A stretch of DNA of 64,000 nucleotides. Origin: Methanolobus sp. (GTDB lineage: Archaea > Halobacteriota > Methanosarcinia > Methanosarcinales > Methanosarcinaceae). The notes beneath the pieces were generated by a model that was not told where the DNA came from, did not search any database, and saw only the letters and a program-made list of their open reading frames with translations. This document shows, piece after piece, positions 1-64,000 of the stretch (within the stretch, counting starts at the first letter, position 1; the number at the start of each line of letters is the position of its first letter). The position numbers were made by a program, and so were the translations under genes. The stretch covers positions 67,619 through 131,618 of the forward strand of contig NZ_JADQBY010000021.1 in the NCBI RefSeq assembly GCF_016278385.1. Reading direction: 5' to 3'.

Positions 1-218
1 GGCTGCCAATCGTAGTTCTTTCCGGCTTTTTTGACTATGTTTGAACATACTAGTCAAGGAGGTCAGCGATTAATAAGATGGAATTCAGAGTTAACGATGT
101 TGATGTCATCATGACTGCAAAAAAGAAAGACACATAAAAAAAAACAATAACAGAAACCGGTGGCACACGGGCATCCCAGACACAGAGTCATGTAGAGGAA
201 GCAGCCAGCACTCAAAAG

Positions 219-3152
219 ATGACTTTAAACGACACTGACAGTTTTCCAATTGTGGGTATCGGCGCCTCGGCAGGAGGCCTCGCTGCTTTTGAGGCTTTCT
301 TTTCAGGTATGCCTTCTGACACTGATCCGAATATGGCTTTCGTCCTGGTACAACATCTTGCCCCGGACCACAAAAGCCTCCTAACCGACCTGATTCAGCG
401 CTATACTCGCATGAAAGTATTCGAGGTTGAAGATGGCATGGTGGTTCGTCCGAATTGTGCTTACATCATCCCGCCAAATCGGGACATGGCATTTCTCAAC
501 GGTTCTCTCCAACTTCTGGAACCATCCGCTCCCCGTGGTCAGCGCTTACCTATTGATTTCTTTTTCCGGTCTTTGGCCCATGATCAGCACGAGCGTGCCA
601 TCTGTGTCGTGCTTTCCGGCACTGGCAGCGACGGTACCCTGGGTGTGCGTGCTATAAAGGGCGAGGGAGGTATGGTCATGGTCCAGAATCCTGAATCTAC
701 CGAGTTTGACGGAATGCCACGAAGTGTCATTGCTACCGGCATGGTGGACTACGAATTACCACCGGCTGAAATGCCTTCGCAGATCATCGCATATGTAGCT
801 CATGCTTTTGGAAAATCTCCCTTACCTACTACTGTTCCCATCCACAATGTAGAAAATGCACTAAATAAGATATTCATCCTGTTACGTGCCCAGACAGGCC
901 ACGACTTTTCCCAGTACAAACCAACCACTATCCTACGCCGTATTGAAAGGCGTATGGCTGTCCATCAGATTGATACGCTGGAAGAATACCTCAAATATTT
1001 CCAGCAGACACCTGTAGAGGTGGAAGCCCTCTTTGGCGACTTGTTGATTGGTGTGACTAATTTTTTCCGCGACCCTGACGCCTTCAAAGTCCTTGAAGAA
1101 CAGGTCATCCCCAAGCTCTTTGCCGACAAGTCATTAGATGGTATGATTCGAATTTGGTCGGCAGGATGCTCTACGGGTGAAGAGGCATATTCCCTTGCAA
1201 TTATGCTAGCTGAATATCAAAAAGTACTAAAACAGAGAGTCAAAGTACAAGTATTTGCCACTGACATTGACAGCCGGGCAATTGCCGTAGCTCGTGCTGG
1301 TATTTATCCATCCAGCATCGCTGCTAATATCTCACCGGAACGATTATCGCGTTTCTTTGTGGCTGAGCCTGATGGTAGTACTTATCGTATTCATAAAAGC
1401 ATTCGTGACATGCTTGTCTTTTCCGAACAGAACGTGATTAAAGACCCACCCTTCTCAAAATTAGACTTAATAAGTTGTCGTAATCTCCTCATCTACATGA
1501 GTGGAGATTTGCAAAAAAAGCTTATTCCTCTGTTCCATTATGCTCTTAACCCGGGTGGATTTCTTTTCCTGGGCACCTCTGAGACAGTAGGTGATTTCAA
1601 CAATCATTTTTCCGTGCTGGACCGTAGATCTAAGATATATCAGCGCAAAGACGATTTTCATAACTCACAGCGTGCCATTCCTTCTCTCTTGCTACCCATG
1701 AAAACAAATGCAACACTGGTGCCGGCTAGCGGCAAGACATCGGTTCCCGGCAAACTATCGTTGTGTGAACTGGCTGAAACAGCCCTCTTGCAGTATGCCA
1801 CTCCGGTAGCTGTACTTGTCAATGACCAGGGAGATATACTCTATATCCATGGCCGCACTGGCATGTATCTGGAACCAGCTCCGGGTGAGGTAGGCGTCAA
1901 CAACATCCTCAAGATGGCCCGTGAAGGATTGCAGCGTGAACTTACCATGGCCCTGCACAAAGCAACGGTAAACAAAGAAGTTGTGCGATGTCTGGGTCTG
2001 CGTGTCAAAACCTACGGTCAGATCAACACTGTCAACCTCACTGTGCGACCAGTAATGACAGGTCTTGCTGAAACGCAGAAAATGCCCCTGTATCTGATAA
2101 TCCTTGAGGAAGTAAAGCCTCTGGAACTAGAACAAACGCATATAATACCTGCATTGCATGCTATTGCAGAAGATAACAGTATCAAGATTACAGACACAGA
2201 TGCGCGTATTGTGGCACTTAAGCAGGAACTGCGGGCCAAGGAAGAATATCTCCATACCACCAATGAGGAACTGGAGACCTCCAACGAGGAGCTCAAATCC
2301 TCCAACGAGGAGATGCAGTCGGTTAACGAGGAATTGCAATCCACTAATGAAGAGTTGGAAACCTCTAAAGAGGAATTACAATCGGTGAATGAAGAATTGG
2401 CCACTGTCAACACTGAACTGCAAACCAAGGTTGTAGATCTCGGACAGGCCAATAATGACATGAACAATTTGCTGGCTGGCACTGGCATTGGCACTGTCTT
2501 TGTGGATATAAGGCTGCGAATCCTGCGATTCACTCCCTCTGTTACCAAAATCATTAATCTTATTCAGGGTGATATAGGACGGCCAGTGGGTCATGTTGTT
2601 TCTAACATGACCGGATACGACGATTTGGTGGCAGATATACAAATGGTTCTGGACACTTTGATTCCTAAGGAGATGGAAGTAAAGACTCTGTCGGGGACAT
2701 GGTATGCAATGCGCATCCAGCCTTACCGAACAATAGATAATGTTATCGAAGGTGCAGTAATCACTTTTGTTGATATTACCAGCTCAAAAGAACTACAGGA
2801 AGAGCTACGATTAAACGAAGAACGCATGCGAATTGCACTAAATATCTCTCCTGTTATGGTCTTTAATCAGGATAAAAAATTGCGTTATACATGGATATAT
2901 AATCCACATGTTGCATTTTCCACCGACTCGGTTATTGGCAAGACCGATGCCGACTTACTGCTGGCAGAGGACGCTGCCAGACTTACAGCAATTAAACGAG
3001 ATGTACTGGAAAACGGGGAGGTAAATCGGCAGGAGATTCGTATCATCATAGATGGAAAAGCGCTTTCATATAATATGACAGTGGATCCGTTGTATGATGT
3101 TGCTGGTAACATCATAGGAATAACTGGTGTCTTAATGAACATAACAGGATAG
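219..3152 (+). CDS. CheB-CheR fusion (chemotaxis methylesterase/methyltransferase) with coiled-coil and C-terminal PAS domains
   Basis: ORF 977 aa; CheB-like N-term FPIVGIGASAGGLAAFEAFF and VLSGTGSDGTLGVRAIKGEGG; CheR motifs IWSAGCSTGEEAYSLAIML and LISCRNLLIYM; NEEL heptad repeat then PAS-like region. Confidence 0.93.
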   Translation: MTLNDTDSFPIVGIGASAGGLAAFEAFFSGMPSDTDPNMAFVLVQHLAPDHKSLLTDLIQRYTRMKVFEVEDGMVVRPNCAYIIPPNRDMAFLNGSLQLLEPSAPRGQRLPIDFFFRSLAHDQHERAICVVLSGTGSDGTLGVRAIKGEGGMVMVQNPESTEFDGMPRSVIATGMVDYELPPAEMPSQIIAYVAHAFGKSPLPTTVPIHNVENALNKIFILLRAQTGHDFSQYKPTTILRRIERRMAVHQIDTLEEYLKYFQQTPVEVEALFGDLLIGVTNFFRDPDAFKVLEEQVIPKLFADKSLDGMIRIWSAGCSTGEEAYSLAIMLAEYQKVLKQRVKVQVFATDIDSRAIAVARAGIYPSSIAANISPERLSRFFVAEPDGSTYRIHKSIRDMLVFSEQNVIKDPPFSKLDLISCRNLLIYMSGDLQKKLIPLFHYALNPGGFLFLGTSETVGDFNNHFSVLDRRSKIYQRKDDFHNSQRAIPSLLLPMKTNATLVPASGKTSVPGKLSLCELAETALLQYATPVAVLVNDQGDILYIHGRTGMYLEPAPGEVGVNNILKMAREGLQRELTMALHKATVNKEVVRCLGLRVKTYGQINTVNLTVRPVMTGLAETQKMPLYLIILEEVKPLELEQTHIIPALHAIAEDNSIKITDTDARIVALKQELRAKEEYLHTTNEELETSNEELKSSNEEMQSVNEELQSTNEELETSKEELQSVNEELATVNTELQTKVVDLGQANNDMNNLLAGTGIGTVFVDIRLRILRFTPSVTKIINLIQGDIGRPVGHVVSNMTGYDDLVADIQMVLDTLIPKEMEVKTLSGTWYAMRIQPYRTIDNVIEGAVITFVDITSSKELQEELRLNEERMRIALNISPVMVFNQDKKLRYTWIYNPHVAFSTDSVIGKTDADLLLAEDAARLTAIKRDVLENGEVNRQEIRIIIDGKALSYNMTVDPLYDVAGNIIGITGVLMNITG

Positions 3153-3202
3153 AAACGTCAAGCTACTTGATGATACTATGGGGAATATTCGCCTGAAAAT
3201 AA

Positions 3203-5374
3203 GTGTGGGGGTACACAATGAAAAGCAAATATTTACAACATATAGACTCTGCCGAACTTCGTAGGCAGGCCGAGGAGATTGCCTGGGTAAAAGCGTTGAT
3301 GTCACCGGAAAGCCTTGAAGGGCAGCTGCCTGAAGAAACACGACAGATGCTCCATGAACTTCGAGTGCATCAGATCGAGCTGGAGATGCAGAACGAGGAA
3401 TTGCGCCGGTCGCAGTTGGAAGTTGATGCCACACGGGCACGCTATTTCGACCTCTACGATCTAGCGCCGGTGGGTTATTGCACGATTAGTGAAAATGGGC
3501 TTATACTTGAGGCAAACCTCACTGCTGCCACTTTATTGGGAGTGAATCGAATTTCACTGGTCAAACAATCAGTCACTCGTTTGATCTTAAAAGAGGACCA
3601 GGACATCTATTACCGGCACCTTAAGCAGCTTTTTGAGACCGGGAAACCTCAGGCTTGCGAGTTGAGAATGATGAAACAGGATGGTACACCATTCTGGACA
3701 CTACTGGAAGCCACAGTCGGAAAAGAAGTCAATGGTACATCCATCTGTCGTGTCGTGATGAGCGATATCAACAAACTCAAGACACTGGAAAAAAACCTGA
3801 TAATTGAAAAAGAAAAAGCCCAGGAAGCCACCAAGGTCAAGGGTGAGTTTTTGGCTAATATGTCTCACGAAATACGTACACCCATGAACGGTATGATTGG
3901 TATGGCTGGTCTGCTTCTGGACACTGAACTTGATAATGAACAACGATATTATGTAGAGACGATGCAGGAAAGTGGAGAAGTATTACATGTTCTTATCAAT
4001 GATATACTGGATTTTTCAAAGATTGAGGCAGGTAAATTAGAAATTAAGATGCTTGACTTTAATCTGCACAATGTACTGGACAATTTTACTACCACACTAT
4101 CCATAAGAGCCCATGACAAAGGATTGAACTTGATCTGCACAGTACAACCAGATGTACCAGATTACATTGTAGGAGATCCTAGACGTCTGCAGCAGGTGTT
4201 GACCAATCTTGTTGGCAATGCCATTAAGTTCACGCATCAGGGAGAAGTGGCTGTAAATGTAACCATTGAGTCCGAAACGGATGCATCAGTAGTATTGCGT
4301 TTTTCAGTTCAGGATACTGGTATTGGTATTCCAGAGGACAAAATAGACCATCTATTCGACAAGTTCTATCAAGTCGATAGTTCTACAACACGTCAATATG
4401 GTGGCACTGGGCTTGGTCTTGCCATCTCCAAACAGCTTGTGGAAATTATGGGGGGAGAAATTGGTGTTAAAAGCGAGGAAGACAAAGGTTCAGAGTTCTG
4501 GTTCACACTAAGTGTTACCAGACAGCAAGAGCATGAGATTACAAAACTTCAATCATCGGTTAACAGACATGTTACTCATGGAGTTAGTGCCAATTATGTA
4601 AAGATCCTGTTAGCTGAGGATAGTATAATCAACCAGAAGGTGGCTCAGAGCATGTTAAAGAAACTGGGTTTTCAGGTAGATATTGTATCCAATGGCAAAG
4701 AAGCAATAAAAGCCCTTAAAATGAATCCTTGTGATCTGGTGCTTATGGATGTGCAAATGCCCGAGATGGATGGACTGGAGGCTACACGACTTATCCGCAG
4801 CCCGGATTCTGGAGTTCTCGATAGATCAGTACCGATAATTGCAATGACAGCACATGTTATGACAGGTGATCGGGAATATTTCATAGAAGCTGGCATGGAT
4901 GATTACATTTCAAAACCGGTTTCATTTGAGTCTCTTGAGGAAATGCTAGGTAAATGGTTTAAAATGCAGCCAGAAGAGAAAACAAAGGATAGTTCACCAG
5001 CGGGAGATACGTTAAAGACTGCAGAACCATTGGTTCTGGACAGGGAGATTCTTTTTAAAAATACAATGGGTGATAAGGATCTATCTCGTGAATTGATTAC
5101 ACTTCTTCTGCAAGAGATTCCAAAAATGATCGAGTTGCTCAAGGAAAGCATCGATAAGGGTGAAGTATCCGATGCCAGCTTTCATGTACATAAGATCAAA
5201 GGTAGTTCGGCAAACACTGGCTGTATGGCCCTGTCCGGTGTTGCTGCCCGGATGGAGGAAGTAGGCAAGATGGGTAAACTGGATGAAATTGCCGTTATTA
5301 TTCCAGAGCTGGAAAGGCAGTTTGAGTTGCTTATGAGCAGGCTTAAGGATGCTAAAGATTACATTCTTGATTGA
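3203..5374 (+). CDS. Hybrid sensor histidine kinase (PAS, HisKA, HATPase, receiver, Hpt)
   Basis: ORF 723 aa; [44 protein letters not shown], receiver [19 protein letters not shown], Hpt-like [11 protein letters not shown]. Confidence 0.93.
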
Positions 5375-5528
5375 AATAAACAGGTAGCACAGATCTTTGT
5401 GAATGTTAGTTTGAAAACCAGTAAATAATACTTATACCGTTAATCCTTCACTTTATAGATAAATAACATTTAGAAGTCCATGTATGGTCTAGCTTACATA
5501 TGGACACAGATATAAAAAAATAATGCGC

Positions 5529-5915
5529 TCAGGGCTTACAGTCAAGAGCAACACGTTCTTTCGGTGAAAGAGATATGTAGAATCTCATAATATCATCCGG
5601 GTTCATATCCACACCCAGGTTATATCCGTTTGCTCTGCCAGCTTTGAGGAAAAGCTCTTCCTTTTCATGCTTTTTGAGCATGAGATTTTCTACTTCCCCA
5701 TTGCTAAGTGTTGACATGTCAACTTTTTTGAGGAGACCTATGAGCAAGAAGTTATTCTCAATACGTTGATAATGGTTCTCTATCTTGTTCTCGACTTTAT
5801 TTTCAGGCTCGAACAAATAGGCAGTCTCGCCATTAGAACTCTTGTATGCCAGTGATATATTTTTAAGCACCAGTTTTCCGTTTTCACAGACCAGTATCTT
5901 GCGCTCAGTCTTCAT
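5529..5915 (-). CDS. Hypothetical protein, 128 aa
   Basis: ORF on minus strand between unrelated genes; no recognised family. Confidence 0.6.
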   Translation of the reverse strand: MKTERKILVCENGKLVLKNISLAYKSSNGETAYLFEPENKVENKIENHYQRIENNFLLIGLLKKVDMSTLSNGEVENLMLKKHEKEELFLKAGRANGYNLGVDMNPDDIMRFYISLSPKERVALDCKP

Positions 5916-6196
5916 TTCATTGCCTCTGTTTGTTTATTGCAGAATCCAAGTCAACAGATCATTCATGCAAATCATGGGATTACGATCAGTTTATGACTAC
6001 TTGTGTTTGTATCTACACTTGAAGCTTCTCTAATCTGTTATTTAAAGTTATCTACACTATTCTATCTAATGAGTATCATCATTATGAGGGTGCGCTTTTA
6101 AAATGTGTCCTTTCAAACGCAGGAATGCAATGCCTGAAATATAAAGAACTTCTAAAGGACTTGTAGAAGCTTACAAAGGCAGAGGATAAATGTTAC

Positions 6197-6784
6197 ATGT
6201 TCAACGAATTAAAGAATACAATAAGAGCATCGATATTGCCACTTGTAAAATGGATACCATTGTCCCCTAACTCGCTTACCATAATCGGTTTGCTAATAAG
6301 CATTTGGGCTGCATATGTATTTTCAACAGGTAATCTTCATGGGGGTGCTTTGTTAATACTCTTCAGTGGTTTCTTCGACATGATAGACGGTGCAGTTGCA
6401 CGGGCAAAAAACTGCATGACCGCCTTTGGTGCAGTACTTGATTCTGTATGCGACAGGTATGGTGATGCTATTATCTTTGTGGGTGTGATCTACGGAATTA
6501 TCGCAGGGAATATTTTTCTGACAGATTTCTTCTCAATTCCCATGTGGCTATGGCTTATGTTTGCAATCATCGGTTCCTATCTTGTGAGCTATGTGCGTTC
6601 AAGGGCAGAAACTGCTGGTGTCAGGTCAATGAATATAGGTGTAGCTGAGAGGCCGGAACGTATGCTTATACTTGTAGCAGGTTCTTTGAGTGGTTATCTT
6701 GGCGAAGCAATTCTTGTTATCGTGATCCTTACACATATAACGATGGTACAGCGCCTTCTTCATGCAAAGAAGATGCTTGCATGA
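6197..6784 (+). CDS. CDP-alcohol phosphatidyltransferase family protein (archaetidylinositol-phosphate synthase-like)
   Basis: 195 aa multi-TM ORF with signature DMIDGAVARAKNCMTAFGAVLDSVCDRYGD. Confidence 0.88.
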   Translation: MFNELKNTIRASILPLVKWIPLSPNSLTIIGLLISIWAAYVFSTGNLHGGALLILFSGFFDMIDGAVARAKNCMTAFGAVLDSVCDRYGDAIIFVGVIYGIIAGNIFLTDFFSIPMWLWLMFAIIGSYLVSYVRSRAETAGVRSMNIGVAERPERMLILVAGSLSGYLGEAILVIVILTHITMVQRLLHAKKMLA

Positions 6785-6910
6785 GTGACATGATAGGGAT
6801 AAGTGGATAATGTTTTCAATGCAAAGGTTATAATAGCAGACGTTATTATTAAATGCCTGAGTTAATTTTATTATAATATACTATCATCAAATGAAAGATG
6901 AGGATTCCAA

Positions 6911-7162
6911 ATGCAATATCAAGCAGATGTAACCATTGAACTTAAAAGCGGTATGCTTGACCCTGAAGGGACAACCATCAAAAGAGCACTTGAACACTTA
7001 GGGTACAAGGCTGAGAGTGTAAAAACAGCAAAGAAATACACAATTGATCTTCAGGCAGAGAGCATCCATGCTGCAAGGGAAACAGTCGAGGAAATGTGCC
7101 AGAAACTGATCGCCAATCCAATTATCCATAATTATTCCATTTCCTTGAGGGAACTGCAATGA
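6911..7162 (+). CDS. purS: Phosphoribosylformylglycinamidine synthase subunit PurS
   Basis: 83 aa; KSGMLDPEGTTIKRALEHLGY; overlaps purQ by 4 nt. Confidence 0.95.
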   Translation: MQYQADVTIELKSGMLDPEGTTIKRALEHLGYKAESVKTAKKYTIDLQAESIHAARETVEEMCQKLIANPIIHNYSISLRELQ

Positions 7163-7854
7163 GTATAGGTATTGTACAGTTTGGTGGCAGCAATTGTGAC
7201 CTTGACGTGTTACATGTCCTGAAGGATGTTATCGGAGTTGACGCTGAACTTGTATGGTACAAGGAAGAGAACCTTGAACGTTTTGAAGGAATAGTTATTC
7301 CCGGGGGATTCTCATACGGTGACTACCTCAGAGCAGGTGCTATTGCCGCACGTACTCCTATCATGACATCCGTCAAGGGAATGGCAGAGGCAGGTAAACC
7401 TGTAATTGGTATCTGTAATGGTTTTCAGGTCCTAACGGAGTCAGGGCTTCTTGAAGGTGCACTGACAACCAACAATTATCCCAAGTTCAAATGCGAGTCA
7501 ACTTTGCTGAGGGTAGAATCTACTGACACTCCCTTCACTTCAAAGTTTAAGAAAGGAGATGTTGTAAGCATACCAATTGCCCATATGGAAGGTAATTTCT
7601 ATGCAGATGAACTCACACTTTCAAGTCTTGAGGATAATGCTCAGGTAGTCTTCAGGTACGTGGACAAGAACGGAAAAGCAACAGATGAGGCAAATCCGAA
7701 TGGCTCACAGGAAAATATTGCAGGTATCGTAAGTGCAAAAAAGAATGTGCTTGGCATGATGCCCCATCCTGAAAGAGCATCCGAGGATATCCTGGGTTCA
7801 AAAGACGGAATCAAAATATTCGAATCAATGGTGGAGTTCATCTCCAGCCAATGA
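7159..7854 (+). CDS. purQ: Phosphoribosylformylglycinamidine synthase subunit PurQ (glutaminase)
   Basis: 231 aa; VIPGGFSYGDYLRAGAIAA, GICNGFQVLTE, MMPHPERA. Confidence 0.96.
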   Translation: MSIGIVQFGGSNCDLDVLHVLKDVIGVDAELVWYKEENLERFEGIVIPGGFSYGDYLRAGAIAARTPIMTSVKGMAEAGKPVIGICNGFQVLTESGLLEGALTTNNYPKFKCESTLLRVESTDTPFTSKFKKGDVVSIPIAHMEGNFYADELTLSSLEDNAQVVFRYVDKNGKATDEANPNGSQENIAGIVSAKKNVLGMMPHPERASEDILGSKDGIKIFESMVEFISSQ

Positions 7855-7867
7855 TATTTTTAATATT

Positions 7868-8542
7868 TTATTCTTCTTTTTTCATAACATTCTCTGCAGT
7901 TTTCCATGAATGCCTGACAAAATCAGGTAAACTTCCATGCTCTTTGTACCAGTTTGCAAGAAAATGTTTTGTTTTCGGGTCTGAAGGATAACCACTTCCA
8001 AAATCGACTTCGTTCTCTATTTTGAGTTCCTCTATCAATTCATCCCTGCGTACTTTAGCTACAATTGAAGCAGCAGAAACAACAGGATAAGTAGCATCAG
8101 CCCGATGCTTTGAAACAATAGACATTTCATTGGTTTTATCAGGATAGTTCTTTTTGTACTCGTCCATAAGTCTTCTTCCAAATCTCTCTTCATTCACATC
8201 AGCAGCATCAGCATAGGCTGTTTGGGGATGGAGTTGTCCCAGTACTTTTGAAAAAGCAACGACCATAATATCATTCATGCTCATAAGTTTTCGAAGCTCA
8301 TCTATCTGTCCGGCTGATATTTCAAGAACAAAGACCTTTTCTGAATACTTTTCGATCTGCCGGGCAAGCTGTGGTCTCTTTTTGCGACTTATTTTTTTTG
8401 AGTCTGCAACGCCAAGATTTTTCAGTGTATTCGTCTTAGACTCATCCAGCAGCACACCTCCTACACACATAGGTCCTATAACTGGTCCTTTCCCCGCTTC
8501 ATCTATTCCGGCAATTTTCATCTTATCTGTTCCTGATAGCAA
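7868..8542 (-). CDS. rnhB: Ribonuclease HII
   Basis: 224 aa; KIAGIDEAGKGPVIGPMCVGGV, HRADATYPVVSAASIVAKVRRD, GSGYPSDPKT. Confidence 0.95.
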   Translation of the reverse strand: MLSGTDKMKIAGIDEAGKGPVIGPMCVGGVLLDESKTNTLKNLGVADSKKISRKKRPQLARQIEKYSEKVFVLEISAGQIDELRKLMSMNDIMVVAFSKVLGQLHPQTAYADAADVNEERFGRRLMDEYKKNYPDKTNEMSIVSKHRADATYPVVSAASIVAKVRRDELIEELKIENEVDFGSGYPSDPKTKHFLANWYKEHGSLPDFVRHSWKTAENVMKKEE

Positions 8543-8590
8543 CTATCAGTATCAATGCTGTTGATTCTAAAAAAAGTATTTGCCAGAGGT

Positions 8591-10771
8591 TTAGATAAAC
8601 AATGTGAATATCGTATATCCTACGGCCATCATGATAGTTGAATGTTTAAGGCCGGAAATTACATTTCCTTCACCCATTGCACCTGCCATGAGTCCTGAAC
8701 TGAGTCCCTGTATAATGGCTGCGTGCTTGAAAAGACGAGTGTAAGCCTCAAGATCAAAGCTTCCAAGGAAACCACTCTGTGAACCTGATGACGCCATCTG
8801 CTGCCCTGCTTCTGCCATTTCAGTAAGGAAGGTGGTGGAGATTACGTAAATAACACCAACAAATACAAGGAAGGATATGTAAATGATAACGATGTAGATC
8901 ATCATACTCATGTTACGTTCTCTTTTCATTCCCTGTTCTGAGGCCGCATCCCTCGCAGCTACCATAAGTACTTCTCCGATATCCCCGCTGGATTCGTTAG
9001 CTTTTGTTATCAGTGAAATGGATCTTGTGACAACCTGTGTTCTCAGACGGTTTGCAAATCTTATCAGGGCATCGTTTATTTCAAGTCCCCAGAAAATATC
9101 ATGCCATATCTTCCTGATCTCTGTGCTAAGATTATCAGTCTTTGACTTTGCCATAAGTCTGATCGAATCCCTTAGTGTCATGCCTGTTTCATTAGTGCTG
9201 GCGAGCTTTTTCAGGAAATCTGGGAAATTATTCTCAAGTTTTCTCTTTTTTCTTCCCTTTATCTCATGGAATATTGAAAGCGGTATTATAATTATGAATA
9301 CTGCAAGAACTATTCTGTCATCAATGAAGTCCACAAGCAGTGCTAGATTACCGAGCCTGTGCAAATTTGAAAACAGGGGGATCAGAACAATAAGTAATGC
9401 AAGCGGTATTGTCACCACTAATGTTGTAAGTGGATTCTTGAACATCGGTGTGAGTGGATTCTTCATTATGCTTTTAAGTGTGAGTGACTTCTTTGATTTG
9501 ATGAATCTCTCAAAGTAACCTCTTTGAAGAACCTTTTCTTCAGTCTCATCAATGATCTCACCGTTCTCGTCAAATACTTGTTCAAAACGTTTTGGAATAT
9601 TTGGTATTCCATGGTCCAGTATTTCGGTTGTTGGAAGTAATCTTGGTTCTCCAAGTTCAGTTGGGGTTATGATGCTGATCATGACAACAAACATTATTGA
9701 ACCGACGGGAAGGACTGCATAGATGATGGCATATACCATGGTGGTTGTGCCGGATCCCATTACAGCCATCATGACACCCATGATGATTATAAACAGAGGG
9801 CCTGCAACAAATGCAGTAACATAGGATTCTGCCAGCAGTCCAAGGGTTTCAAGGAACCCTTTTTGGTCAACTTCTGCTTTTACGAGGTATTGTTCTGATT
9901 TGTCACGGAAGTAATTTGGAATATTTCCTCCGCTGTCAATGACTGTCAGAAGATTATACATAAGGTCCTGGAACCTGTCGGATGGGGTTATTTCTGAAGC
10001 ATTGGAAAGTGCTGTTCTAAGATCATGTCCGAAAAAGTCCATATCCCTGACAATTGAATCAATTTCCTTTGATACTTCTCCATATGTGTCCACTGAATTT
10101 GCAATAGCCCTGAAAACATCGATGATGTTCATTCCACTTTTACTCAGTGCATACATGAAGGTAACAGCATAAGGAAGCTGCATGTCTATCTTTGCTTTTC
10201 TTTCACCTGCCTGAAGAGCAGGGAACATCATGAACAAAGCATAAACAAGTCCACCCATCCCTAGCATAAATACTATTGTTATAAACAGTCCAAGGAATAC
10301 TTCTTTGTAGGTGAGAAGCGGAGCCAGCAGGGGGCCAAATCTCAGATTTGTGATCTGATCAGGTAAACCCACAAGCACAATGACTGTATATGTCAGGAAA
10401 AGACCAAGAATAGCACCAACGATTCCTGAAATAATGGAATAGAAAATCGCATCTGAAATGTACATCTCATGGGAGATGGGTATACGTGCCTGTTTTAGTT
10501 GCTTTTGTAGATTTTCATAATTGGCTTTTTTTGCTTTTATTTTATCGCCTATAAATACAAAAGGAATCTTTTTGAGTATGTTTACGTATAGGGAGGCTTT
10601 TTTGGTGTAATACTCAGTGCTAAAATTCGGTTTTAGTTTTTTAGACTTTGTTTTAGGACTCTGGGTAACATCTTCATTTTCAAGCTTCTGCACACTCAAA
10701 ATTTCATCTGAAACTGTATCTTCCCAATCGTTTTCGATCAGTTCATCAGGACTTTTTTTAATTTCAGTCAC
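8591..10771 (-). CDS. FlaJ/TadC-like type II/IV secretion integral membrane protein, 726 aa with two T2SSF-like halves
   Basis: Multi-TM ORF directly downstream of a secretion ATPase; repeated pattern GMNIIDVFRAIAN... and GMTLRDSIRLMAKS. Confidence 0.85.
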   Translation of the reverse strand: MTEIKKSPDELIENDWEDTVSDEILSVQKLENEDVTQSPKTKSKKLKPNFSTEYYTKKASLYVNILKKIPFVFIGDKIKAKKANYENLQKQLKQARIPISHEMYISDAIFYSIISGIVGAILGLFLTYTVIVLVGLPDQITNLRFGPLLAPLLTYKEVFLGLFITIVFMLGMGGLVYALFMMFPALQAGERKAKIDMQLPYAVTFMYALSKSGMNIIDVFRAIANSVDTYGEVSKEIDSIVRDMDFFGHDLRTALSNASEITPSDRFQDLMYNLLTVIDSGGNIPNYFRDKSEQYLVKAEVDQKGFLETLGLLAESYVTAFVAGPLFIIIMGVMMAVMGSGTTTMVYAIIYAVLPVGSIMFVVMISIITPTELGEPRLLPTTEILDHGIPNIPKRFEQVFDENGEIIDETEEKVLQRGYFERFIKSKKSLTLKSIMKNPLTPMFKNPLTTLVVTIPLALLIVLIPLFSNLHRLGNLALLVDFIDDRIVLAVFIIIIPLSIFHEIKGRKKRKLENNFPDFLKKLASTNETGMTLRDSIRLMAKSKTDNLSTEIRKIWHDIFWGLEINDALIRFANRLRTQVVTRSISLITKANESSGDIGEVLMVAARDAASEQGMKRERNMSMMIYIVIIYISFLVFVGVIYVISTTFLTEMAEAGQQMASSGSQSGFLGSFDLEAYTRLFKHAAIIQGLSSGLMAGAMGEGNVISGLKHSTIMMAVGYTIFTLFI

Positions 10772-10787
10772 TCTATCACACCGACAT

Positions 10788-12908
10788 TCATACTAGTTTC
10801 AGTTTCTTCAGAACCTTTTCAGGCGTTGACTGGTAAGCATTGATTATGTCTGATATTTCCTGGAAATCATTGATGTCATTGTTCATCATATATTCGAGGA
10901 TCTTCTGGCGATAATACAATTCCTGATCTACTTTTCCCTGTCCCCAACCACGCCTCATCTTTATGTCGAAAAGGGCTTTTGATTCACCTGTACGAATGAA
11001 CATGTCAGATTCTGAATCCCATACAAAAATATCGTTTGTCCTGATATTCCTTGTATTAGGATCAATATCAATGATCTCTACCAGTTTTATGTTTCTCCTG
11101 ACACGTTTTCCCTTTGTATATGTCTGAGACTGAATACTCATAATATCAAGTGCCTGTATCATTGTACGGGGGACACTGATAGGTGGGTTCTCAAGCCTGT
11201 GAATCGCAGATGCTACAGAATCAGCGTGCATTGTTGAGAATGTCGTGTGCCCGGTGGACATTGCCTGGAAAAGCGTGAGAGCTTCTTTACCTCTGACCTC
11301 ACCTACAAGCAGGAATTCCGGTCTCTGTCTCAGTGCTGCTTTAAGCAGATCATACATGTCAACTGCACCCCGCTCATCAGCTGTGAATGAATCCCTTGTG
11401 ACACTCGGGATCCAGTTTGGATGAGGCAGTTTTAGTTCTCTTGTATCTTCAAGAGTAATAACCTTGGCTTTTTCAGGAATAAAAAGTGAAACAGCATTAA
11501 GGGAAGATGTCTTTCCGGAAGCAGTACCTCCTGCGTATATCAAACTCTTGTTGTTCTCAATACAGAGCCACAGGTAAGCCATTGATTCGGATGAGAATGT
11601 TCCCCATTTGATAAGATCTACAGGTGTAATAGGTGTATCACTGAACTTACGGATGGTGAAAGTACTTCCATGTGCTGTTACGCTGGTACCAAGTGTCATC
11701 TGTATCCTTGAACCATCCGGCATGGTTGCATCAACCATTGGCTCTGCAACAGAGATATGTTTTCCACTTCTCTGTGCCATCTGGATAATGAATGAATTTA
11801 GTTCATCTTCTTTATAAATTACATTTGTTGCAATGTTCTGATGTGCCCTGTGGTACAGGAAAATAGGTACATCATGGCCATTACCTGAGACATCTTCAAT
11901 AGAATCATCCATCATCAGAGCATCAATTTTACCAAACCTGACAAAGTCCCTCTTGATGTAGTATGATATCTTTTCAAGCATGGGGGGTGTGATCTCTATT
12001 GTATAGTCCTGTATGATCGATCTGATCTTTGAGTCAAGGACCGCTTCTTTATCTTCTTCTTCCTCATTAATTTCTTCTACTAAAAGTACATCTCGCAGCC
12101 TGTCTTTGATTTCAAAAAGGAATGTGTTTTCAAAGTCAGTTAATTCCGGTTCAACTATATAGTAAAGGTGTTTATTTTTATCTTCATTGTATAAGATGAC
12201 AATGAATGCATAAGGCTCGTTTACCCAGTATCGATCCATTTCCTGGTAGCCTTCGATACCCTTAAATTCTGTTATGGGTCCATGTAATTCCGGATTGTAA
12301 GGTTCGACTTCTAACTCTTTTTGTTGAAATAACCTTTTGATTTTGTTAATGATACCCAAATTATCATCTACATTTTTCTCGGATTTTTCAACTGCATCAA
12401 TTTCATTTTCAGCTAGATCTGTTTTATGTTCTTCTTTTTCCGCTTTTTGGGGAATGAGTTCCCTTTTTTTATTTCCTTCTACAGTATCTGAATATTTTTT
12501 CCTTTCATCTTCGATTACAGATTGATTGTCCTTTTCTCCTGTATCGGGCAGCAATTTTTTAGGTGGGCCGAAATTAGGTGATTTAGGAAGCAATATTCCA
12601 ATTTCTTCTTCTTCTTCTTCAGTCTCCCTGTCAGTTTTTTCAAGAATGTGTGCGAAATCCTTTTCGAATTTCCCTTCATCTTCCTTGATCTTAGATATTT
12701 CCTCTAGAATACTTGCAGTTTCATCGTCGGCAGCTTCATTATCATTCAATTCAGTATTCTGCATACCATCATCCTTTTCCCCGTTTTCATTTAACGATGA
12801 GTTTTCATCTTGTAGCAGTTCAGTCTCAGCTAACTTTTTTTCCTCTTCATTTTTACTGCTACTTTCGGAATGATCATTTCCTAAAGTATTTAATTGAGCA
12901 TCGTCCAT
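10788..12908 (-). CDS. Type II/IV secretion system ATPase (FlaI/TadA-like) with long acidic N-terminal extension
   Basis: 706 aa; Walker A SLIYAGGTASGKTSSLNA, TLEDTRELKLPHPNWIPSVTRD, RPEFLLVGEVRGKEALTLFQAMSTGHTTFSTMHAD. Confidence 0.92.
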   Translation of the reverse strand: MDDAQLNTLGNDHSESSSKNEEEKKLAETELLQDENSSLNENGEKDDGMQNTELNDNEAADDETASILEEISKIKEDEGKFEKDFAHILEKTDRETEEEEEEIGILLPKSPNFGPPKKLLPDTGEKDNQSVIEDERKKYSDTVEGNKKRELIPQKAEKEEHKTDLAENEIDAVEKSEKNVDDNLGIINKIKRLFQQKELEVEPYNPELHGPITEFKGIEGYQEMDRYWVNEPYAFIVILYNEDKNKHLYYIVEPELTDFENTFLFEIKDRLRDVLLVEEINEEEEDKEAVLDSKIRSIIQDYTIEITPPMLEKISYYIKRDFVRFGKIDALMMDDSIEDVSGNGHDVPIFLYHRAHQNIATNVIYKEDELNSFIIQMAQRSGKHISVAEPMVDATMPDGSRIQMTLGTSVTAHGSTFTIRKFSDTPITPVDLIKWGTFSSESMAYLWLCIENNKSLIYAGGTASGKTSSLNAVSLFIPEKAKVITLEDTRELKLPHPNWIPSVTRDSFTADERGAVDMYDLLKAALRQRPEFLLVGEVRGKEALTLFQAMSTGHTTFSTMHADSVASAIHRLENPPISVPRTMIQALDIMSIQSQTYTKGKRVRRNIKLVEIIDIDPNTRNIRTNDIFVWDSESDMFIRTGESKALFDIKMRRGWGQGKVDQELYYRQKILEYMMNNDINDFQEISDIINAYQSTPEKVLKKLKLV

Positions 12909-13260
12909 TGTTTCACCGTCTGATGCATAAATTTGTGAGTTAGAGATTTCATAAAATGTTGGGGGTCAATATAAGTATTATACGTATATTATAATTATAA
13001 TGGTTATTAAAGTTATTGTCCTGATGCATATTTTTGCTAAAATTAATTAAAAAATGTCATCATACATATTCCATTTTAAATATATTGAGTTATTTTTTTG
13101 CTAAATATTAGTTGAGAATCTTTATTTTCCTCTTTCTCTCTTATATCTCCTGATGCATTGTGTATGTTCAAGCGTATATACATGATGTCCATGAAATATT
13201 ATATAAAAATACAAAAATAGTTCATTATGTTAACATGCATGTTCAAAGGCATGACTCTTT

Positions 13261-14169
13261 ATGGATTCTAATGTACATGCAGTTGATTCTGGGTTTGAAT
13301 TAAAAAACGATGTTATAAAGTTTGTTGACTGTCTATGGAAAGAAATAATATTTGGTGGACATCTCTTTGCTACAGGTTCAGTATCTGTAATTATTGCATG
13401 TGCCACTCTGTTTATGGTCCAGTTAAGCTGGGATATTCTATTTATATCGTATCTTTTGTTTTATGCAATTTATCTTTACGACTATTCAACAGGTGCATCT
13501 TCAGATGAGCTTACAAATGGAACTCGTGCCAAATATCTTCAGTGTAAAAATAAGAGCACATGCATAGTAGCCGTAGTGTCTGTTGTATTGCTTGTATTAT
13601 TACTTACATTTACTAATGTTTTTATAACATTGGTAAGCCTGTCAATTCTGGTACTGGGGCTTCTTTACGGCAGTCATTTTAAAAAGCTCACCAAAAAGAT
13701 ACCTGCATTTAAGAACATTTTCGTATCTGTTGTCTGGGCATTTATGGCATTATTTGTTTTTGTCTATTACTCACTCCCAATCACATATGGAGCAATAACC
13801 CTTGCACTTTTTATCTTCATCAGAATGATGAACATCCAGATACTTTTTGATGTAAGGGATGTGGAAGGAGATCGTGCTGATGGTCTTATGACAATTCCCG
13901 CATTGTTTGGTGAAAAGAAATATCCTTTCATTCTGAAACTTATTAATTTTACATCAATTGTTTTCATAGCTGCATGTATTATTCAGGGAATCCTCCCAAT
14001 ATTCACTCTGGCCATTGTTCCTGTTTTCTACTATGGTGTCGGTTACATAAACAGAGTTGTGAGGTCATCCAAAAACTATTCTTCATACGTATTTGCAGCA
14101 TGCGAACCTATTATGTGGTCAGTGTTGATATTTGCAGGAAAATACATCGCCGTGCTTTGCACATTATAG
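13261..14169 (+). CDS. UbiA-family prenyltransferase-like membrane protein
   Basis: 302 aa multi-TM; DVRDVEGDRADGLMTIPALFGEKK (second Asp-rich motif of UbiA family). Confidence 0.8.
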   Translation: MDSNVHAVDSGFELKNDVIKFVDCLWKEIIFGGHLFATGSVSVIIACATLFMVQLSWDILFISYLLFYAIYLYDYSTGASSDELTNGTRAKYLQCKNKSTCIVAVVSVVLLVLLLTFTNVFITLVSLSILVLGLLYGSHFKKLTKKIPAFKNIFVSVVWAFMALFVFVYYSLPITYGAITLALFIFIRMMNIQILFDVRDVEGDRADGLMTIPALFGEKKYPFILKLINFTSIVFIAACIIQGILPIFTLAIVPVFYYGVGYINRVVRSSKNYSSYVFAACEPIMWSVLIFAGKYIAVLCTL

Positions 14170-14295
14170 GCGATGCTCAACTTTTTATTTTCCTTGTTCT
14201 AAGCTTTGGATTTAAACAAAAACATTAAATGTAAAGCTGGTTATGTTCTGCTAGATTGTAGCTATAAGAACCAGGGAAGGAAAGAGGAATACCCG

Positions 14296-15915
14296 ATGCC
14301 GATTATAACTTTACCATATGATGACCTCGAACAATTAACAGGAACAGACAAGGATACTATAATTAAGCGCGTACCAATGATTGGTGCAGACATCGAGCGC
14401 ATAGAAGAGCATTCCATAGATATCGAATTCTTCCCTGACCGCCCGGACCTTTACAGTGTTGAAGGTGTGGCACGTGCAATGCGTGGTTTTCTGGATATTG
14501 AAACAGGTTTCTGTGAATATGAAGTTAAACCTTACACAGTAGAGATAACAAAGGATAATGATATCGATTCTGTGCGTCCTGTATTTGGATGTGCTGTTGT
14601 TCGTGGTGTTAATTTCAGTTCCAGTTCCATAAAGACACTTATGGATCTGCAAGAATCCCTTCACTGGGGACTTGGACGTGACCGTAAAAAAGTATCAATA
14701 GGTGTTCATGATATCTCAAAGGTCCAGGCTCCTTTCAGATATATTGCAGCTGATCCTGATTTTAGTTTCATTCCTCTTGATTTTACAGAGCCTATGACTA
14801 TGAAAGAAATACTTGAGAAGCATCCAAAGGGAACGCGCTTTGCGCATATACTCGATGGCTTTGATAAGTATCCTCTTATCCTTGATGCCAATGACAATGT
14901 CCTTTCTTTCCCGCCAATCATCAACGGTACACTTACAATGGTTACCGAGGAAACTACTGACCTTCTGGTTGATGTCACTGGTTTGAGTAATGAGGTGTAC
15001 ATTGCGCTCAACATTGTTACAACAGCTCTTGCAGAACGCGGCGGACAGATCGAGTATGTAAAGGTTGTTAATGCAGATGGAACAGAATCCATTCCATTAG
15101 ACCTGAGTCCTAGGGTTAAAGTACTGGCCAGATCTGAGATAGACAGCCTTATTGGTATGGAACTTCCGGCTGACGAGATTGTAAAACAGCTTTATCGAAT
15201 GGGTTTTGGTGCAAAAGAGCTTGAAGACGGACGTATTGAGGTTATGATCCCTCGCTATCGTGCTGATATTCTTGATAATTCTGATATAATTGAAGATATT
15301 GCAGTAGGATATGGTTTTGATAAGATCCCTGCAGTATTTCCAATGAATGCCACAGTAGGCAAGTCTCATAGTATATCCGACATAAGTTCTGATATGCGGG
15401 AAATTATGACCGGTCTTGGATATTCACAGGTTATGCCGTTCACTCTTACAAGCGAAAGAGTACATTTTGACTGGATGTGCAGAGAAAAGACAGATGATGT
15501 GACCTATGTCCTACATCCGATAAGTGAGGACCAGACCATGGTCAGGACAACTATTTTGCCAAACCTCATGGAGATCCTTTCCATAAACCAGCACAGGGAA
15601 CTTCCACAGCGAATATTTGAGGTTGGAGATGTTGTTATTAATGGTAAGAATGGACTGCACCTTGCAGCTGTTTCCATCAATGCCCAGGCTAATTTTACTG
15701 AAGTAAGGGAACTTGTTGAAGCTCTTATGCGTGAACGCTTGGTAGAATATGAGGTTGTGGAGTCCGATGATCCCGTTTTCATGGAAGGTAGAAGGGCTGA
15801 TATTATCGTTAACGGTAAGAAGATCGGCGTTATGGGGGAACTTTTCCCTCAGGCCATAGTCAACTTTGGACTTGGACAGCCAATCGTAGGATTTGAGATC
15901 GATCTGATGTATTGA
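14296..15915 (+). CDS. pheT: Phenylalanine--tRNA ligase beta subunit
   Basis: ORF from 14206, likely start ATG 14296 ([23 protein letters not shown]); [46 protein letters not shown]. Confidence 0.94.
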
Positions 15916-15961
15916 TCTCTACACATTTTTAAAAGAGTATGTTTCAGTAATAATTAAAAAA

Positions 15962-16057
15962 CGGGCCTGCCGCGATTCGAACACGAGTCGATGGGTATCT
16001 CCGGACCATTTGGTCACATCGAAGCCCATCAGGATATCCTGGCTACCCTACAAGCCC
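15962..16057 (-). tRNA. tRNA-Arg (anticodon TCG) with putative intron at 15997-16018
   Basis: Reverse complement folds: acceptor GGGCTTG/CAGGCCC, D-arm GGGT..TCCT, anticodon stem ATGGG/CCCAT, loop CTTCGA|A split by 22 nt, T-arm TCGTG-TTCGAAT-CGCGG, discriminator G; 74 nt after intron removal. Confidence 0.85.
15997..16018 (-). other. Putative archaeal tRNA intron between tRNA positions 37 and 38
   Basis: Intron TGTGACCAAATGGTCCGGAGAT; internal GACC-AAAT-GGTC stem, and CGGA can pair with anticodon-loop TTCG, giving a relaxed bulge-helix-bulge-like fold. Confidence 0.7.
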
Positions 16058-16101
16058 GCAAAGCAACTACTGATTGCTGCTTCCTGTATTAAACCTTTCT
16101 A

Positions 16102-16851
16102 TTATATAAGTCCTAATATCATTTTAAGTGCCATAATCCAGAGAATGACTCCAAACATCTTTTGCAGAGTTTCTGGTCTTATTTTGCTATGCATAATATG
16201 GGATCCCACCTGTGCACCCATAAATGATGCAATTACCACGGCAATAACCATGTGGATATCAGGGGTCCATGATGCTGCATGCGCTACAAAGGCTGACAGG
16301 GATGTAAAGAGCACTATAAATCCTGAACTTGCTGCGGCTCTTTTAATGTTAAATCCCAATATTAGCAGCAAGGGTACAATGAATGTGCCACCTCCTATTC
16401 CCAGAAGGCCTGATGCCATACCTATCATGAACCCGCAAATCGCTATTAACATAAATTTTGCATTTCCTTCTATCTGTTTATCCTGATACAATATTCTGGC
16501 TTTGGAAAATATCATTTCCTCTCCTACAAATATCATAAGAAGAGCAAACATAAAAAGGAGCAAATTTACTGGTACTATTTTTGTAAAAAATGCCCCAATT
16601 TGCGCTCCTGTCATGGAGGCAACTATGAAAGGGATTGCTATTTTGAAATCGACCATCTGTTTTCTGATATATGTGATGGCTGCAGACCCGGAGGTAATGG
16701 TGTTTAAAAGTAGTGCAATGGTAATTGAAGAAATAAAATCCCCGGTTAACCAGTAAAAAAATGGTACATAGAATATAGCTCCGCCCAGCCCGATCATAGA
16801 AAAAAGTGCTGATACACAAAATACAATAAGGGCAAGAATAATTATTTCCAT
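16102..16851 (-). CDS. TauE/SafE family sulfite exporter-like membrane protein
   Basis: 249 aa; FSMIGLGGAIFYVPFFYWL, GMASGLLGIGGGTFIVPLLLI repeats. Confidence 0.9.
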   Translation of the reverse strand: MEIIILALIVFCVSALFSMIGLGGAIFYVPFFYWLTGDFISSITIALLLNTITSGSAAITYIRKQMVDFKIAIPFIVASMTGAQIGAFFTKIVPVNLLLFMFALLMIFVGEEMIFSKARILYQDKQIEGNAKFMLIAICGFMIGMASGLLGIGGGTFIVPLLLILGFNIKRAAASSGFIVLFTSLSAFVAHAASWTPDIHMVIAVVIASFMGAQVGSHIMHSKIRPETLQKMFGVILWIMALKMILGLI

Positions 16852-16888
16852 TTAGCAACAATCCCTAAAGGCAGTTGTTTTTGATCTA

Positions 16889-17587
16889 TCACTTTACATA
16901 TTTTTCCTTGAACTTTGATATTTCTTCCTTTCCACCTACAACGGCAATGATATCATCCTTTAGTATAACTGTGGATGGAAGTATGTCAGTGATAATTTGT
17001 CCATCCCTTTCAATTCCTATAACGGTGCAACCTATTTTTTTTCTCAAGTCAATATCTGCAACCGTTTTATTTGCAAGTTCCTTATGACTTGTAACTGTGT
17101 GTTTCTCAATTTCTATGCCTTCATATAACATGATATCTTCATCCATTTTCTTGCATGAAGCATCAAGGCAATCAGATGTCATTTTTGCCAGCATCTGCCC
17201 GGCAACAATTGGCAGCGCTGCTACATAATCTGCACCGGCTTTGTAGATCTTATCAATTGATTTGTAGGAATTTGCCCGTGCTATAATGGTGGATTGTGGA
17301 TTCAAGTCGCGGGCTATTAGAATAGCGAACATGACATCAGTATCATCGTTTAGGGACACAATTACTGTGGATGCATTCGGAACACCTGCCTGTATGAGAA
17401 TATCTTCTTCTGTTGCATTTCCTATAACATAATTAAAATCTGCATTTTCAAAGCCATGGGTGTTAGAATCAACAACTGTGAACTTAATATTTGCATACTT
17501 CAGAGTTTCTACTACCCTTCTGCCGACATCTCCATATCCAAGCACTACGAGATGCCCTTTATATGTTATATTTTCCATGAAAGTCAC
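16889..17587 (-). CDS. TrkA-N/TrkA-C (RCK) domain protein
   Basis: 232 aa; HLVVLGYGDVGRRVVETLK Rossmann motif; C-terminal RCK_C-like DIIAVVGGKEEISKFKEKY; overlaps upstream gene by 4 nt. Confidence 0.88.
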   Translation of the reverse strand: MTFMENITYKGHLVVLGYGDVGRRVVETLKYANIKFTVVDSNTHGFENADFNYVIGNATEEDILIQAGVPNASTVIVSLNDDTDVMFAILIARDLNPQSTIIARANSYKSIDKIYKAGADYVAALPIVAGQMLAKMTSDCLDASCKKMDEDIMLYEGIEIEKHTVTSHKELANKTVADIDLRKKIGCTVIGIERDGQIITDILPSTVILKDDIIAVVGGKEEISKFKEKYVK

Positions 17588-18606
17588 TCCATATATTGTG
17601 TCAGTTTCTTCAGACTGGAAAGCTGTTCGGTTGAACCAATGTCAAGCAGTACTGAATTGTCCTTGATGATATCATCAGGTCTGATGAAAAAAGTAAGGCT
17701 TCCTCCTTTCCAGATACCCACTACATTTGCACCTGTTTTCTCTCTAATGGCTGCATTTTTCATTGTTTTTCCTATCAAGGGACTTTTTGGGTAAATTGGC
17801 AGTTCCACAATGCTCACACCTTCAAAGAATTCTGTTGCTCCTGTGAGCCTGTTTACAAATGGATCAGCTGCTTTTCTTCCGATGAATCTGCCAAACATTT
17901 CCTTCGGGGATACAACACTGGTAGCACCTGCATATTTCAGGTATTTTTTATTTGACCTGTCTTCTACTATAGCAATTATGTTCAAATCACTGATGTTGCG
18001 TGCCGTCAGAATAACATTCGCATTCAGTTCATCTGAGCGATTTGCAATAAGGAAGTGCGCATCTTTTATATTTGCATTTTTTAGTGTCTCTTCCTCGTAA
18101 ACATCTCCGTAGATAGAGTGAATATCACGCTTGAGTAAACTTTTGACAAGTTCTGCATCTTCTTCTACGAGAATATAGGGAATATCATTCTCTTTCAGTT
18201 CTTCGATCAACGTTTCTATAAGCCTGTTATATCCGCATATAATTATGTGATCACTGAGTTTCTTTGGAGCTTTTGTAGGAATATTTGAATGGATTATCTT
18301 TTCCATCCATGGTATTATTGCAAGGGTAAAGAGAATCCCAAAAACAAGTGGTATTCCTGATAATTGCACAAAGACTGCATATACTTTACCCAAATGGGAT
18401 CTTACTGTGATGTCTCCATATCCTACAGTTGTAAGGGTGCTGACAACCCAGTAAAAAGCATCATAGAAGTTTGCATGCTCAAGCTGACCTTCGTGGATCA
18501 TTATACGAATGAAAAGAAGCATATAGAACATTATGATGGCCAGAGCTCCTATTACCGTTCGCATCAAGTTCTTATGCCAGAAGTGCCCTCTTTTCATTCG
18601 CTTCAC
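17584..18606 (-). CDS. Potassium channel with TrkA-N and TrkA-C domains
   Basis: 340 aa; selectivity filter STLTTVGYGDITVRS; HIIICGYNRLIETLIEEL. Confidence 0.92.
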   Translation of the reverse strand: MKRMKRGHFWHKNLMRTVIGALAIIMFYMLLFIRIMIHEGQLEHANFYDAFYWVVSTLTTVGYGDITVRSHLGKVYAVFVQLSGIPLVFGILFTLAIIPWMEKIIHSNIPTKAPKKLSDHIIICGYNRLIETLIEELKENDIPYILVEEDAELVKSLLKRDIHSIYGDVYEEETLKNANIKDAHFLIANRSDELNANVILTARNISDLNIIAIVEDRSNKKYLKYAGATSVVSPKEMFGRFIGRKAADPFVNRLTGATEFFEGVSIVELPIYPKSPLIGKTMKNAAIREKTGANVVGIWKGGSLTFFIRPDDIIKDNSVLLDIGSTEQLSSLKKLTQYME

Positions 18607-18639
18607 CTTTATTGTGTAGCTTGCTTTCAGAGATCACTC

Positions 18640-20376
18640 TCAGAATCCATGCACTATATATGGTCCAAATATCATGAACAGGAATGACATTAGTATCAGC
18701 ATTGCAAAGGTCGCAGCTATCATTGCAGATTTACGCTCTGCTTTTTCCTCATCGCCAGTAATTCTGAATATGAATGCATTCATATAATCTCTGAATACGT
18801 GTCCTCCGTCCAGTGGTACAGCGGGCAGACAATTGAAAAGCCCTACATAGAAGTTGAGCCATCCGATCCAGAGAAGGGCGTTTGCAAGCCAGAATACTCC
18901 TATTCCAAAGGGTTCTGCCCATCCCACAGGTTCGTAGAACTGTGCAAGGGTTCCGCTAAATCCGGGAAAACCTTCTCCTGTAAAACCAATTATAGGCAGT
19001 CCCAGAAGTATGATCCATCCTGTCAGGCCCTTAAGCATTTGTGGTATGCTTCTAAAGAGGTCAAGGTATGCTGCTGCCGGGAATTCTCCAACGTTTATTC
19101 CAAGAGATGTTACAACCGGGCCATCAGAGCTGGTGACAACACCAAGAAATCCCTTGTTTTCAACATCCGGGTGTTGTGCCAGGATGACGCTATATTCGGT
19201 TGTGTTTTCAGCGTTTTCAGTACCAATCCCAATAATCACTTCCTGCCCAGGTTGAGTAGTGGTCATGATACTCTGGAAATCGGTATATGCGCGTATGGGG
19301 CTTCCATCTATATACAGGATACTCATTCCTGCTTCCAGTCCTGCTTCAGATGCAGGTGAATCTTCAACAATGCTTTGTATAATTATTCCCGCGGGCCCGA
19401 TAGCTGCGTCCACTATTTCAGTTTCATAGCTTGATACTACCCTGTCCGTCGCCGCATAGACTGTGACCTTTGCCCCCGTTTCAAGCCCATCAAGATATTG
19501 TAGCAGTTCGTTGACGTTCCTTATTTTTGTATAATCTATTTGGGTAATTACCATGTCCTCCCGAATACCAGCTGCGTATGCAGGGCTTCCTTCCTGTACA
19601 TCAACGATCATTGTGTCGCCAAGTGGTGACATTGCACCAAGCACAGGTCCGAAGAGAAGACTGAATGCAATCAGTGCAACTACAAAATTTGCCATTACTC
19701 CTGCTGCCAGAATACGTGCTCTTTGTGTACGGGTTGCTATTTTTTTGTCTGTTTTGGTGATTCTTTTCTTTTCATTTTCACCAATGATTATTCCAAGTCG
19801 GCGGTCCCCGTATGGATCGTTCTCATCGTTGAATTCCTCTTCCTTTTTTCCAAAAAGTTCTTCTTCGTCGGGTTCAGCAAATCCTCCGATGGGGACCACT
19901 GCAAGCAGGATTCCCATGGACTTGACTCTGATATCTTCTACGCGACACAGGATTGCATGTGAAAATTCGTGTACTACAAGAGTGACAACAAGTGCAATTA
20001 TGCCCCAGGTAAATGGTATGAACTCATTTACACCCGGGATAAGGAAGATGTTCCTTGCTTCATTGAATTTTCCGGGTTCCGGCATTGAATTAGTTCCAAT
20101 AGAGTTAAGCATTGCAATATCAGATAGAATGATTACTAAAAACATTGCTATCATTCCAATGAACATCAGCCTGATACCTATGTCTGCGTAGATACGCCAT
20201 GCTTTCTTTGGAATTGCAAGCTTGTCCAGAAGATGTAGTCCATGTGTGGTCCTGATCATCAGGACAGGGCCATAGGTGCTTATATTGTATTTTTTCAATA
20301 TTCCTTTTCTTTCCAGCAATATTACAGCCAGCCAGTAAAGAAAAAAGATTGTTAGTGCAATGTTTGTTCCGTCCAA
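18640..20376 (-). CDS. Site-2 protease family (M50) membrane metalloprotease with PDZ domains
   Basis: 578 aa; HEFSHAILCRVEDIRVKSMGILLAVVPIGGFAEPDEE, two PDZ-like segments, NCLPAVPLDGGHVFRDY. Confidence 0.93.
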   Translation of the reverse strand: MDGTNIALTIFFLYWLAVILLERKGILKKYNISTYGPVLMIRTTHGLHLLDKLAIPKKAWRIYADIGIRLMFIGMIAMFLVIILSDIAMLNSIGTNSMPEPGKFNEARNIFLIPGVNEFIPFTWGIIALVVTLVVHEFSHAILCRVEDIRVKSMGILLAVVPIGGFAEPDEEELFGKKEEEFNDENDPYGDRRLGIIIGENEKKRITKTDKKIATRTQRARILAAGVMANFVVALIAFSLLFGPVLGAMSPLGDTMIVDVQEGSPAYAAGIREDMVITQIDYTKIRNVNELLQYLDGLETGAKVTVYAATDRVVSSYETEIVDAAIGPAGIIIQSIVEDSPASEAGLEAGMSILYIDGSPIRAYTDFQSIMTTTQPGQEVIIGIGTENAENTTEYSVILAQHPDVENKGFLGVVTSSDGPVVTSLGINVGEFPAAAYLDLFRSIPQMLKGLTGWIILLGLPIIGFTGEGFPGFSGTLAQFYEPVGWAEPFGIGVFWLANALLWIGWLNFYVGLFNCLPAVPLDGGHVFRDYMNAFIFRITGDEEKAERKSAMIAATFAMLILMSFLFMIFGPYIVHGF

Positions 20377-20899
20377 AAAAACTCTCCGGCATTAGTGTTA
20401 ATAGAATATGGCTCTAATTCATTTTAAAAGGTATTATATTTTGTCACTATACATGTAAAAAGTCTATAGTAAAAAGTCTATATAAATTTTCAGGGAATAA
20501 TATGCGTGAATAAAATAATAGGTCTCATAGTTATATAGTAAATATAAATATAATAATATTCATGGATAAATTTATATACTTATATTATTAAATGTAGAGT
20601 TTGACAAATGTCAGCTTTACGTCCCTTTTCTTTTGGGCCTTATGCAGTTAAGATAAATGAAACGTCTGATCATCAGACTTGCAGAGGAATGGTTAAAATT
20701 GATGTTTCTCTGGTTGTCAGTGGGTGTTCAGTTGCCATTTTCCACTTGCATAAAAGGATAAGTATAAAAAGAATAAGGCGAATAGAGCAATTACAGAATT
20801 TCGAAACGTTAATAAACGTTGATAAATGGTTACAGTTAAAATCGAGCAACAACTAAAAACCAAGTACACTATACCGAAGTGACACATATCCGTGAGGGG

Positions 20900-22102
20900 A
20901 TGAAAGTGCAATCAATAGTTCAGGAAGCGTTAAAACACACAGAGAAAGAGAAAGAGTACCGCCAGTCGATCGCAGTTGACGATGCATTTGATATTCTTGG
21001 CCAGCCCAGGATTATGATCGTTGGATGTGGTGGTGCAGGTAATAACACTATTAACAGACTTTACAACATGGGTATTGAAGGTGCCGAAACAGTGGCAATT
21101 AACACTGATAAGCAACACCTTGATCTAATCCGTGCAGACAAGAAGATCCTTGTGGGAAAGACTCTCACCCGTGGTCTTGGTGCCGGAGGTTATCCGGAAA
21201 TTGGTGCCAAGGCAGCGGAACTTGCACGTGGTACCCTTGAAGATATTTTCAAAGATGCAGACCTTGTTTTCATCACAGCTGGTATGGGGGGAGGAACCGG
21301 TACCGGTGTCGCTCCTGTAGTTGCTGAGGTCGCAAAGGAGCAGGGCGCAATTGTTGTAGGTATGGTATCCAGTCCTTTCAGGGTTGAAAGGGCAAGGGCA
21401 GTCAAGGCAGAAGAAGGTCTTGAGGAATTCCGCCGTGCAGCAGACACAGTAATTGTGCTTGACAATAACAGACTCCTTGAGTATGTGCCAAATCTTCCAA
21501 TAGACCAGGCATTCTCAGTTATGGACCAGATCATCTCTGAGACCGTAAAAGGTATTACAGAGACAATTACTCAGCCTTCACTTATCAACATTGACTATGC
21601 TGACATCAGAGCTATCATGAGCTGTGGTGGCGTTGCTGTAATGCTTGTAGGAGAAAGCAAGACACAGGACAAGAGTGACGATGTGGTTCGTGCAGCACTC
21701 AATCACCCACTTCTGGATGTAGATTACAGAGGTGCAACAGGCAGTCTTGTACACATTACAGGTGGACCTGACCTCAGTCTTAAGGAAGCCGAGGAGATCG
21801 CTGCTTCACTCACATACGAGCTATCATCCAGTGCAAATGTTATCTGGGGTGCACGTATCAGTCCAGAATATGAGGGCAAGGTGCGTGTAATGGCTATCAT
21901 GACAGGTGTCCAGTCAGCACAGATACTTGGTCATCCTCAGTGCAACATTGCTTATGAGAGTGCACCGGTTTCAAACAGGGCACCCGATGAACCTCGTGCA
22001 TACAGGCGTGCAAGCACAGCTGTAAACAGGGTAGGCCGTCCGGTCGTTGAGCCAATCCACACCCGAAATAATGGTGGTTCAATAATCGATATAATCCACT
22101 GA
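20900..22102 (+). CDS. ftsZ: Cell division protein FtsZ
   Basis: [60 protein letters not shown]; likely start ATG 20900 after GAGGGG (ORF opens at 20879). Confidence 0.96.
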
Positions 22103-22114
22103 CATTTTAACACG

Positions 22115-22160
22115 ATGTCCGGTATATTCCGGACATGCCAATTTTAAGCTTATAATTGGC
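22115..22160 (+). terminator. Two back-to-back hairpins downstream of ftsZ
   Basis: ATGTCCGG-TATATT-CCGGACAT (22115-22136) directly followed by GCCAATT-TTAAGCTTAT-AATTGGC (22137-22160), then a T-rich tract. Confidence 0.55.
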
Positions 22161-22196
22161 AGTTATTCTTTTTTACTTTCACTACTATTTCCATTC

Positions 22197-23678
22197 ATGA
22201 AAATACTTGTAGCTACGGGTAGACTTGCTGAAAAGACTGTAAGGAGTGTAGTTGGCGATCTTGCCGATGTCGTTGTTGTTGATACCAGGATCGCTGCATT
22301 CATCACTCCTCGTAAACTCCTTGCTGCGATAGGTCAGCAGGTCAAAGATTCAGATTATGGTCTCATTTTCATCCCTGGTCTTGTGGCAGGTGATTTCACA
22401 AAGGCTGGAGCAAAACTTGGATGCAGGATACGTCTTGGTCCGAAGCATGCCTATGATCTGGGATTTGTACTCCCGTTTGTAGATAAGATGGAGTTCTCTA
22501 AGGACGTGCCAGCCTGTGAGCTACTTGCCGATGTCCGAAGGGAGATGGCACTTGAAAAGGTCCGGGAATTCGAGGATGCTGCCACCACACCCATGAAGCT
22601 AGGTTACATAAAAGTAGGCGGCAATTCCCGCATGAAAGTACTGGCAGAGGTTGTGGATGCCACAGGAATGGACCAGGAAACACTTGCCCGGAGGATAAGC
22701 AGTTTTGAGAAGAAGGGTGCGGATATGATAGATCTTGGTGCGTCCCTGCACGCAACTCCAGAAGATGTACGCCGTGCCGTAAGGGTAGCGCGTGATACGA
22801 CCTCTCTTCCGGTAAGTATCGATACACTTGATCCTAATCTGATCAATGCGGCCCTTGACTGTGGCATAGACCTTGTATTGAGCCTTGACAGCAACAATAT
22901 ATCGATTATTGGTCCACGTATTGCTGAGGCAGAAATTCCTGCTGTGGTGATTCCTGATCCGGGCGAGGGTTTTGACAGCCTGATAAGGAATATGGAACTT
23001 GCCCGTGAAACAGGTGTAAAGGAACTCATAGCCGACCCTGTTCTTGACCCGATAGGACACGGCATAGGTGATTCCATTGTCCGGTACATGGAGTTCCATG
23101 AGCAGAATCCCGATATTCCTGTATTCTTTGGTATCGGTAACGTGACAGAACTCATCGATGCAGATTCAACCGGTGTCAATGCGACACTCTGTGGTATAGG
23201 TGCTGACCTTGGTGCAAGTATCCTGTTCACTCCTGAGTACAGCAACAAGACACAGGGTTCTATCAACGAACTGAAAAAGGCATCTCAGATGATGATGCTT
23301 GCAAGGGAGCGTGAGAGTTCTCCAAAGGACCTTGGTATAGACCTTATAGAGATAAAAGAGAAAAGGAGACGTACGGATTCCGTTCTCCCTGAAACCTTCG
23401 TTTGTGCAGAGAGGAGCAGGATGTGGACACTGGACCCAAAGGGCAGCATAAGGGTCAGTATCATTCCAGAATCTTCAGGAATGAAAGGAGGACAGATCCT
23501 TGCTGAACACGACAGTGCTTCCATCGTTGGTGAAACTGCAAGAGAGGTAATGGATACAATTCTTAAAATGGAGCTTGTCTCAAGAATGGAGCATGCTGCA
23601 TATCTGGGTCAGGAGCTTAAAAAAGCGGAACTTGCCCTGAAACTGGGAAGGAGTTATGCTCAGGATGACGAGTTCTAA
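22197..23678 (+). CDS. Dihydropteroate synthase-related protein (archaeal)
   Basis: 493 aa; GADMIDLGASLHATPEDVRRAVRVARDTTSLPVSIDTLDPNLINAALDCGIDLVLSLD pterin-binding-like TIM barrel. Confidence 0.88.
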   Translation: MKILVATGRLAEKTVRSVVGDLADVVVVDTRIAAFITPRKLLAAIGQQVKDSDYGLIFIPGLVAGDFTKAGAKLGCRIRLGPKHAYDLGFVLPFVDKMEFSKDVPACELLADVRREMALEKVREFEDAATTPMKLGYIKVGGNSRMKVLAEVVDATGMDQETLARRISSFEKKGADMIDLGASLHATPEDVRRAVRVARDTTSLPVSIDTLDPNLINAALDCGIDLVLSLDSNNISIIGPRIAEAEIPAVVIPDPGEGFDSLIRNMELARETGVKELIADPVLDPIGHGIGDSIVRYMEFHEQNPDIPVFFGIGNVTELIDADSTGVNATLCGIGADLGASILFTPEYSNKTQGSINELKKASQMMMLARERESSPKDLGIDLIEIKEKRRRTDSVLPETFVCAERSRMWTLDPKGSIRVSIIPESSGMKGGQILAEHDSASIVGETAREVMDTILKMELVSRMEHAAYLGQELKKAELALKLGRSYAQDDEF

Positions 23679-23848
23679 GTAACTTACAATATGATACATA
23701 AAGGTTCAGGAAACTATGTCTTCTGTATCTTTTCAAGCGCCTGTTGTGACTCTATAGATTCTGTAATTATCAGGACAAATGTCACCAGTACAAAAAATAT
23801 ATAGCTATATTTTTATCTGTCATTCCCAATAATGCTCTGGAATTGCTA

Positions 23849-24080
23849 ATGAGCGCTACATCCGAAAAAAGCAAAGAGTTCACTTCTGCGGTAAAAAACT
23901 GCAAAAAGGTGTCTTTTCCAGTGCAGATACAAGGTGCAATGCAGTGGAATCGCTTGAAAAGTTGGGTGACAGTGATGCAGTATCATATCATTTTGTCCTT
24001 ATTGTGGTAACAGTCTGGATCTTGCTGTTTCCCCGGTTTTTTGTCCATTTTGCGTCGAGCAATTGGACAAGGCCAGATGA
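23849..24080 (+). pseudogene. Frameshifted small zinc-ribbon protein remnant
   Basis: Three-frame reading gives MSATSEKSKEF.. then FCGKKLQKGVFSSADTRCNAVESLEKLGDSDAVSYHF and, after another shift, FCPYCGNSLDLAVSPVFCPFCVEQLDKAR* (23991-24080). Confidence 0.55.
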
Positions 24081-24176
24081 TGGTTTACTTCATTGCTTCT
24101 CGTTTTGAGCAACAATAGAACTACACCAAAATAATTAGACATCTTTATATAAATGTAGATTTATTTTCTATACTGA

Positions 24177-25652
24177 ATGATGTCAGCTAAACATAAGATT
24201 CTTATTGTAGATGATGAGCCATTGAACGTAGAGTTGCTTTCAGCTTATATTGGGGATGCATATGATATTGTAATTTCCTACAATGGCAGAGATGCACTGG
24301 AAAAAGTCAAAACGGAATCACCTGATCTCATTCTTCTTGATGTAATGATGCCTGAGGTGGATGGTTACGACGTTTGCCGTATAATCCGTAACGACCTTAA
24401 GATAAATTTTATACCTGTTATTATGGTAACTGCTCTCACTGACAAAGCTGATCATCAGAGGGGGATGGATGCAGGGGCCAATGAATTCTTAAAAAAACCG
24501 GTTAGAAAATTTGAGCTTGATAAAAAGATTACTTCCCTTCTCAAAATAAAGGAGCAGCACGATACTCTTCTCACAGAAAAAAATAAAGCTTATCAGTATC
24601 TTGATTACGTTGGTGTGCTTGTTGCAGTACTTGACCTTGAATATAAGATAACACATATTAATAAAAAAGGATCTGATTTTCTTGGCCACAGTTTTGAAAG
24701 ACTGATCGGCAAAAAGTGGGTAGAGTCTTTTGTTCCTCATTATTCGGTAAAAGACATACAGCAACATTATGAAGGTCTTATTTCAGGTGCCAAAAAAGCA
24801 TATGAATACTGTGAATTTCCTGTCATCATAAATACGGGTGAGGAGAGACTTCTTAAATGGTATGATTCTCCGCTGCTTGACGCTTCAGGTAATATTATAG
24901 GCATTATAATCTCAGGTGAGGATATTACTGATATAAAAGAAGCTGGACAGCAACTCAAAGAATATGCGGAAGAATTGAAATGTTCAAATGATCTAAAAGA
25001 TCTCTTTATGGATGTCATGCGTCATGACTTGCTTAATCCGGCAGGACTTATTAAATCCTTTGTTGGCATGCTTCTTGAGAAGGAGACAGATGATGGCAAG
25101 AGGCAGTTGCTTTCAAATGTGAATATTAGCACTGATAAATTAATTAATCTGATAGAAGATGCGGCCCATCTTGCAAAACTTGAATATGTAGATGATATCA
25201 GTTTTGTGAAGATTGACATTTCATCGATGTTGCAGGATACAGTTTATAACTTTATTGCCCCGGCTAAAGAAAAAGACATAGACATAAAACTTCAGCTAAA
25301 AACCGATTCTTATGCCATTGCAAATCCTATGATGGAGAGGGTATTCGCTAATTTGTTATCCAACTCTATAAAATATAGCCCCAAAGGCAGCACAATAACA
25401 ATTGATTTTGCTAACCATGGTGATAAATTAAAAATAAGTTTCATTGATCAGGGAGATGGAATACCCAATTCCAGCAAAACTTCTGTATTTGAACGGTTTA
25501 AGCGCTTGCATAAAGAGGATATACGTGGTAATGGCATTGGTCTTGCAATTGTAAAAAGGATAGTAAACCTGCACAAAGAGGATATTGCTGTAGAAGACAA
25601 TCCTGAAGGTAAAGGTAGTATCTTCTGGCTGACCCTTAAAAAAGAAGTATGA
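24177..25652 (+). CDS. Response regulator / PAS / sensor histidine kinase
   Basis: 491 aa; KILIVDDEPLNVELLSAY, LILLDVMMPEVDGYDV, MDVMRHDLLNPAGLIKSFVGML, GNGIGLAIVKRIVNLH. Confidence 0.93.
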   Translation: MMSAKHKILIVDDEPLNVELLSAYIGDAYDIVISYNGRDALEKVKTESPDLILLDVMMPEVDGYDVCRIIRNDLKINFIPVIMVTALTDKADHQRGMDAGANEFLKKPVRKFELDKKITSLLKIKEQHDTLLTEKNKAYQYLDYVGVLVAVLDLEYKITHINKKGSDFLGHSFERLIGKKWVESFVPHYSVKDIQQHYEGLISGAKKAYEYCEFPVIINTGEERLLKWYDSPLLDASGNIIGIIISGEDITDIKEAGQQLKEYAEELKCSNDLKDLFMDVMRHDLLNPAGLIKSFVGMLLEKETDDGKRQLLSNVNISTDKLINLIEDAAHLAKLEYVDDISFVKIDISSMLQDTVYNFIAPAKEKDIDIKLQLKTDSYAIANPMMERVFANLLSNSIKYSPKGSTITIDFANHGDKLKISFIDQGDGIPNSSKTSVFERFKRLHKEDIRGNGIGLAIVKRIVNLHKEDIAVEDNPEGKGSIFWLTLKKEV

Positions 25653-25807
25653 AATCCTTTCTGGGATATTTCTCTTTTAATTTATTGGACTGTTAAATTC
25701 ATAATATAATACACATACTAAAATGATTTATTACTTATTGTGTCATTGTAGTACATATAGCAAGACTAAAATCAGCACATTCTATTACCCTTGAAAATTG
25801 CATAAGT

Positions 25808-26020
25808 GTGTGGGCAGAAGAACTCGTTGAAACTGGTGAATATTCAAGTATTACGGGTGTAATAAACATTGCAATGGCAGAATATCGAATGGGACACCCA
25901 TCTCCCTCCGAAGTGGCATCCCTCGACAAGGACCTCTGGAGAATGAAAGGCAAAGCTCTCCAGGAACTGGGCAACCTCGAAGAAGCAATCAAATGTTTTG
26001 ACATAGCACTCGGTATCTAG
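25808..26020 (+). CDS. Small TPR-like protein, possibly 5'-truncated
   Basis: 70 aa; C-term DKDLWRMKGKALQELGNLEEAIKCFDIALGI is TPR-like; the reading frame continues upstream to about 25742 (VIVVHIARLKSAHSITLENCIS) without an ATG. Confidence 0.4.
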   Translation: MWAEELVETGEYSSITGVINIAMAEYRMGHPSPSEVASLDKDLWRMKGKALQELGNLEEAIKCFDIALGI

Positions 26021-26299
26021 AAAAATGATGATATGTTGTCTCGTTGCCCCTGAAAACAAAAGGTAATGTTCAATGGAATGAGTAAATTAGAGTGTGTTGT
26101 TTGTTGATAGCATGGGGATGTGAAACTAAATAATATCGTAAACTTATAAAAAATAATCCACTTATAACCAGTTCGCATGTGGCTGTTTATTTTACTATTT
26201 TTAATTGTTTAATGTGTTGTGTATAAATGCCTAGTTTCAGATAATTATATATTCTCCAGTGCCTAATGTCACTCGATTAACAGGTTAAGAGTGATAAAC

Positions 26300-27262
26300 G
26301 TGATAAGTGTCAACGAAAAGGGATTAGCTATAATCGATGAAATGCTTGACTGGGAAGAAGAACTGAAGGTTCAGTCCACAGAGCTTGATAACGGTGCTAC
26401 TGTCATTGACTGTGGTGTGAATGTAGAAGGTGGATACGATGCGGGTATGTATCTGTCCCGTCTTTGTCTTGCAGACCTTGCAGACATAAGCTACACCAAG
26501 TTCGATCTCAATGGTCTTCCGGTACCAGCTATTCAGGTAGCTACCGATCACCCAACAATCGCATGTATGGCATCCCAGTATGCAGGTTGGAGAATTGCAG
26601 TCGGAAAATATTTCGGCATGGGTTCAGGTCCTGCAAGGGCTCTGGGTCTTAAACCAAAAGAACTGTACGAAGAGATAGGCTACAAGGACGATTCCGAATT
26701 TGCAGTCCTTGTAATGGAATCTAGCGCATTGCCAAACGAAGAAGTCGTAGAGTATATTGCAAAACATTGCAGCGTAGACCCTGAGAATGTTTATATTGCT
26801 GTTGCACCTACAGCTTCAATTGCAGGATGTGTCCAGATTTCCGCACGTGTTGTTGAAACAGGTATCCACAAACTTGAATCAATCGGTTACGACATCAACA
26901 CGATCAAGAGCGGTTTTGGTGTTGCTCCAATTGCACCAGTAGTCGGTGATGATACAAAGTGCATGGGTTCAACCAATGACTGTATCATCTATTGTGGTGA
27001 GACATACTACACTGTCGAGTATGGAGATGCTGAGAAACTGGAAGAATTTGTCAAGAAGGTCCCATCCACAACCTCTAGAGACTTTGGAAAACCATTCTAC
27101 ACAACTTTCAAGGAAGCAGAATTTGACTTCTTCAAGGTTGATGCAGGAATGTTCGCACCAGCTAAGATCACAGTGAACGATACCAAGTCCAAGAAGTCCT
27201 TCACAAGTGGAAGGATAAACCCTGGTATTCTCCTGGAATCCTTTGGTGTAAAAGAAGTCTGA
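26300..27262 (+). CDS. mch: Methenyltetrahydromethanopterin cyclohydrolase
   Basis: ORF opens at 26291; likely GTG start at 26300 ([22 protein letters not shown]); [48 protein letters not shown]. Confidence 0.96.
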
Positions 27263-27288
27263 TTTTCTAACATTCTTAAATAATACCG

Positions 27289-27309
27289 ATACAACCTTAA
27301 AGGTTGTAT
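27289..27309 (+). terminator. Perfect hairpin followed by T-rich tract after mch
   Basis: ATACAACCTT-A-AAGGTTGTAT then ACTTTTTTCTTTTG. Confidence 0.6.
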
Positions 27310-27335
27310 TACTTTTTTCTTTTGGAGACAGTCTA

Positions 27336-27809
27336 ATGGAAATCATAAACACTTCAAAAGGTATAGGTGGCCAGCTTACCGAATTCAGGAAACTTGTCAG
27401 CGACTCTCGGAGTATCACTTTTATCGGTACGGTCGGTTTCTGCACACCATTTGCAGAACTCATGGCATTCGTTCTCAGAGGCACCGACAAGAAGATTGTG
27501 TTCCTTCCTGACCTTCGTTCAGATGAGGCACGCATGATAGTCCATTCATCTCACGGGATGCAGCTTGGAGAGAAAGCAGATCCTTCTGCAGATACTGTTG
27601 TCCTGCTGGGAGGACTTGCAATGCCAAAGATAGGTGTCGAGCCTGAAAATATGAAAGACCTTGTAGATGCCCTCTTAAAGGATGCAGAGAAGAAGCTCAT
27701 TATAGGTGTCTGCTTCCAGTCAATGCTGATAAACTGCAACTGGCCCGATCATATTGATTTTGATTACATCATCGATGCAGACATGACCAACGAGGTCAAG
27801 AAAGTTTAG
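27336..27809 (+). CDS. DUF2124-like methanogen protein
   Basis: 157 aa; GTVGFCTPFAELMAFVLRGTDKKIVFLPD, VVLLGGLAMPKIGVEPENM. Confidence 0.7.
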   Translation: MEIINTSKGIGGQLTEFRKLVSDSRSITFIGTVGFCTPFAELMAFVLRGTDKKIVFLPDLRSDEARMIVHSSHGMQLGEKADPSADTVVLLGGLAMPKIGVEPENMKDLVDALLKDAEKKLIIGVCFQSMLINCNWPDHIDFDYIIDADMTNEVKKV

Positions 27810-27876
27810 AACAAGCCAAAACGAACAGGAACTAACTTACAATCATCTTCCGGATGGGATGATCAACTCTCATTTT

Positions 27877-28890
27877 TTAGCTTATCCGGGCATCCACAAC
27901 AACGTGCCACACACCCGGTGAATATTTCTTTATTTTTCTGCATTCCAGTATCTCTGCCTGCCTGCCTGTTTTTGAAGCTGCCTGCTGTATACGTTCCACA
28001 GGTCTTGTGAAAATGAGGCTTTCGGGTGTTGTCTCATGATAATGAAGGATGCCACCACTATCTTTTAGGGCTTTGATTCCGTGTTCAAGATAGTGGTGTG
28101 TGGTACCAATATATCCCATGATCACTCTATCTGCTATTCCCTCAGGTGTAAGTTCAGCACAATCACCGTTCCTTGCTTCAACTATGTTTTCCACGTGGTT
28201 CAGAACTATGTTCTCCTGAAGGTATGCATATGATTGCGGATTAATCTCAATGGCAAAGATCATTGCTGGCCTGGCATGGACTGCCATAGGGATTGTGAAG
28301 TATCCTATGCCTGCAAACATGTCCACAATTGTCTCATCAGCACCAATATTGCTCATAAGTGCTTTTTCATGAAAATTTCCTTTAGAGTACATTATCTTTG
28401 TAACATCAAGCTTGAACAGACAGCCATTCTCTTTGTTTATGGTCTCCGTACTGTTGCCGATAAGTACTTCTCTTTCCGGCAGCCTGAACTGTCCGCTTAT
28501 TCCATAGTCACGTACAACGGTGCTGCATGATGGATACATCTGAAGCAGGGACTTTGCAATTTTTTCTTTTAAGCTGTCAATGGATGGATTGATCGTGACA
28601 AGAATTATGTCTCCCAGTATCTGCCACCCGGCTGGCAGCATTTTAAGCTCATTTGCCGTAACCTCTTTTTTCAGTATTTCTCTAAGTGAGAGCCATTTGT
28701 TGTAAAGCAGAACATCTTCCTGAATGCGAGTCTCAAATCCTTCAATATCATCAGTAACAGGTATCTCAAGAAAGCGTTCTCCATTATCAATAACCTTTAT
28801 CTTCCTTTCAGGATCAAGCTTGCCAGACTCTGCTATTTTGAGTCTCATGCTTTCTGCATTTTCTATTGGTATGCGAATAGCTTTTTTCAT
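27877..28890 (-). CDS. trm5: tRNA (guanine(37)-N1)-methyltransferase Trm5-like
   Basis: 337 aa; VDMFAGIGYFTIPMAVHARPAMIFAIEINPQSYAYLQENI, RVIMGYIGTTHHYLEHGIKAL. Confidence 0.88.
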   Translation of the reverse strand: MKKAIRIPIENAESMRLKIAESGKLDPERKIKVIDNGERFLEIPVTDDIEGFETRIQEDVLLYNKWLSLREILKKEVTANELKMLPAGWQILGDIILVTINPSIDSLKEKIAKSLLQMYPSCSTVVRDYGISGQFRLPEREVLIGNSTETINKENGCLFKLDVTKIMYSKGNFHEKALMSNIGADETIVDMFAGIGYFTIPMAVHARPAMIFAIEINPQSYAYLQENIVLNHVENIVEARNGDCAELTPEGIADRVIMGYIGTTHHYLEHGIKALKDSGGILHYHETTPESLIFTRPVERIQQAASKTGRQAEILECRKIKKYSPGVWHVVVDARIS

Positions 28891-29055
28891 AATTATCTTA
28901 AGTAATCTTAAAAAATTCTTATACTTTCCTGGGTTGTATGTTGTCTATTTATAGTTTAATGCCGGGTGTTGGATATTAAATGTTTTAAATGCTGCTGATA
29001 ACTAATTCGTTCATTGGCGAACATTTAAATACATTGTCTGTTTATTGAATATTGC

Positions 29056-29796
29056 ATGAACAACGGAGACAACACCGCTATTTTTTCCACTGATATTGGA
29101 GTTATTGTTCTTAATGGTTCTGTAAAGATCAAAATACTTGATTTTCTTAAAGGCGGATGTAAATCTTTTGACGATATAGTCCAGCATACCGGGAAGGCTA
29201 AATCTACGATTTCTGTCCATTTAAATGATCTTAAGGCACAGAATCTGCTTGAAGAAGCAATCGATGCCAATGATAAGAGGAAAAAGGTCTATTTCTTAAA
29301 ATGTCAGTACGTTGCATGCTCACAGGAGCCAGGTATGAAGCATTATACTGAAATGCTTGATGTGATAGGTTCCCCTGATATGAACTCTTTTGGTTGTCTG
29401 AAATGCCTTTTCCATGCAGTTCAATATGGTTTCCGTGCTCACGGGGTAAATTGTGATCCTATTATGAGAAAAATAGGTAATGATATCGGTACAAGTCTTT
29501 CAAGGAATTTTGTTTCAAGTGATATGGAAAGTATCCTGAATGAAATGATGAACTTCTGGGAAGAACATGACATCGGAAACTTCACAATTATTAGCATTAA
29601 CCCGATAAAAATTGCTGTTCATAATTTTTTTGATTGCCGTTCAATACCAATTAAGGAAAAAACACTATGTTCATTTGCACAAGGTGTTTTTGAAGGCGTT
29701 TTCAAAGAAAAGCTGGGTGTGGAATGCGTGATGCAGATGCTCGGCAAATGCGATGAAAACTGCGATGCATGTCATTTCCAGATGCTTTTAATTTAA
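29056..29796 (+). CDS. Winged-HTH transcriptional regulator with C-terminal V4R-like cysteine domain
   Basis: 246 aa; N-term HTH SFDDIVQHTGKAKSTISVHLNDLKAQNLLEE; C-term FAQGVFEGVFKEKLGVECVMQMLGKCDENCDACHFQM. Confidence 0.78.
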   Translation: MNNGDNTAIFSTDIGVIVLNGSVKIKILDFLKGGCKSFDDIVQHTGKAKSTISVHLNDLKAQNLLEEAIDANDKRKKVYFLKCQYVACSQEPGMKHYTEMLDVIGSPDMNSFGCLKCLFHAVQYGFRAHGVNCDPIMRKIGNDIGTSLSRNFVSSDMESILNEMMNFWEEHDIGNFTIISINPIKIAVHNFFDCRSIPIKEKTLCSFAQGVFEGVFKEKLGVECVMQMLGKCDENCDACHFQMLLI

Positions 29797-30479
29797 TTTG
29801 ATGTACGGATAACCCCAAGGTCACCTTTTACTAACCTGCCAATAGCAGCTACAATTCCAGGTCCATCGGTTTTTTCCCTGCAGGTTATCATATGTTCCAT
29901 GAGTCCAAGTCTTTCTATGCCATAGATATCTCTTGCATGACCGGTTTTCTTGATGGCTGCTTTAAGCTCGGAACGCGTGACTGAATTAGCTATAACTCTG
30001 TCCTGCTCGGATTTCTTCCAGTTCCACCAAATATCTGCCTGTGGTTTAGTAAAAGCACCCAATTTAGCCTTCTCATCGGTAATTTGAATTTTGACGGGTA
30101 AGTGCTTGATTATTCCAAAACGAGTAGCTATTTGGTTTGCAGTTCCGCTTCCAAGGATTGCGAGATTTTTTTGTGGGATGCTTACAAGAGTTCCTACATC
30201 AACAATAAATTCATTATCATGTATCTGATCTATGACGCCTGTGTAAACCTCATTTCTGGCAAGTTCTGTAACAGGTGTCCCAAACTTCTGAATAAGAAAA
30301 TTGGAAACAAATTCGCTATCTTCTCCATTTATATCAACCATCAGCCAGTTATCATCAGATACTGAGAATTCTGCTGATGCATCGAGTTCTTTTAATTCAT
30401 TACTTACTAGCACTTCTGCTGAATGAAATGCACGTTCCTTACTTCCATATATTTTTAATAATAGTTTTACAGTGACCAT
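29793..30479 (-). CDS. DUF2110-like archaeal protein
   Basis: 228 aa; conserved archaeal-looking ORF, convergent with 29056-29796 (4-nt overlap). Confidence 0.6.
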   Translation of the reverse strand: MVTVKLLLKIYGSKERAFHSAEVLVSNELKELDASAEFSVSDDNWLMVDINGEDSEFVSNFLIQKFGTPVTELARNEVYTGVIDQIHDNEFIVDVGTLVSIPQKNLAILGSGTANQIATRFGIIKHLPVKIQITDEKAKLGAFTKPQADIWWNWKKSEQDRVIANSVTRSELKAAIKKTGHARDIYGIERLGLMEHMITCREKTDGPGIVAAIGRLVKGDLGVIRTSN

Positions 30480-30687
30480 TTTATTATCCTTTCAATTATT
30501 TTCACATATCTGCTTTTTGGGAACTTATTACACATATTTCTTATCGTTCCATTAGGTCACAAACTACTGCACGAAATATAAATGCTGCCTGTCAGGACAG
30601 TACATATCCACTTTCTGCGTCATCTGTGTGGATTAAATAAATTCAAGTGTTTGTTTCTTTCGATTACTAGAGTTAAAGAGTAAGTCA

Positions 30688-31065
30688 TCATGTTTCGGAA
30701 CCTACTATTGGCTCTTGGTTCCCTATGGTAAATGTAAAAGTACTCCCTTTTCCACCTTCACTCTCAAGCCAGATTTTTCCATTGTGCATTTCCACAAATT
30801 GTTTAACAAGGAAAAGTCCAAGACCAGTAACACCATATTTTCTTGTATTTGATGAATCTGCTTGTACAAATGGACTGAAAATATCATCCTGTATATTAGG
30901 AGGAATTCCAATGCCGGTGTCAGATATGGAGATCTGAACATGGTTATTTATTCTCTCTATAAAGACAGCGACCTTGCCACCAGCGGGAGTAAATTTTATG
31001 GCATTGCCCAGTAGATTGAACATTATCTGCTTGAATTTGATTCTGTCTGCAAATGAAACTCATTC
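30688..31065 (-). pseudogene. Truncated histidine kinase C-terminus (HATPase only)
   Basis: FADRIKFKQIMFNLLGNAIKFTPAGGKVAVFI...KYGVTGLGLFLVKQFVEMHNGKIWLESEGGKGSTFTFTI; frame blocked by a stop just upstream, no sensor or HisKA region. Confidence 0.75.
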
Positions 31066-31185
31066 GGAAGATTCTTTTTAAAATATTATCTAATTAGAAA
31101 GTGAATTTTTAGAACCTAATTAGATGCACTCATGATAAATTGTGCATTTGTCTAACATATATATAAGGTTAACACCTGCTATTGC

Positions 31186-32886
31186 ATGATGCTTGAATTA
31201 AAAACGATAATAATATGCTTAATTCTTGTTGAAATTTTCATGTCTTTAATTTTATTTATTTATTGGAAAACTCAAAAAACGTATCCTGGATTTATTGAAT
31301 GGGGTTTTGGTGTTTTAAGTGTAGCTTTAGGTCACATGTTTTTTGCATTGAGGGATATTTCCCCTGATTTTCTAACAATCGTTCTTGCTAATATCTTCGT
31401 GACTATAAGTTTTTTCTTTACATTAGAGGCTCTGAACTTACATTTCATCGGCCGTTCTTTTCGTCGTGAAATTTATTTAATTTTTATTCCAATTGCAATG
31501 GGATTCTATTTCTTCACTGAATATGTTGATAATGCAGAGATCCGTAACATCATCTTTTCAGTCACATCTATTGTAGTGATGCTTAAAATGGTATATCTTC
31601 TTTTAACTGCACCTAAATCAAGAGAAAGCTTATTTTCCAGATTGCTTGCTGCCATTTATCTGATCTCGATATTAATTATATCGGTAAGGGTTGTTGAATG
31701 GAATATGTTTTCATCCAGCCGTGGTATATTCAACTTATCATTTTTCAATACATTTTTTATGCTTTTTGATTTGGTGGGCTCTATTGGTACAACTGTATTG
31801 TTTCTTTTCCTGAACTTCCAGCGGATGAACCAAGAACTTGATGCAGCAAGGGCAGAAGCTCAGAATTATGCAGATTATTATTCTCTTGCAATCGTTTCTG
31901 CACAAGCTGGCGTATGGGATATGGATCTCAAAAAGAACGAAGTCTATTGGGATGATTCTTTGGAAAAGTTATTCGGTTCAGGAATGGATATAAACAAAAA
32001 ATTGATTGATATTTGGAACTCGTTTGAAAATGAATTGAAACAGGAGGCAAAACCTAATAAAATATATGAAGATGCCTCAGATAAAAAAGAGTTCACACAT
32101 GAGTTCACGATTCATCATAATGATAAAGGTATACAGTATTTTATGTCACATTCCCGTGTTGTGCATGACAAGAATGATTCCAGCAGGATGATCGGGCTTA
32201 TTTATGATATCACTCCTTTACGTAAGGCGGAATATGCTCTTAAAGAAGCACACAGGAAATTGAATATCCTCACAACCATAACTCGTCATGATATACTTAA
32301 CAGTATCACTATAGTGAATGGATTTGCAGAAATACTTGCAAAAAAGCTGACTGATCCGAAACTACAAAAAATGGCAGAAACTATTGAGAACAGTGGTGCT
32401 ATGATAACTCATTTGATTTCATTTACAGGTCAATATCAGGATATTGGAATAGATGATCCCAAATGGCAAGATATAGGTATTTTACTGGATACAAACGAAT
32501 TCAAACCCCTTCTGGAGGATATATCGTCGGCGTTCCCGGAACCCGGCATTCTCATCTATACTGATAAAATGTTTGAGAAAGTCCTCTATAACCTGATTGA
32601 AAATTCGTTAAAGCATGGCATAAAAGTTAATTCTATTTCGTTCTCCTATGATTTTTCAGAAAATGGACTCCATATTGTGTACCAAGATGATGGTGCTGGC
32701 ATACCTGAAGAAAACAAAGGTCTGATTTTTAAAAGAGGCTATGGTGAGAATACCGGTATGGGACTATTTCTTTGCCGGGAGATTTTAGGAATCACCAGTC
32801 TGACTATTCAGGAAAATGGAATACCAGGTCAAGGTGCCAGGTTTGAGATAAATGTGCCCTTTGGTTTTTACAAGAGAAAAGAGTGA
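31186..32886 (+). CDS. Membrane sensor histidine kinase (multi-TM N-terminus, PAS, HisKA, HATPase)
   Basis: 566 aa; ~7 hydrophobic segments, LTTITRHDILNSITIVNGFAEIL, YNLIENSLKHGIKV, NTGMGLFLCREIL. Confidence 0.88.
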   Translation: MMLELKTIIICLILVEIFMSLILFIYWKTQKTYPGFIEWGFGVLSVALGHMFFALRDISPDFLTIVLANIFVTISFFFTLEALNLHFIGRSFRREIYLIFIPIAMGFYFFTEYVDNAEIRNIIFSVTSIVVMLKMVYLLLTAPKSRESLFSRLLAAIYLISILIISVRVVEWNMFSSSRGIFNLSFFNTFFMLFDLVGSIGTTVLFLFLNFQRMNQELDAARAEAQNYADYYSLAIVSAQAGVWDMDLKKNEVYWDDSLEKLFGSGMDINKKLIDIWNSFENELKQEAKPNKIYEDASDKKEFTHEFTIHHNDKGIQYFMSHSRVVHDKNDSSRMIGLIYDITPLRKAEYALKEAHRKLNILTTITRHDILNSITIVNGFAEILAKKLTDPKLQKMAETIENSGAMITHLISFTGQYQDIGIDDPKWQDIGILLDTNEFKPLLEDISSAFPEPGILIYTDKMFEKVLYNLIENSLKHGIKVNSISFSYDFSENGLHIVYQDDGAGIPEENKGLIFKRGYGENTGMGLFLCREILGITSLTIQENGIPGQGARFEINVPFGFYKRKE

Positions 32887-33125
32887 ATGTTTTCTTTTCA
32901 ATGGTTGCAGGAAGAAGAACACTGCTTGGAGAAGTATCTTACTGTTGAAAGGAGAGAATTAACTCAATATCTGATAGGCAAGAGGAAGACAATAGATTTC
33001 ATCAAACCTTCTTATGTAGAAAGAGAGATGATACTGACTTGTTAAGGAAGAAGATTCTTACTATCGGTTACAAGGAATGGAAGGATATGGGATTTTATAA
33101 AGGAACTTTTCACTATATGAAGAAG
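32887..33125 (+). pseudogene. cas1: Degenerate 3' end of CRISPR-associated cas1
   Basis: EKYLTVERRELTQYLIGKRKTIDFIKPSYVERE | (frameshift near 33030) | DTDLLRKKILTIGYKEWKDMGFYKGTFHYMKKK; matches the Cas1 C-terminal pattern (..LARYLIGKRK.LDF..P..R.D...LR.KIL.ISY.EWK.LGFSKGTLHYMK..). Confidence 0.65.
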
Positions 33126-33936
33126 AAATCAATAATTGAAAACCAACTTAAGGCAGCTATTAGTAGATACACAGCACCACATAGGACTAGTACAAAAGAC
33201 TTAACATTCCTTACAATTTTGATATACTTTTTTGTATTTTTCTGAGATACACCTAAAAGTGCAAAATGATACAAAATCATAGGACGGATTTGGGAAGTAG
33301 TACTTTTTTTTATCGTTCAATTTTTTGGTACCTATAATTGTTCCACTTAACTTTAAGTCTTGAGACGAGCTTCCGGTATGGGTTGTTTGAACAATCATAC
33401 CTTCATCCTTGTCATGTATGCAAACGGGATCTCAATGAATCAGATCTGCATTGAAACAGGCGGTGAGTTCTATACAGTATCCTCTATTCTGCGAGGGAAT
33501 TTGAGGGAGATATTGGGGTTGAAGAATTCAAAGCATCTGAATAAGTGAGTTTTGTCGTTATCTAAGAAAATGACAATGCTCATTGCACTATTAATAGTGT
33601 TTTGGATCAATGAGGATTGATATATATTTGAAAAAAACGAGCTATTAGAGATCATCTGTGTTCAGATGGGTTGTACTATAATCACAAATCAGAATTCCAG
33701 TTCATTAATCCGATTTGAGAATTGTATCATGAAGAGAGGGTTATGTATTGCCACATGTACAACAAAAAACATATATATTTATGAGACGTTATAGAAATAT
33801 GGCTTTTTAAGAGCACTTTTTAGCTCATAACTTTAAAAGAGATATACTGTTGTGGTTTTGGTTACCCTCGATATTAATATCAAAATCATTTGTGGAATAT
33901 TTTAGCTGCGCATATATGATCAAGGCCTAGATATCT

Positions 33937-36246
33937 ATGGAAAAACAACAACATGATCCAAATCACAATGAAGACAACGATTCTTGCTTTAGCGATGAAG
34001 AAATGTACAAAACCTTCTTTAAAGAAAACAATGCAGTCCTCCTTCTTATAAATCCTGAAAATTCGGATATTATTGACGCAAATCATGCAGCATGCAAGTT
34101 TTATGGCTGGACACTTGAAGAGATTACCAGCAAAACAATAAACCAGCTCAACTTTTTGTCAACTGAAAAGAACAAAAATGAGATCCAAAGAACGGAAGAC
34201 AAAAAAAAGAATGGACATTTGTCCAAGCATCTTCTTGCAAGCGGAGAAGTGCGTGATGTAGAAGTTTTTAAGGTTCCAATGACATTCAAATCTCAATGTT
34301 TGTTCTACTACATGGTTCACGACATCACTGAACGCAAATTAGTGGAAGAAGAAATGCAGAGGAAAGAAATGCAGCTTTATGCTGCGCAAAAAGTCGGGCA
34401 CTTAGGAAGTTGGGAATTTGATTTAAACTCTGGTAAAGCAGAGGTTTCTGAGGAAGCAAGAATAATATATGGACTCAAAAACGAAGAATTCACCATTGAG
34501 AAAATACAAAAAATACCCCTGCAAAAATACCGTCCAGTGCTGGACAAAGCGCTAAGTGATCTCGTGGAAAGAAACATCCCATATGATGTACAATTCAAGA
34601 TAATAAAACTAACCGACGGCAATATCCACACCATACATTCCGTGGCTGAATACTATCCTGAAAAAAATACAGTCATAGGAATGATTCAGGACATTACAGA
34701 ACGCAAACATGTAAAGAGTAAACTGCGAGAAAAGAACTCTCTTTTGAATGAAGTTGGGAGGATTGCAAAGATCGGCGGGTGGGAATTAGATGTAGCAACC
34801 GGTTATATTACCCAGACGCCTGAGGTTGCAAGGACATATGAAATCGACAACAATAGACCTGTAAGTCTTAAATTTGCTTTGAGCTTTTATTCTTTCGGTT
34901 CAAAAGAACTTCTAGAAAAAGCTGTCCAGGATGCTGTAGAAAAAGGAGAATCATATGATCTGGAGCTGGAAATTGTCTCTGCTAAAGAAAATCATAAATG
35001 GATTCGTACAATCGGCCATCCGAAAAAGATGGATGGTAAAGTCGTAAAAGTAACCGGTTCATTTCAGGACATTACTGAACAGAAGCTGGCTGAAATGAAA
35101 ATTGCAGAAGAGGCTATGTTACGGCATACCTTCATGGAGCAGTCCACAGAAGGTATAGTTATCCTCAATAGTAATGGCAAGGTTGTCGAGGCAAATCCGC
35201 GGTATGCTGAGATGCACGGATATTCCTACGAAGAAATGCAGACATTAAATGTATGGGATTGGGATATTCATTCCACACGTGATCAAATATTGGAAATTAT
35301 TCAGCTTCTTGATAATAATGGTAGACTTGTGGAAGTAAGTCACCGACGCAAGGATGGTAGTATATTTGATGCGGAAGTCAATATGAATGCAGTGATATTC
35401 GAAGGACAGAAACTGATTTTTTGTGTACATCGTGATATTAGCGAGCGTAAGCAGATTGAAGCAGAACTGATGAATGCTAAACTTGCTGCTGTAGATGCTA
35501 ACCAGCTCAAAGGTGAGTTTCTGGCTACCATGAGCCATGAACTCAGGCCCCCTCTTAATTCAATCATAGGTTTTTCAGAGGTGCTGCTCGATGAAACGTT
35601 TGGCAACCTGAATGAAAAACAGACAACTTACCTGAATCATATTTCAAAAGCGGGCAAACATCAACTAAGTCTTATAAATGATATTCTTGATCTTTCAAAG
35701 GTTGATGCTGGCAAGATGGAACTTCATTGCGAACAGTTCCATGTTTCTCATGTAATCGATGAAGTTAAAGCGATAATATCTTCTCTTGCAATAAGAAAGA
35801 ATATCAATCTGGATATCAAAATTGACTTGCAGGTTGAAAGCATTTATGCAGATAAAACCAAATTTAAACAGATACTCTACAATCTTACAAGTAATGCCAT
35901 CAAGTTCACACCTGAAAAAGGTTATGTGACAATCGAAGCACAGCATTCAGGTGATTTTATCCAGGTAAGTGTAAAAGATACCGGTATAGGAATAACAAAG
36001 AGTGATATGGATAAACTTTTCGAGCCTTTTAAACAACTGAATTCATACATCACTCGCGAATATGAGGGAACAGGACTCGGCCTTGCTCTTGTCAAAAAGT
36101 TCGTGGAATTGCACGGTGGAAAGATATGGGTTGAAAGCAAAGTTGGAGAAGGTAGTATCTTTACATTTGTGATTCCAATAACTCATAGCGATGAGGTTGC
36201 TTCAAAACGCATTTTTGCTTCATTGAAGCAAGGTTTTGTGGATTAA
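33937..36246 (+). CDS. Multi-PAS sensor histidine kinase
   Basis: 769 aa; several PAS/PAC segments (HDITERKLVEEEM, QDITERKHVKSK, QDITEQKLAEMK, RDISERKQIEAE), FLATMSHELRPPLNSIIGFSEVL, YEGTGLGLALVKKFVELHGGKIWVES. Confidence 0.94.
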   Translation: MEKQQHDPNHNEDNDSCFSDEEMYKTFFKENNAVLLLINPENSDIIDANHAACKFYGWTLEEITSKTINQLNFLSTEKNKNEIQRTEDKKKNGHLSKHLLASGEVRDVEVFKVPMTFKSQCLFYYMVHDITERKLVEEEMQRKEMQLYAAQKVGHLGSWEFDLNSGKAEVSEEARIIYGLKNEEFTIEKIQKIPLQKYRPVLDKALSDLVERNIPYDVQFKIIKLTDGNIHTIHSVAEYYPEKNTVIGMIQDITERKHVKSKLREKNSLLNEVGRIAKIGGWELDVATGYITQTPEVARTYEIDNNRPVSLKFALSFYSFGSKELLEKAVQDAVEKGESYDLELEIVSAKENHKWIRTIGHPKKMDGKVVKVTGSFQDITEQKLAEMKIAEEAMLRHTFMEQSTEGIVILNSNGKVVEANPRYAEMHGYSYEEMQTLNVWDWDIHSTRDQILEIIQLLDNNGRLVEVSHRRKDGSIFDAEVNMNAVIFEGQKLIFCVHRDISERKQIEAELMNAKLAAVDANQLKGEFLATMSHELRPPLNSIIGFSEVLLDETFGNLNEKQTTYLNHISKAGKHQLSLINDILDLSKVDAGKMELHCEQFHVSHVIDEVKAIISSLAIRKNINLDIKIDLQVESIYADKTKFKQILYNLTSNAIKFTPEKGYVTIEAQHSGDFIQVSVKDTGIGITKSDMDKLFEPFKQLNSYITREYEGTGLGLALVKKFVELHGGKIWVESKVGEGSIFTFVIPITHSDEVASKRIFASLKQGFVD

Positions 36247-36527
36247 AATAAGAAAAAACATGGCTTTGCACATTCTGATGCCAATGAAGCATATTAATTT
36301 CGTAATATAAGTTCAATATTTTTAAAGTGTTTATTTTGTAATAATGCAGCAAATCTTGCCAGTACAGGAGAAAATAGCAGGCTAAATCTGAATATTTGAA
36401 GGTTCCTAATTCCCATAATAAAGGAAGTGTGAGAGTGAAAACAATTGCCACGTCAATTCATTGCTGAGTTGAGAGGGTTTGTAGGATAGAATAAATACTA
36501 TGCGATAAGAGATTAGGTGTTAATTAA

Positions 36528-36905
36528 GTGGGAGTTGAAAAGATGACTGGACATAAAGAACTTGAGCACAATGAATTACTTGGGAGCATGAGCGATAAAC
36601 TTGGATTCACTCCTCATATCCTTGAAACTCTTGGGGACATAGACCCAGAATTCTTAAAAAAATACAACCGTTGCAACCATAAGTTGTTAACAGATGGAGC
36701 ATTGTCTGCCAAAACAAAAATACTAATGGCTCTTGCTGTAGTTGCGTCCAAACAGTGTGAGAGGTGTACTGTTATGCAAATGCAGAGTGCGCTCAAGAAC
36801 GGTGCAACCAAGGAAGAAATAATGGAAGCCATGGATGTTATATTTATCACATCTGGTGCTCCTGCCGTTGCAGCCTGCAGAGATGCACTAAAAATGCTGA
36901 AATGA
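36528..36905 (+). CDS. Carboxymuconolactone decarboxylase/AhpD-like protein
   Basis: 125 aa; [41 protein letters not shown] contains the CxxC core. Confidence 0.85.
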
Positions 36906-37271
36906 TAACAAGTGAATTACATATGAGTCTTTAGCCCATGTGTAGTTCCTCAAGTGCCAACAATGGGAAACCGTAATTAATAGGCACTGTACTTCTATTT
37001 TTTTATAAATATGTGGTCACCTGTTTTCGCATGACATGCGCAGAATATGTGCGAAGTGCTTGTCTAAATTATCAATGATCGAAGGAAATTTCCTTCAATT
37101 TAAGTAATTCCTAAACAGCCAAGTAAGGAAAACAAGAAGAAGAAAACCCATAGTAAGGGAAGTGATGAGAAAAGAAATGCAGATTTTGCATGAACTCTAT
37201 GATATAGGGTTAATTTTAAACCACCGAAGTGGAGATTATATTTGGAATAAATTTATTATATAGGTGAAAAT

Positions 37272-37496
37272 ATGGATAATATAATTGAAAGAAACGGAAT
37301 TCAGTATGTAGTAGAGGAATCAAAACATGTGGAATACAGAATAATCGAAGATTCAACTATAGAGACTACGTCAGCTCATGATTTAGAAGCTCGTTTAAAC
37401 GTTGAAGGAAAGGATAATTGGGAATTGGTTACTGTCATTGGCAAGAATATTATCTTTAAGAGAATTGTTGAAGCAATTGATTATATTGAAGTTTGA
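37272..37496 (+). CDS. Small hypothetical protein (DUF4177-like)
   Basis: 74 aa; EYRIIEDSTIE...LNVEGKDNWELVTVIGKNIIFKR. Confidence 0.55.
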   Translation: MDNIIERNGIQYVVEESKHVEYRIIEDSTIETTSAHDLEARLNVEGKDNWELVTVIGKNIIFKRIVEAIDYIEV

Positions 37497-37706
37497 TTAT
37501 ATTTATTACTTAAACTGCCAAATAAAGGAAACATTTCCAAGCATTTCAAAAAACCTTTTTTTATTTATAATCAAAATCTGTTTTTTCAATATCAACCCCC
37601 ATTCTGGAAAAATATTTCCTACTAGCGTGACTAATCGGAAATCTATAAGGCTCTTTTTCCATCCTCCATAATCTTTTTAAGCAAATCAACTGTTTCTTTT
37701 CATTTT

Positions 37707-38216
37707 ATGTCACATGTTCAGCAGTATATCGATAAGAAGCTCGTCAATTACATAATGAAAAAACTCTCTTCCAATCGTCCAGGTATCGGTCACCACGAAT
37801 CATATGCTCGTGGAAACATTGCTCCTTCGCTTGGTCTGGTCTACTACATGGAACAGGAAGTTTCTGTCTTCTCGGATTCTGTTCTCAAACTCAAGCAGGA
37901 GATGTTTAGGAACGGATTTTACTGGAAACCCTGTTTTGTCAAGAAGTGTAAAGATTGTGGAACCGAGTACGATGAGAACATTGAGAAGTGCACATGTGGT
38001 TCAACTTTTTTCCATGAACCGGATTATTCGCAGGTACGTGAAAAAGAATACTTTATCGAAAAGGCCAACTACAACGGACAGTCTCTCAAGGAAGTTCTTT
38101 CTGACTTTGAGTTCAACTTAAACGTTGCTGATAATGCTTATCTCTTTCTTGTCAAAGCTTATGAGTACGACAGAGCTGGTGACAATGCCCTAGAAGATGT
38201 CAAAGAGATCCTTTAA
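37707..38216 (+). pseudogene. Truncated phage/provirus portal-like protein (N-terminal part with zinc ribbon)
   Basis: 169 aa; SDSVLKLKQEMFRNGFYWKPCFVKKCKDCGTEYDENIEKCTCGSTFFHEPDYSQ...LKEVLSDFEFNLNVADNAYLFLVKAYEYDRAGD; stops where portal proteins would continue. Confidence 0.4.
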
Positions 38217-38400
38217 ATTGTCAAAGCCAAGTCTTTTGATTCGATAAGGTCAGAGATGATGTCTTTCTCTGCTTCCTCAATCAATTCAGTAGGAGTCTTG
38301 TTCAGGAAATCGGTGTACTTTTGCATACCGATAAGATACAGTTTTCGAGTATTTTGGCTTGTATAGTAGTAATGCCGTCTTCTAATTCGGGTATTTTCAT
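38213..38400 (-). pseudogene. N-terminal fragment of a tyrosine recombinase/integrase, frameshifted
   Basis: Minus strand: MKIPELEDGITTIQAK | frameshift | NTRKLYLIGMQKYTDFLNKTPTELIEEAEKDIISDLIESKDLALTI*; resembles the core-binding N-terminal domain of archaeal integrases. Confidence 0.55.
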
Positions 38401-38431
38401 ATATAATAAATAACTACCCATACGCAAATAA

Positions 38432-39001
38432 TTATTGTTTCATTACCAGGTCAAAGATGTTCTGTATTTCACTGAGTTTATCCAGACCTTCATCATCGAT
38501 AAGGTCCTCATTCTTCTCTATTGAATTTAAGAGTAACTGGATATCCCTGCTGAACGGGCCAATTTTCATCTTCATTTCCTGTGCTTCCGAATTTTTATTG
38601 AAATGATCATTGTATGTGGACACTATCTGCCCATGCAGTCTGTCAACGTGATCTCTGGTGAGTTTTTTCTCATCTTCTGAGGCTTCATCGGAATTTTCAT
38701 TATCCTGTTTTTCTGCGCTCTCGGGTGATTCACCTTCAATAGCCATGATCAGATTTTTTAGAGCATCAACTACTCTGAATCCATGGTCTGTAAGTTCAAC
38801 ATACTTAACACGTCCCTCAATTGTGAATTGTACAAGGCCGTGTTCTTCCATTTTAGACAGTATTTTAGTTGTATGGGCAAAAGTTGAATTGATTTCTTTT
38901 GTGATAATTGATGCATACGTTTTTTGAAAGGACCATATGGCCAGAAGGGCAAGAGTTGGTTTTTCCTGTAAAAAAAGTTGCTCAGCATATTCTCTTGTCA
39001 T
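38432..39001 (-). CDS. Winged-helix (MarR-like) regulator with C-terminal extension
   Basis: 189 aa; IITKEINSTFAHTTKILSKMEEHGLVQFTIEGRVKYVELTDHGFRVVDAL. Confidence 0.8.
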   Translation of the reverse strand: MTREYAEQLFLQEKPTLALLAIWSFQKTYASIITKEINSTFAHTTKILSKMEEHGLVQFTIEGRVKYVELTDHGFRVVDALKNLIMAIEGESPESAEKQDNENSDEASEDEKKLTRDHVDRLHGQIVSTYNDHFNKNSEAQEMKMKIGPFSRDIQLLLNSIEKNEDLIDDEGLDKLSEIQNIFDLVMKQ

Positions 39002-39108
39002 AATCTATCCCCTTTACAAATATTTTGAATCCTTATTTGAAAAAACATCATAATACCTTGAATTATATATTTTAATATGTATCATTAGAATAAAAATAGT
39101 ATATATTT

Positions 39109-40296
39109 CTATCGGATACCAGCTATAATTGTGTTTATATCTCTGATACTTGCGTTAGTTTTAAAAGATGTGCCGCTAAAATGCGTTCTTGATGCCAGGA
39201 ATCCATTGTTTCTAAGTTCCTGGATCACTCTGTCAATTCCAGATGCAGAAACCCCGAGTTTTTTGCATAAGAGGTGCTGATCATAGAACATGGGTATGTC
39301 CAGTTCATCCCTGCAAAATTCCAGCATTTTGATGGCTACTTGTTTGGTGCCGCAGTCGCGCTCCATTATTTCGTCAATCGTTTCATTGCAAAAATCAGGA
39401 TCATGTAATTTGCCAAGCCACAAAGGACCGGCAATTAGGTTGTTTGCACTACAATTGCTGCATTCTTCTTTAATGGGTACTGCGAGGCCATATATTGCTT
39501 CCCTGTGTCCGCATGCAGGGCAATGGGCAATAAATCCCATGTTCATAAGCATTTCGTCCGCTTTCTGCGCACCTTTTTTTATTTCCAGATAGCTGCGCAC
39601 ATAGTGTCTTGTGGCATGGGAGAGGAGGGGATGCATGGTTTTATCGTGAAGTGACAATTCCCGGGCTATTTTTCCAAGTAATATTCGTACTCCCATTTCA
39701 CTATGGTATTCGTTGTTAAAAGGAATTGCTGCATATTTCCGGATACCTGAATTAAGGTGTGCACCGCAAAGAGGTGCAGTATCTGTTGCTGTCACTGCAA
39801 GCAAGTTTATAACTGAACGGGCAGCTGCGGCCAGGAAAGGAGCGGGGGTGCCAAATGGGTCAAGGTCGACTATGTTGAAATGTTTCTCGTGAAGAAGGAC
39901 ATTCGCATTTTTATGGCTTGAAATAGCCCTGTCACTGAGATTTAGCCTTTCTATATTTTCCTGTATCAACTTACAGGCATCTTCACTCCAGTCATTTAGA
40001 GTTGTATGGGTACCAGTTTCATTGACGATACGTAGCCCACGGATTCCTGATGCTGAGAGAGCATCAACATAAGTGATGACCTTTTCAGAGTCAAGTTCGA
40101 TCCTCTTTATAAAAACAGAAGTTGCAGCTATGGAGATATCACGATTCAACTCCATGGCAGGATTATAAAAAACAGGGGCTGCAGAAGGAGCAAAATTTGC
40201 CCCCTCTTCAGGGACGGGAACCAGGATTTCAGTGTTTCCTTCCTTTACAGTTCTTACTCTCATCCGGTTCCATGAATATTCATTCTTATTTAACAA
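39109..40296 (-). CDS. trm1: tRNA (guanine(26)-N(2))-dimethyltransferase
   Basis: 395 aa; [68 protein letters not shown]. Confidence 0.93.
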
Positions 40297-40810
40297 TAAT
40301 GGTTCCCTTCATTCTTTCGTCCCAGCCGAGAACTTTGTATGTGTATGTACCTGGTTCGGTGAAAGTGTATGTAAAGGATAATCTATAACCGATACTAGTA
40401 TTTTCCCAGAGACCTTCATTGCTTACAAGAGTAAATATTCTTCTCGGATCGTTGCGGTTGAACCACATAACCGAATCTCCCGTATTAATGGAAAGACTAC
40501 TTGGCTGTGTCAGGAATTTTTCCATAAAAACAGTATAGGTTCTTGCTCCTCCATACTCTACAACTTCAATTTGTTCTCCGTTTTCCTCTATGGTTACGTT
40601 TGTTTCATCTGCAACCGTTTCTGCAACCTCAGTGACATTTGAAACAATTTCATTCATTTCTGTGACATTTAAAACAGTCTCATTCACAACTTCTTCACTA
40701 GTACCATTCAGTATTTCGGTTGTTTCAGACGTTTCATTTTCTTCTACACACCCGATAACTGAAAATGAAAATAAAATCAGAAATATAAGTAAAATCTTTG
40801 CTTTCATCAA
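40286..40810 (-). CDS. Lipoprotein with cupredoxin-like domain
   Basis: 174 aa; lipobox-like [15 protein letters not shown]-rich linker, [23 protein letters not shown]...[26 protein letters not shown]. Confidence 0.7.
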
Positions 40811-40849
40811 ATCACCTGCTTTTTAATATATTTTTGATGTTTAAATACC

Positions 40850-41509
40850 TTATCTCAAGGCTTCAATAAGATTGACATTTATGATGTGTTCATTATTTTC
40901 CATATCTATATCTATTAATGCTGCAAACCCCAGTGCTGCCATCCCCGGGTTAACTATTAATGTTTTCCCATATTTTTGAATTCCCCTTGCTTCGTGAATA
41001 TGGCCACATATTATAAGGTCGGCTTCATTAAGAAAAGCATTAAGTGCTTTGCATCCTACATGCGTATCACCAACGTTATCAAGAATGCCAAAAGGCGGCG
41101 CATGTGTTAGAATAACTAAAGGTTCTTTTGTATTTAATGATTCTTTTCTCATCCGGTCAAGATTTTCTTCATAATCACATTCCTGTATCTCAAACGGAGT
41201 GCAGAATGGTGTGGGGTTAGACCCACCCATTCCTATGAATTTTATTCCCTCAATAATAGTAGAGTTCTTATGAAGATTCGTAGCCTGAGAATTTTCGATA
41301 ACATCTATTATTGATTCCTGATCACAGTTACCAGGAACTGCAAGAACTGGCTGCGTGAACAGGGAGAATAATTCAAGTGCTTTTTCATCGGGTCCAAAAT
41401 TGGTGATATCTCCTGCAATAAGCACTATATCAACATCTTCTGCCATCGCCAGAAGTTCTTTTATCTTAGAATAATTGCCATGCGGATCTGCAATAGCAAA
41501 CAATCTCAT
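40850..41509 (-). CDS. Metallophosphoesterase
   Basis: 219 aa; IADPHGNYSKI, IVLIAGDITNFG, VPGNCDQ, ILTHAPPFG, ICGHIHEARG. Confidence 0.92.
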   Translation of the reverse strand: MRLFAIADPHGNYSKIKELLAMAEDVDIVLIAGDITNFGPDEKALELFSLFTQPVLAVPGNCDQESIIDVIENSQATNLHKNSTIIEGIKFIGMGGSNPTPFCTPFEIQECDYEENLDRMRKESLNTKEPLVILTHAPPFGILDNVGDTHVGCKALNAFLNEADLIICGHIHEARGIQKYGKTLIVNPGMAALGFAALIDIDMENNEHIINVNLIEALR

Positions 41510-41536
41510 TGTATCAGTTTCTCCATATTCTGATGT

Positions 41537-42319
41537 TTAGAAGGAGCGATCTCCTCCAAGTAGGCCACCCAGTGCGCCTCCGCCAATTCCTGCTATACCT
41601 TTTGATTCATCCCTTTTACTGCCACTGCCATATCTTGATGCAGCAACAATTCTGTCAGCAAGACGTGAGAACGGCAGGCTCTGGAGGTAGACTTTTCCGG
41701 GACCGGTGAGACTTGCAAGTACAAGTCCTTCTCCTCCAAAGAGTGCATTCTTAAATCCACCTGCCAGCTGTATATCATAGTTCACACTTTCGGCAAATGC
41801 AGTTATGCATCCGGTATCAACTCTGATAGTTTCTCCAGCGGCAAGATCTTTTTCCACAATAGTCCCGCCTGCATGTACAAAGGCAAGACCGTCTCCCTTT
41901 AGTCTCTGGAGTATGAAACCTTCTCCTCCAAAGAGTCCCGCTCCTATTTTCTTGGTAAGTGCTATTTCTATGTCTACACCCTTTGCTGCGCATAGAAATG
42001 AATCTTTCTGACACAGAAAACTGCCTCCAAGTTTTCCCAGATCAAGTGCTATTACTTTTCCCGGATATGGGGCTCCAAAGGCAACGTAGCCTTTTCCTGA
42101 ACCTTCATGAATAAAATTAGTGATGAAGAAACTTTCACCGGTCACTGCACGTTTCAGACCTTTGAGAATGCCACCACCGGTAGATGTTTCCATTTTAATT
42201 CCGGGACCCATATACATCATTGCACCTGCTTCTGCTCGTACAGCTTCATTGGTATCAAGCTCGATCTCTACAAGTTGCATTTCATTACCGATTATTTCAT
42301 AGTCTATTTCGTCTGCCAT
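41537..42319 (-). CDS. AIM24/TIGR00266 family protein
   Basis: 260 aa; VRAEAGAMMYMGPGIKMETSTGGG, FGAPYPGKVIALDLGKLGGSFLCQKDSFLCAAKGVDIE, GLGGEGFILQ-type motifs. Confidence 0.85.
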   Translation of the reverse strand: MADEIDYEIIGNEMQLVEIELDTNEAVRAEAGAMMYMGPGIKMETSTGGGILKGLKRAVTGESFFITNFIHEGSGKGYVAFGAPYPGKVIALDLGKLGGSFLCQKDSFLCAAKGVDIEIALTKKIGAGLFGGEGFILQRLKGDGLAFVHAGGTIVEKDLAAGETIRVDTGCITAFAESVNYDIQLAGGFKNALFGGEGLVLASLTGPGKVYLQSLPFSRLADRIVAASRYGSGSKRDESKGIAGIGGGALGGLLGGDRSF

Positions 42320-42558
42320 TTTAATTCCTCAGTATAAAATTCAAAAACATCTGATAGATATTTGAGCTACCAATATTTATGGTTTTATCTTCTAGTTCAA
42401 AAAATGATGCATTAGCACAACTCAACTTGAATAGTTTAATATATCTCCTGTGCGTAACCACCAGTTGATAAGTGTGTACCGAAAAAAATTTCCCACTTCA
42501 TTTGACACATTTCTGACTTGCATAGCAGGCAAGGAAACATGGCGGGAGGACTTGCGAC

Positions 42559-43965
42559 TTGGCTGAAAAATTAAACATACCTGAATCAGATATTCTTGAT
42601 TTCAGCTCAAACATAAATCCTCTGGGCACACCCTTCAATTTTCATGAGGATAAAATAGACCTTGAGAGGGTTTTTTTTGCTTCGATTGAGAAATTAGGTC
42701 AATATCCTGACAATAGATATCTTGAACTCAGGAATGCTGCTGCTGCTTTTGCCGGTCATGGAGTTTCCTTTGAAAACATAGTTCTAGGCAATGGTTCATG
42801 TGAGTTATTGCACCTTGCAATACAATCTGTTGTACAAGAAGATGATTTGATAATCGTTCCTTCTCCTTCATCCGGTCAATATCGACATATATCTGAACTT
42901 TGTGGTGCCCGTATCCATTCATTTACTTCAGCGGAGATTCTGAATCTTCCTAAAATGACACTGGACAGAGCAAGAGTAGTAATTATTCAGAACCCGAATG
43001 ACCCCACTGGTGAACTGTTATCAAAGGATGCACTGCTCAATCTTGCAAAGAAGTGTGCTGAACATGGTACTTTGCTCATAGTTGATGAATCATCTATAGA
43101 ACTTGCGAATCCTGATATGAGTATAGTTGATATGACATTGGATAATGATCATCTTCTGGTTATCAGGTCTGTTTCAGATATCATTTCTATTCCTGGTATC
43201 AGGCTGGCCTATGGTATTGCATCCAGGTCCATGGCAGGCATTTTAAATGCTGCTCGTCTTTCATGGAATATAGGTGCAACAGAAGAAGCAATTGGAATTG
43301 CATTCTTTTCAATGGACGGTGGACCGAATTCAAAGTACCTGTCAAAGGCAAGGGCTTTAATTGAAAAAGAAAGACAATACATAATCAAACGCTTTTCAGG
43401 CATCTATGGTTTTGATCCGGTTAAAAGCAGTGCAAATTACCTGCTTGTGGATGTCAGGGACCTTTTCCTGGACTCGGTAAGACTTACAGAAGGACTTGCT
43501 TCTCATGGTATAATTATCCGTGAGTGCAGTGATTTTTTCAATGGTGAAAAAAGATATGTAAGAATATCTGTAAAGCCCAGAAATGATTTTGAAAAACTGA
43601 TTCGAACTCTTAACGATGTATTTGCCGAGTTAAGCAGGGAAGATGCCAGGGAAAAACTTGAAGAAACCATTGAACATGGTGGTGCAGCTTCTGCAGGTCG
43701 CGGTTCCTGTGAATATTATCCATGTCATTTCGCAGGTCAGGACTGTACTTTCTGTTTCTGTCCATTTTATGCTTGTGAAGAAGAGAGAACAGGCGGCAAA
43801 TGGATTGAAAGTTCCACAGGCGGACAGGTATGGAGTTGTGAATATTGTACATTATTGCATAGACCAAAAGTCGCCAAGATGGTGCTTGATGCACTGATGG
43901 CAGACGGAGACACTGACGATAATATAAGGAGGGCATGGAAGGAAATCATTTTGCCGCAACTTTGA
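42559..43965 (+). CDS. CobD/HisC-like aminotransferase fold paralog lacking the PLP lysine, with Cys-rich C-terminal domain
   Basis: 468 aa; DFSSNINPLGTPF, PDNRYLELRNAAAAF, NPNDPTGELL; K-motif replaced (RSVSDIISIPGIRLAYG); C-term CEYYPCHFAGQDCTFCFCPFYACEEERTGGKW; only a TTG start is available in frame. Confidence 0.8.
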   Translation: MAEKLNIPESDILDFSSNINPLGTPFNFHEDKIDLERVFFASIEKLGQYPDNRYLELRNAAAAFAGHGVSFENIVLGNGSCELLHLAIQSVVQEDDLIIVPSPSSGQYRHISELCGARIHSFTSAEILNLPKMTLDRARVVIIQNPNDPTGELLSKDALLNLAKKCAEHGTLLIVDESSIELANPDMSIVDMTLDNDHLLVIRSVSDIISIPGIRLAYGIASRSMAGILNAARLSWNIGATEEAIGIAFFSMDGGPNSKYLSKARALIEKERQYIIKRFSGIYGFDPVKSSANYLLVDVRDLFLDSVRLTEGLASHGIIIRECSDFFNGEKRYVRISVKPRNDFEKLIRTLNDVFAELSREDAREKLEETIEHGGAASAGRGSCEYYPCHFAGQDCTFCFCPFYACEEERTGGKWIESSTGGQVWSCEYCTLLHRPKVAKMVLDALMADGDTDDNIRRAWKEIILPQL

Positions 43966-44007
43966 TCCATCGTATGGCTCAACTAAACAGGTTAATATAT
44001 TTCCTAT

Positions 44008-45522
44008 TTGCTACATGCTTTGATTACTGTGACAGACCAAAGATCACCTCTCCCGGTAAAGAAATATCTTTTAAGCCTTGAGCCATGTGCTCATGGCGGA
44101 CTGATTAGAAAAAGTTCCCAGAAATACGGGATTCCAGAGTCAGAAATGCTGGATGCAAGTGCAAGCCTGAATCCTCTTGGAACACCCTTTGAACATCCGG
44201 ATTCGGAACTTGATCTTCAGGACCTTCTCAGGACAGGACTTGAAAAACTGGAACAATATCCTGATAACCGTTATCTCGAATATAGAACAGCTGCAGCTTC
44301 TTTTGTAGGTATGGGCACAACATATGAGAACATAGTTCCCGGCAACGGCTCTACCGAAATAATCCGGCTGGTTGCAGAGTGCGTTATAGCTGAAGGGGAT
44401 GTTGTTCTTATTCCAAAGCCTACTTTCAGTGAATATGAGATGCAATGCAAAGTAATGGGTGCAGAGATCAAATACGTTGACCAGGAAGATATCTTCGATC
44501 TCGACGGTAAAACGCTCGATGAAGCCAAAATTATTTTTGTGTGTAATCCCAATAATCCGACTGGTAAATTATTCTTAAAGGAGCAGATCGAGGAGCTTGC
44601 AGAGAAATGTGCAACTCATAAGACTATCCTCTTTATTGACGAGGCCTACATTGAACTTGCAGACCCGCAGCAGAGTGTTGCATATCTTGTTGAGGGCAAC
44701 GACTATCTTTTCATCCAGCGTTCCCTTACGAAATCCTTTGCAATTCCTGGTATTAGAATGGGTTTTGGAGTAGCCTCAAGGAAATTTGCACGTGTGCTTA
44801 ATAATGCAAGGCTTTCCTGGAACATGGGATGTGTTTCAGATACTATTGCAACTGCTCTTTTGAATATGGAAGGCGGGGCAAACAGCAAGTATCTCAGAGA
44901 TTCAAGGGATTTCATAGCAAAGGAACGTGAGTTCCTCATGCAAAAGCTTTCACGCAGGGGTTTCAAACCCATCGAGAGCAGTGTAAATTACATTTTTGTT
45001 GACATATCTGATCTTTCTATGAATTCTTCCGAGCTTGCAGAACGCATGGCTTCACATGGTGTACTGATCCGTGATTGCAGTTCTTTTCAGGATATAGGTA
45101 AGGATTACATAAGAATAGCTATACGGAACAGGGAAGAGAATGAGCGTATTGCATCTACTATTCGTCAGGTCATATACGAATGGGGTCGTGAACAGGCAGA
45201 ATTCCAACTAGGGGAAAATATCAAGGTAGCTTCAGACTGTGGTCGCAGGGGCAGTAATACAGACTGTGATTATTATCCATGTCATTTTGAAGGACAGGAT
45301 TGTACTTTCTGTTTCTGTCCGTTTTACCCGTGTGAGGATTCCCGTACCGGAGGCAGTTGGGTGGAAAGTTCTAGTGGAGGGAAGGTATGGAGCTGTCTTA
45401 ATTGTAACATAGTCCATGAGGAGAAAGTCGTTGATGAATTGTTGTCAGTGTTTACTACCGATGGGCTTGATGAGAAGAGCATAAAGAAAGCGTGGGAACA
45501 CGTCATGGAGACTAACTTATGA
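44008..45522 (+). CDS. cobD: L-threonine-O-3-phosphate decarboxylase-like (CobD) with Cys-rich C-terminal domain
   Basis: 504 aa; DASASLNPLGTPF, NPNNPTGKLF, DEAYIEL, RSLTKSFAIPGIRMGFG with the catalytic Lys; adjacent to cbiB-cobZ-cobS-cobY. Confidence 0.88.
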   Translation: MLHALITVTDQRSPLPVKKYLLSLEPCAHGGLIRKSSQKYGIPESEMLDASASLNPLGTPFEHPDSELDLQDLLRTGLEKLEQYPDNRYLEYRTAAASFVGMGTTYENIVPGNGSTEIIRLVAECVIAEGDVVLIPKPTFSEYEMQCKVMGAEIKYVDQEDIFDLDGKTLDEAKIIFVCNPNNPTGKLFLKEQIEELAEKCATHKTILFIDEAYIELADPQQSVAYLVEGNDYLFIQRSLTKSFAIPGIRMGFGVASRKFARVLNNARLSWNMGCVSDTIATALLNMEGGANSKYLRDSRDFIAKEREFLMQKLSRRGFKPIESSVNYIFVDISDLSMNSSELAERMASHGVLIRDCSSFQDIGKDYIRIAIRNREENERIASTIRQVIYEWGREQAEFQLGENIKVASDCGRRGSNTDCDYYPCHFEGQDCTFCFCPFYPCEDSRTGGSWVESSSGGKVWSCLNCNIVHEEKVVDELLSVFTTDGLDEKSIKKAWEHVMETNL

Positions 45523-46499
45523 TCCTGCCGGTACAGGCTGATGCAAGCGAACTTGTAATTGTATTGCTGCTGGCCTATGCCCTAGATCTGGTATTCTGTG
45601 AGCCACCTGCTGCAATTCATCCCGTGGTGTGGATGGGCAGGTTAATAGCCTTTTTCAAAAAGAATGTTCCAAAGACAAACAGGAAGCTCTATGGAATATT
45701 TATGGGACTTGTTACTATATTATTTGGTGCCCTCATAGCATATGTTGTATTATATTTTATGGGGATTGAAAGTATTCCATCACCACTGCGTTATCTTGTT
45801 GCAGCTTATTTCCTTAAGGCAACCTTTGCGATACGCTGTCTCTATGGTGCTGCTGATGAGGTAAGAACAGAACTGGATGCAGGAAGACTTGATGGTGCAA
45901 GGCAAAAACTCTCTATGTATGTAAGCAGAGATACATCAAAACTTGATGAGAACCACGTTTCATCAGCAATCATTGAAACAACATCAGAGAACTATGTAGA
46001 TGGGATTCTTTCACCTCTGTTGTTCTACGCATGTTTCGGACCTTTCGGATTGATTGCAGCATATGTATTTAAGGCAACAAGCACCCTTGATTCCATGGTT
46101 GGATATACAGATGAGCGCCACCGGGATATAGGTTGGTTCTCTGCAAAGCTGGATGATGTACTCAACTGGCTACCTGCACGTATCTCTGTATTTTTCCTTT
46201 CTGCTGCAACGCTGGTTGTCGGTCTCTTTTACCGTAAGGTAAAAGTGCCTGATTTTAAAAGCGCATTCAAAAGTGGATTTGGTGATGGATTGAAAACACC
46301 CTCTCCAAATTCAGGTTATCCAATGGCATCAATAGCCGGTGCACTCAGGATAAAACTTGAAAAACCAAATACCTACGTCCTTGGTGATGGTTTTACTTAT
46401 CCTAAGTCTGACGATATCAAACTAACCAGTTGGATTATTTTGATAGCATCGTTATTTGCAATTATTGTATCTTTGTTTATAATTACAGCATATTCTTGA
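45519..46499 (+). CDS. cbiB: Adenosylcobinamide-phosphate synthase CbiB
   Basis: 326 aa; LDLVFCEPPAAIHPVVWMGRLI, TSENYVDGILSPLLFYACFGPFG, FKATSTLDSMVGYTDERH. Confidence 0.95.
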   Translation: MILPVQADASELVIVLLLAYALDLVFCEPPAAIHPVVWMGRLIAFFKKNVPKTNRKLYGIFMGLVTILFGALIAYVVLYFMGIESIPSPLRYLVAAYFLKATFAIRCLYGAADEVRTELDAGRLDGARQKLSMYVSRDTSKLDENHVSSAIIETTSENYVDGILSPLLFYACFGPFGLIAAYVFKATSTLDSMVGYTDERHRDIGWFSAKLDDVLNWLPARISVFFLSAATLVVGLFYRKVKVPDFKSAFKSGFGDGLKTPSPNSGYPMASIAGALRIKLEKPNTYVLGDGFTYPKSDDIKLTSWIILIASLFAIIVSLFIITAYS

Positions 46500-46532
46500 T
46501 CGATCAAATTAAAATTAATAACTCTCCCCGAA

Positions 46533-47129
46533 GTGATGGCAATGAAATTATCGGATATTGAATCAGAAGACCGGAAAAAAGACCAGTCAAAAGAACTGGA
46601 AGGTGAGATTACCAGGGATATTATTGAGATCCTTGAAGAGGAAGGAATAACAGTCCAGATGCTTGTTGACGCTGCACTGGAATTATATGCACCTCACCCG
46701 GGCATTGAAACTAAAGAACTTGCAGAGGCAAAGTTCCTTGATGAGCTTAATATTGCTATTTCCGATCCAAACCTCTGTCTACTGATATATTCAGGAATAT
46801 TACTGGAAAAAGAAGGCAGGCAGGGTAGATTACCTAACATCAGCAAAAGCTCTTATGAAAAGGATTTGACTTTTATAATTGCAGATGAGGTTCTTGGAAT
46901 GAGTATTTCCAAATATATCAGTGGTGATAAGGGTATGTTTGAATTCGTGCGTTTTGACAAGATGAAACCGGGAATTCTGGCAGAGCTTGGTCCTTTTATG
47001 GATGATATAATAGGAGGACTTATTGGTGGAGTGTCAGCTAATATGTACACAAGGGCAATGGCAGAAGCGGCTGCTTCAGCAAAGAAGCGCGAGACTAAAG
47101 AATCTAAAAGTGATGTGATTGCAGGATGA
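46533..47129 (+). CDS. cobZ: Alpha-ribazole-5'-phosphate phosphatase CobZ-like (phosphatidylglycerophosphatase A family)
   Basis: 198 aa located in a cobalamin operon between cbiB and cobS; HPGIETKELAEAKFLDELNIAISDPN. Confidence 0.78.
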   Translation: MMAMKLSDIESEDRKKDQSKELEGEITRDIIEILEEEGITVQMLVDAALELYAPHPGIETKELAEAKFLDELNIAISDPNLCLLIYSGILLEKEGRQGRLPNISKSSYEKDLTFIIADEVLGMSISKYISGDKGMFEFVRFDKMKPGILAELGPFMDDIIGGLIGGVSANMYTRAMAEAAASAKKRETKESKSDVIAG

Positions 47130-47938
47130 ATTCATTCTTATTAGCTCTTAGATCGAGTTTTGGCTTTCTTTCTACAATTCCCGTAGGAATTACCATGGAG
47201 GGGCTTGATGAGTTCTTCAAAAGGACTTACTTGCATCAGGTGGTTGGCTTAGTCCTTGGTCTTTTAATGGGTGCTGTGGCATACTTGCTCATAAGTTTTA
47301 TTCCAATATCTATAAGTGCTGTACTTATCATTGCTTTTGTTTATTATATTACAGGTCTTAATCATCTGGATGGTGTAGCCGACCTTGGTGACGGATTGAC
47401 TGCACATGGTTCTGTGGAGAAGAAACTGAAAGCCCTGAAAGATATGTCTCTGGGTATAGGTGGAGTTGCATATGCTGCTCTTATCATCATTGCATTCTAT
47501 GCAGCCCTCACTTCGTTATATAGTGAAGCTTCAATTCTGTATTCAACAAGTGCAGATGTGGCACGCATATTCTTTTTTGCAATGTTCGTATCAGAGCTAA
47601 GTGCAATGCAATCCATGCTGACAATTGCTGCATTTGGTAAATCCATACATGAAGGCCTGGGTTCAATACTTATAAACAATACCACAGTACCTAAATACCT
47701 TATAGGGTTTGTAATTGGTAGTATTGCATGCATTGGAGCATCTTCTTATCTTGGTCTTGGAGTAACAGGTATTTTAGCATTTATCGCAGCAATTGTGGCA
47801 ACATTTGTACTACTTAACATAAGCAACAGGCATTTTGGTGGTGTCAATGGTGATGTTATTGGTGCTTCCAATGAAGTTGGAAGGATAATATCATTGATAA
47901 CCATCACGCTGGTATTAATGTACGGAGGTATTGTTTGA
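47126..47938 (+). CDS. cobS: Adenosylcobinamide-GDP ribazoletransferase CobS
   Basis: 270 aa; SSFGFLSTIPVGI, YYITGLNHLDGVADLGDGLTAHGSVEKKLKALKDMSLG, GVNGDVIGASNE. Confidence 0.95.
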   Translation: MNSFLLALRSSFGFLSTIPVGITMEGLDEFFKRTYLHQVVGLVLGLLMGAVAYLLISFIPISISAVLIIAFVYYITGLNHLDGVADLGDGLTAHGSVEKKLKALKDMSLGIGGVAYAALIIIAFYAALTSLYSEASILYSTSADVARIFFFAMFVSELSAMQSMLTIAAFGKSIHEGLGSILINNTTVPKYLIGFVIGSIACIGASSYLGLGVTGILAFIAAIVATFVLLNISNRHFGGVNGDVIGASNEVGRIISLITITLVLMYGGIV

Positions 47939-48564
47939 ACGCTATAATAATGGCAGGGGGATTTGGAAGCAGGCTTGGTATGGGGGAAAAACCCTGCGTT
48001 GAACTATTAGGTAAACCTCTCATTTCCTATGTGATAGATGTCCTGGTAAGGACAGAAAGTATAGAGGACATATATGTTGCTGTATCTCCTGCAACCCCAA
48101 ATACAGCATCTTTTGTTGAGAATGAATATGATGGAACTGTACAGGTCATCCCTACTGGAGGAGGAAACTATGTTGGTGACATGGTCTATGCGGTAAAAGT
48201 TGCCGGTATCACAGAGCCACTACTTATTCTGATGGCGGATCTTCCGCTTCTTACTCCAGAGCTTCTTGAAAAAGTGATAGATGAGTACAATGTCTGTGGC
48301 AAGCCAGCAATGTCAATTTTCTCCCCTATATATGTTTGCAAAAGTCTGGGTATCAGGCCGGATACAGTTTTTAACTGGGACGGTAAACTGATAGTGCCTT
48401 CAGGAATCAATATACTGGATGGAAGTAATGTTGACCATGAGCAAGATTATGTCAGTTTTGTACTGGAAAACATTGAAATAGCTCTTAATATCAATACTCC
48501 TGAGGACCTTAAAAAGTGTAAGGATATGCTTCTTGAAAGAGGTATGGATCCTATCAAAAACTAA
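47935..48564 (+). CDS. cobY: Adenosylcobinamide-phosphate guanylyltransferase CobY
   Basis: 209 aa; AIIMAGGFGSRLGMGEKPCVELLGKPLI; ILMADLPLLTPELLEKV. Confidence 0.9.
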   Translation: MNAIIMAGGFGSRLGMGEKPCVELLGKPLISYVIDVLVRTESIEDIYVAVSPATPNTASFVENEYDGTVQVIPTGGGNYVGDMVYAVKVAGITEPLLILMADLPLLTPELLEKVIDEYNVCGKPAMSIFSPIYVCKSLGIRPDTVFNWDGKLIVPSGINILDGSNVDHEQDYVSFVLENIEIALNINTPEDLKKCKDMLLERGMDPIKN

Positions 48565-48689
48565 TGATATTATTTTATAAACAAACCTAATAATACTCTT
48601 TCCACGTAATCTATATTCGAAGAGGACCACGATTATTAATTGCGCTGGTTGGTACGAGCCTGTTTATCAGGGTAGCTGGAACATCATCT

Positions 48690-48715
48690 GGCACCTTTGT
48701 TGAAAAAAAGGTGCC
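48690..48715 (+). repeat. Strong inverted repeat in the cobY-FGE intergenic region
   Basis: GGCACCTTT-GTTGAAAA-AAAGGTGCC. Confidence 0.6.
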
Positions 48716-48869
48716 TATCCTGATTAATTGCATGATGGCTTTTTCTATTTCAATTTACCTGCATAGTTTATTCAATCGGTATCTTTGCGATTGGAATAAA
48801 CCAAAGAACTTAAATTGTGTGCTGAAATAGAACTAATATTATTTAGGTTGTTATACACGAGGGTAGGTT

Positions 48870-49724
48870 ATGAACAAAAGATTATATTTAACATTTATTA
48901 TATGTATCATCCTTGCGGTGACAGTCATTGGTAGTGGCTGTACCGATTCCGATGATACTGGTATTGATGAAGAATCCGAAGAGCCAGCAGATGTTCAGTC
49001 TGTACCTGAGGAGACAGAAGTTGACGATGGTACTTTTACTAATTCCATAGGCATGGAATTTGTCAAGATACCTGCAGGGGAGTTCATCATGGGCGCTCCT
49101 GAAGAGGAACTTTACAGCGATAAAGATGAGAGACCTGTGCATGAGGTAACTATCGCAGATGAATTCTATATAGGTGTCTATGAAGTAACCCAGAAGCAAT
49201 GGGAAGCAGTTATGGGTGACAATCCGTCTAATTTTGTAGGTGATGATCTGCCTGTTGAAAGAGTTTCCTGGGCAGATGTTAACATTTTCGTTGATAAGCT
49301 CAATGAAATGGAAAACACTGATTCATACCGTCTGCCTACCGAAGCAGAATGGGAATACGTAGCTAAGGCTGGGACTGAGACAGCATTTTCATATGGTGAT
49401 GACGAATCTATGCTGGCAGATTATGGCTGGTATGACGACAATTCAGAAGATAAAACACGTCCTGTTGGGATGAAGCAAGCAAATCCATGGGGTCTTTATG
49501 ATATACATGGTAACGTTGCAGAATGGGTACTTGATGAATATCACAGCAACTACCAGAAAGCACCAACTGATGGAAGTGAATGGACCAACGGGGTAAACAG
49601 GCGTGTATTCCGTGGTGGAAGCTGGGACAATGCAGAATCAAATTGTCGCTCTTCTCACAGGGATAGTATAGGTGAGGGAAGCCGTACAAATTATATCGGT
49701 TTCCGTTTGATCAAAGAGATTTGA
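48870..49724 (+). CDS. Formylglycine-generating enzyme/sulfatase-modifying-factor family lipoprotein
   Basis: 284 aa; lipobox-like VIGSGCTDSDD, MEFVKIPAGEFIMGAPEEE, YEVTQKQWEAVMGDNPSNF, YRLPTEAEWEYVAKAGT, FRGGSWDNAESNCRSSHRDS. Confidence 0.92.
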   Translation: MNKRLYLTFIICIILAVTVIGSGCTDSDDTGIDEESEEPADVQSVPEETEVDDGTFTNSIGMEFVKIPAGEFIMGAPEEELYSDKDERPVHEVTIADEFYIGVYEVTQKQWEAVMGDNPSNFVGDDLPVERVSWADVNIFVDKLNEMENTDSYRLPTEAEWEYVAKAGTETAFSYGDDESMLADYGWYDDNSEDKTRPVGMKQANPWGLYDIHGNVAEWVLDEYHSNYQKAPTDGSEWTNGVNRRVFRGGSWDNAESNCRSSHRDSIGEGSRTNYIGFRLIKEI

Positions 49725-49958
49725 TATCCTTCATGGATGTCTGATTTTCTTTTCTTTTTCAACATACTTTTGTCAGTGAAGTCCTGATTCGAAACGTTTA
49801 AGTATCATTTGTGCTGCCCTTAGTTGAAAATGTATTCAGCACAATGAAGCAATTGGCTTGTTTCAATGAATATATTTAAATTGAATATTGCAGTAGGAAT
49901 ATCACAAGTTACGATCATATGATTAATTATAATTAACTTTCAGTATGGAGAATCCCAA

Positions 49959-52900
49959 ATGATAGAGGAGATCACCAATCAATACGACCCACAGAAAATA
50001 GAAAAGAAGGTACATGATTTCTGGGCAGAGGTCGAAGCCTATTCCAAAGTACGTGAACACAGAAAAGGTGGGAAAAAATTCTTTTTCGTAGACGGGCCAC
50101 CATATACAACCGGACATATCCATCTGGGGACTGCCTGGAATAAAATTATCAAAGATTCCATTCTAAGATACCGTTCCATGTGTGGTCATGATATGATTGA
50201 CCGTGCAGGATGGGATATGCATGGTCTTCCAATTGAGGTAAAGGTAGAAGAAGCACTTGGTTTTACCTCAAAGAAAGATATTGAAAGCTATGGTGTCGGC
50301 AATTTCATCGAGAAATGTAAGGAATTCGCACTCATGCAGAAGGATGACATGACAGGTCAGTTCCAGATGCTTGGTGCATGGCTTGACTGGAAAGATCCTT
50401 ATATGACACTCAAGGATGAATATATCGAAGCGGCATGGTGGACCCTCAAACAGGCTCAGGAGAAAAAATTGCTGGAGCAGGGAAAACGTGTGGTCAACTG
50501 GTGTCCACGATGTGAAACTGCAATTGCAGACTCTGAGGTAGAGTACGAGGATAGAGCAGATCCTTCCATATTCGTCAAATTTAAAATAAAGGATGTAGAG
50601 GACACTTTCGTTGTTATATGGACAACAACTCCATGGACCATTCCTTCCAATGTTGCAGTAGCAGTACATCCTTCCTTTGAATATGCAAAAGTCAAGGCTG
50701 TAGATGCAGACGGTAAAGAGGAAACCCTCATTATTGCATCTGATCTTGTGGAAAACGTACTTAGGAAAGGAAGATACGTTGACTATGAAATATTGAGTAC
50801 AATGCTTGGGGAAGACCTCACATCTCTCTCATATGAAAGTCCCCTGGCTGACAAGGTACCAGAACAGGCGGCTATGGAACATGGCATATATCTTGCAGAC
50901 TATGTGACCGCAGAGAACACTGGTTGCGTGCACATTGCTCCGGGGCATGGTATGGATGACTTTGATGTTGGCAAAAAGCACGGGCTTCCAATTTTCTGTC
51001 CGGTAGGTTCTGATGGACGTTATACTGAACAGGCCGGGGAATATGCCGGTATGCATATCCGTGAGGCAAATAAGGTTGTAATTGAGGATCTCAACGAGCG
51101 CGGCAATTTGCTTTCAGAGGCAACCATAAACCACAGGTACGGACATTGCTGGCGCTGTAAGACTCCTATCATCTATCTCGCTACAGAACAGTGGTTCATA
51201 AAAATAGGAGAACTCAAGGAAGAGATGCTCTCTGAAATAGCCAAGGTAAAATGGTATCCTGAATGGGCAGGCTCTGCAAGGTTCAAGGACTGGGTAGAAG
51301 GTGCACGTGACTGGTGTGTGTCCCGTCAGAGATACTGGGGTATACCAATACCTGTCTGGAAATGTAACAACTGTGGCAAAATGCACGTAGTTGGAACGAA
51401 GACAGAACTTCAGGAAATGTCAGGGATTACTGATGACATTGAACTTCACAGACCTTATGTGGATGAGGTTCTTCTGGATTGTGAGTGCGGTGGCAAGATG
51501 AAACGTGTTGAAGATGTCTTTGACGTCTGGTTCGATTCAGCAGTAGCTTCATGGGCAACCCTGCGCTTCCCCCAGCAACAGGAAGAGTTTGATAAATGGT
51601 GGCCTGCAGACTTCATCACAGAAGGTCAGGACCAGACCCGTGGATGGTTCTATTCACAGCTTGGCGCAAGTATGGTAGCCTTTGGAAAGGCTCCTTACAA
51701 AAGTGTGCTAATGCATGGTTTCACCCTTGATGGTGAAGGCAGGAAAATGTCAAAGAGCCTTGGTAATGTTATTGCTCCTGGTGATGTGATCGATGAATTC
51801 GGGGCTGATTCATTGAGAAGCTTCGTATTGTCAGCAAGTGCACCATGGGATGACCTGAAATTCGCCAAGGATGAACTTAAGAACATTCACAGGACACTGA
51901 ACATTCTCTGGAACGTGTATCGTTTCCCATTACCTTACATGGTGCTCGATAATTTTGATCCTTCGCAGGTTTCATTTGAATCTGTTAAACCGTACTTGCG
52001 CAAGGAAGACAGATGGATTCTTTCCAGGGCACAGTCACTTGTAGCTCTTGTGGATGATGCCATGGCTAAATGCACGTTGCACAGAGCACTAAGGGCCATA
52101 AATGAGTTCGTACTTGAAGATCTTTCAAGATGGTATATCCAGCTTATCAGGCCAAGGACATGGGTAGAAGCAGACGATCCGGACAAGCTAGCAGTATATC
52201 GTGTACTGTATGATGTATTCGTCCTGACAGCCAAGGTAATTGCACCATTCATGCCGCATCTGGCTGAAGAAATGTACCAGAACCTTGTGAGGAATGTCTA
52301 TCCGGATGCTCCGGTGACGATCCACATGACTGACTGGCCATTGGTTGATGAGAGCCTTGTGGACAAGGATCTTGAAACTCACATGGAGATGGTTCGTTCA
52401 ATAGTTGAATCTGCATCCAATGCCCGTCAGAAAGTAGGCAGGAAGCTCAGATGGCCTGTATCACGCATTGTGCTTACACCTGTGAATCAGCAGGCAACAG
52501 ATGCTGTTACCAATCTGAAGTCAGTACTCATGGATCAGACCAACTCTAAGGACATTGTGCTTACAGGCATAGATGAATCATGGGATGAACTTGGGTTTGA
52601 AGCAAATCCTGATCCCGGTGCCATAGGACCTGTGTTTAAAGGTGATGCCGGAAAGGTAATCGGTGCTCTTAAGAAGGCAAATGCTGTGCAGTTGAAGAAG
52701 ACACTGGCACTGGAAGGCCAATTCGAACTGGAAATCCCTGGTGGAACAGTGACTATTAAACCGGAAATGGTCAACTTCATAGAAACATTGCCTGAAATGG
52801 TTGCAAGTGCTCAGTCCACTGCAGGTATCATCTATGTGGATGCAACACTCAATCGTGAGATCGAATCCGAAGGTTTTACAAGAGAAGTTATCCGCAGGGT

Positions 52901-53135
52901 GCAGGATATGAGGAAAGAACTCAATCTCGCAGTGGATGATAGTATCAGGTCCCACATACAGATCAACGATGAAAGGGTACTGGATCTTGTGCTTGACCGT
53001 GAACAGTTCATTGCAAAAGAAACCCGTGCAAACGTACAGGTGATCGGGCTTGATGTGGATACCTCAGGTTCCCTTGAAAAGGATTGGGATGTTGAAGGCA
53101 TATCCATGAGCATCGGCATAACAAAGGCTAACTGA
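49959..53135 (+). CDS. ileS: Isoleucine--tRNA ligase
   Basis: 1058 aa; [57 protein letters not shown]. Confidence 0.97.
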
Positions 53136-53142
53136 GGATTAT

Positions 53143-53772
53143 ATGGACTTCAAGGAATGGGAACCCATTTACGAGTCCATATTAAAAGACATGGGCTTTG
53201 ACAGGGAAGGTGATGAGCAGGCTGCTCTCATCCTCTCTGGTATGCTCGTTTCCTCAAATTCAGTTGATGTGTCTGATATAAGGAAATTGGTAAAAGGTGC
53301 GGATGTCCTTGTATGCGGCAACGCTCCTGTGCTTAAGGATGAACTTGAACTCGTTGATGCTGCCGATTTTACTGTAGTAGCTGCCGATGGTGCCGCAGCT
53401 GTACTTGTTGACAATGGGATTATCCCTGATATCATAGTAACTGACCTTGATGGGGATGTTGAGAAAGAGATAATAGCAAACCAGAAAGGGGCTTTGATGG
53501 TAGTTCATGCACATGGTGATAACATTGATAAACTGGAAATGTACGTTCTACGATTGTCAAAGATAATAGGGAGCACTCAGGCTGTACCACTGGACAACGT
53601 CTACAACTTTGGAGGTTTCAGCGATGGTGACCGGTGTGTTTACCTTGCAAAAGAATTTGGTGCTACCAGTATAACTCTTATAGGTTTTGATTTTAATGAC
53701 AGCGGCGTCAATCCAATCAAGAAAAAGAAACTCAAATGGGCTCGCATGCTAATAGAAAAGTTAATTCCTTAA
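53143..53772 (+). CDS. mptE: 6-hydroxymethyl-7,8-dihydropterin pyrophosphokinase MptE-like (DUF115)
   Basis: 209 aa; VLVCGNAPVLKDEL, VVAADGAAAVLVDNGIIPDIIVTDLDGD, NFGGFSDGDRCVYLAKEFGA. Confidence 0.85.
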   Translation: MDFKEWEPIYESILKDMGFDREGDEQAALILSGMLVSSNSVDVSDIRKLVKGADVLVCGNAPVLKDELELVDAADFTVVAADGAAAVLVDNGIIPDIIVTDLDGDVEKEIIANQKGALMVVHAHGDNIDKLEMYVLRLSKIIGSTQAVPLDNVYNFGGFSDGDRCVYLAKEFGATSITLIGFDFNDSGVNPIKKKKLKWARMLIEKLIP

Positions 53773-53872
53773 ATTCATTGGATGATTTATTTATCTTTTT
53801 TTTAAGTTCTTTACGGGTACTGATTTATCAGAATCTATTTATATTTTCGTTATAAATATCTACAGGAGTTTC

Positions 53873-54973
53873 ATGCAAACACTGGTAATCTGCATTGACA
53901 GGGACAATGACCTTGGCGATAAAGCGAATGTTCTGGCGCCTTTGATTGGTAAAGAAGCAAGTATAGAAGCAGCGGTAAAGCTTGCAACGGCAGACCCTGA
54001 GGATTCTGATACTAACACGATCTTTGGGGGCGTCAAGATACTTGACGAGTTGCTTGCAAGGGGTATTGATGCTGAAATAGTCACCCTTGCCGGTGACAAG
54101 AACATCGGTATAATTTCTGATCAGAAAATAGCAAACCAGCTTGACATGATCTTAAAAAAATTCCCTGCTGAATCGGCTATATTTGTATCCGATGGGGCAG
54201 AAGATGAAACATTACTTCCCATTGTCCAGTCCAGGATCAAGATCGATTCTGTGAGGCGTATAGTAGTAATGCAGAGTGCCAATCTTGAAAGCACTTATTA
54301 CATAATTAAACATGCATTTAACGATCCTAAAATTTCCCAGACCTTCTTTGTTCCTCTGGGACTTGCGGCTCTTATCTATGCATTTTTCCTGATGATTGAC
54401 TATTCCCAGGGTGCGATCATAGGCATTCTGGCTGCGGTTGGTCTCTATATGCTCTACAGGGGGTTCAATGATACAGTTGACCTCTTCTGGGAAAAACTAA
54501 AAGATTCATTTTATTCAGGAAGAATTGCATTAATCACTTTTGCAACAGCAGCTTTTTTAGTTGTAGTAGGTACTATTTTAGGTCTTATGGAGGTCTGGTC
54601 ATTTTATACTGCAGAAGGACTGTGGTACTATGGTGCTGTTCCGCTGCTTACGGCTTTCATTCATAAGACTGTCTGGATATACGCCCTGGCAATACTCTTT
54701 GCAGATGCCGGAAAAATAGTAGACTGCAAGCAACATGGGGAGTCTATTAGTAAATACGTGATACCTGCTTTCTTTATAGTATCCATAGCTTTCCTTTTCT
54801 GGGGGGCTACCAGCTATCTCGTGTCTATGAGTCCGGTGCTGGAAGGTAACGGCGATCCACGTGCAGGTATGGAACTGTTCGTGTATTCCATCGTATTTTC
54901 TATAATACTTGCACTGGCAGGTATCAAAGTTTCGACCTTTCCAAAGGTAACAGGAAAGAAATCAAAAAGGTAG
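53873..54973 (+). CDS. DUF373 family membrane protein
   Basis: 366 aa; LVICIDRDNDLGDKANVLAPLIGKEASIEAAVKLATADPEDSDTNTIFGGVKILDEL. Confidence 0.88.
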   Translation: MQTLVICIDRDNDLGDKANVLAPLIGKEASIEAAVKLATADPEDSDTNTIFGGVKILDELLARGIDAEIVTLAGDKNIGIISDQKIANQLDMILKKFPAESAIFVSDGAEDETLLPIVQSRIKIDSVRRIVVMQSANLESTYYIIKHAFNDPKISQTFFVPLGLAALIYAFFLMIDYSQGAIIGILAAVGLYMLYRGFNDTVDLFWEKLKDSFYSGRIALITFATAAFLVVVGTILGLMEVWSFYTAEGLWYYGAVPLLTAFIHKTVWIYALAILFADAGKIVDCKQHGESISKYVIPAFFIVSIAFLFWGATSYLVSMSPVLEGNGDPRAGMELFVYSIVFSIILALAGIKVSTFPKVTGKKSKR

Positions 54974-54977
54974 GATT

Positions 54978-55772
54978 ATGCAGGAAAATGGTATTAACTA
55001 TCAGGATCTGAACCTGGATGCCGCGTTAATTGGCGGGGTTGCTTTTCCATCCATGCAGTCATGTGAAGAGTTGTCTGTAAGTACTCCATATGGTGATGTT
55101 CCATTGTATCTTTCAAAAATAGGAAACAGGAATATTGCGTTGATATCAAGACATGCAGGAGATGCCAAACATTTACCTCCACATATGATTAATTATTGTG
55201 CTAATATATATGCCATATATAAATTAGGTATAAAAAAGATCATATCCACCAATTCGGTGGGTACTATGAAAAATCATCCTGTAGGGAGCTTCTTTTTGCC
55301 CAATGATTTTATCGATCTTACCAGAAATCGTCCATCGACGTTCTTTAATGAAAGAACCGTGCATGCGGACGTGAGTGAACCTTATTGCCCTCAGATAAGA
55401 GATCTTATTAAAGATTCCCTTGAAAGGAAAAATGTTGGTTTTTCAGAGGGGGTATATGTATGTACTGAAGGCCCCAGGTTTGAAACAAAAGCTGAGATAC
55501 GCATGATGAGGCAATTCGGGGATGTTGTGGGTATGACCGGTCTTCCTGAAGTTGTGCTTGCAAAAGAGCTGAACATGTGTTATGCATCTATATGTACTGT
55601 GACAAACGACGCATGTGGCCTTGGAAATGGAAAGATGACAGTGAGTGAAGTGCTTGATACTCTTGCAAACATTAATGAAAAACTGCAGGCCGTTATTTTA
55701 GATGTGCTTCAATCGCTTCCCAGACAAAATTCCTGTAATTGTATGTTTGCAACATCTGATGCAGAGCTTTGA
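54978..55772 (+). CDS. MTAP/purine nucleoside phosphorylase family protein
   Basis: 264 aa; SRHAGDAKHLPPHMINYCANIYAIYKLGIKKIISTNSVG, CTEGPRFETKAEIRMMRQFGDVVGMTGLPEVVLAKEL. Confidence 0.92.
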   Translation: MQENGINYQDLNLDAALIGGVAFPSMQSCEELSVSTPYGDVPLYLSKIGNRNIALISRHAGDAKHLPPHMINYCANIYAIYKLGIKKIISTNSVGTMKNHPVGSFFLPNDFIDLTRNRPSTFFNERTVHADVSEPYCPQIRDLIKDSLERKNVGFSEGVYVCTEGPRFETKAEIRMMRQFGDVVGMTGLPEVVLAKELNMCYASICTVTNDACGLGNGKMTVSEVLDTLANINEKLQAVILDVLQSLPRQNSCNCMFATSDAEL

Positions 55773-55803
55773 TAAAAAAGATGAAAATGCCATGATTTTG
55801 TAA

Positions 55804-56637
55804 TCATGCAATATCTCTGGAAGTATCTATCTGCACACCATCTCCAATCTTAAATTTAATAATCTCGGTACTGGGTATCATTCCCCTGATTTTAGGGATT
55901 GCAAGTTTGCTTATCACTTTGTCAGCACTTTTGTCGAGTATTGATTCAAAAATCACATCACATAAGCTATATGTAAATTCCTCTATCTCTTTTACCTTAT
56001 CACTTTTAATTCCGTATAAATATGTCATGCATCCTAGCTCTTTTGTTGTTTCATAGAGCACATTGATCAGTTGCTTGACAAGTCCTTTGTTTATTGTAAG
56101 CTCCATGAAAAAAGAAAATGAATCAAAAATTATGTTTACTTCTTCCCCACTTGAATCATTTGCAATATTACGAAGGTTGTATTCAGTGAATTCAATTATT
56201 TTAGAATCAATGAATTCATTTCCCACATTAGCAGATATGTCTCCGCATGAAGTGTAGTAATACTCACTATAAATGTCTACAAAAATAATATTAGAGGGGT
56301 CAAATCCAAGGTTGATAACATCATTTAATACATAACTTGGTCTTCTGCAGGTAGTGAAATAATAGGTTTTCCTGGATTGTGTGAATTGGTAAAGAAACAC
56401 TTCTGACATTGAACGTGGATCTGCTGAAAAATATGTGAGTGAACCTGAAGGTAATCCTCCACCTAAAGTCCTGTCAAGGACCAAAATTCCTGTGGAGCTC
56501 AGACGCACGCCTTCTTCAATCACAAGGTTCTGATCTTGTTTTCTAAGACTGTTATATAGGGAGGATTCTACTCTGCCTATGGATTCAGCCTCATAGCTAA
56601 TGGTTTCTACTTCCATTACGTTTTTAGAATCCGCCAT
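55804..56637 (-). CDS. RecA/KaiC-fold archaeal protein lacking a canonical Walker A
   Basis: 277 aa; LVLDRTLGGGLPSGSLTYFSADPRSMSEVFLYQF where GxxxxGK[ST] would be expected; IIFDSFSFFMELTINKG. Confidence 0.7.
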   Translation of the reverse strand: MADSKNVMEVETISYEAESIGRVESSLYNSLRKQDQNLVIEEGVRLSSTGILVLDRTLGGGLPSGSLTYFSADPRSMSEVFLYQFTQSRKTYYFTTCRRPSYVLNDVINLGFDPSNIIFVDIYSEYYYTSCGDISANVGNEFIDSKIIEFTEYNLRNIANDSSGEEVNIIFDSFSFFMELTINKGLVKQLINVLYETTKELGCMTYLYGIKSDKVKEIEEFTYSLCDVIFESILDKSADKVISKLAIPKIRGMIPSTEIIKFKIGDGVQIDTSRDIA

Positions 56638-56725
56638 TTTTTATCCTCAATATTACTCGTTAATTATATTGTATCTAATATTATAAAAATCTTCTTTTAC
56701 TTATATACAATAGTATTTATAGGCT

Positions 56726-59224
56726 ATGCATCATCAAAGGTCAGCAATGACTCTCTGGATTCTAGCAAGCGCCGAAAGGTCAAAAATAATTGTCCTTCCG
56801 ATACGGGACAAAAAGAAAAAACCTCTTTTTGTCGGTGAACTCATCCTGAGAAATACTGATTCAGGTCCACGTCCTCACAAATTTAAGGTCCAAACAGAAG
56901 GGAAAAGTGAGTTGAGACCACCTTCTGAATTTATCGACCTTATAAGGATAGCTGATCGCATAATGATAGCTAAAGACGGGAATGACAGCCAGACAGCCAG
57001 CTTTGTTGAGATGCTTCAGGGTTTCCAACTAAGTGCTGATGTTGTAAATGCATGCAGGTTCTGTTTACTTAAACACAGGTTCAATTTTCTGAACCGGCGC
57101 TCGATAAGGTATCATAGGGAAAAAGTGTGTGAAGACTGTGCACGTGAGGAATTATTCCGAACATTAAAAAGTACTCATATGAATTATGGGGACGATGTAT
57201 GTCAGAGGTTTGAGGAAATTATGCTTAAAACCAGGGATCTTGACAGGACAATGGCTATGATAAGTCCTGATGAACTGGATCCCGATCTGACCAGATTTGA
57301 TTCGATTGCCGCAAACACGTCCGTTCCGACTGGTAAAATAGAGATTTTGCCTTTACACAAAAGTTTCAAGAAGTTGCTGCTTGAAAAATCTGATACTCTC
57401 CTGCCGGTACAATCCTTATCTGTAGAAAATGGTCTTCTCAAAGGGCAAAATCAGCTTGTTACATCGGTAACGGCAACAGGAAAGACCCTGATAGCTGAGC
57501 TTGCCGGTATTGAAAATATTCTTAATAAAAAAGGTAGATTGCTTTACCTTGTGCCTCTTGTGGCTCTTGCCAACCAGAAATATGATCAGTTCTCAAAAAG
57601 ATATTCATCCATAGGACTGAAAACATCTATCAGGGTGGGTAGTGAACGCATCAAAACTAAAAAAAGCGCATCAATGACAAGAACTCTGGATTCTGATATT
57701 ATTGTAGGTACATATGAGGGTCTGGACTATATTCTCAGGACAGGCGGTGCTGACCTGTTGGGACAGGTTGGAACAATTGTTATTGATGAGGTTCATATAA
57801 TCGAGGATTCGGAAAGAGGGCATCGCCTGGATGGAGTAATTGCAAGACTAAAGTACGCTGTACCAGGCGCTCAATTTATTTATCTTTCGGCAACTGTTGC
57901 TAAGCCAAAATTGCGTGCAAAACAGTTTGGAGCAAAACTCATAGAATATGAGTATCGTCCGGTACCCATTGAGAGGCACCTTATACTCTGTCCGGAGTAT
58001 TCAAAGACTAAAATAATGGCTCGTCTTGTGAGGCAGGAGTTTGCCATAACATCTTCAAAAGGACATAAAGGGCAGACCATAATATTTACAAATTCAAGAC
58101 GCAATTGCCATCGTATTTCTGAAGCCCTGCCAATATCAGCTGCTCCTTACCATGCGGGACTTACCAGCCAGGAGCGTAAAAAAGTCGAAATTGCATTTGT
58201 CAAAGGTAAACTTCCTGTTGTCGTTACAACAGCAGCACTTGCTGCCGGCGTGGATTTTCCTGCGTCACAGGTTATTTTTGAATCCCTGGCAATGGGAATT
58301 GAATGGCTTACTATGCAGGATTTCCTCCAGATGCTGGGACGTGCAGGAAGGCCTGATTACCATGACCGTGGTGAGGTCATATTGCTTGCTGTCCCCAATA
58401 AGAAGTACTCTGGTGACAGGGGCGATACTGAGGATGCTGTTGCCCTGAAACTGCTTAAGGGGGAGATGCAGCATACAAAGGTAGATTATGGCGAGGATGA
58501 AAAACTGGAAGAGATTCTTGCGTCAGCTGCTATTACTTCATCAAAGAAGGATCTGGAGAAGATCCATTCCTATATGCTGGCTGATTACAATGTTGACATA
58601 TTGCTTGCCAAACTTGTTAAAAATAAGTTCCTGCATAAAAAAGGTGATTTTATAGCCCTGACTAAATTTGGCAAAATAGCGGCAGGACATTTCCTGTCTG
58701 TGTCCAAGGCGTTTTTGATACGTGATTCTGTTCTTGTGAGTCAGGACCCAATTGTTACAGTTTCAAACCTGGAATTTTTTGATGCAGTCTACTACAAATA
58801 TGCTGCACGTATATCTGCTGCTCTTAATGTGAATCTTCCATCAAGGGTATTCCAGGGTGCATCCCTTGACATTCTTTTTGATGGTGAGAATCTGGAGAAT
58901 CTGGATATAACCCTGCGTGATCAGTTATTCGATTTTGCGGCTGATTTTTTAACCTGTAATTGTCGTGATTCTCCATATTGCGGATGTGCAGAACGTAAGT
59001 TCTCTGAGAAGATCATATCCATCAGGGTGGAAGGCTATGAGCCGGATGGGATTGTTAGGAAACTGGAGCACCTTTACGGGATTACTGCTTACCCGGGCGA
59101 TGTGCTGGGTTATCTGGATAATGTGGTGCGCAACCTCGAGGCAGTGGAAATGATAGCTGCGGCATATTCAAAAAGAGATGTTTCTGCAAAGGCACGTAGT
59201 CTTAAGAAACTGGTTGAAGGCTGA
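56726..59224 (+). CDS. Ski2-like DEVH helicase with zinc-binding cysteines (ASH-Ski2-like)
   Basis: 832 aa; CRFCLLKHRF..CEDCA, TSVTATGKTLIAELAG, IVIDEVHIIED, QMLGRAGRPDYHDRGEVILL, C-terminal CNCRDSPYCGCAERKFSEKI. Confidence 0.88.
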   Translation: MHHQRSAMTLWILASAERSKIIVLPIRDKKKKPLFVGELILRNTDSGPRPHKFKVQTEGKSELRPPSEFIDLIRIADRIMIAKDGNDSQTASFVEMLQGFQLSADVVNACRFCLLKHRFNFLNRRSIRYHREKVCEDCAREELFRTLKSTHMNYGDDVCQRFEEIMLKTRDLDRTMAMISPDELDPDLTRFDSIAANTSVPTGKIEILPLHKSFKKLLLEKSDTLLPVQSLSVENGLLKGQNQLVTSVTATGKTLIAELAGIENILNKKGRLLYLVPLVALANQKYDQFSKRYSSIGLKTSIRVGSERIKTKKSASMTRTLDSDIIVGTYEGLDYILRTGGADLLGQVGTIVIDEVHIIEDSERGHRLDGVIARLKYAVPGAQFIYLSATVAKPKLRAKQFGAKLIEYEYRPVPIERHLILCPEYSKTKIMARLVRQEFAITSSKGHKGQTIIFTNSRRNCHRISEALPISAAPYHAGLTSQERKKVEIAFVKGKLPVVVTTAALAAGVDFPASQVIFESLAMGIEWLTMQDFLQMLGRAGRPDYHDRGEVILLAVPNKKYSGDRGDTEDAVALKLLKGEMQHTKVDYGEDEKLEEILASAAITSSKKDLEKIHSYMLADYNVDILLAKLVKNKFLHKKGDFIALTKFGKIAAGHFLSVSKAFLIRDSVLVSQDPIVTVSNLEFFDAVYYKYAARISAALNVNLPSRVFQGASLDILFDGENLENLDITLRDQLFDFAADFLTCNCRDSPYCGCAERKFSEKIISIRVEGYEPDGIVRKLEHLYGITAYPGDVLGYLDNVVRNLEAVEMIAAAYSKRDVSAKARSLKKLVEG

Positions 59225-59326
59225 AATAAGTTTGTTCTGAGTGGGATTATAGCTGAATCGGATCCTCTCCATCAAAAATTATAATAGTTATGTATGCAGA
59301 TAGAAACCTGTTGAGGATATGATTGT

Positions 59327-59725
59327 ATGGATACTGACAAATCCGAAGGTAAAATAATGACTGATAAACCGGAAGAGATCAAGAAAAGAAAAAGTGTGAA
59401 GATTGAATTATATAAGCCGGATGATTTTAAGCAGGTTTATTCTATTGGTGCAGTTGGAGGACACAGTCCTTATGATTTTAGGATTGGATTCTACAATGAT
59501 ATGCCAATGGCTGCAAGCAAGTCCGGTGCAGAACAGGTAATTCAGAGAAGACTTGAAACGGAAGTAATACTTTCTCCTCTGGCAGCAGTTGAGCTTGTAC
59601 GCTGGTTAAATCAGCATATACAGAGTTATGAAGCTGCATTTGGTCCTATCAAAAAGCCTCAAGTGGCCATAAAAAAGAAGTCTGAACCTGTGCAGGATAG
59701 TACTGATCTACAGGGTTACATGTAA
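59327..59725 (+). CDS. DUF3467-like protein
   Basis: 132 aa; YSIGAVGGHSPYDFRIGFYND...TEVILSPLAAVELVRWLNQHIQSYEAAFGPI. Confidence 0.75.
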   Translation: MDTDKSEGKIMTDKPEEIKKRKSVKIELYKPDDFKQVYSIGAVGGHSPYDFRIGFYNDMPMAASKSGAEQVIQRRLETEVILSPLAAVELVRWLNQHIQSYEAAFGPIKKPQVAIKKKSEPVQDSTDLQGYM

Positions 59726-59850
59726 ACCCTGAATCTTAGATAGTTATGGTAAGTCGCCAAGAATAAATATGATATTGGCTATTTCTATAAGCCTGAAAAC
59801 TAATGTTATTCAGGATGCATTATTTTTTGAAATGAAAGTGAGGATTAATT

Positions 59851-60075
59851 TTGTTCCCTAGTAAGAAAGTCCAGAAGTTAATTGGATCCAAAATCCAGGT
59901 TGAAATGAAAGGTGACCTTCACCAGCTCGAAGGAATTTTGAAGAGTGCTGATGATTACATGAATCTGCATATGGTGGACACAGTAGAGATTGCAGACGGT
60001 GAACGCCTGCGTTCTCTTGGTTCAGTTGTGTTGCGTGGAAACAACATTATTCTTGTTGTCCCGATGGAAGAATAA
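59851..60075 (+). CDS. LSm/Sm-like archaeal small ribonucleoprotein
   Basis: 74 aa; [60 protein letters not shown]. Confidence 0.94.
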
Positions 60076-60094
60076 GCACTCAGTGGAAACTAAC

Positions 60095-60445
60095 ATGAGT
60101 ATTGAAGAGACCGCATTGAATATTATCCGCGACAGCAAGGAGGGGGTTTTCCAGAACGAACTCTGGAAAATTCTTGAGATTGACAGCCGTAAATGCTCCA
60201 GAGTTATATCCAAGCTTTTGGACGACGATCTTGTAACCCGTGAACAAGCTGTCTCTAACGGAGCCAGGACATATCTTCTTAAAGTTAAGGAAGAGGTGAA
60301 ACCATGCTTTGATCTCCTGTTGTCCGGGGATATGTTCTCACCATGTGCAGGATGCAGAGATGCATGCCAGCCAGAGTCCTGTGAAAAGCTCACTGCATGG
60401 GTTGCAAACATCGGTGAAGGCGAAAAAGCAGAGGAAATGTGCTGA
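60095..60445 (+). CDS. Winged-HTH protein with Cys-rich C-terminal motif
   Basis: 116 aa from ATG 60095: GVFQNELWKILEIDSRKCSRVISKLLDDDLVTRE...CFDLLLSGDMFSPCAGCRDACQPESCEKL. Confidence 0.82.
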   Translation: MSIEETALNIIRDSKEGVFQNELWKILEIDSRKCSRVISKLLDDDLVTREQAVSNGARTYLLKVKEEVKPCFDLLLSGDMFSPCAGCRDACQPESCEKLTAWVANIGEGEKAEEMC

Positions 60446-60511
60446 TCAAGCGAAAGCTTTAATAAGTATATATGCCATGTTGGAGTCGCTTCACTAAAGC
60501 GAAATCAACGT

Positions 60512-60589
60512 GCTCCGGTAGTGTAGTCCGGCCAATCATTCCGGCCTTTCGAGCCGAAGACTCGGGTTCGAATCCCGGCCGGAGCACCA
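60512..60589 (+). tRNA. tRNA-Glu (anticodon TTC), CCA encoded
   Basis: GCTCCGGTAGTGTAGTCCGGCCAATCATTCCGGCCTTTCGAGCCGAAGACTCGGGTTCGAATCCCGGCCGGAGCACCA; cloverleaf readable, loop CTTTCGA. Confidence 0.93.
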
Positions 60590-60735
60590 TACAATTTTTC
60601 ACATAAATTGCAGAAGTTAATACTCATATTTTCACGTAAAATATCGATTGTTTAAATTATTGATGTCGTTTTTGTAAAAGTTAATTATAATCTAATTTAC
60701 AGACATCTCACTATATGGAATTAATCACAGAGTTT

Positions 60736-60772
60736 GGCCCGGAAATCAAAGACCTTGTTTCTTTGCCGGGTT
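60736..60772 (+). promoter_or_regulatory. Stem-loop in leader of DEAD-box helicase gene
   Basis: GGCCCGG-AAAT-CAAAGA-CCTTGTT-TCTTTG-CCGGGTT: 5+6 Watson-Crick bp plus two G-T pairs, 54 nt upstream of the 60826 start. Confidence 0.5.
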
Positions 60773-60825
60773 TGAGCCGGAAGTAATATTCCAATGAGTT
60801 TTGCACTGTAACCTGAGGTAAAAAA

Positions 60826-62226
60826 GTGTCATTTGATGATCTTAATTTAATACACCCGCTTCAGCGGGCATTGTCTGAGGAAGGGTATACAACCCCCACA
60901 CCAATACAGAAACAATCCATCCCACATCTTTTGAGTGGAAAGGACATGATTGGTATCGCCCAGACAGGTACAGGCAAGACTGCTTCTTTCATATTACCTA
61001 TTCTTCATAATATGTCGGCGTCATACAAAGCTCCACGTCCAAGAAAACCTCGTGTATTGGTGCTTGCACCTACAAGGGAGCTTGCAGCACAGATAGGGGA
61101 CAGTTTTTCCACTTATGGTAAATACACCCGTTTCAAGCATACCGTGGTTTTTGGTGGGGTTGGGCAGAGTCCACAGGTCAGAGCTCTCTCAAAGGGCGTA
61201 GATTCCCTTGTAGCGACTCCTGGCAGATTACTTGACCTGATAGACCAGGGACATGTAAGACTCTCTGACGTGGAGTATTTCGTCCTTGACGAAGCTGATA
61301 GAATGCTTGACATGGGATTTATCAATGACGTGTACAAAGTCGTTGGTATGTTGCCTCAGAAACGTCAGTCACTTTTCTTTTCAGCTACTATGTCACCGGA
61401 GATATCCCAGCTTGCCAGGAAAATGCTGACAAATCCAGTGACTGTGGAGGTAACTCCGCAGGCAACCACAGTAGAGCGCATAGACCAGTATGTATTTTTC
61501 GTTGATTCAGATAACAAGAATCCTCTGATACTTCAACTCCTGAGAAGCAAACATCTTGAGTGTGTTCTTGTTTTTACCCGTACAAAGCACCGTGCGAACA
61601 AAGTTGCTGAGATGCTTAACAAGAACAGGATTCCGGCTGATGCCATACATGGCAACAAGTCCCAGACACACCGTACAACGACACTTCAGAAGTTCAAGTC
61701 CGGAAATCTACGTGTGCTTGTGGCAACAGATATAGCTGCCCGTGGAATTGATATTGAGGATATTTCTCACGTAATAAACTATGATCTGCCAAATGTATCT
61801 GAAAGCTATGTTCACCGTATAGGTCGTACAGCAAGGGCAGGTGCTGATGGTACAGCATTTTCTTTCTGTGCTGCTGATGAACGTGATTTCCTGCATGGTA
61901 TAGAGAAGCTCATTAGAATGAAAATAGAAGTTGCTGAGCATGATTTTCATTCGGAAAAAGCCAAGAACGCCACTGGTGATGATGCAAAACCAGCCCCCAG
62001 ACAACAGGGTAATTCAAGAGGTGGCTCCGGTCCTAAAAGAAGTCAGGGCAGGGGTAAAAAAGGTGAAGGTAAAAGTGGTAGAAGCAGTACTGGTAGTGGT
62101 GGCAGAGCCAAGAAGGATATTAAAGTGAAAGGCATCCAATCTACAAGTACAAATAAAGGGCAAGCTAAGAACAAGAGCGGTAATCGCACTGGCTCTGGAA
62201 ATAAAAGTCAGTCAGGAAGAAGCTGA
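60826..62226 (+). CDS. DEAD-box RNA helicase with basic Gly/Lys/Ser-rich tail
   Basis: 466 aa; PTPIQKQSIPHLLSGKDMIGIAQTGTGKTASF, VLDEADRMLDMGF, FSATM, VHRIGRTARAGADG. Confidence 0.95.
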   Translation: MSFDDLNLIHPLQRALSEEGYTTPTPIQKQSIPHLLSGKDMIGIAQTGTGKTASFILPILHNMSASYKAPRPRKPRVLVLAPTRELAAQIGDSFSTYGKYTRFKHTVVFGGVGQSPQVRALSKGVDSLVATPGRLLDLIDQGHVRLSDVEYFVLDEADRMLDMGFINDVYKVVGMLPQKRQSLFFSATMSPEISQLARKMLTNPVTVEVTPQATTVERIDQYVFFVDSDNKNPLILQLLRSKHLECVLVFTRTKHRANKVAEMLNKNRIPADAIHGNKSQTHRTTTLQKFKSGNLRVLVATDIAARGIDIEDISHVINYDLPNVSESYVHRIGRTARAGADGTAFSFCAADERDFLHGIEKLIRMKIEVAEHDFHSEKAKNATGDDAKPAPRQQGNSRGGSGPKRSQGRGKKGEGKSGRSSTGSGGRAKKDIKVKGIQSTSTNKGQAKNKSGNRTGSGNKSQSGRS

Positions 62227-62370
62227 TCTGTTAACTTTAATTTATTTTTTTCAGTAGCATTTATCCCGGCATAGACCGAAAATGCTAATATTTGCTACTG
62301 ATATTATGTTGGCCTCATACACAAAACCAGATTCATATTTTTTTGTTTTGTAAAAACGAAGTGATTGTAA

Positions 62371-62727
62371 ATGAGGTATATCATCCAGTTCGCAATTATT
62401 CTAGCAATTTGTGTCATTGGTGACTTGCTCCATGATTACCTTCATCTGCCGATTCCCGGAAATGTTCTGGGGATGGTATTGCTTTTGATTCTCCTGTTGA
62501 CAGGTGTCATCAAGTTGACAATGATAGAGGATGTAAGCAATTTCATGCTGAAACATCTCTCATTTTTTTTCATACCGGCAGCTGTAGGATTGATAACATG
62601 TTTTACGATACTTGAAGGAAAATGGACTGCCTTGATGTTTATTTCCGTAGTGTCCACTTTCATAATTGCAGTAGTGACCGGTATGACGGTCCAGATACTG
62701 ATGAAAAGGAGGCAGTCCGTTGAGTGA
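62371..62727 (+). CDS. lrgA: LrgA/CidA family protein
   Basis: 118 aa; HLPIPGNVLGMVLLLILLLTGVIKL, FFFIPAAVGLI; overlaps next gene. Confidence 0.9.
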   Translation: MRYIIQFAIILAICVIGDLLHDYLHLPIPGNVLGMVLLLILLLTGVIKLTMIEDVSNFMLKHLSFFFIPAAVGLITCFTILEGKWTALMFISVVSTFIIAVVTGMTVQILMKRRQSVE

Positions 62728-63424
62728 GCTTATCTCTCAGTTTTTGCAGTCTCCTGTCTTTGGCATAGGGATATCCCTGCTGACCTTCTACGCAGGCGGC
62801 CTGCTATACAAAAAGACGGGTTCGCCCCTCATGAACCCCCTTGTGCTGAGTATGGTGATGATAATAGCTCTTCTTCTGAGCTTTCATATCAGTTTTGAAG
62901 ATTATAACAGGGGCGGGCAGTTCATATCATTCTTCCTGGGTCCTGCTACCGTCATTCTGGCCGTGCCCCTGTACAAGAAGATAAGCCTGCTGAAGGAGAA
63001 TGTGTTCCCTATCCTTGCCGGTATCATTGTCGGCTCTGCAGCGGGTATTGTAAGCATTATTGTCATGTGTAAGATGTTCGGGCTTGATGAACTTGTAAGC
63101 ATCTCCATGATCCCTAAATCAGTCACAACACCCATTGGAATTGAAATATCAAACCAGCTTGGCGGCCTGCCATCAATTACCGTGGCAGCCATTGTCTTTA
63201 CAGGCATAGCCGGTGTCCTGCTTGGTCCGGCGGTCTGCAAGCTGTTCAGAATAGATGACAAAGTGGCAGTAGGCGTGGCAATAGGAACATCATCCCATGC
63301 CCTTGGCACGACCAAGGCGGTTGAACTTGGGGAGACAGAAGGAGCTATGAGCGGCCTTGCAATCGGTATTGCCGGACTGGTGACAGTGTTTCTGGCTCCA
63401 TTACTGGCGAAGTTGTTGATGTGA
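62720..63424 (+). CDS. lrgB: LrgB/CidB family protein
   Basis: 234 aa; FLGPATVILAVPLYKKISLLKENVFPILAGI, SMIPKSVTTPIGIEISNQLGGLPSITVA, GTSSHALGTTKAVELGETEGAMSGLAIGIAGL. Confidence 0.94.
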   Translation: MSELISQFLQSPVFGIGISLLTFYAGGLLYKKTGSPLMNPLVLSMVMIIALLLSFHISFEDYNRGGQFISFFLGPATVILAVPLYKKISLLKENVFPILAGIIVGSAAGIVSIIVMCKMFGLDELVSISMIPKSVTTPIGIEISNQLGGLPSITVAAIVFTGIAGVLLGPAVCKLFRIDDKVAVGVAIGTSSHALGTTKAVELGETEGAMSGLAIGIAGLVTVFLAPLLAKLLM

Positions 63425-63515
63425 ACAGTTCTTATTTTTCTTGCATTTTTCTTCAGATAAATGCAAATGATTATCTTGATAAACGCAGCTATATTCTACT
63501 AAATGGGGAATTTTC

Positions 63516-63743
63516 ATGATTCTTATACAAAAAAGATATGATGATATCGCAGACGAGATCAATGAGGAAGATATTGACCGTGTAAAACTTAATCTGACAA
63601 TCAAAAGGAAGGTCTGCTGCGGTGGAATGGATAAGATAGATTATGATCTGGGCTGGATTGAGATCCCCGTAGACATGAAAATCACTACTGTTAGGGATTA
63701 TGAGATAAAGGACAGGGTGCTTGAAGTGTGGATCGAGCCTTGA
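63516..63743 (+). CDS. Small hypothetical protein, 75 aa
   Basis: ORF with charged composition, followed by a strong hairpin; no family recognised. Confidence 0.55.
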   Translation: MILIQKRYDDIADEINEEDIDRVKLNLTIKRKVCCGGMDKIDYDLGWIEIPVDMKITTVRDYEIKDRVLEVWIEP

Positions 63744-63799
63744 TGTATTGATTTAGTGTTTCAATTTCTGATTTGAGTTATTCAACTTTTAAAAAGGAA

Positions 63800-63833
63800 G
63801 TTCGATGATTAAGCAGATTGCTTTTCATCGAAC
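63800..63833. terminator. Strong hairpin between the end of the 63516 ORF and the window end
   Basis: GTTCGATGA-TT-AAGCA-GAT-TGCTT-T-TCATCGAAC: two stacked perfect stems. Confidence 0.6.
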
Positions 63834-64000
63834 ATATTCAAGTCATTCATCCCGAGGGAACATTATTTCGTGTTCGGACATAAATTTCATGCAGATATCT
63901 GAATCCCATGTGACTATATCCATGAATAACATATCTTTGATATTCCGGCTCTGTAGAATTCCTCATTTTGACAACAAGCATAACCTTGACATACCTGTCA

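What the first reader, a model, noticed from the sequence alone, without database searches (positions are those of the whole stretch)
42559..43965. CobD paralog that has lost the PLP-binding lysine (candidate pseudoenzyme) in tandem with an intact CobD
Seen: the two ORFs align along their length (DFSSNINPLGTPF / DASASLNPLGTPF; PDNRYLE in both; NPNDPTG / NPNNPTG; matching Cys-rich tails). The motif that carries the Schiff-base lysine in fold-type I aminotransferases is RSLTKSFAIPGIRMGFG in the second copy. In the first it is RSVSDIISIPGIRLAYG, so Lys is Asp (codon gat), and DEAYIEL becomes DESSIEL. Known: that lysine is essential for PLP chemistry in the HisC/CobD family. Inference: the first copy cannot decarboxylate threonine-phosphate. 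Because the 468-aa frame remains open, it may have a regulatory, scaffolding or ligand-binding role in corrinoid nucleotide-loop assembly.
Basis: partly seen in the sequence, partly recalled or inferred. Interest (0 to 1): 0.72.

Follow-up and report, generated by a model that had tools for sequence, protein, structure and literature searches.

The report
Conserved lysine-less CobD paralog, Methanolobus
In Methanolobus and two related genera of methane-producing archaea, a second copy of the vitamin B12 gene cobD has lost the lysine its enzyme needs, yet has been kept for a very long time next to the B12 genes with its metal-binding tail intact, which suggests it now helps or controls B12 assembly rather than doing the chemistry.

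Summary
In all 27 Methanolobus-genus genomes examined, a CobD-like gene whose Schiff-base lysine is replaced (N24, D1, G1, R1) lies directly upstream of an intact cobD, followed in the window by cbiB, cobZ, cobS and cobY. Methanomethylovorans shares it (Lys to His). Methanohalophilus lost the lysine separately in another cobD copy that abuts cbiB (Lys to D/N/T/Y); a single origin is rejected (AU p = 7.5e-5). An intact cobD was found in every genome checked. The Lys-less copies are under purifying selection (omega 0.13-0.22, aminotransferase domain). They lost 15, 20 and 30 of 74 family-invariant aminotransferase positions but 0 of 28 in the Cys/His-rich C-terminal domain; the intact partner lost 1 of 74. 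The fold is predicted intact. This fits a conserved pseudoenzyme acting as a non-catalytic partner or metal-domain subunit in aminopropanol-phosphate supply; a kinase-only division of labour is possible but less supported. The window's own copy is atypical: a frameshift and two stops remove its N-terminal arm, leaving a TTG start behind GGAGG. Partnership, metal content and lack of PLP are inferred, not shown.

The parts
42417..42443 (+). Conserved upstream element ACAACTCAACTTGAATAG plus TATA-like TTTAATATA, promoter-like, one per Methanolobus genome
   Evidence: Block 42413-42520 is about 0.86-0.99 identical per 15-nt step in 16 species; pattern found once in each of 19 Methanolobus genomes searched, just upstream of copy 1, reversed-pattern control 0; single hit in the window
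42474..42566 (+). Remnant of the ancestral 5' end of copy 1: GTG start frame, shifted, ending in TGA beside the TTG start of copy 1
   Evidence: Alignment with 10 relatives in which the same GTG opens the full-length frame; codon-position pattern 0.95/0.93/0.78 in relatives shows it is coding there
42482..42488 (+). Poly-A run of 7 (6 in the aligned relatives): +1 frameshift
42514..42525 (+). In-frame stops TGA (42514-42516) and TAG (42523-42525) upstream of the TTG start
   Evidence: genome search with copy 2 as query also reports 1 TGA and 1 TAG inside this copy
42538..42546 (+). His-Gly-Gly codons (Salmonella His8-Gly9-Gly10) still in frame but 5' of the only possible start
42545..42549 (+). 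GGAGG, Shine-Dalgarno-like, 9 nt before the TTG start
   Evidence: read from sequence; function inferred
42559..43965 (+). Copy 1: Lys-less CobD paralog (pseudo-CobD), 468 aa
   Evidence: predicted fold intact, mean pLDDT 85.4, pTM 0.83; best PDB match Salmonella CobD 1lkc, E 2.2e-24
42589..43608 (+). Fold-type I aminotransferase domain of copy 1 (PF00155)
43177..43179 (+). Codon GAT (Asp207) at the position of the Schiff-base lysine
43705..43902 (+). Cysteine-rich small domain of copy 1 (PF04071), all Cys/His positions intact
44008..45522 (+). Copy 2: intact cobD; start probably GTG 44029, by homology
   Evidence: (TIGR01140 296.8 bits, cut-off 290.55)
44731..44733 (+). Codon AAA (Lys242), Schiff-base lysine of copy 2
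45519..46499 (+). cbiB, adenosylcobinamide-phosphate synthase; start overlaps the copy 2 stop
   Evidence: (TIGR00380)
46533..47129 (+). cobZ, alpha-ribazole phosphatase
   Evidence: TIGR03161 above cut-off
47126..47938 (+). cobS, adenosylcobinamide-GDP ribazoletransferase
   Evidence: TIGR00317 above cut-off
47935..48564 (+). cobY-like guanylyltransferase
   Evidence: NF045495 124.3 bits, below its cut-off 250

Best explanation
Copy 1 is a conserved pseudoenzyme derived from the archaeal two-domain CobD (fold-type I aminotransferase domain plus Cys/His-rich C-terminal domain). It cannot do PLP decarboxylation, because the Schiff-base lysine and the ring-stacking Phe108 are gone. It is kept as a non-catalytic partner of the intact CobD encoded next to it (and possibly of CbiB), contributing its fold, dimer surface and C-terminal metal-binding domain to control or channel L-threonine-phosphate and aminopropanol-phosphate supply for nucleotide-loop assembly, much as LCB1 serves LCB2 in serine palmitoyltransferase. 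Shown by sequence: loss of the lysine and pocket, long conservation under purifying selection, gene order, intact C-terminal ligands, predicted fold. Inferred: absence of PLP, protein partnership, metal binding, direction of regulation, and translation in the window's species.
For: Lys lost in 27/27 Methanolobus copy 1 and in every Methanomethylovorans and Methanohalophilus paralog read, with varying replacements (47 rows, about 41 distinct copies: N26 D6 H11 T1 Y1 G1 R1), so that residue has no shared catalytic role. Phe108 and Thr139 kept in 0/27. Family-invariant positions lost: 15, 20 and 30 of 74 in the aminotransferase domain against 0 of 28 in the C domain, Fisher p 0.0096, 0.0014, 1.3e-5; intact partners lost 1 of 74. 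All 10 Cys/His positions invariant in 47/47 rows. The Tyr56 column, which in this fold reaches the partner's PLP site (family knowledge), is kept in 27/27. Omega 0.129 in the aminotransferase domain (copy 2: 0.069) and 0.050 in the C domain. In the cob gene cluster in three genera: copy 1-cobD-cbiB in Methanolobus and Methanomethylovorans; in Methanohalophilus the Lys-less copy abuts cbiB while the Lys-bearing cobD is elsewhere. An intact copy was found in every genome checked for one. Two independent losses, AU p 7.5e-5 for one origin. Fold predicted intact. Precedents: LCB1 lacks the PLP lysine and works as a heterodimer (PMC3794620); a dead paralog activates deoxyhypusine synthase 3000-fold (PMC3663545).
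Against: No direct evidence for a complex, for metal, or for absence of PLP. Several substrate-pocket residues are kept in Methanolobus (Asp185, Ser213, Arg224, Arg323, Arg337, 27/27), and a convergent Ala187-to-Ser change appears in all three Lys-less groups, which could mean a re-used ligand site rather than a pure scaffold. The catalytic cobD of Methanohalophilus is not next to the Lys-less copy. In the window itself the N-terminal arm is lost, so this species' copy may be on the way out.
Confidence: 0.5

Rival explanations
1. Division of labour: the ancestral archaeal CobD is bifunctional (L-Thr kinase plus L-Thr-P decarboxylase, as reported for M. mazei MM2060), and copy 1 is now the kinase while copy 2 is the decarboxylase.
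For: MM2060 is described as a bifunctional kinase/decarboxylase with metallocenters needed for optimal activity (titles cited in PMC9986279; the papers themselves are not in the library). Copy 1 keeps the C-terminal domain and several phosphate/carboxylate-side residues (Arg323, Arg337, Ser213). The L-Thr kinase step is a listed pathway gap in haloarchaea (PMC8305020).
Against: No reciprocal loss in copy 2: it keeps 73 of 74 family-invariant aminotransferase positions. The substrate-side N-terminal His-Gly-Gly arm is degenerate in several copy 1s and absent in Methanohalophilus and in the window's frame. Methanosarcina relatives mostly manage with one copy.
Confidence: 0.22
2. Copy 1 binds a ligand (PLP, PMP, L-Thr-P, a nucleotide or a corrinoid precursor) in the remodelled pocket and acts as a stand-alone sensor, or does a different, lysine-independent chemistry (compare ColD-type dehydratases, where His replaces the lysine; from memory).
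For: Convergent Ala187-to-Ser in all three Lys-less groups (27/27, 5/5, 5/5; family Ala 66/66) and Lys-to-His in Methanomethylovorans; phosphate-side Ser213 kept almost throughout.
Against: The residue at the Lys position is not conserved (N, D, H, T, Y, G, R), the ring-stacking Phe is lost, Arg224 is lost in two of the three groups, and what all groups keep unchanged is the C domain, not the pocket.
Confidence: 0.15
3. Copy 1 is a pseudogene in slow decay; in the window's species it is already broken.
For: Frameshift plus two stops remove about 30 N-terminal residues in the window genome; omega of the aminotransferase domain is about twice that of copy 2.
Against: Open frames without inner stops in the other 26 Methanolobus-genus genomes and in the Methanomethylovorans and Methanohalophilus copies read; omega 0.02-0.27, omega = 1 rejected on the window's own branch (2dlnL 11.2) and for the aminotransferase domain in the other genera; core of the promoter block 0.99 identical. 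For the window's allele alone, recent inactivation cannot be excluded.
Confidence: 0.08
4. Sequencing or assembly error.
For: Draft genome, poly-A indel.
Against: Same lysine loss in 27 genomes including complete single-contig ones and in two other genera; the two stops are substitutions, not homopolymer errors.
Confidence: 0.01

Closest known systems
Methanosarcina mazei CobD (MM2060), L-Thr kinase / L-Thr-P decarboxylase with C-terminal Cys-rich metallocenter domain
   Same: Methanosarcina CobDs in the alignment have the same two-domain architecture (aminotransferase plus Cys-rich domain); direct homology
   Different: Copy 1 lacks the Schiff-base lysine and the pocket aromatic; it coexists with an intact copy
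Salmonella CobD (1lkc, 1lc7, 1lc8)
   Same: Predicted fold of copy 1 matches it best in the PDB (E 2.2e-24, target TM 0.85)
   Different: No C-terminal domain in Salmonella CobD; Lys216 and Phe108 absent in copy 1
Serine palmitoyltransferase LCB1 (with LCB2)
   Same: PLP-fold paralog without the lysine, kept beside a lysine-bearing partner (PMC3794620)
   Different: Heterodimer is established for LCB1/LCB2 and not for CobD; different pathway and subfamily; no evidence of common origin of the loss
Trypanosomatid dead-paralog activators (DHSp; AdoMetDC prozyme)
   Same: Dead paralog conserved with a live enzyme; activation by heteromer (PMC3663545)
   Different: Unrelated folds; activation untested here
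Haloferax CobD1/CobD2 (HVO_0591, HVO_0593)
   Same: Archaeal CobD paralog pair in a cob cluster (PMC8305020)
   Different: Whether either lacks the lysine was not tested here

Membership tests
CobD, L-threonine-phosphate decarboxylase (TIGR01140) | Score above the curated equivalog cut-off (290.55 bits) | tested here: not met
   Copy 1 219.6 bits; copy 2 296.8 bits, met
CobD, L-threonine-phosphate decarboxylase (TIGR01140) | PLP Schiff-base lysine (Salmonella Lys216) | tested here: not met
   Asp207 in the window; absent in 27/27 copy 1
CobD, L-threonine-phosphate decarboxylase (TIGR01140) | PLP ring stacking and phosphate residues (Phe108; Ser213, Arg224, Tyr56) | tested here: inconclusive
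   Phe108 lost 27/27; Ser213, Arg224, Tyr56 kept 27/27 in Methanolobus
CobD, L-threonine-phosphate decarboxylase (TIGR01140) | L-Thr-P decarboxylase activity | not testable with these tools
   needs purified protein
Archaeal two-domain CobD (MM2060 type) | Aminotransferase domain plus C-terminal Cys-rich domain PF04071 | tested here: met
   Both Pfam domains above cut-off; all 10 Cys/His positions kept
Archaeal two-domain CobD (MM2060 type) | L-Thr kinase activity, metallocenter | not testable with these tools
   activity and metal not measurable here
LCB1-type PLP pseudo-subunit (works like) | Lysine-less paralog coexisting with a lysine-bearing partner | tested here: met
   Intact copy found in 27/27 Methanolobus and in the Methanomethylovorans and Methanohalophilus genomes checked
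LCB1-type PLP pseudo-subunit (works like) | Obligate heterodimer with the partner | not tested
   no complex prediction or experiment available here
Pseudogene | Relaxed selection, broken frame across relatives | tested here: not met
   omega well below 1, open frames in relatives; window allele has N-terminal lesions only

The most novel reading that the evidence does not exclude
Nucleotide-loop assembly in several methylotrophic methanogens uses a heteromeric CobD in which a dead paralog, evolved at least twice, supplies a metal-domain subunit that gates L-Thr-P/aminopropanol-phosphate production or hands it to CbiB: a B12-pathway counterpart of the LCB1/LCB2 and prozyme systems.
Probability: 0.35. 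Interest if true: 0.72.

Novelty: new variant of a known kind. Interest (0 to 1): 0.56.

Why it matters
Two independent losses of the same catalytic lysine, with the metal-binding domain untouched and an intact copy found in each genome checked, point to a function of archaeal CobD that does not need PLP. That makes it directly testable what the Cys/His domain of the bifunctional methanogen CobD does, and where its reported kinase activity resides. For annotation, the gene would be named threonine-phosphate decarboxylase by homology although it cannot use that mechanism.

Tried and rejected
Alternative Schiff-base lysine: positions with Lys in at least 85% of copy 1 are K132, K139, K331, K366 and one N-terminal site; none is specific to Lys-less copies in general (K331 is also Lys in 26/66 family members and 18/27 copy 2s), and none was placed in the pocket by a model because no coordinates were available. 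Rfam search of 42300-44200: nothing. Two copy 2-specific C-terminal 'losses' (L482, W496) are artefacts of loci that end inside copy 2. Regulon idea for the conserved upstream element: found once per genome only, so no regulon seen. Dead ends: the MM2060 papers are not held in the library; no paper on Methanolobus cobD duplication was found in one search; the whole genome was not available as a file. Single origin of all Lys-less copies: rejected. Copy 1 with copy 2 as one clade: not the best tree but not rejected (p 0.119).

Full report
Observation. The window lies in a Methanolobus genome (nearest named relative M. profundi, 78% for copy 1). Copy 1 (42559-43965) and copy 2 (44008-45522) align over their full length at 45% identity. 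Both hold PF00155 and the Cys-rich domain PF04071. They are followed by cbiB, cobZ, cobS and a cobY-like gene. The Schiff-base column is Asp207 in copy 1 and Lys242 in copy 2, aligned with Salmonella CobD Lys216. NCBIfam TIGR01140 scores copy 2 above its cut-off (296.8 against 290.55 bits) and copy 1 far below (219.6).

Distribution. All 27 genomes of the genus, own included, carry the tandem pair. Copy 1 has N (24), D (1), G (1) or R (1) in place of the lysine; copy 2 has K in 27/27. A scan of named genomes showed the same gene order with Lys to His in Methanomethylovorans (six genomes). In Methanohalophilus a divergent Lys-less copy (D, N, T or Y at the lysine position) abuts cbiB-cobZ-cobS-cobY, while the Lys-bearing cobD sits elsewhere, about 24 kb away where both are on one contig. 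Methanococcoides and Methanohalobium have two copies, both with Lys; the Methanosarcina genomes searched mostly show one. Every genome with a Lys-less copy that was checked also has a Lys-bearing one.

History. In a 67-row tree, Methanolobus copy 1 plus Methanomethylovorans copy 1 form one clade (100/100). The Methanohalophilus copies group with Methanococcoides copy b, which has Lys (100/100). Forcing all Lys-less copies together is rejected (p-AU 7.5e-5). The branch to the Methanohalophilus copies is long, so that placement carries the usual caution. A further Lys-less copy occurs in M. vulcani B1d outside the cob cluster.

Selection. IQ-TREE codon models give omega 0.129 (copy 1) and 0.069 (copy 2) for the aminotransferase domain, and 0.050 and 0.045 for the C domain. 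Methanomethylovorans and Methanohalophilus Lys-less copies give 0.178 and 0.216 for the aminotransferase domain. Several dS values approach or exceed 1, so these are approximate.

What was lost and what was kept. Among 66 Lys-bearing relatives, 74 aminotransferase-domain and 28 C-domain columns are at least 95% invariant. The Lys-less groups lost 15, 20 and 30 of the 74 but 0 of the 28; Methanolobus and Methanomethylovorans copy 2 lost 1 each of 74 (Fisher p 0.0096, 0.0014, 1.3e-5). Many of the losses lie around the PLP site by alignment with Salmonella CobD: Thr139, Phe140 (Phe108), Ala213 (Ala187, to Ser in all three groups), Thr241, Lys242, Gly252. Kept in 27/27 Methanolobus copy 1: the Tyr56, Asp185, Ser213, Arg224, Arg323, Arg337 and Trp246 columns. 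All 10 Cys/His positions of the C domain are invariant in 47 Lys-less rows, about 41 of them distinct. Which residues contact PLP or act in trans is family knowledge, not computed here. AlphaFold2 predicts an intact fold (pLDDT 85.4, pTM 0.83; the C-domain region is less certain), and Salmonella CobD is the best PDB match.

The window's own copy. The region upstream of copy 1 is about 0.86-0.99 identical over some 100 bp in 16 species, with a TATA-like TTTAATATA and a conserved ACAACTCAACTTGAATAG found once per genome. In relatives a GTG at the position of 42474 starts the frame; codon-position identities 0.95/0.93/0.78 show that it is coding. In the window a seventh A shifts the frame, and TGA and TAG interrupt the old frame (also reported as stops). 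The shifted frame ends with TGA at 42564-42566, a few bases from the TTG at 42559 that follows GGAGG, so re-initiation is possible but unproven. This species may make an N-terminally shortened protein, or may be losing the gene.

Interpretation. A conserved pseudoenzyme is well supported. The most likely role is a non-catalytic partner that contributes the C-terminal metal-binding domain to CobD/CbiB function. This rests on operon position, retained fold and Tyr56 column, invariant C domain, and precedents (LCB1, PMC3794620; deoxyhypusine synthase, PMC3663545). M. mazei MM2060 is reported as a bifunctional kinase/decarboxylase with metallocenters (titles seen in PMC9986279; further content from memory, papers not held). 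A kinase-only copy 1 is therefore the chief rival. The absence of reciprocal losses in copy 2 argues against it without excluding it.

Limits. No protein, metal, PLP or complex was tested. No coordinates were available to measure distances in the pocket. Whether haloarchaeal or other CobD pairs include Lys-less members was not examined.

Noticed in passing
window 42413-42520: About 100 bp upstream of copy 1, spanning a TATA-like box and the ancestral 5' coding end, is far more conserved between Methanolobus species than its surroundings; the core motif occurs once per genome.
   Followed up: partly
window 42474-42566: Frameshift, TGA and TAG cut off the N-terminal arm of copy 1, seen in this species only; the shifted upstream frame stops beside the TTG start, an arrangement that could allow re-initiation.
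   Followed up: partly
L035:1657-3165: Methanolobus vulcani B1d has a third, strongly diverged Lys-less CobD-like gene outside the cob cluster, beside an RNase HII-like gene, with the C-terminal Cys/His positions intact.
   Followed up: partly
L038:1966-2532, L039, L040: In another family of the order (f3) a 188-211 aa protein consists of the small aminotransferase subdomain plus the Cys-rich domain, while a separate CobD lacks that domain: the Cys-rich part can stand alone.
   Followed up: partly
L059:6905-11735: In Methanococcoides the two Lys-bearing cobD copies are separated by a cobY-like gene; the second abuts cbiB.
   Followed up: no
L113, L121 (6896-11415): In Methanohalophilus the cobD-like gene that abuts cbiB (start codon overlap) is the Lys-less one, while the catalytic cobD is a lone gene elsewhere.
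   Followed up: yes
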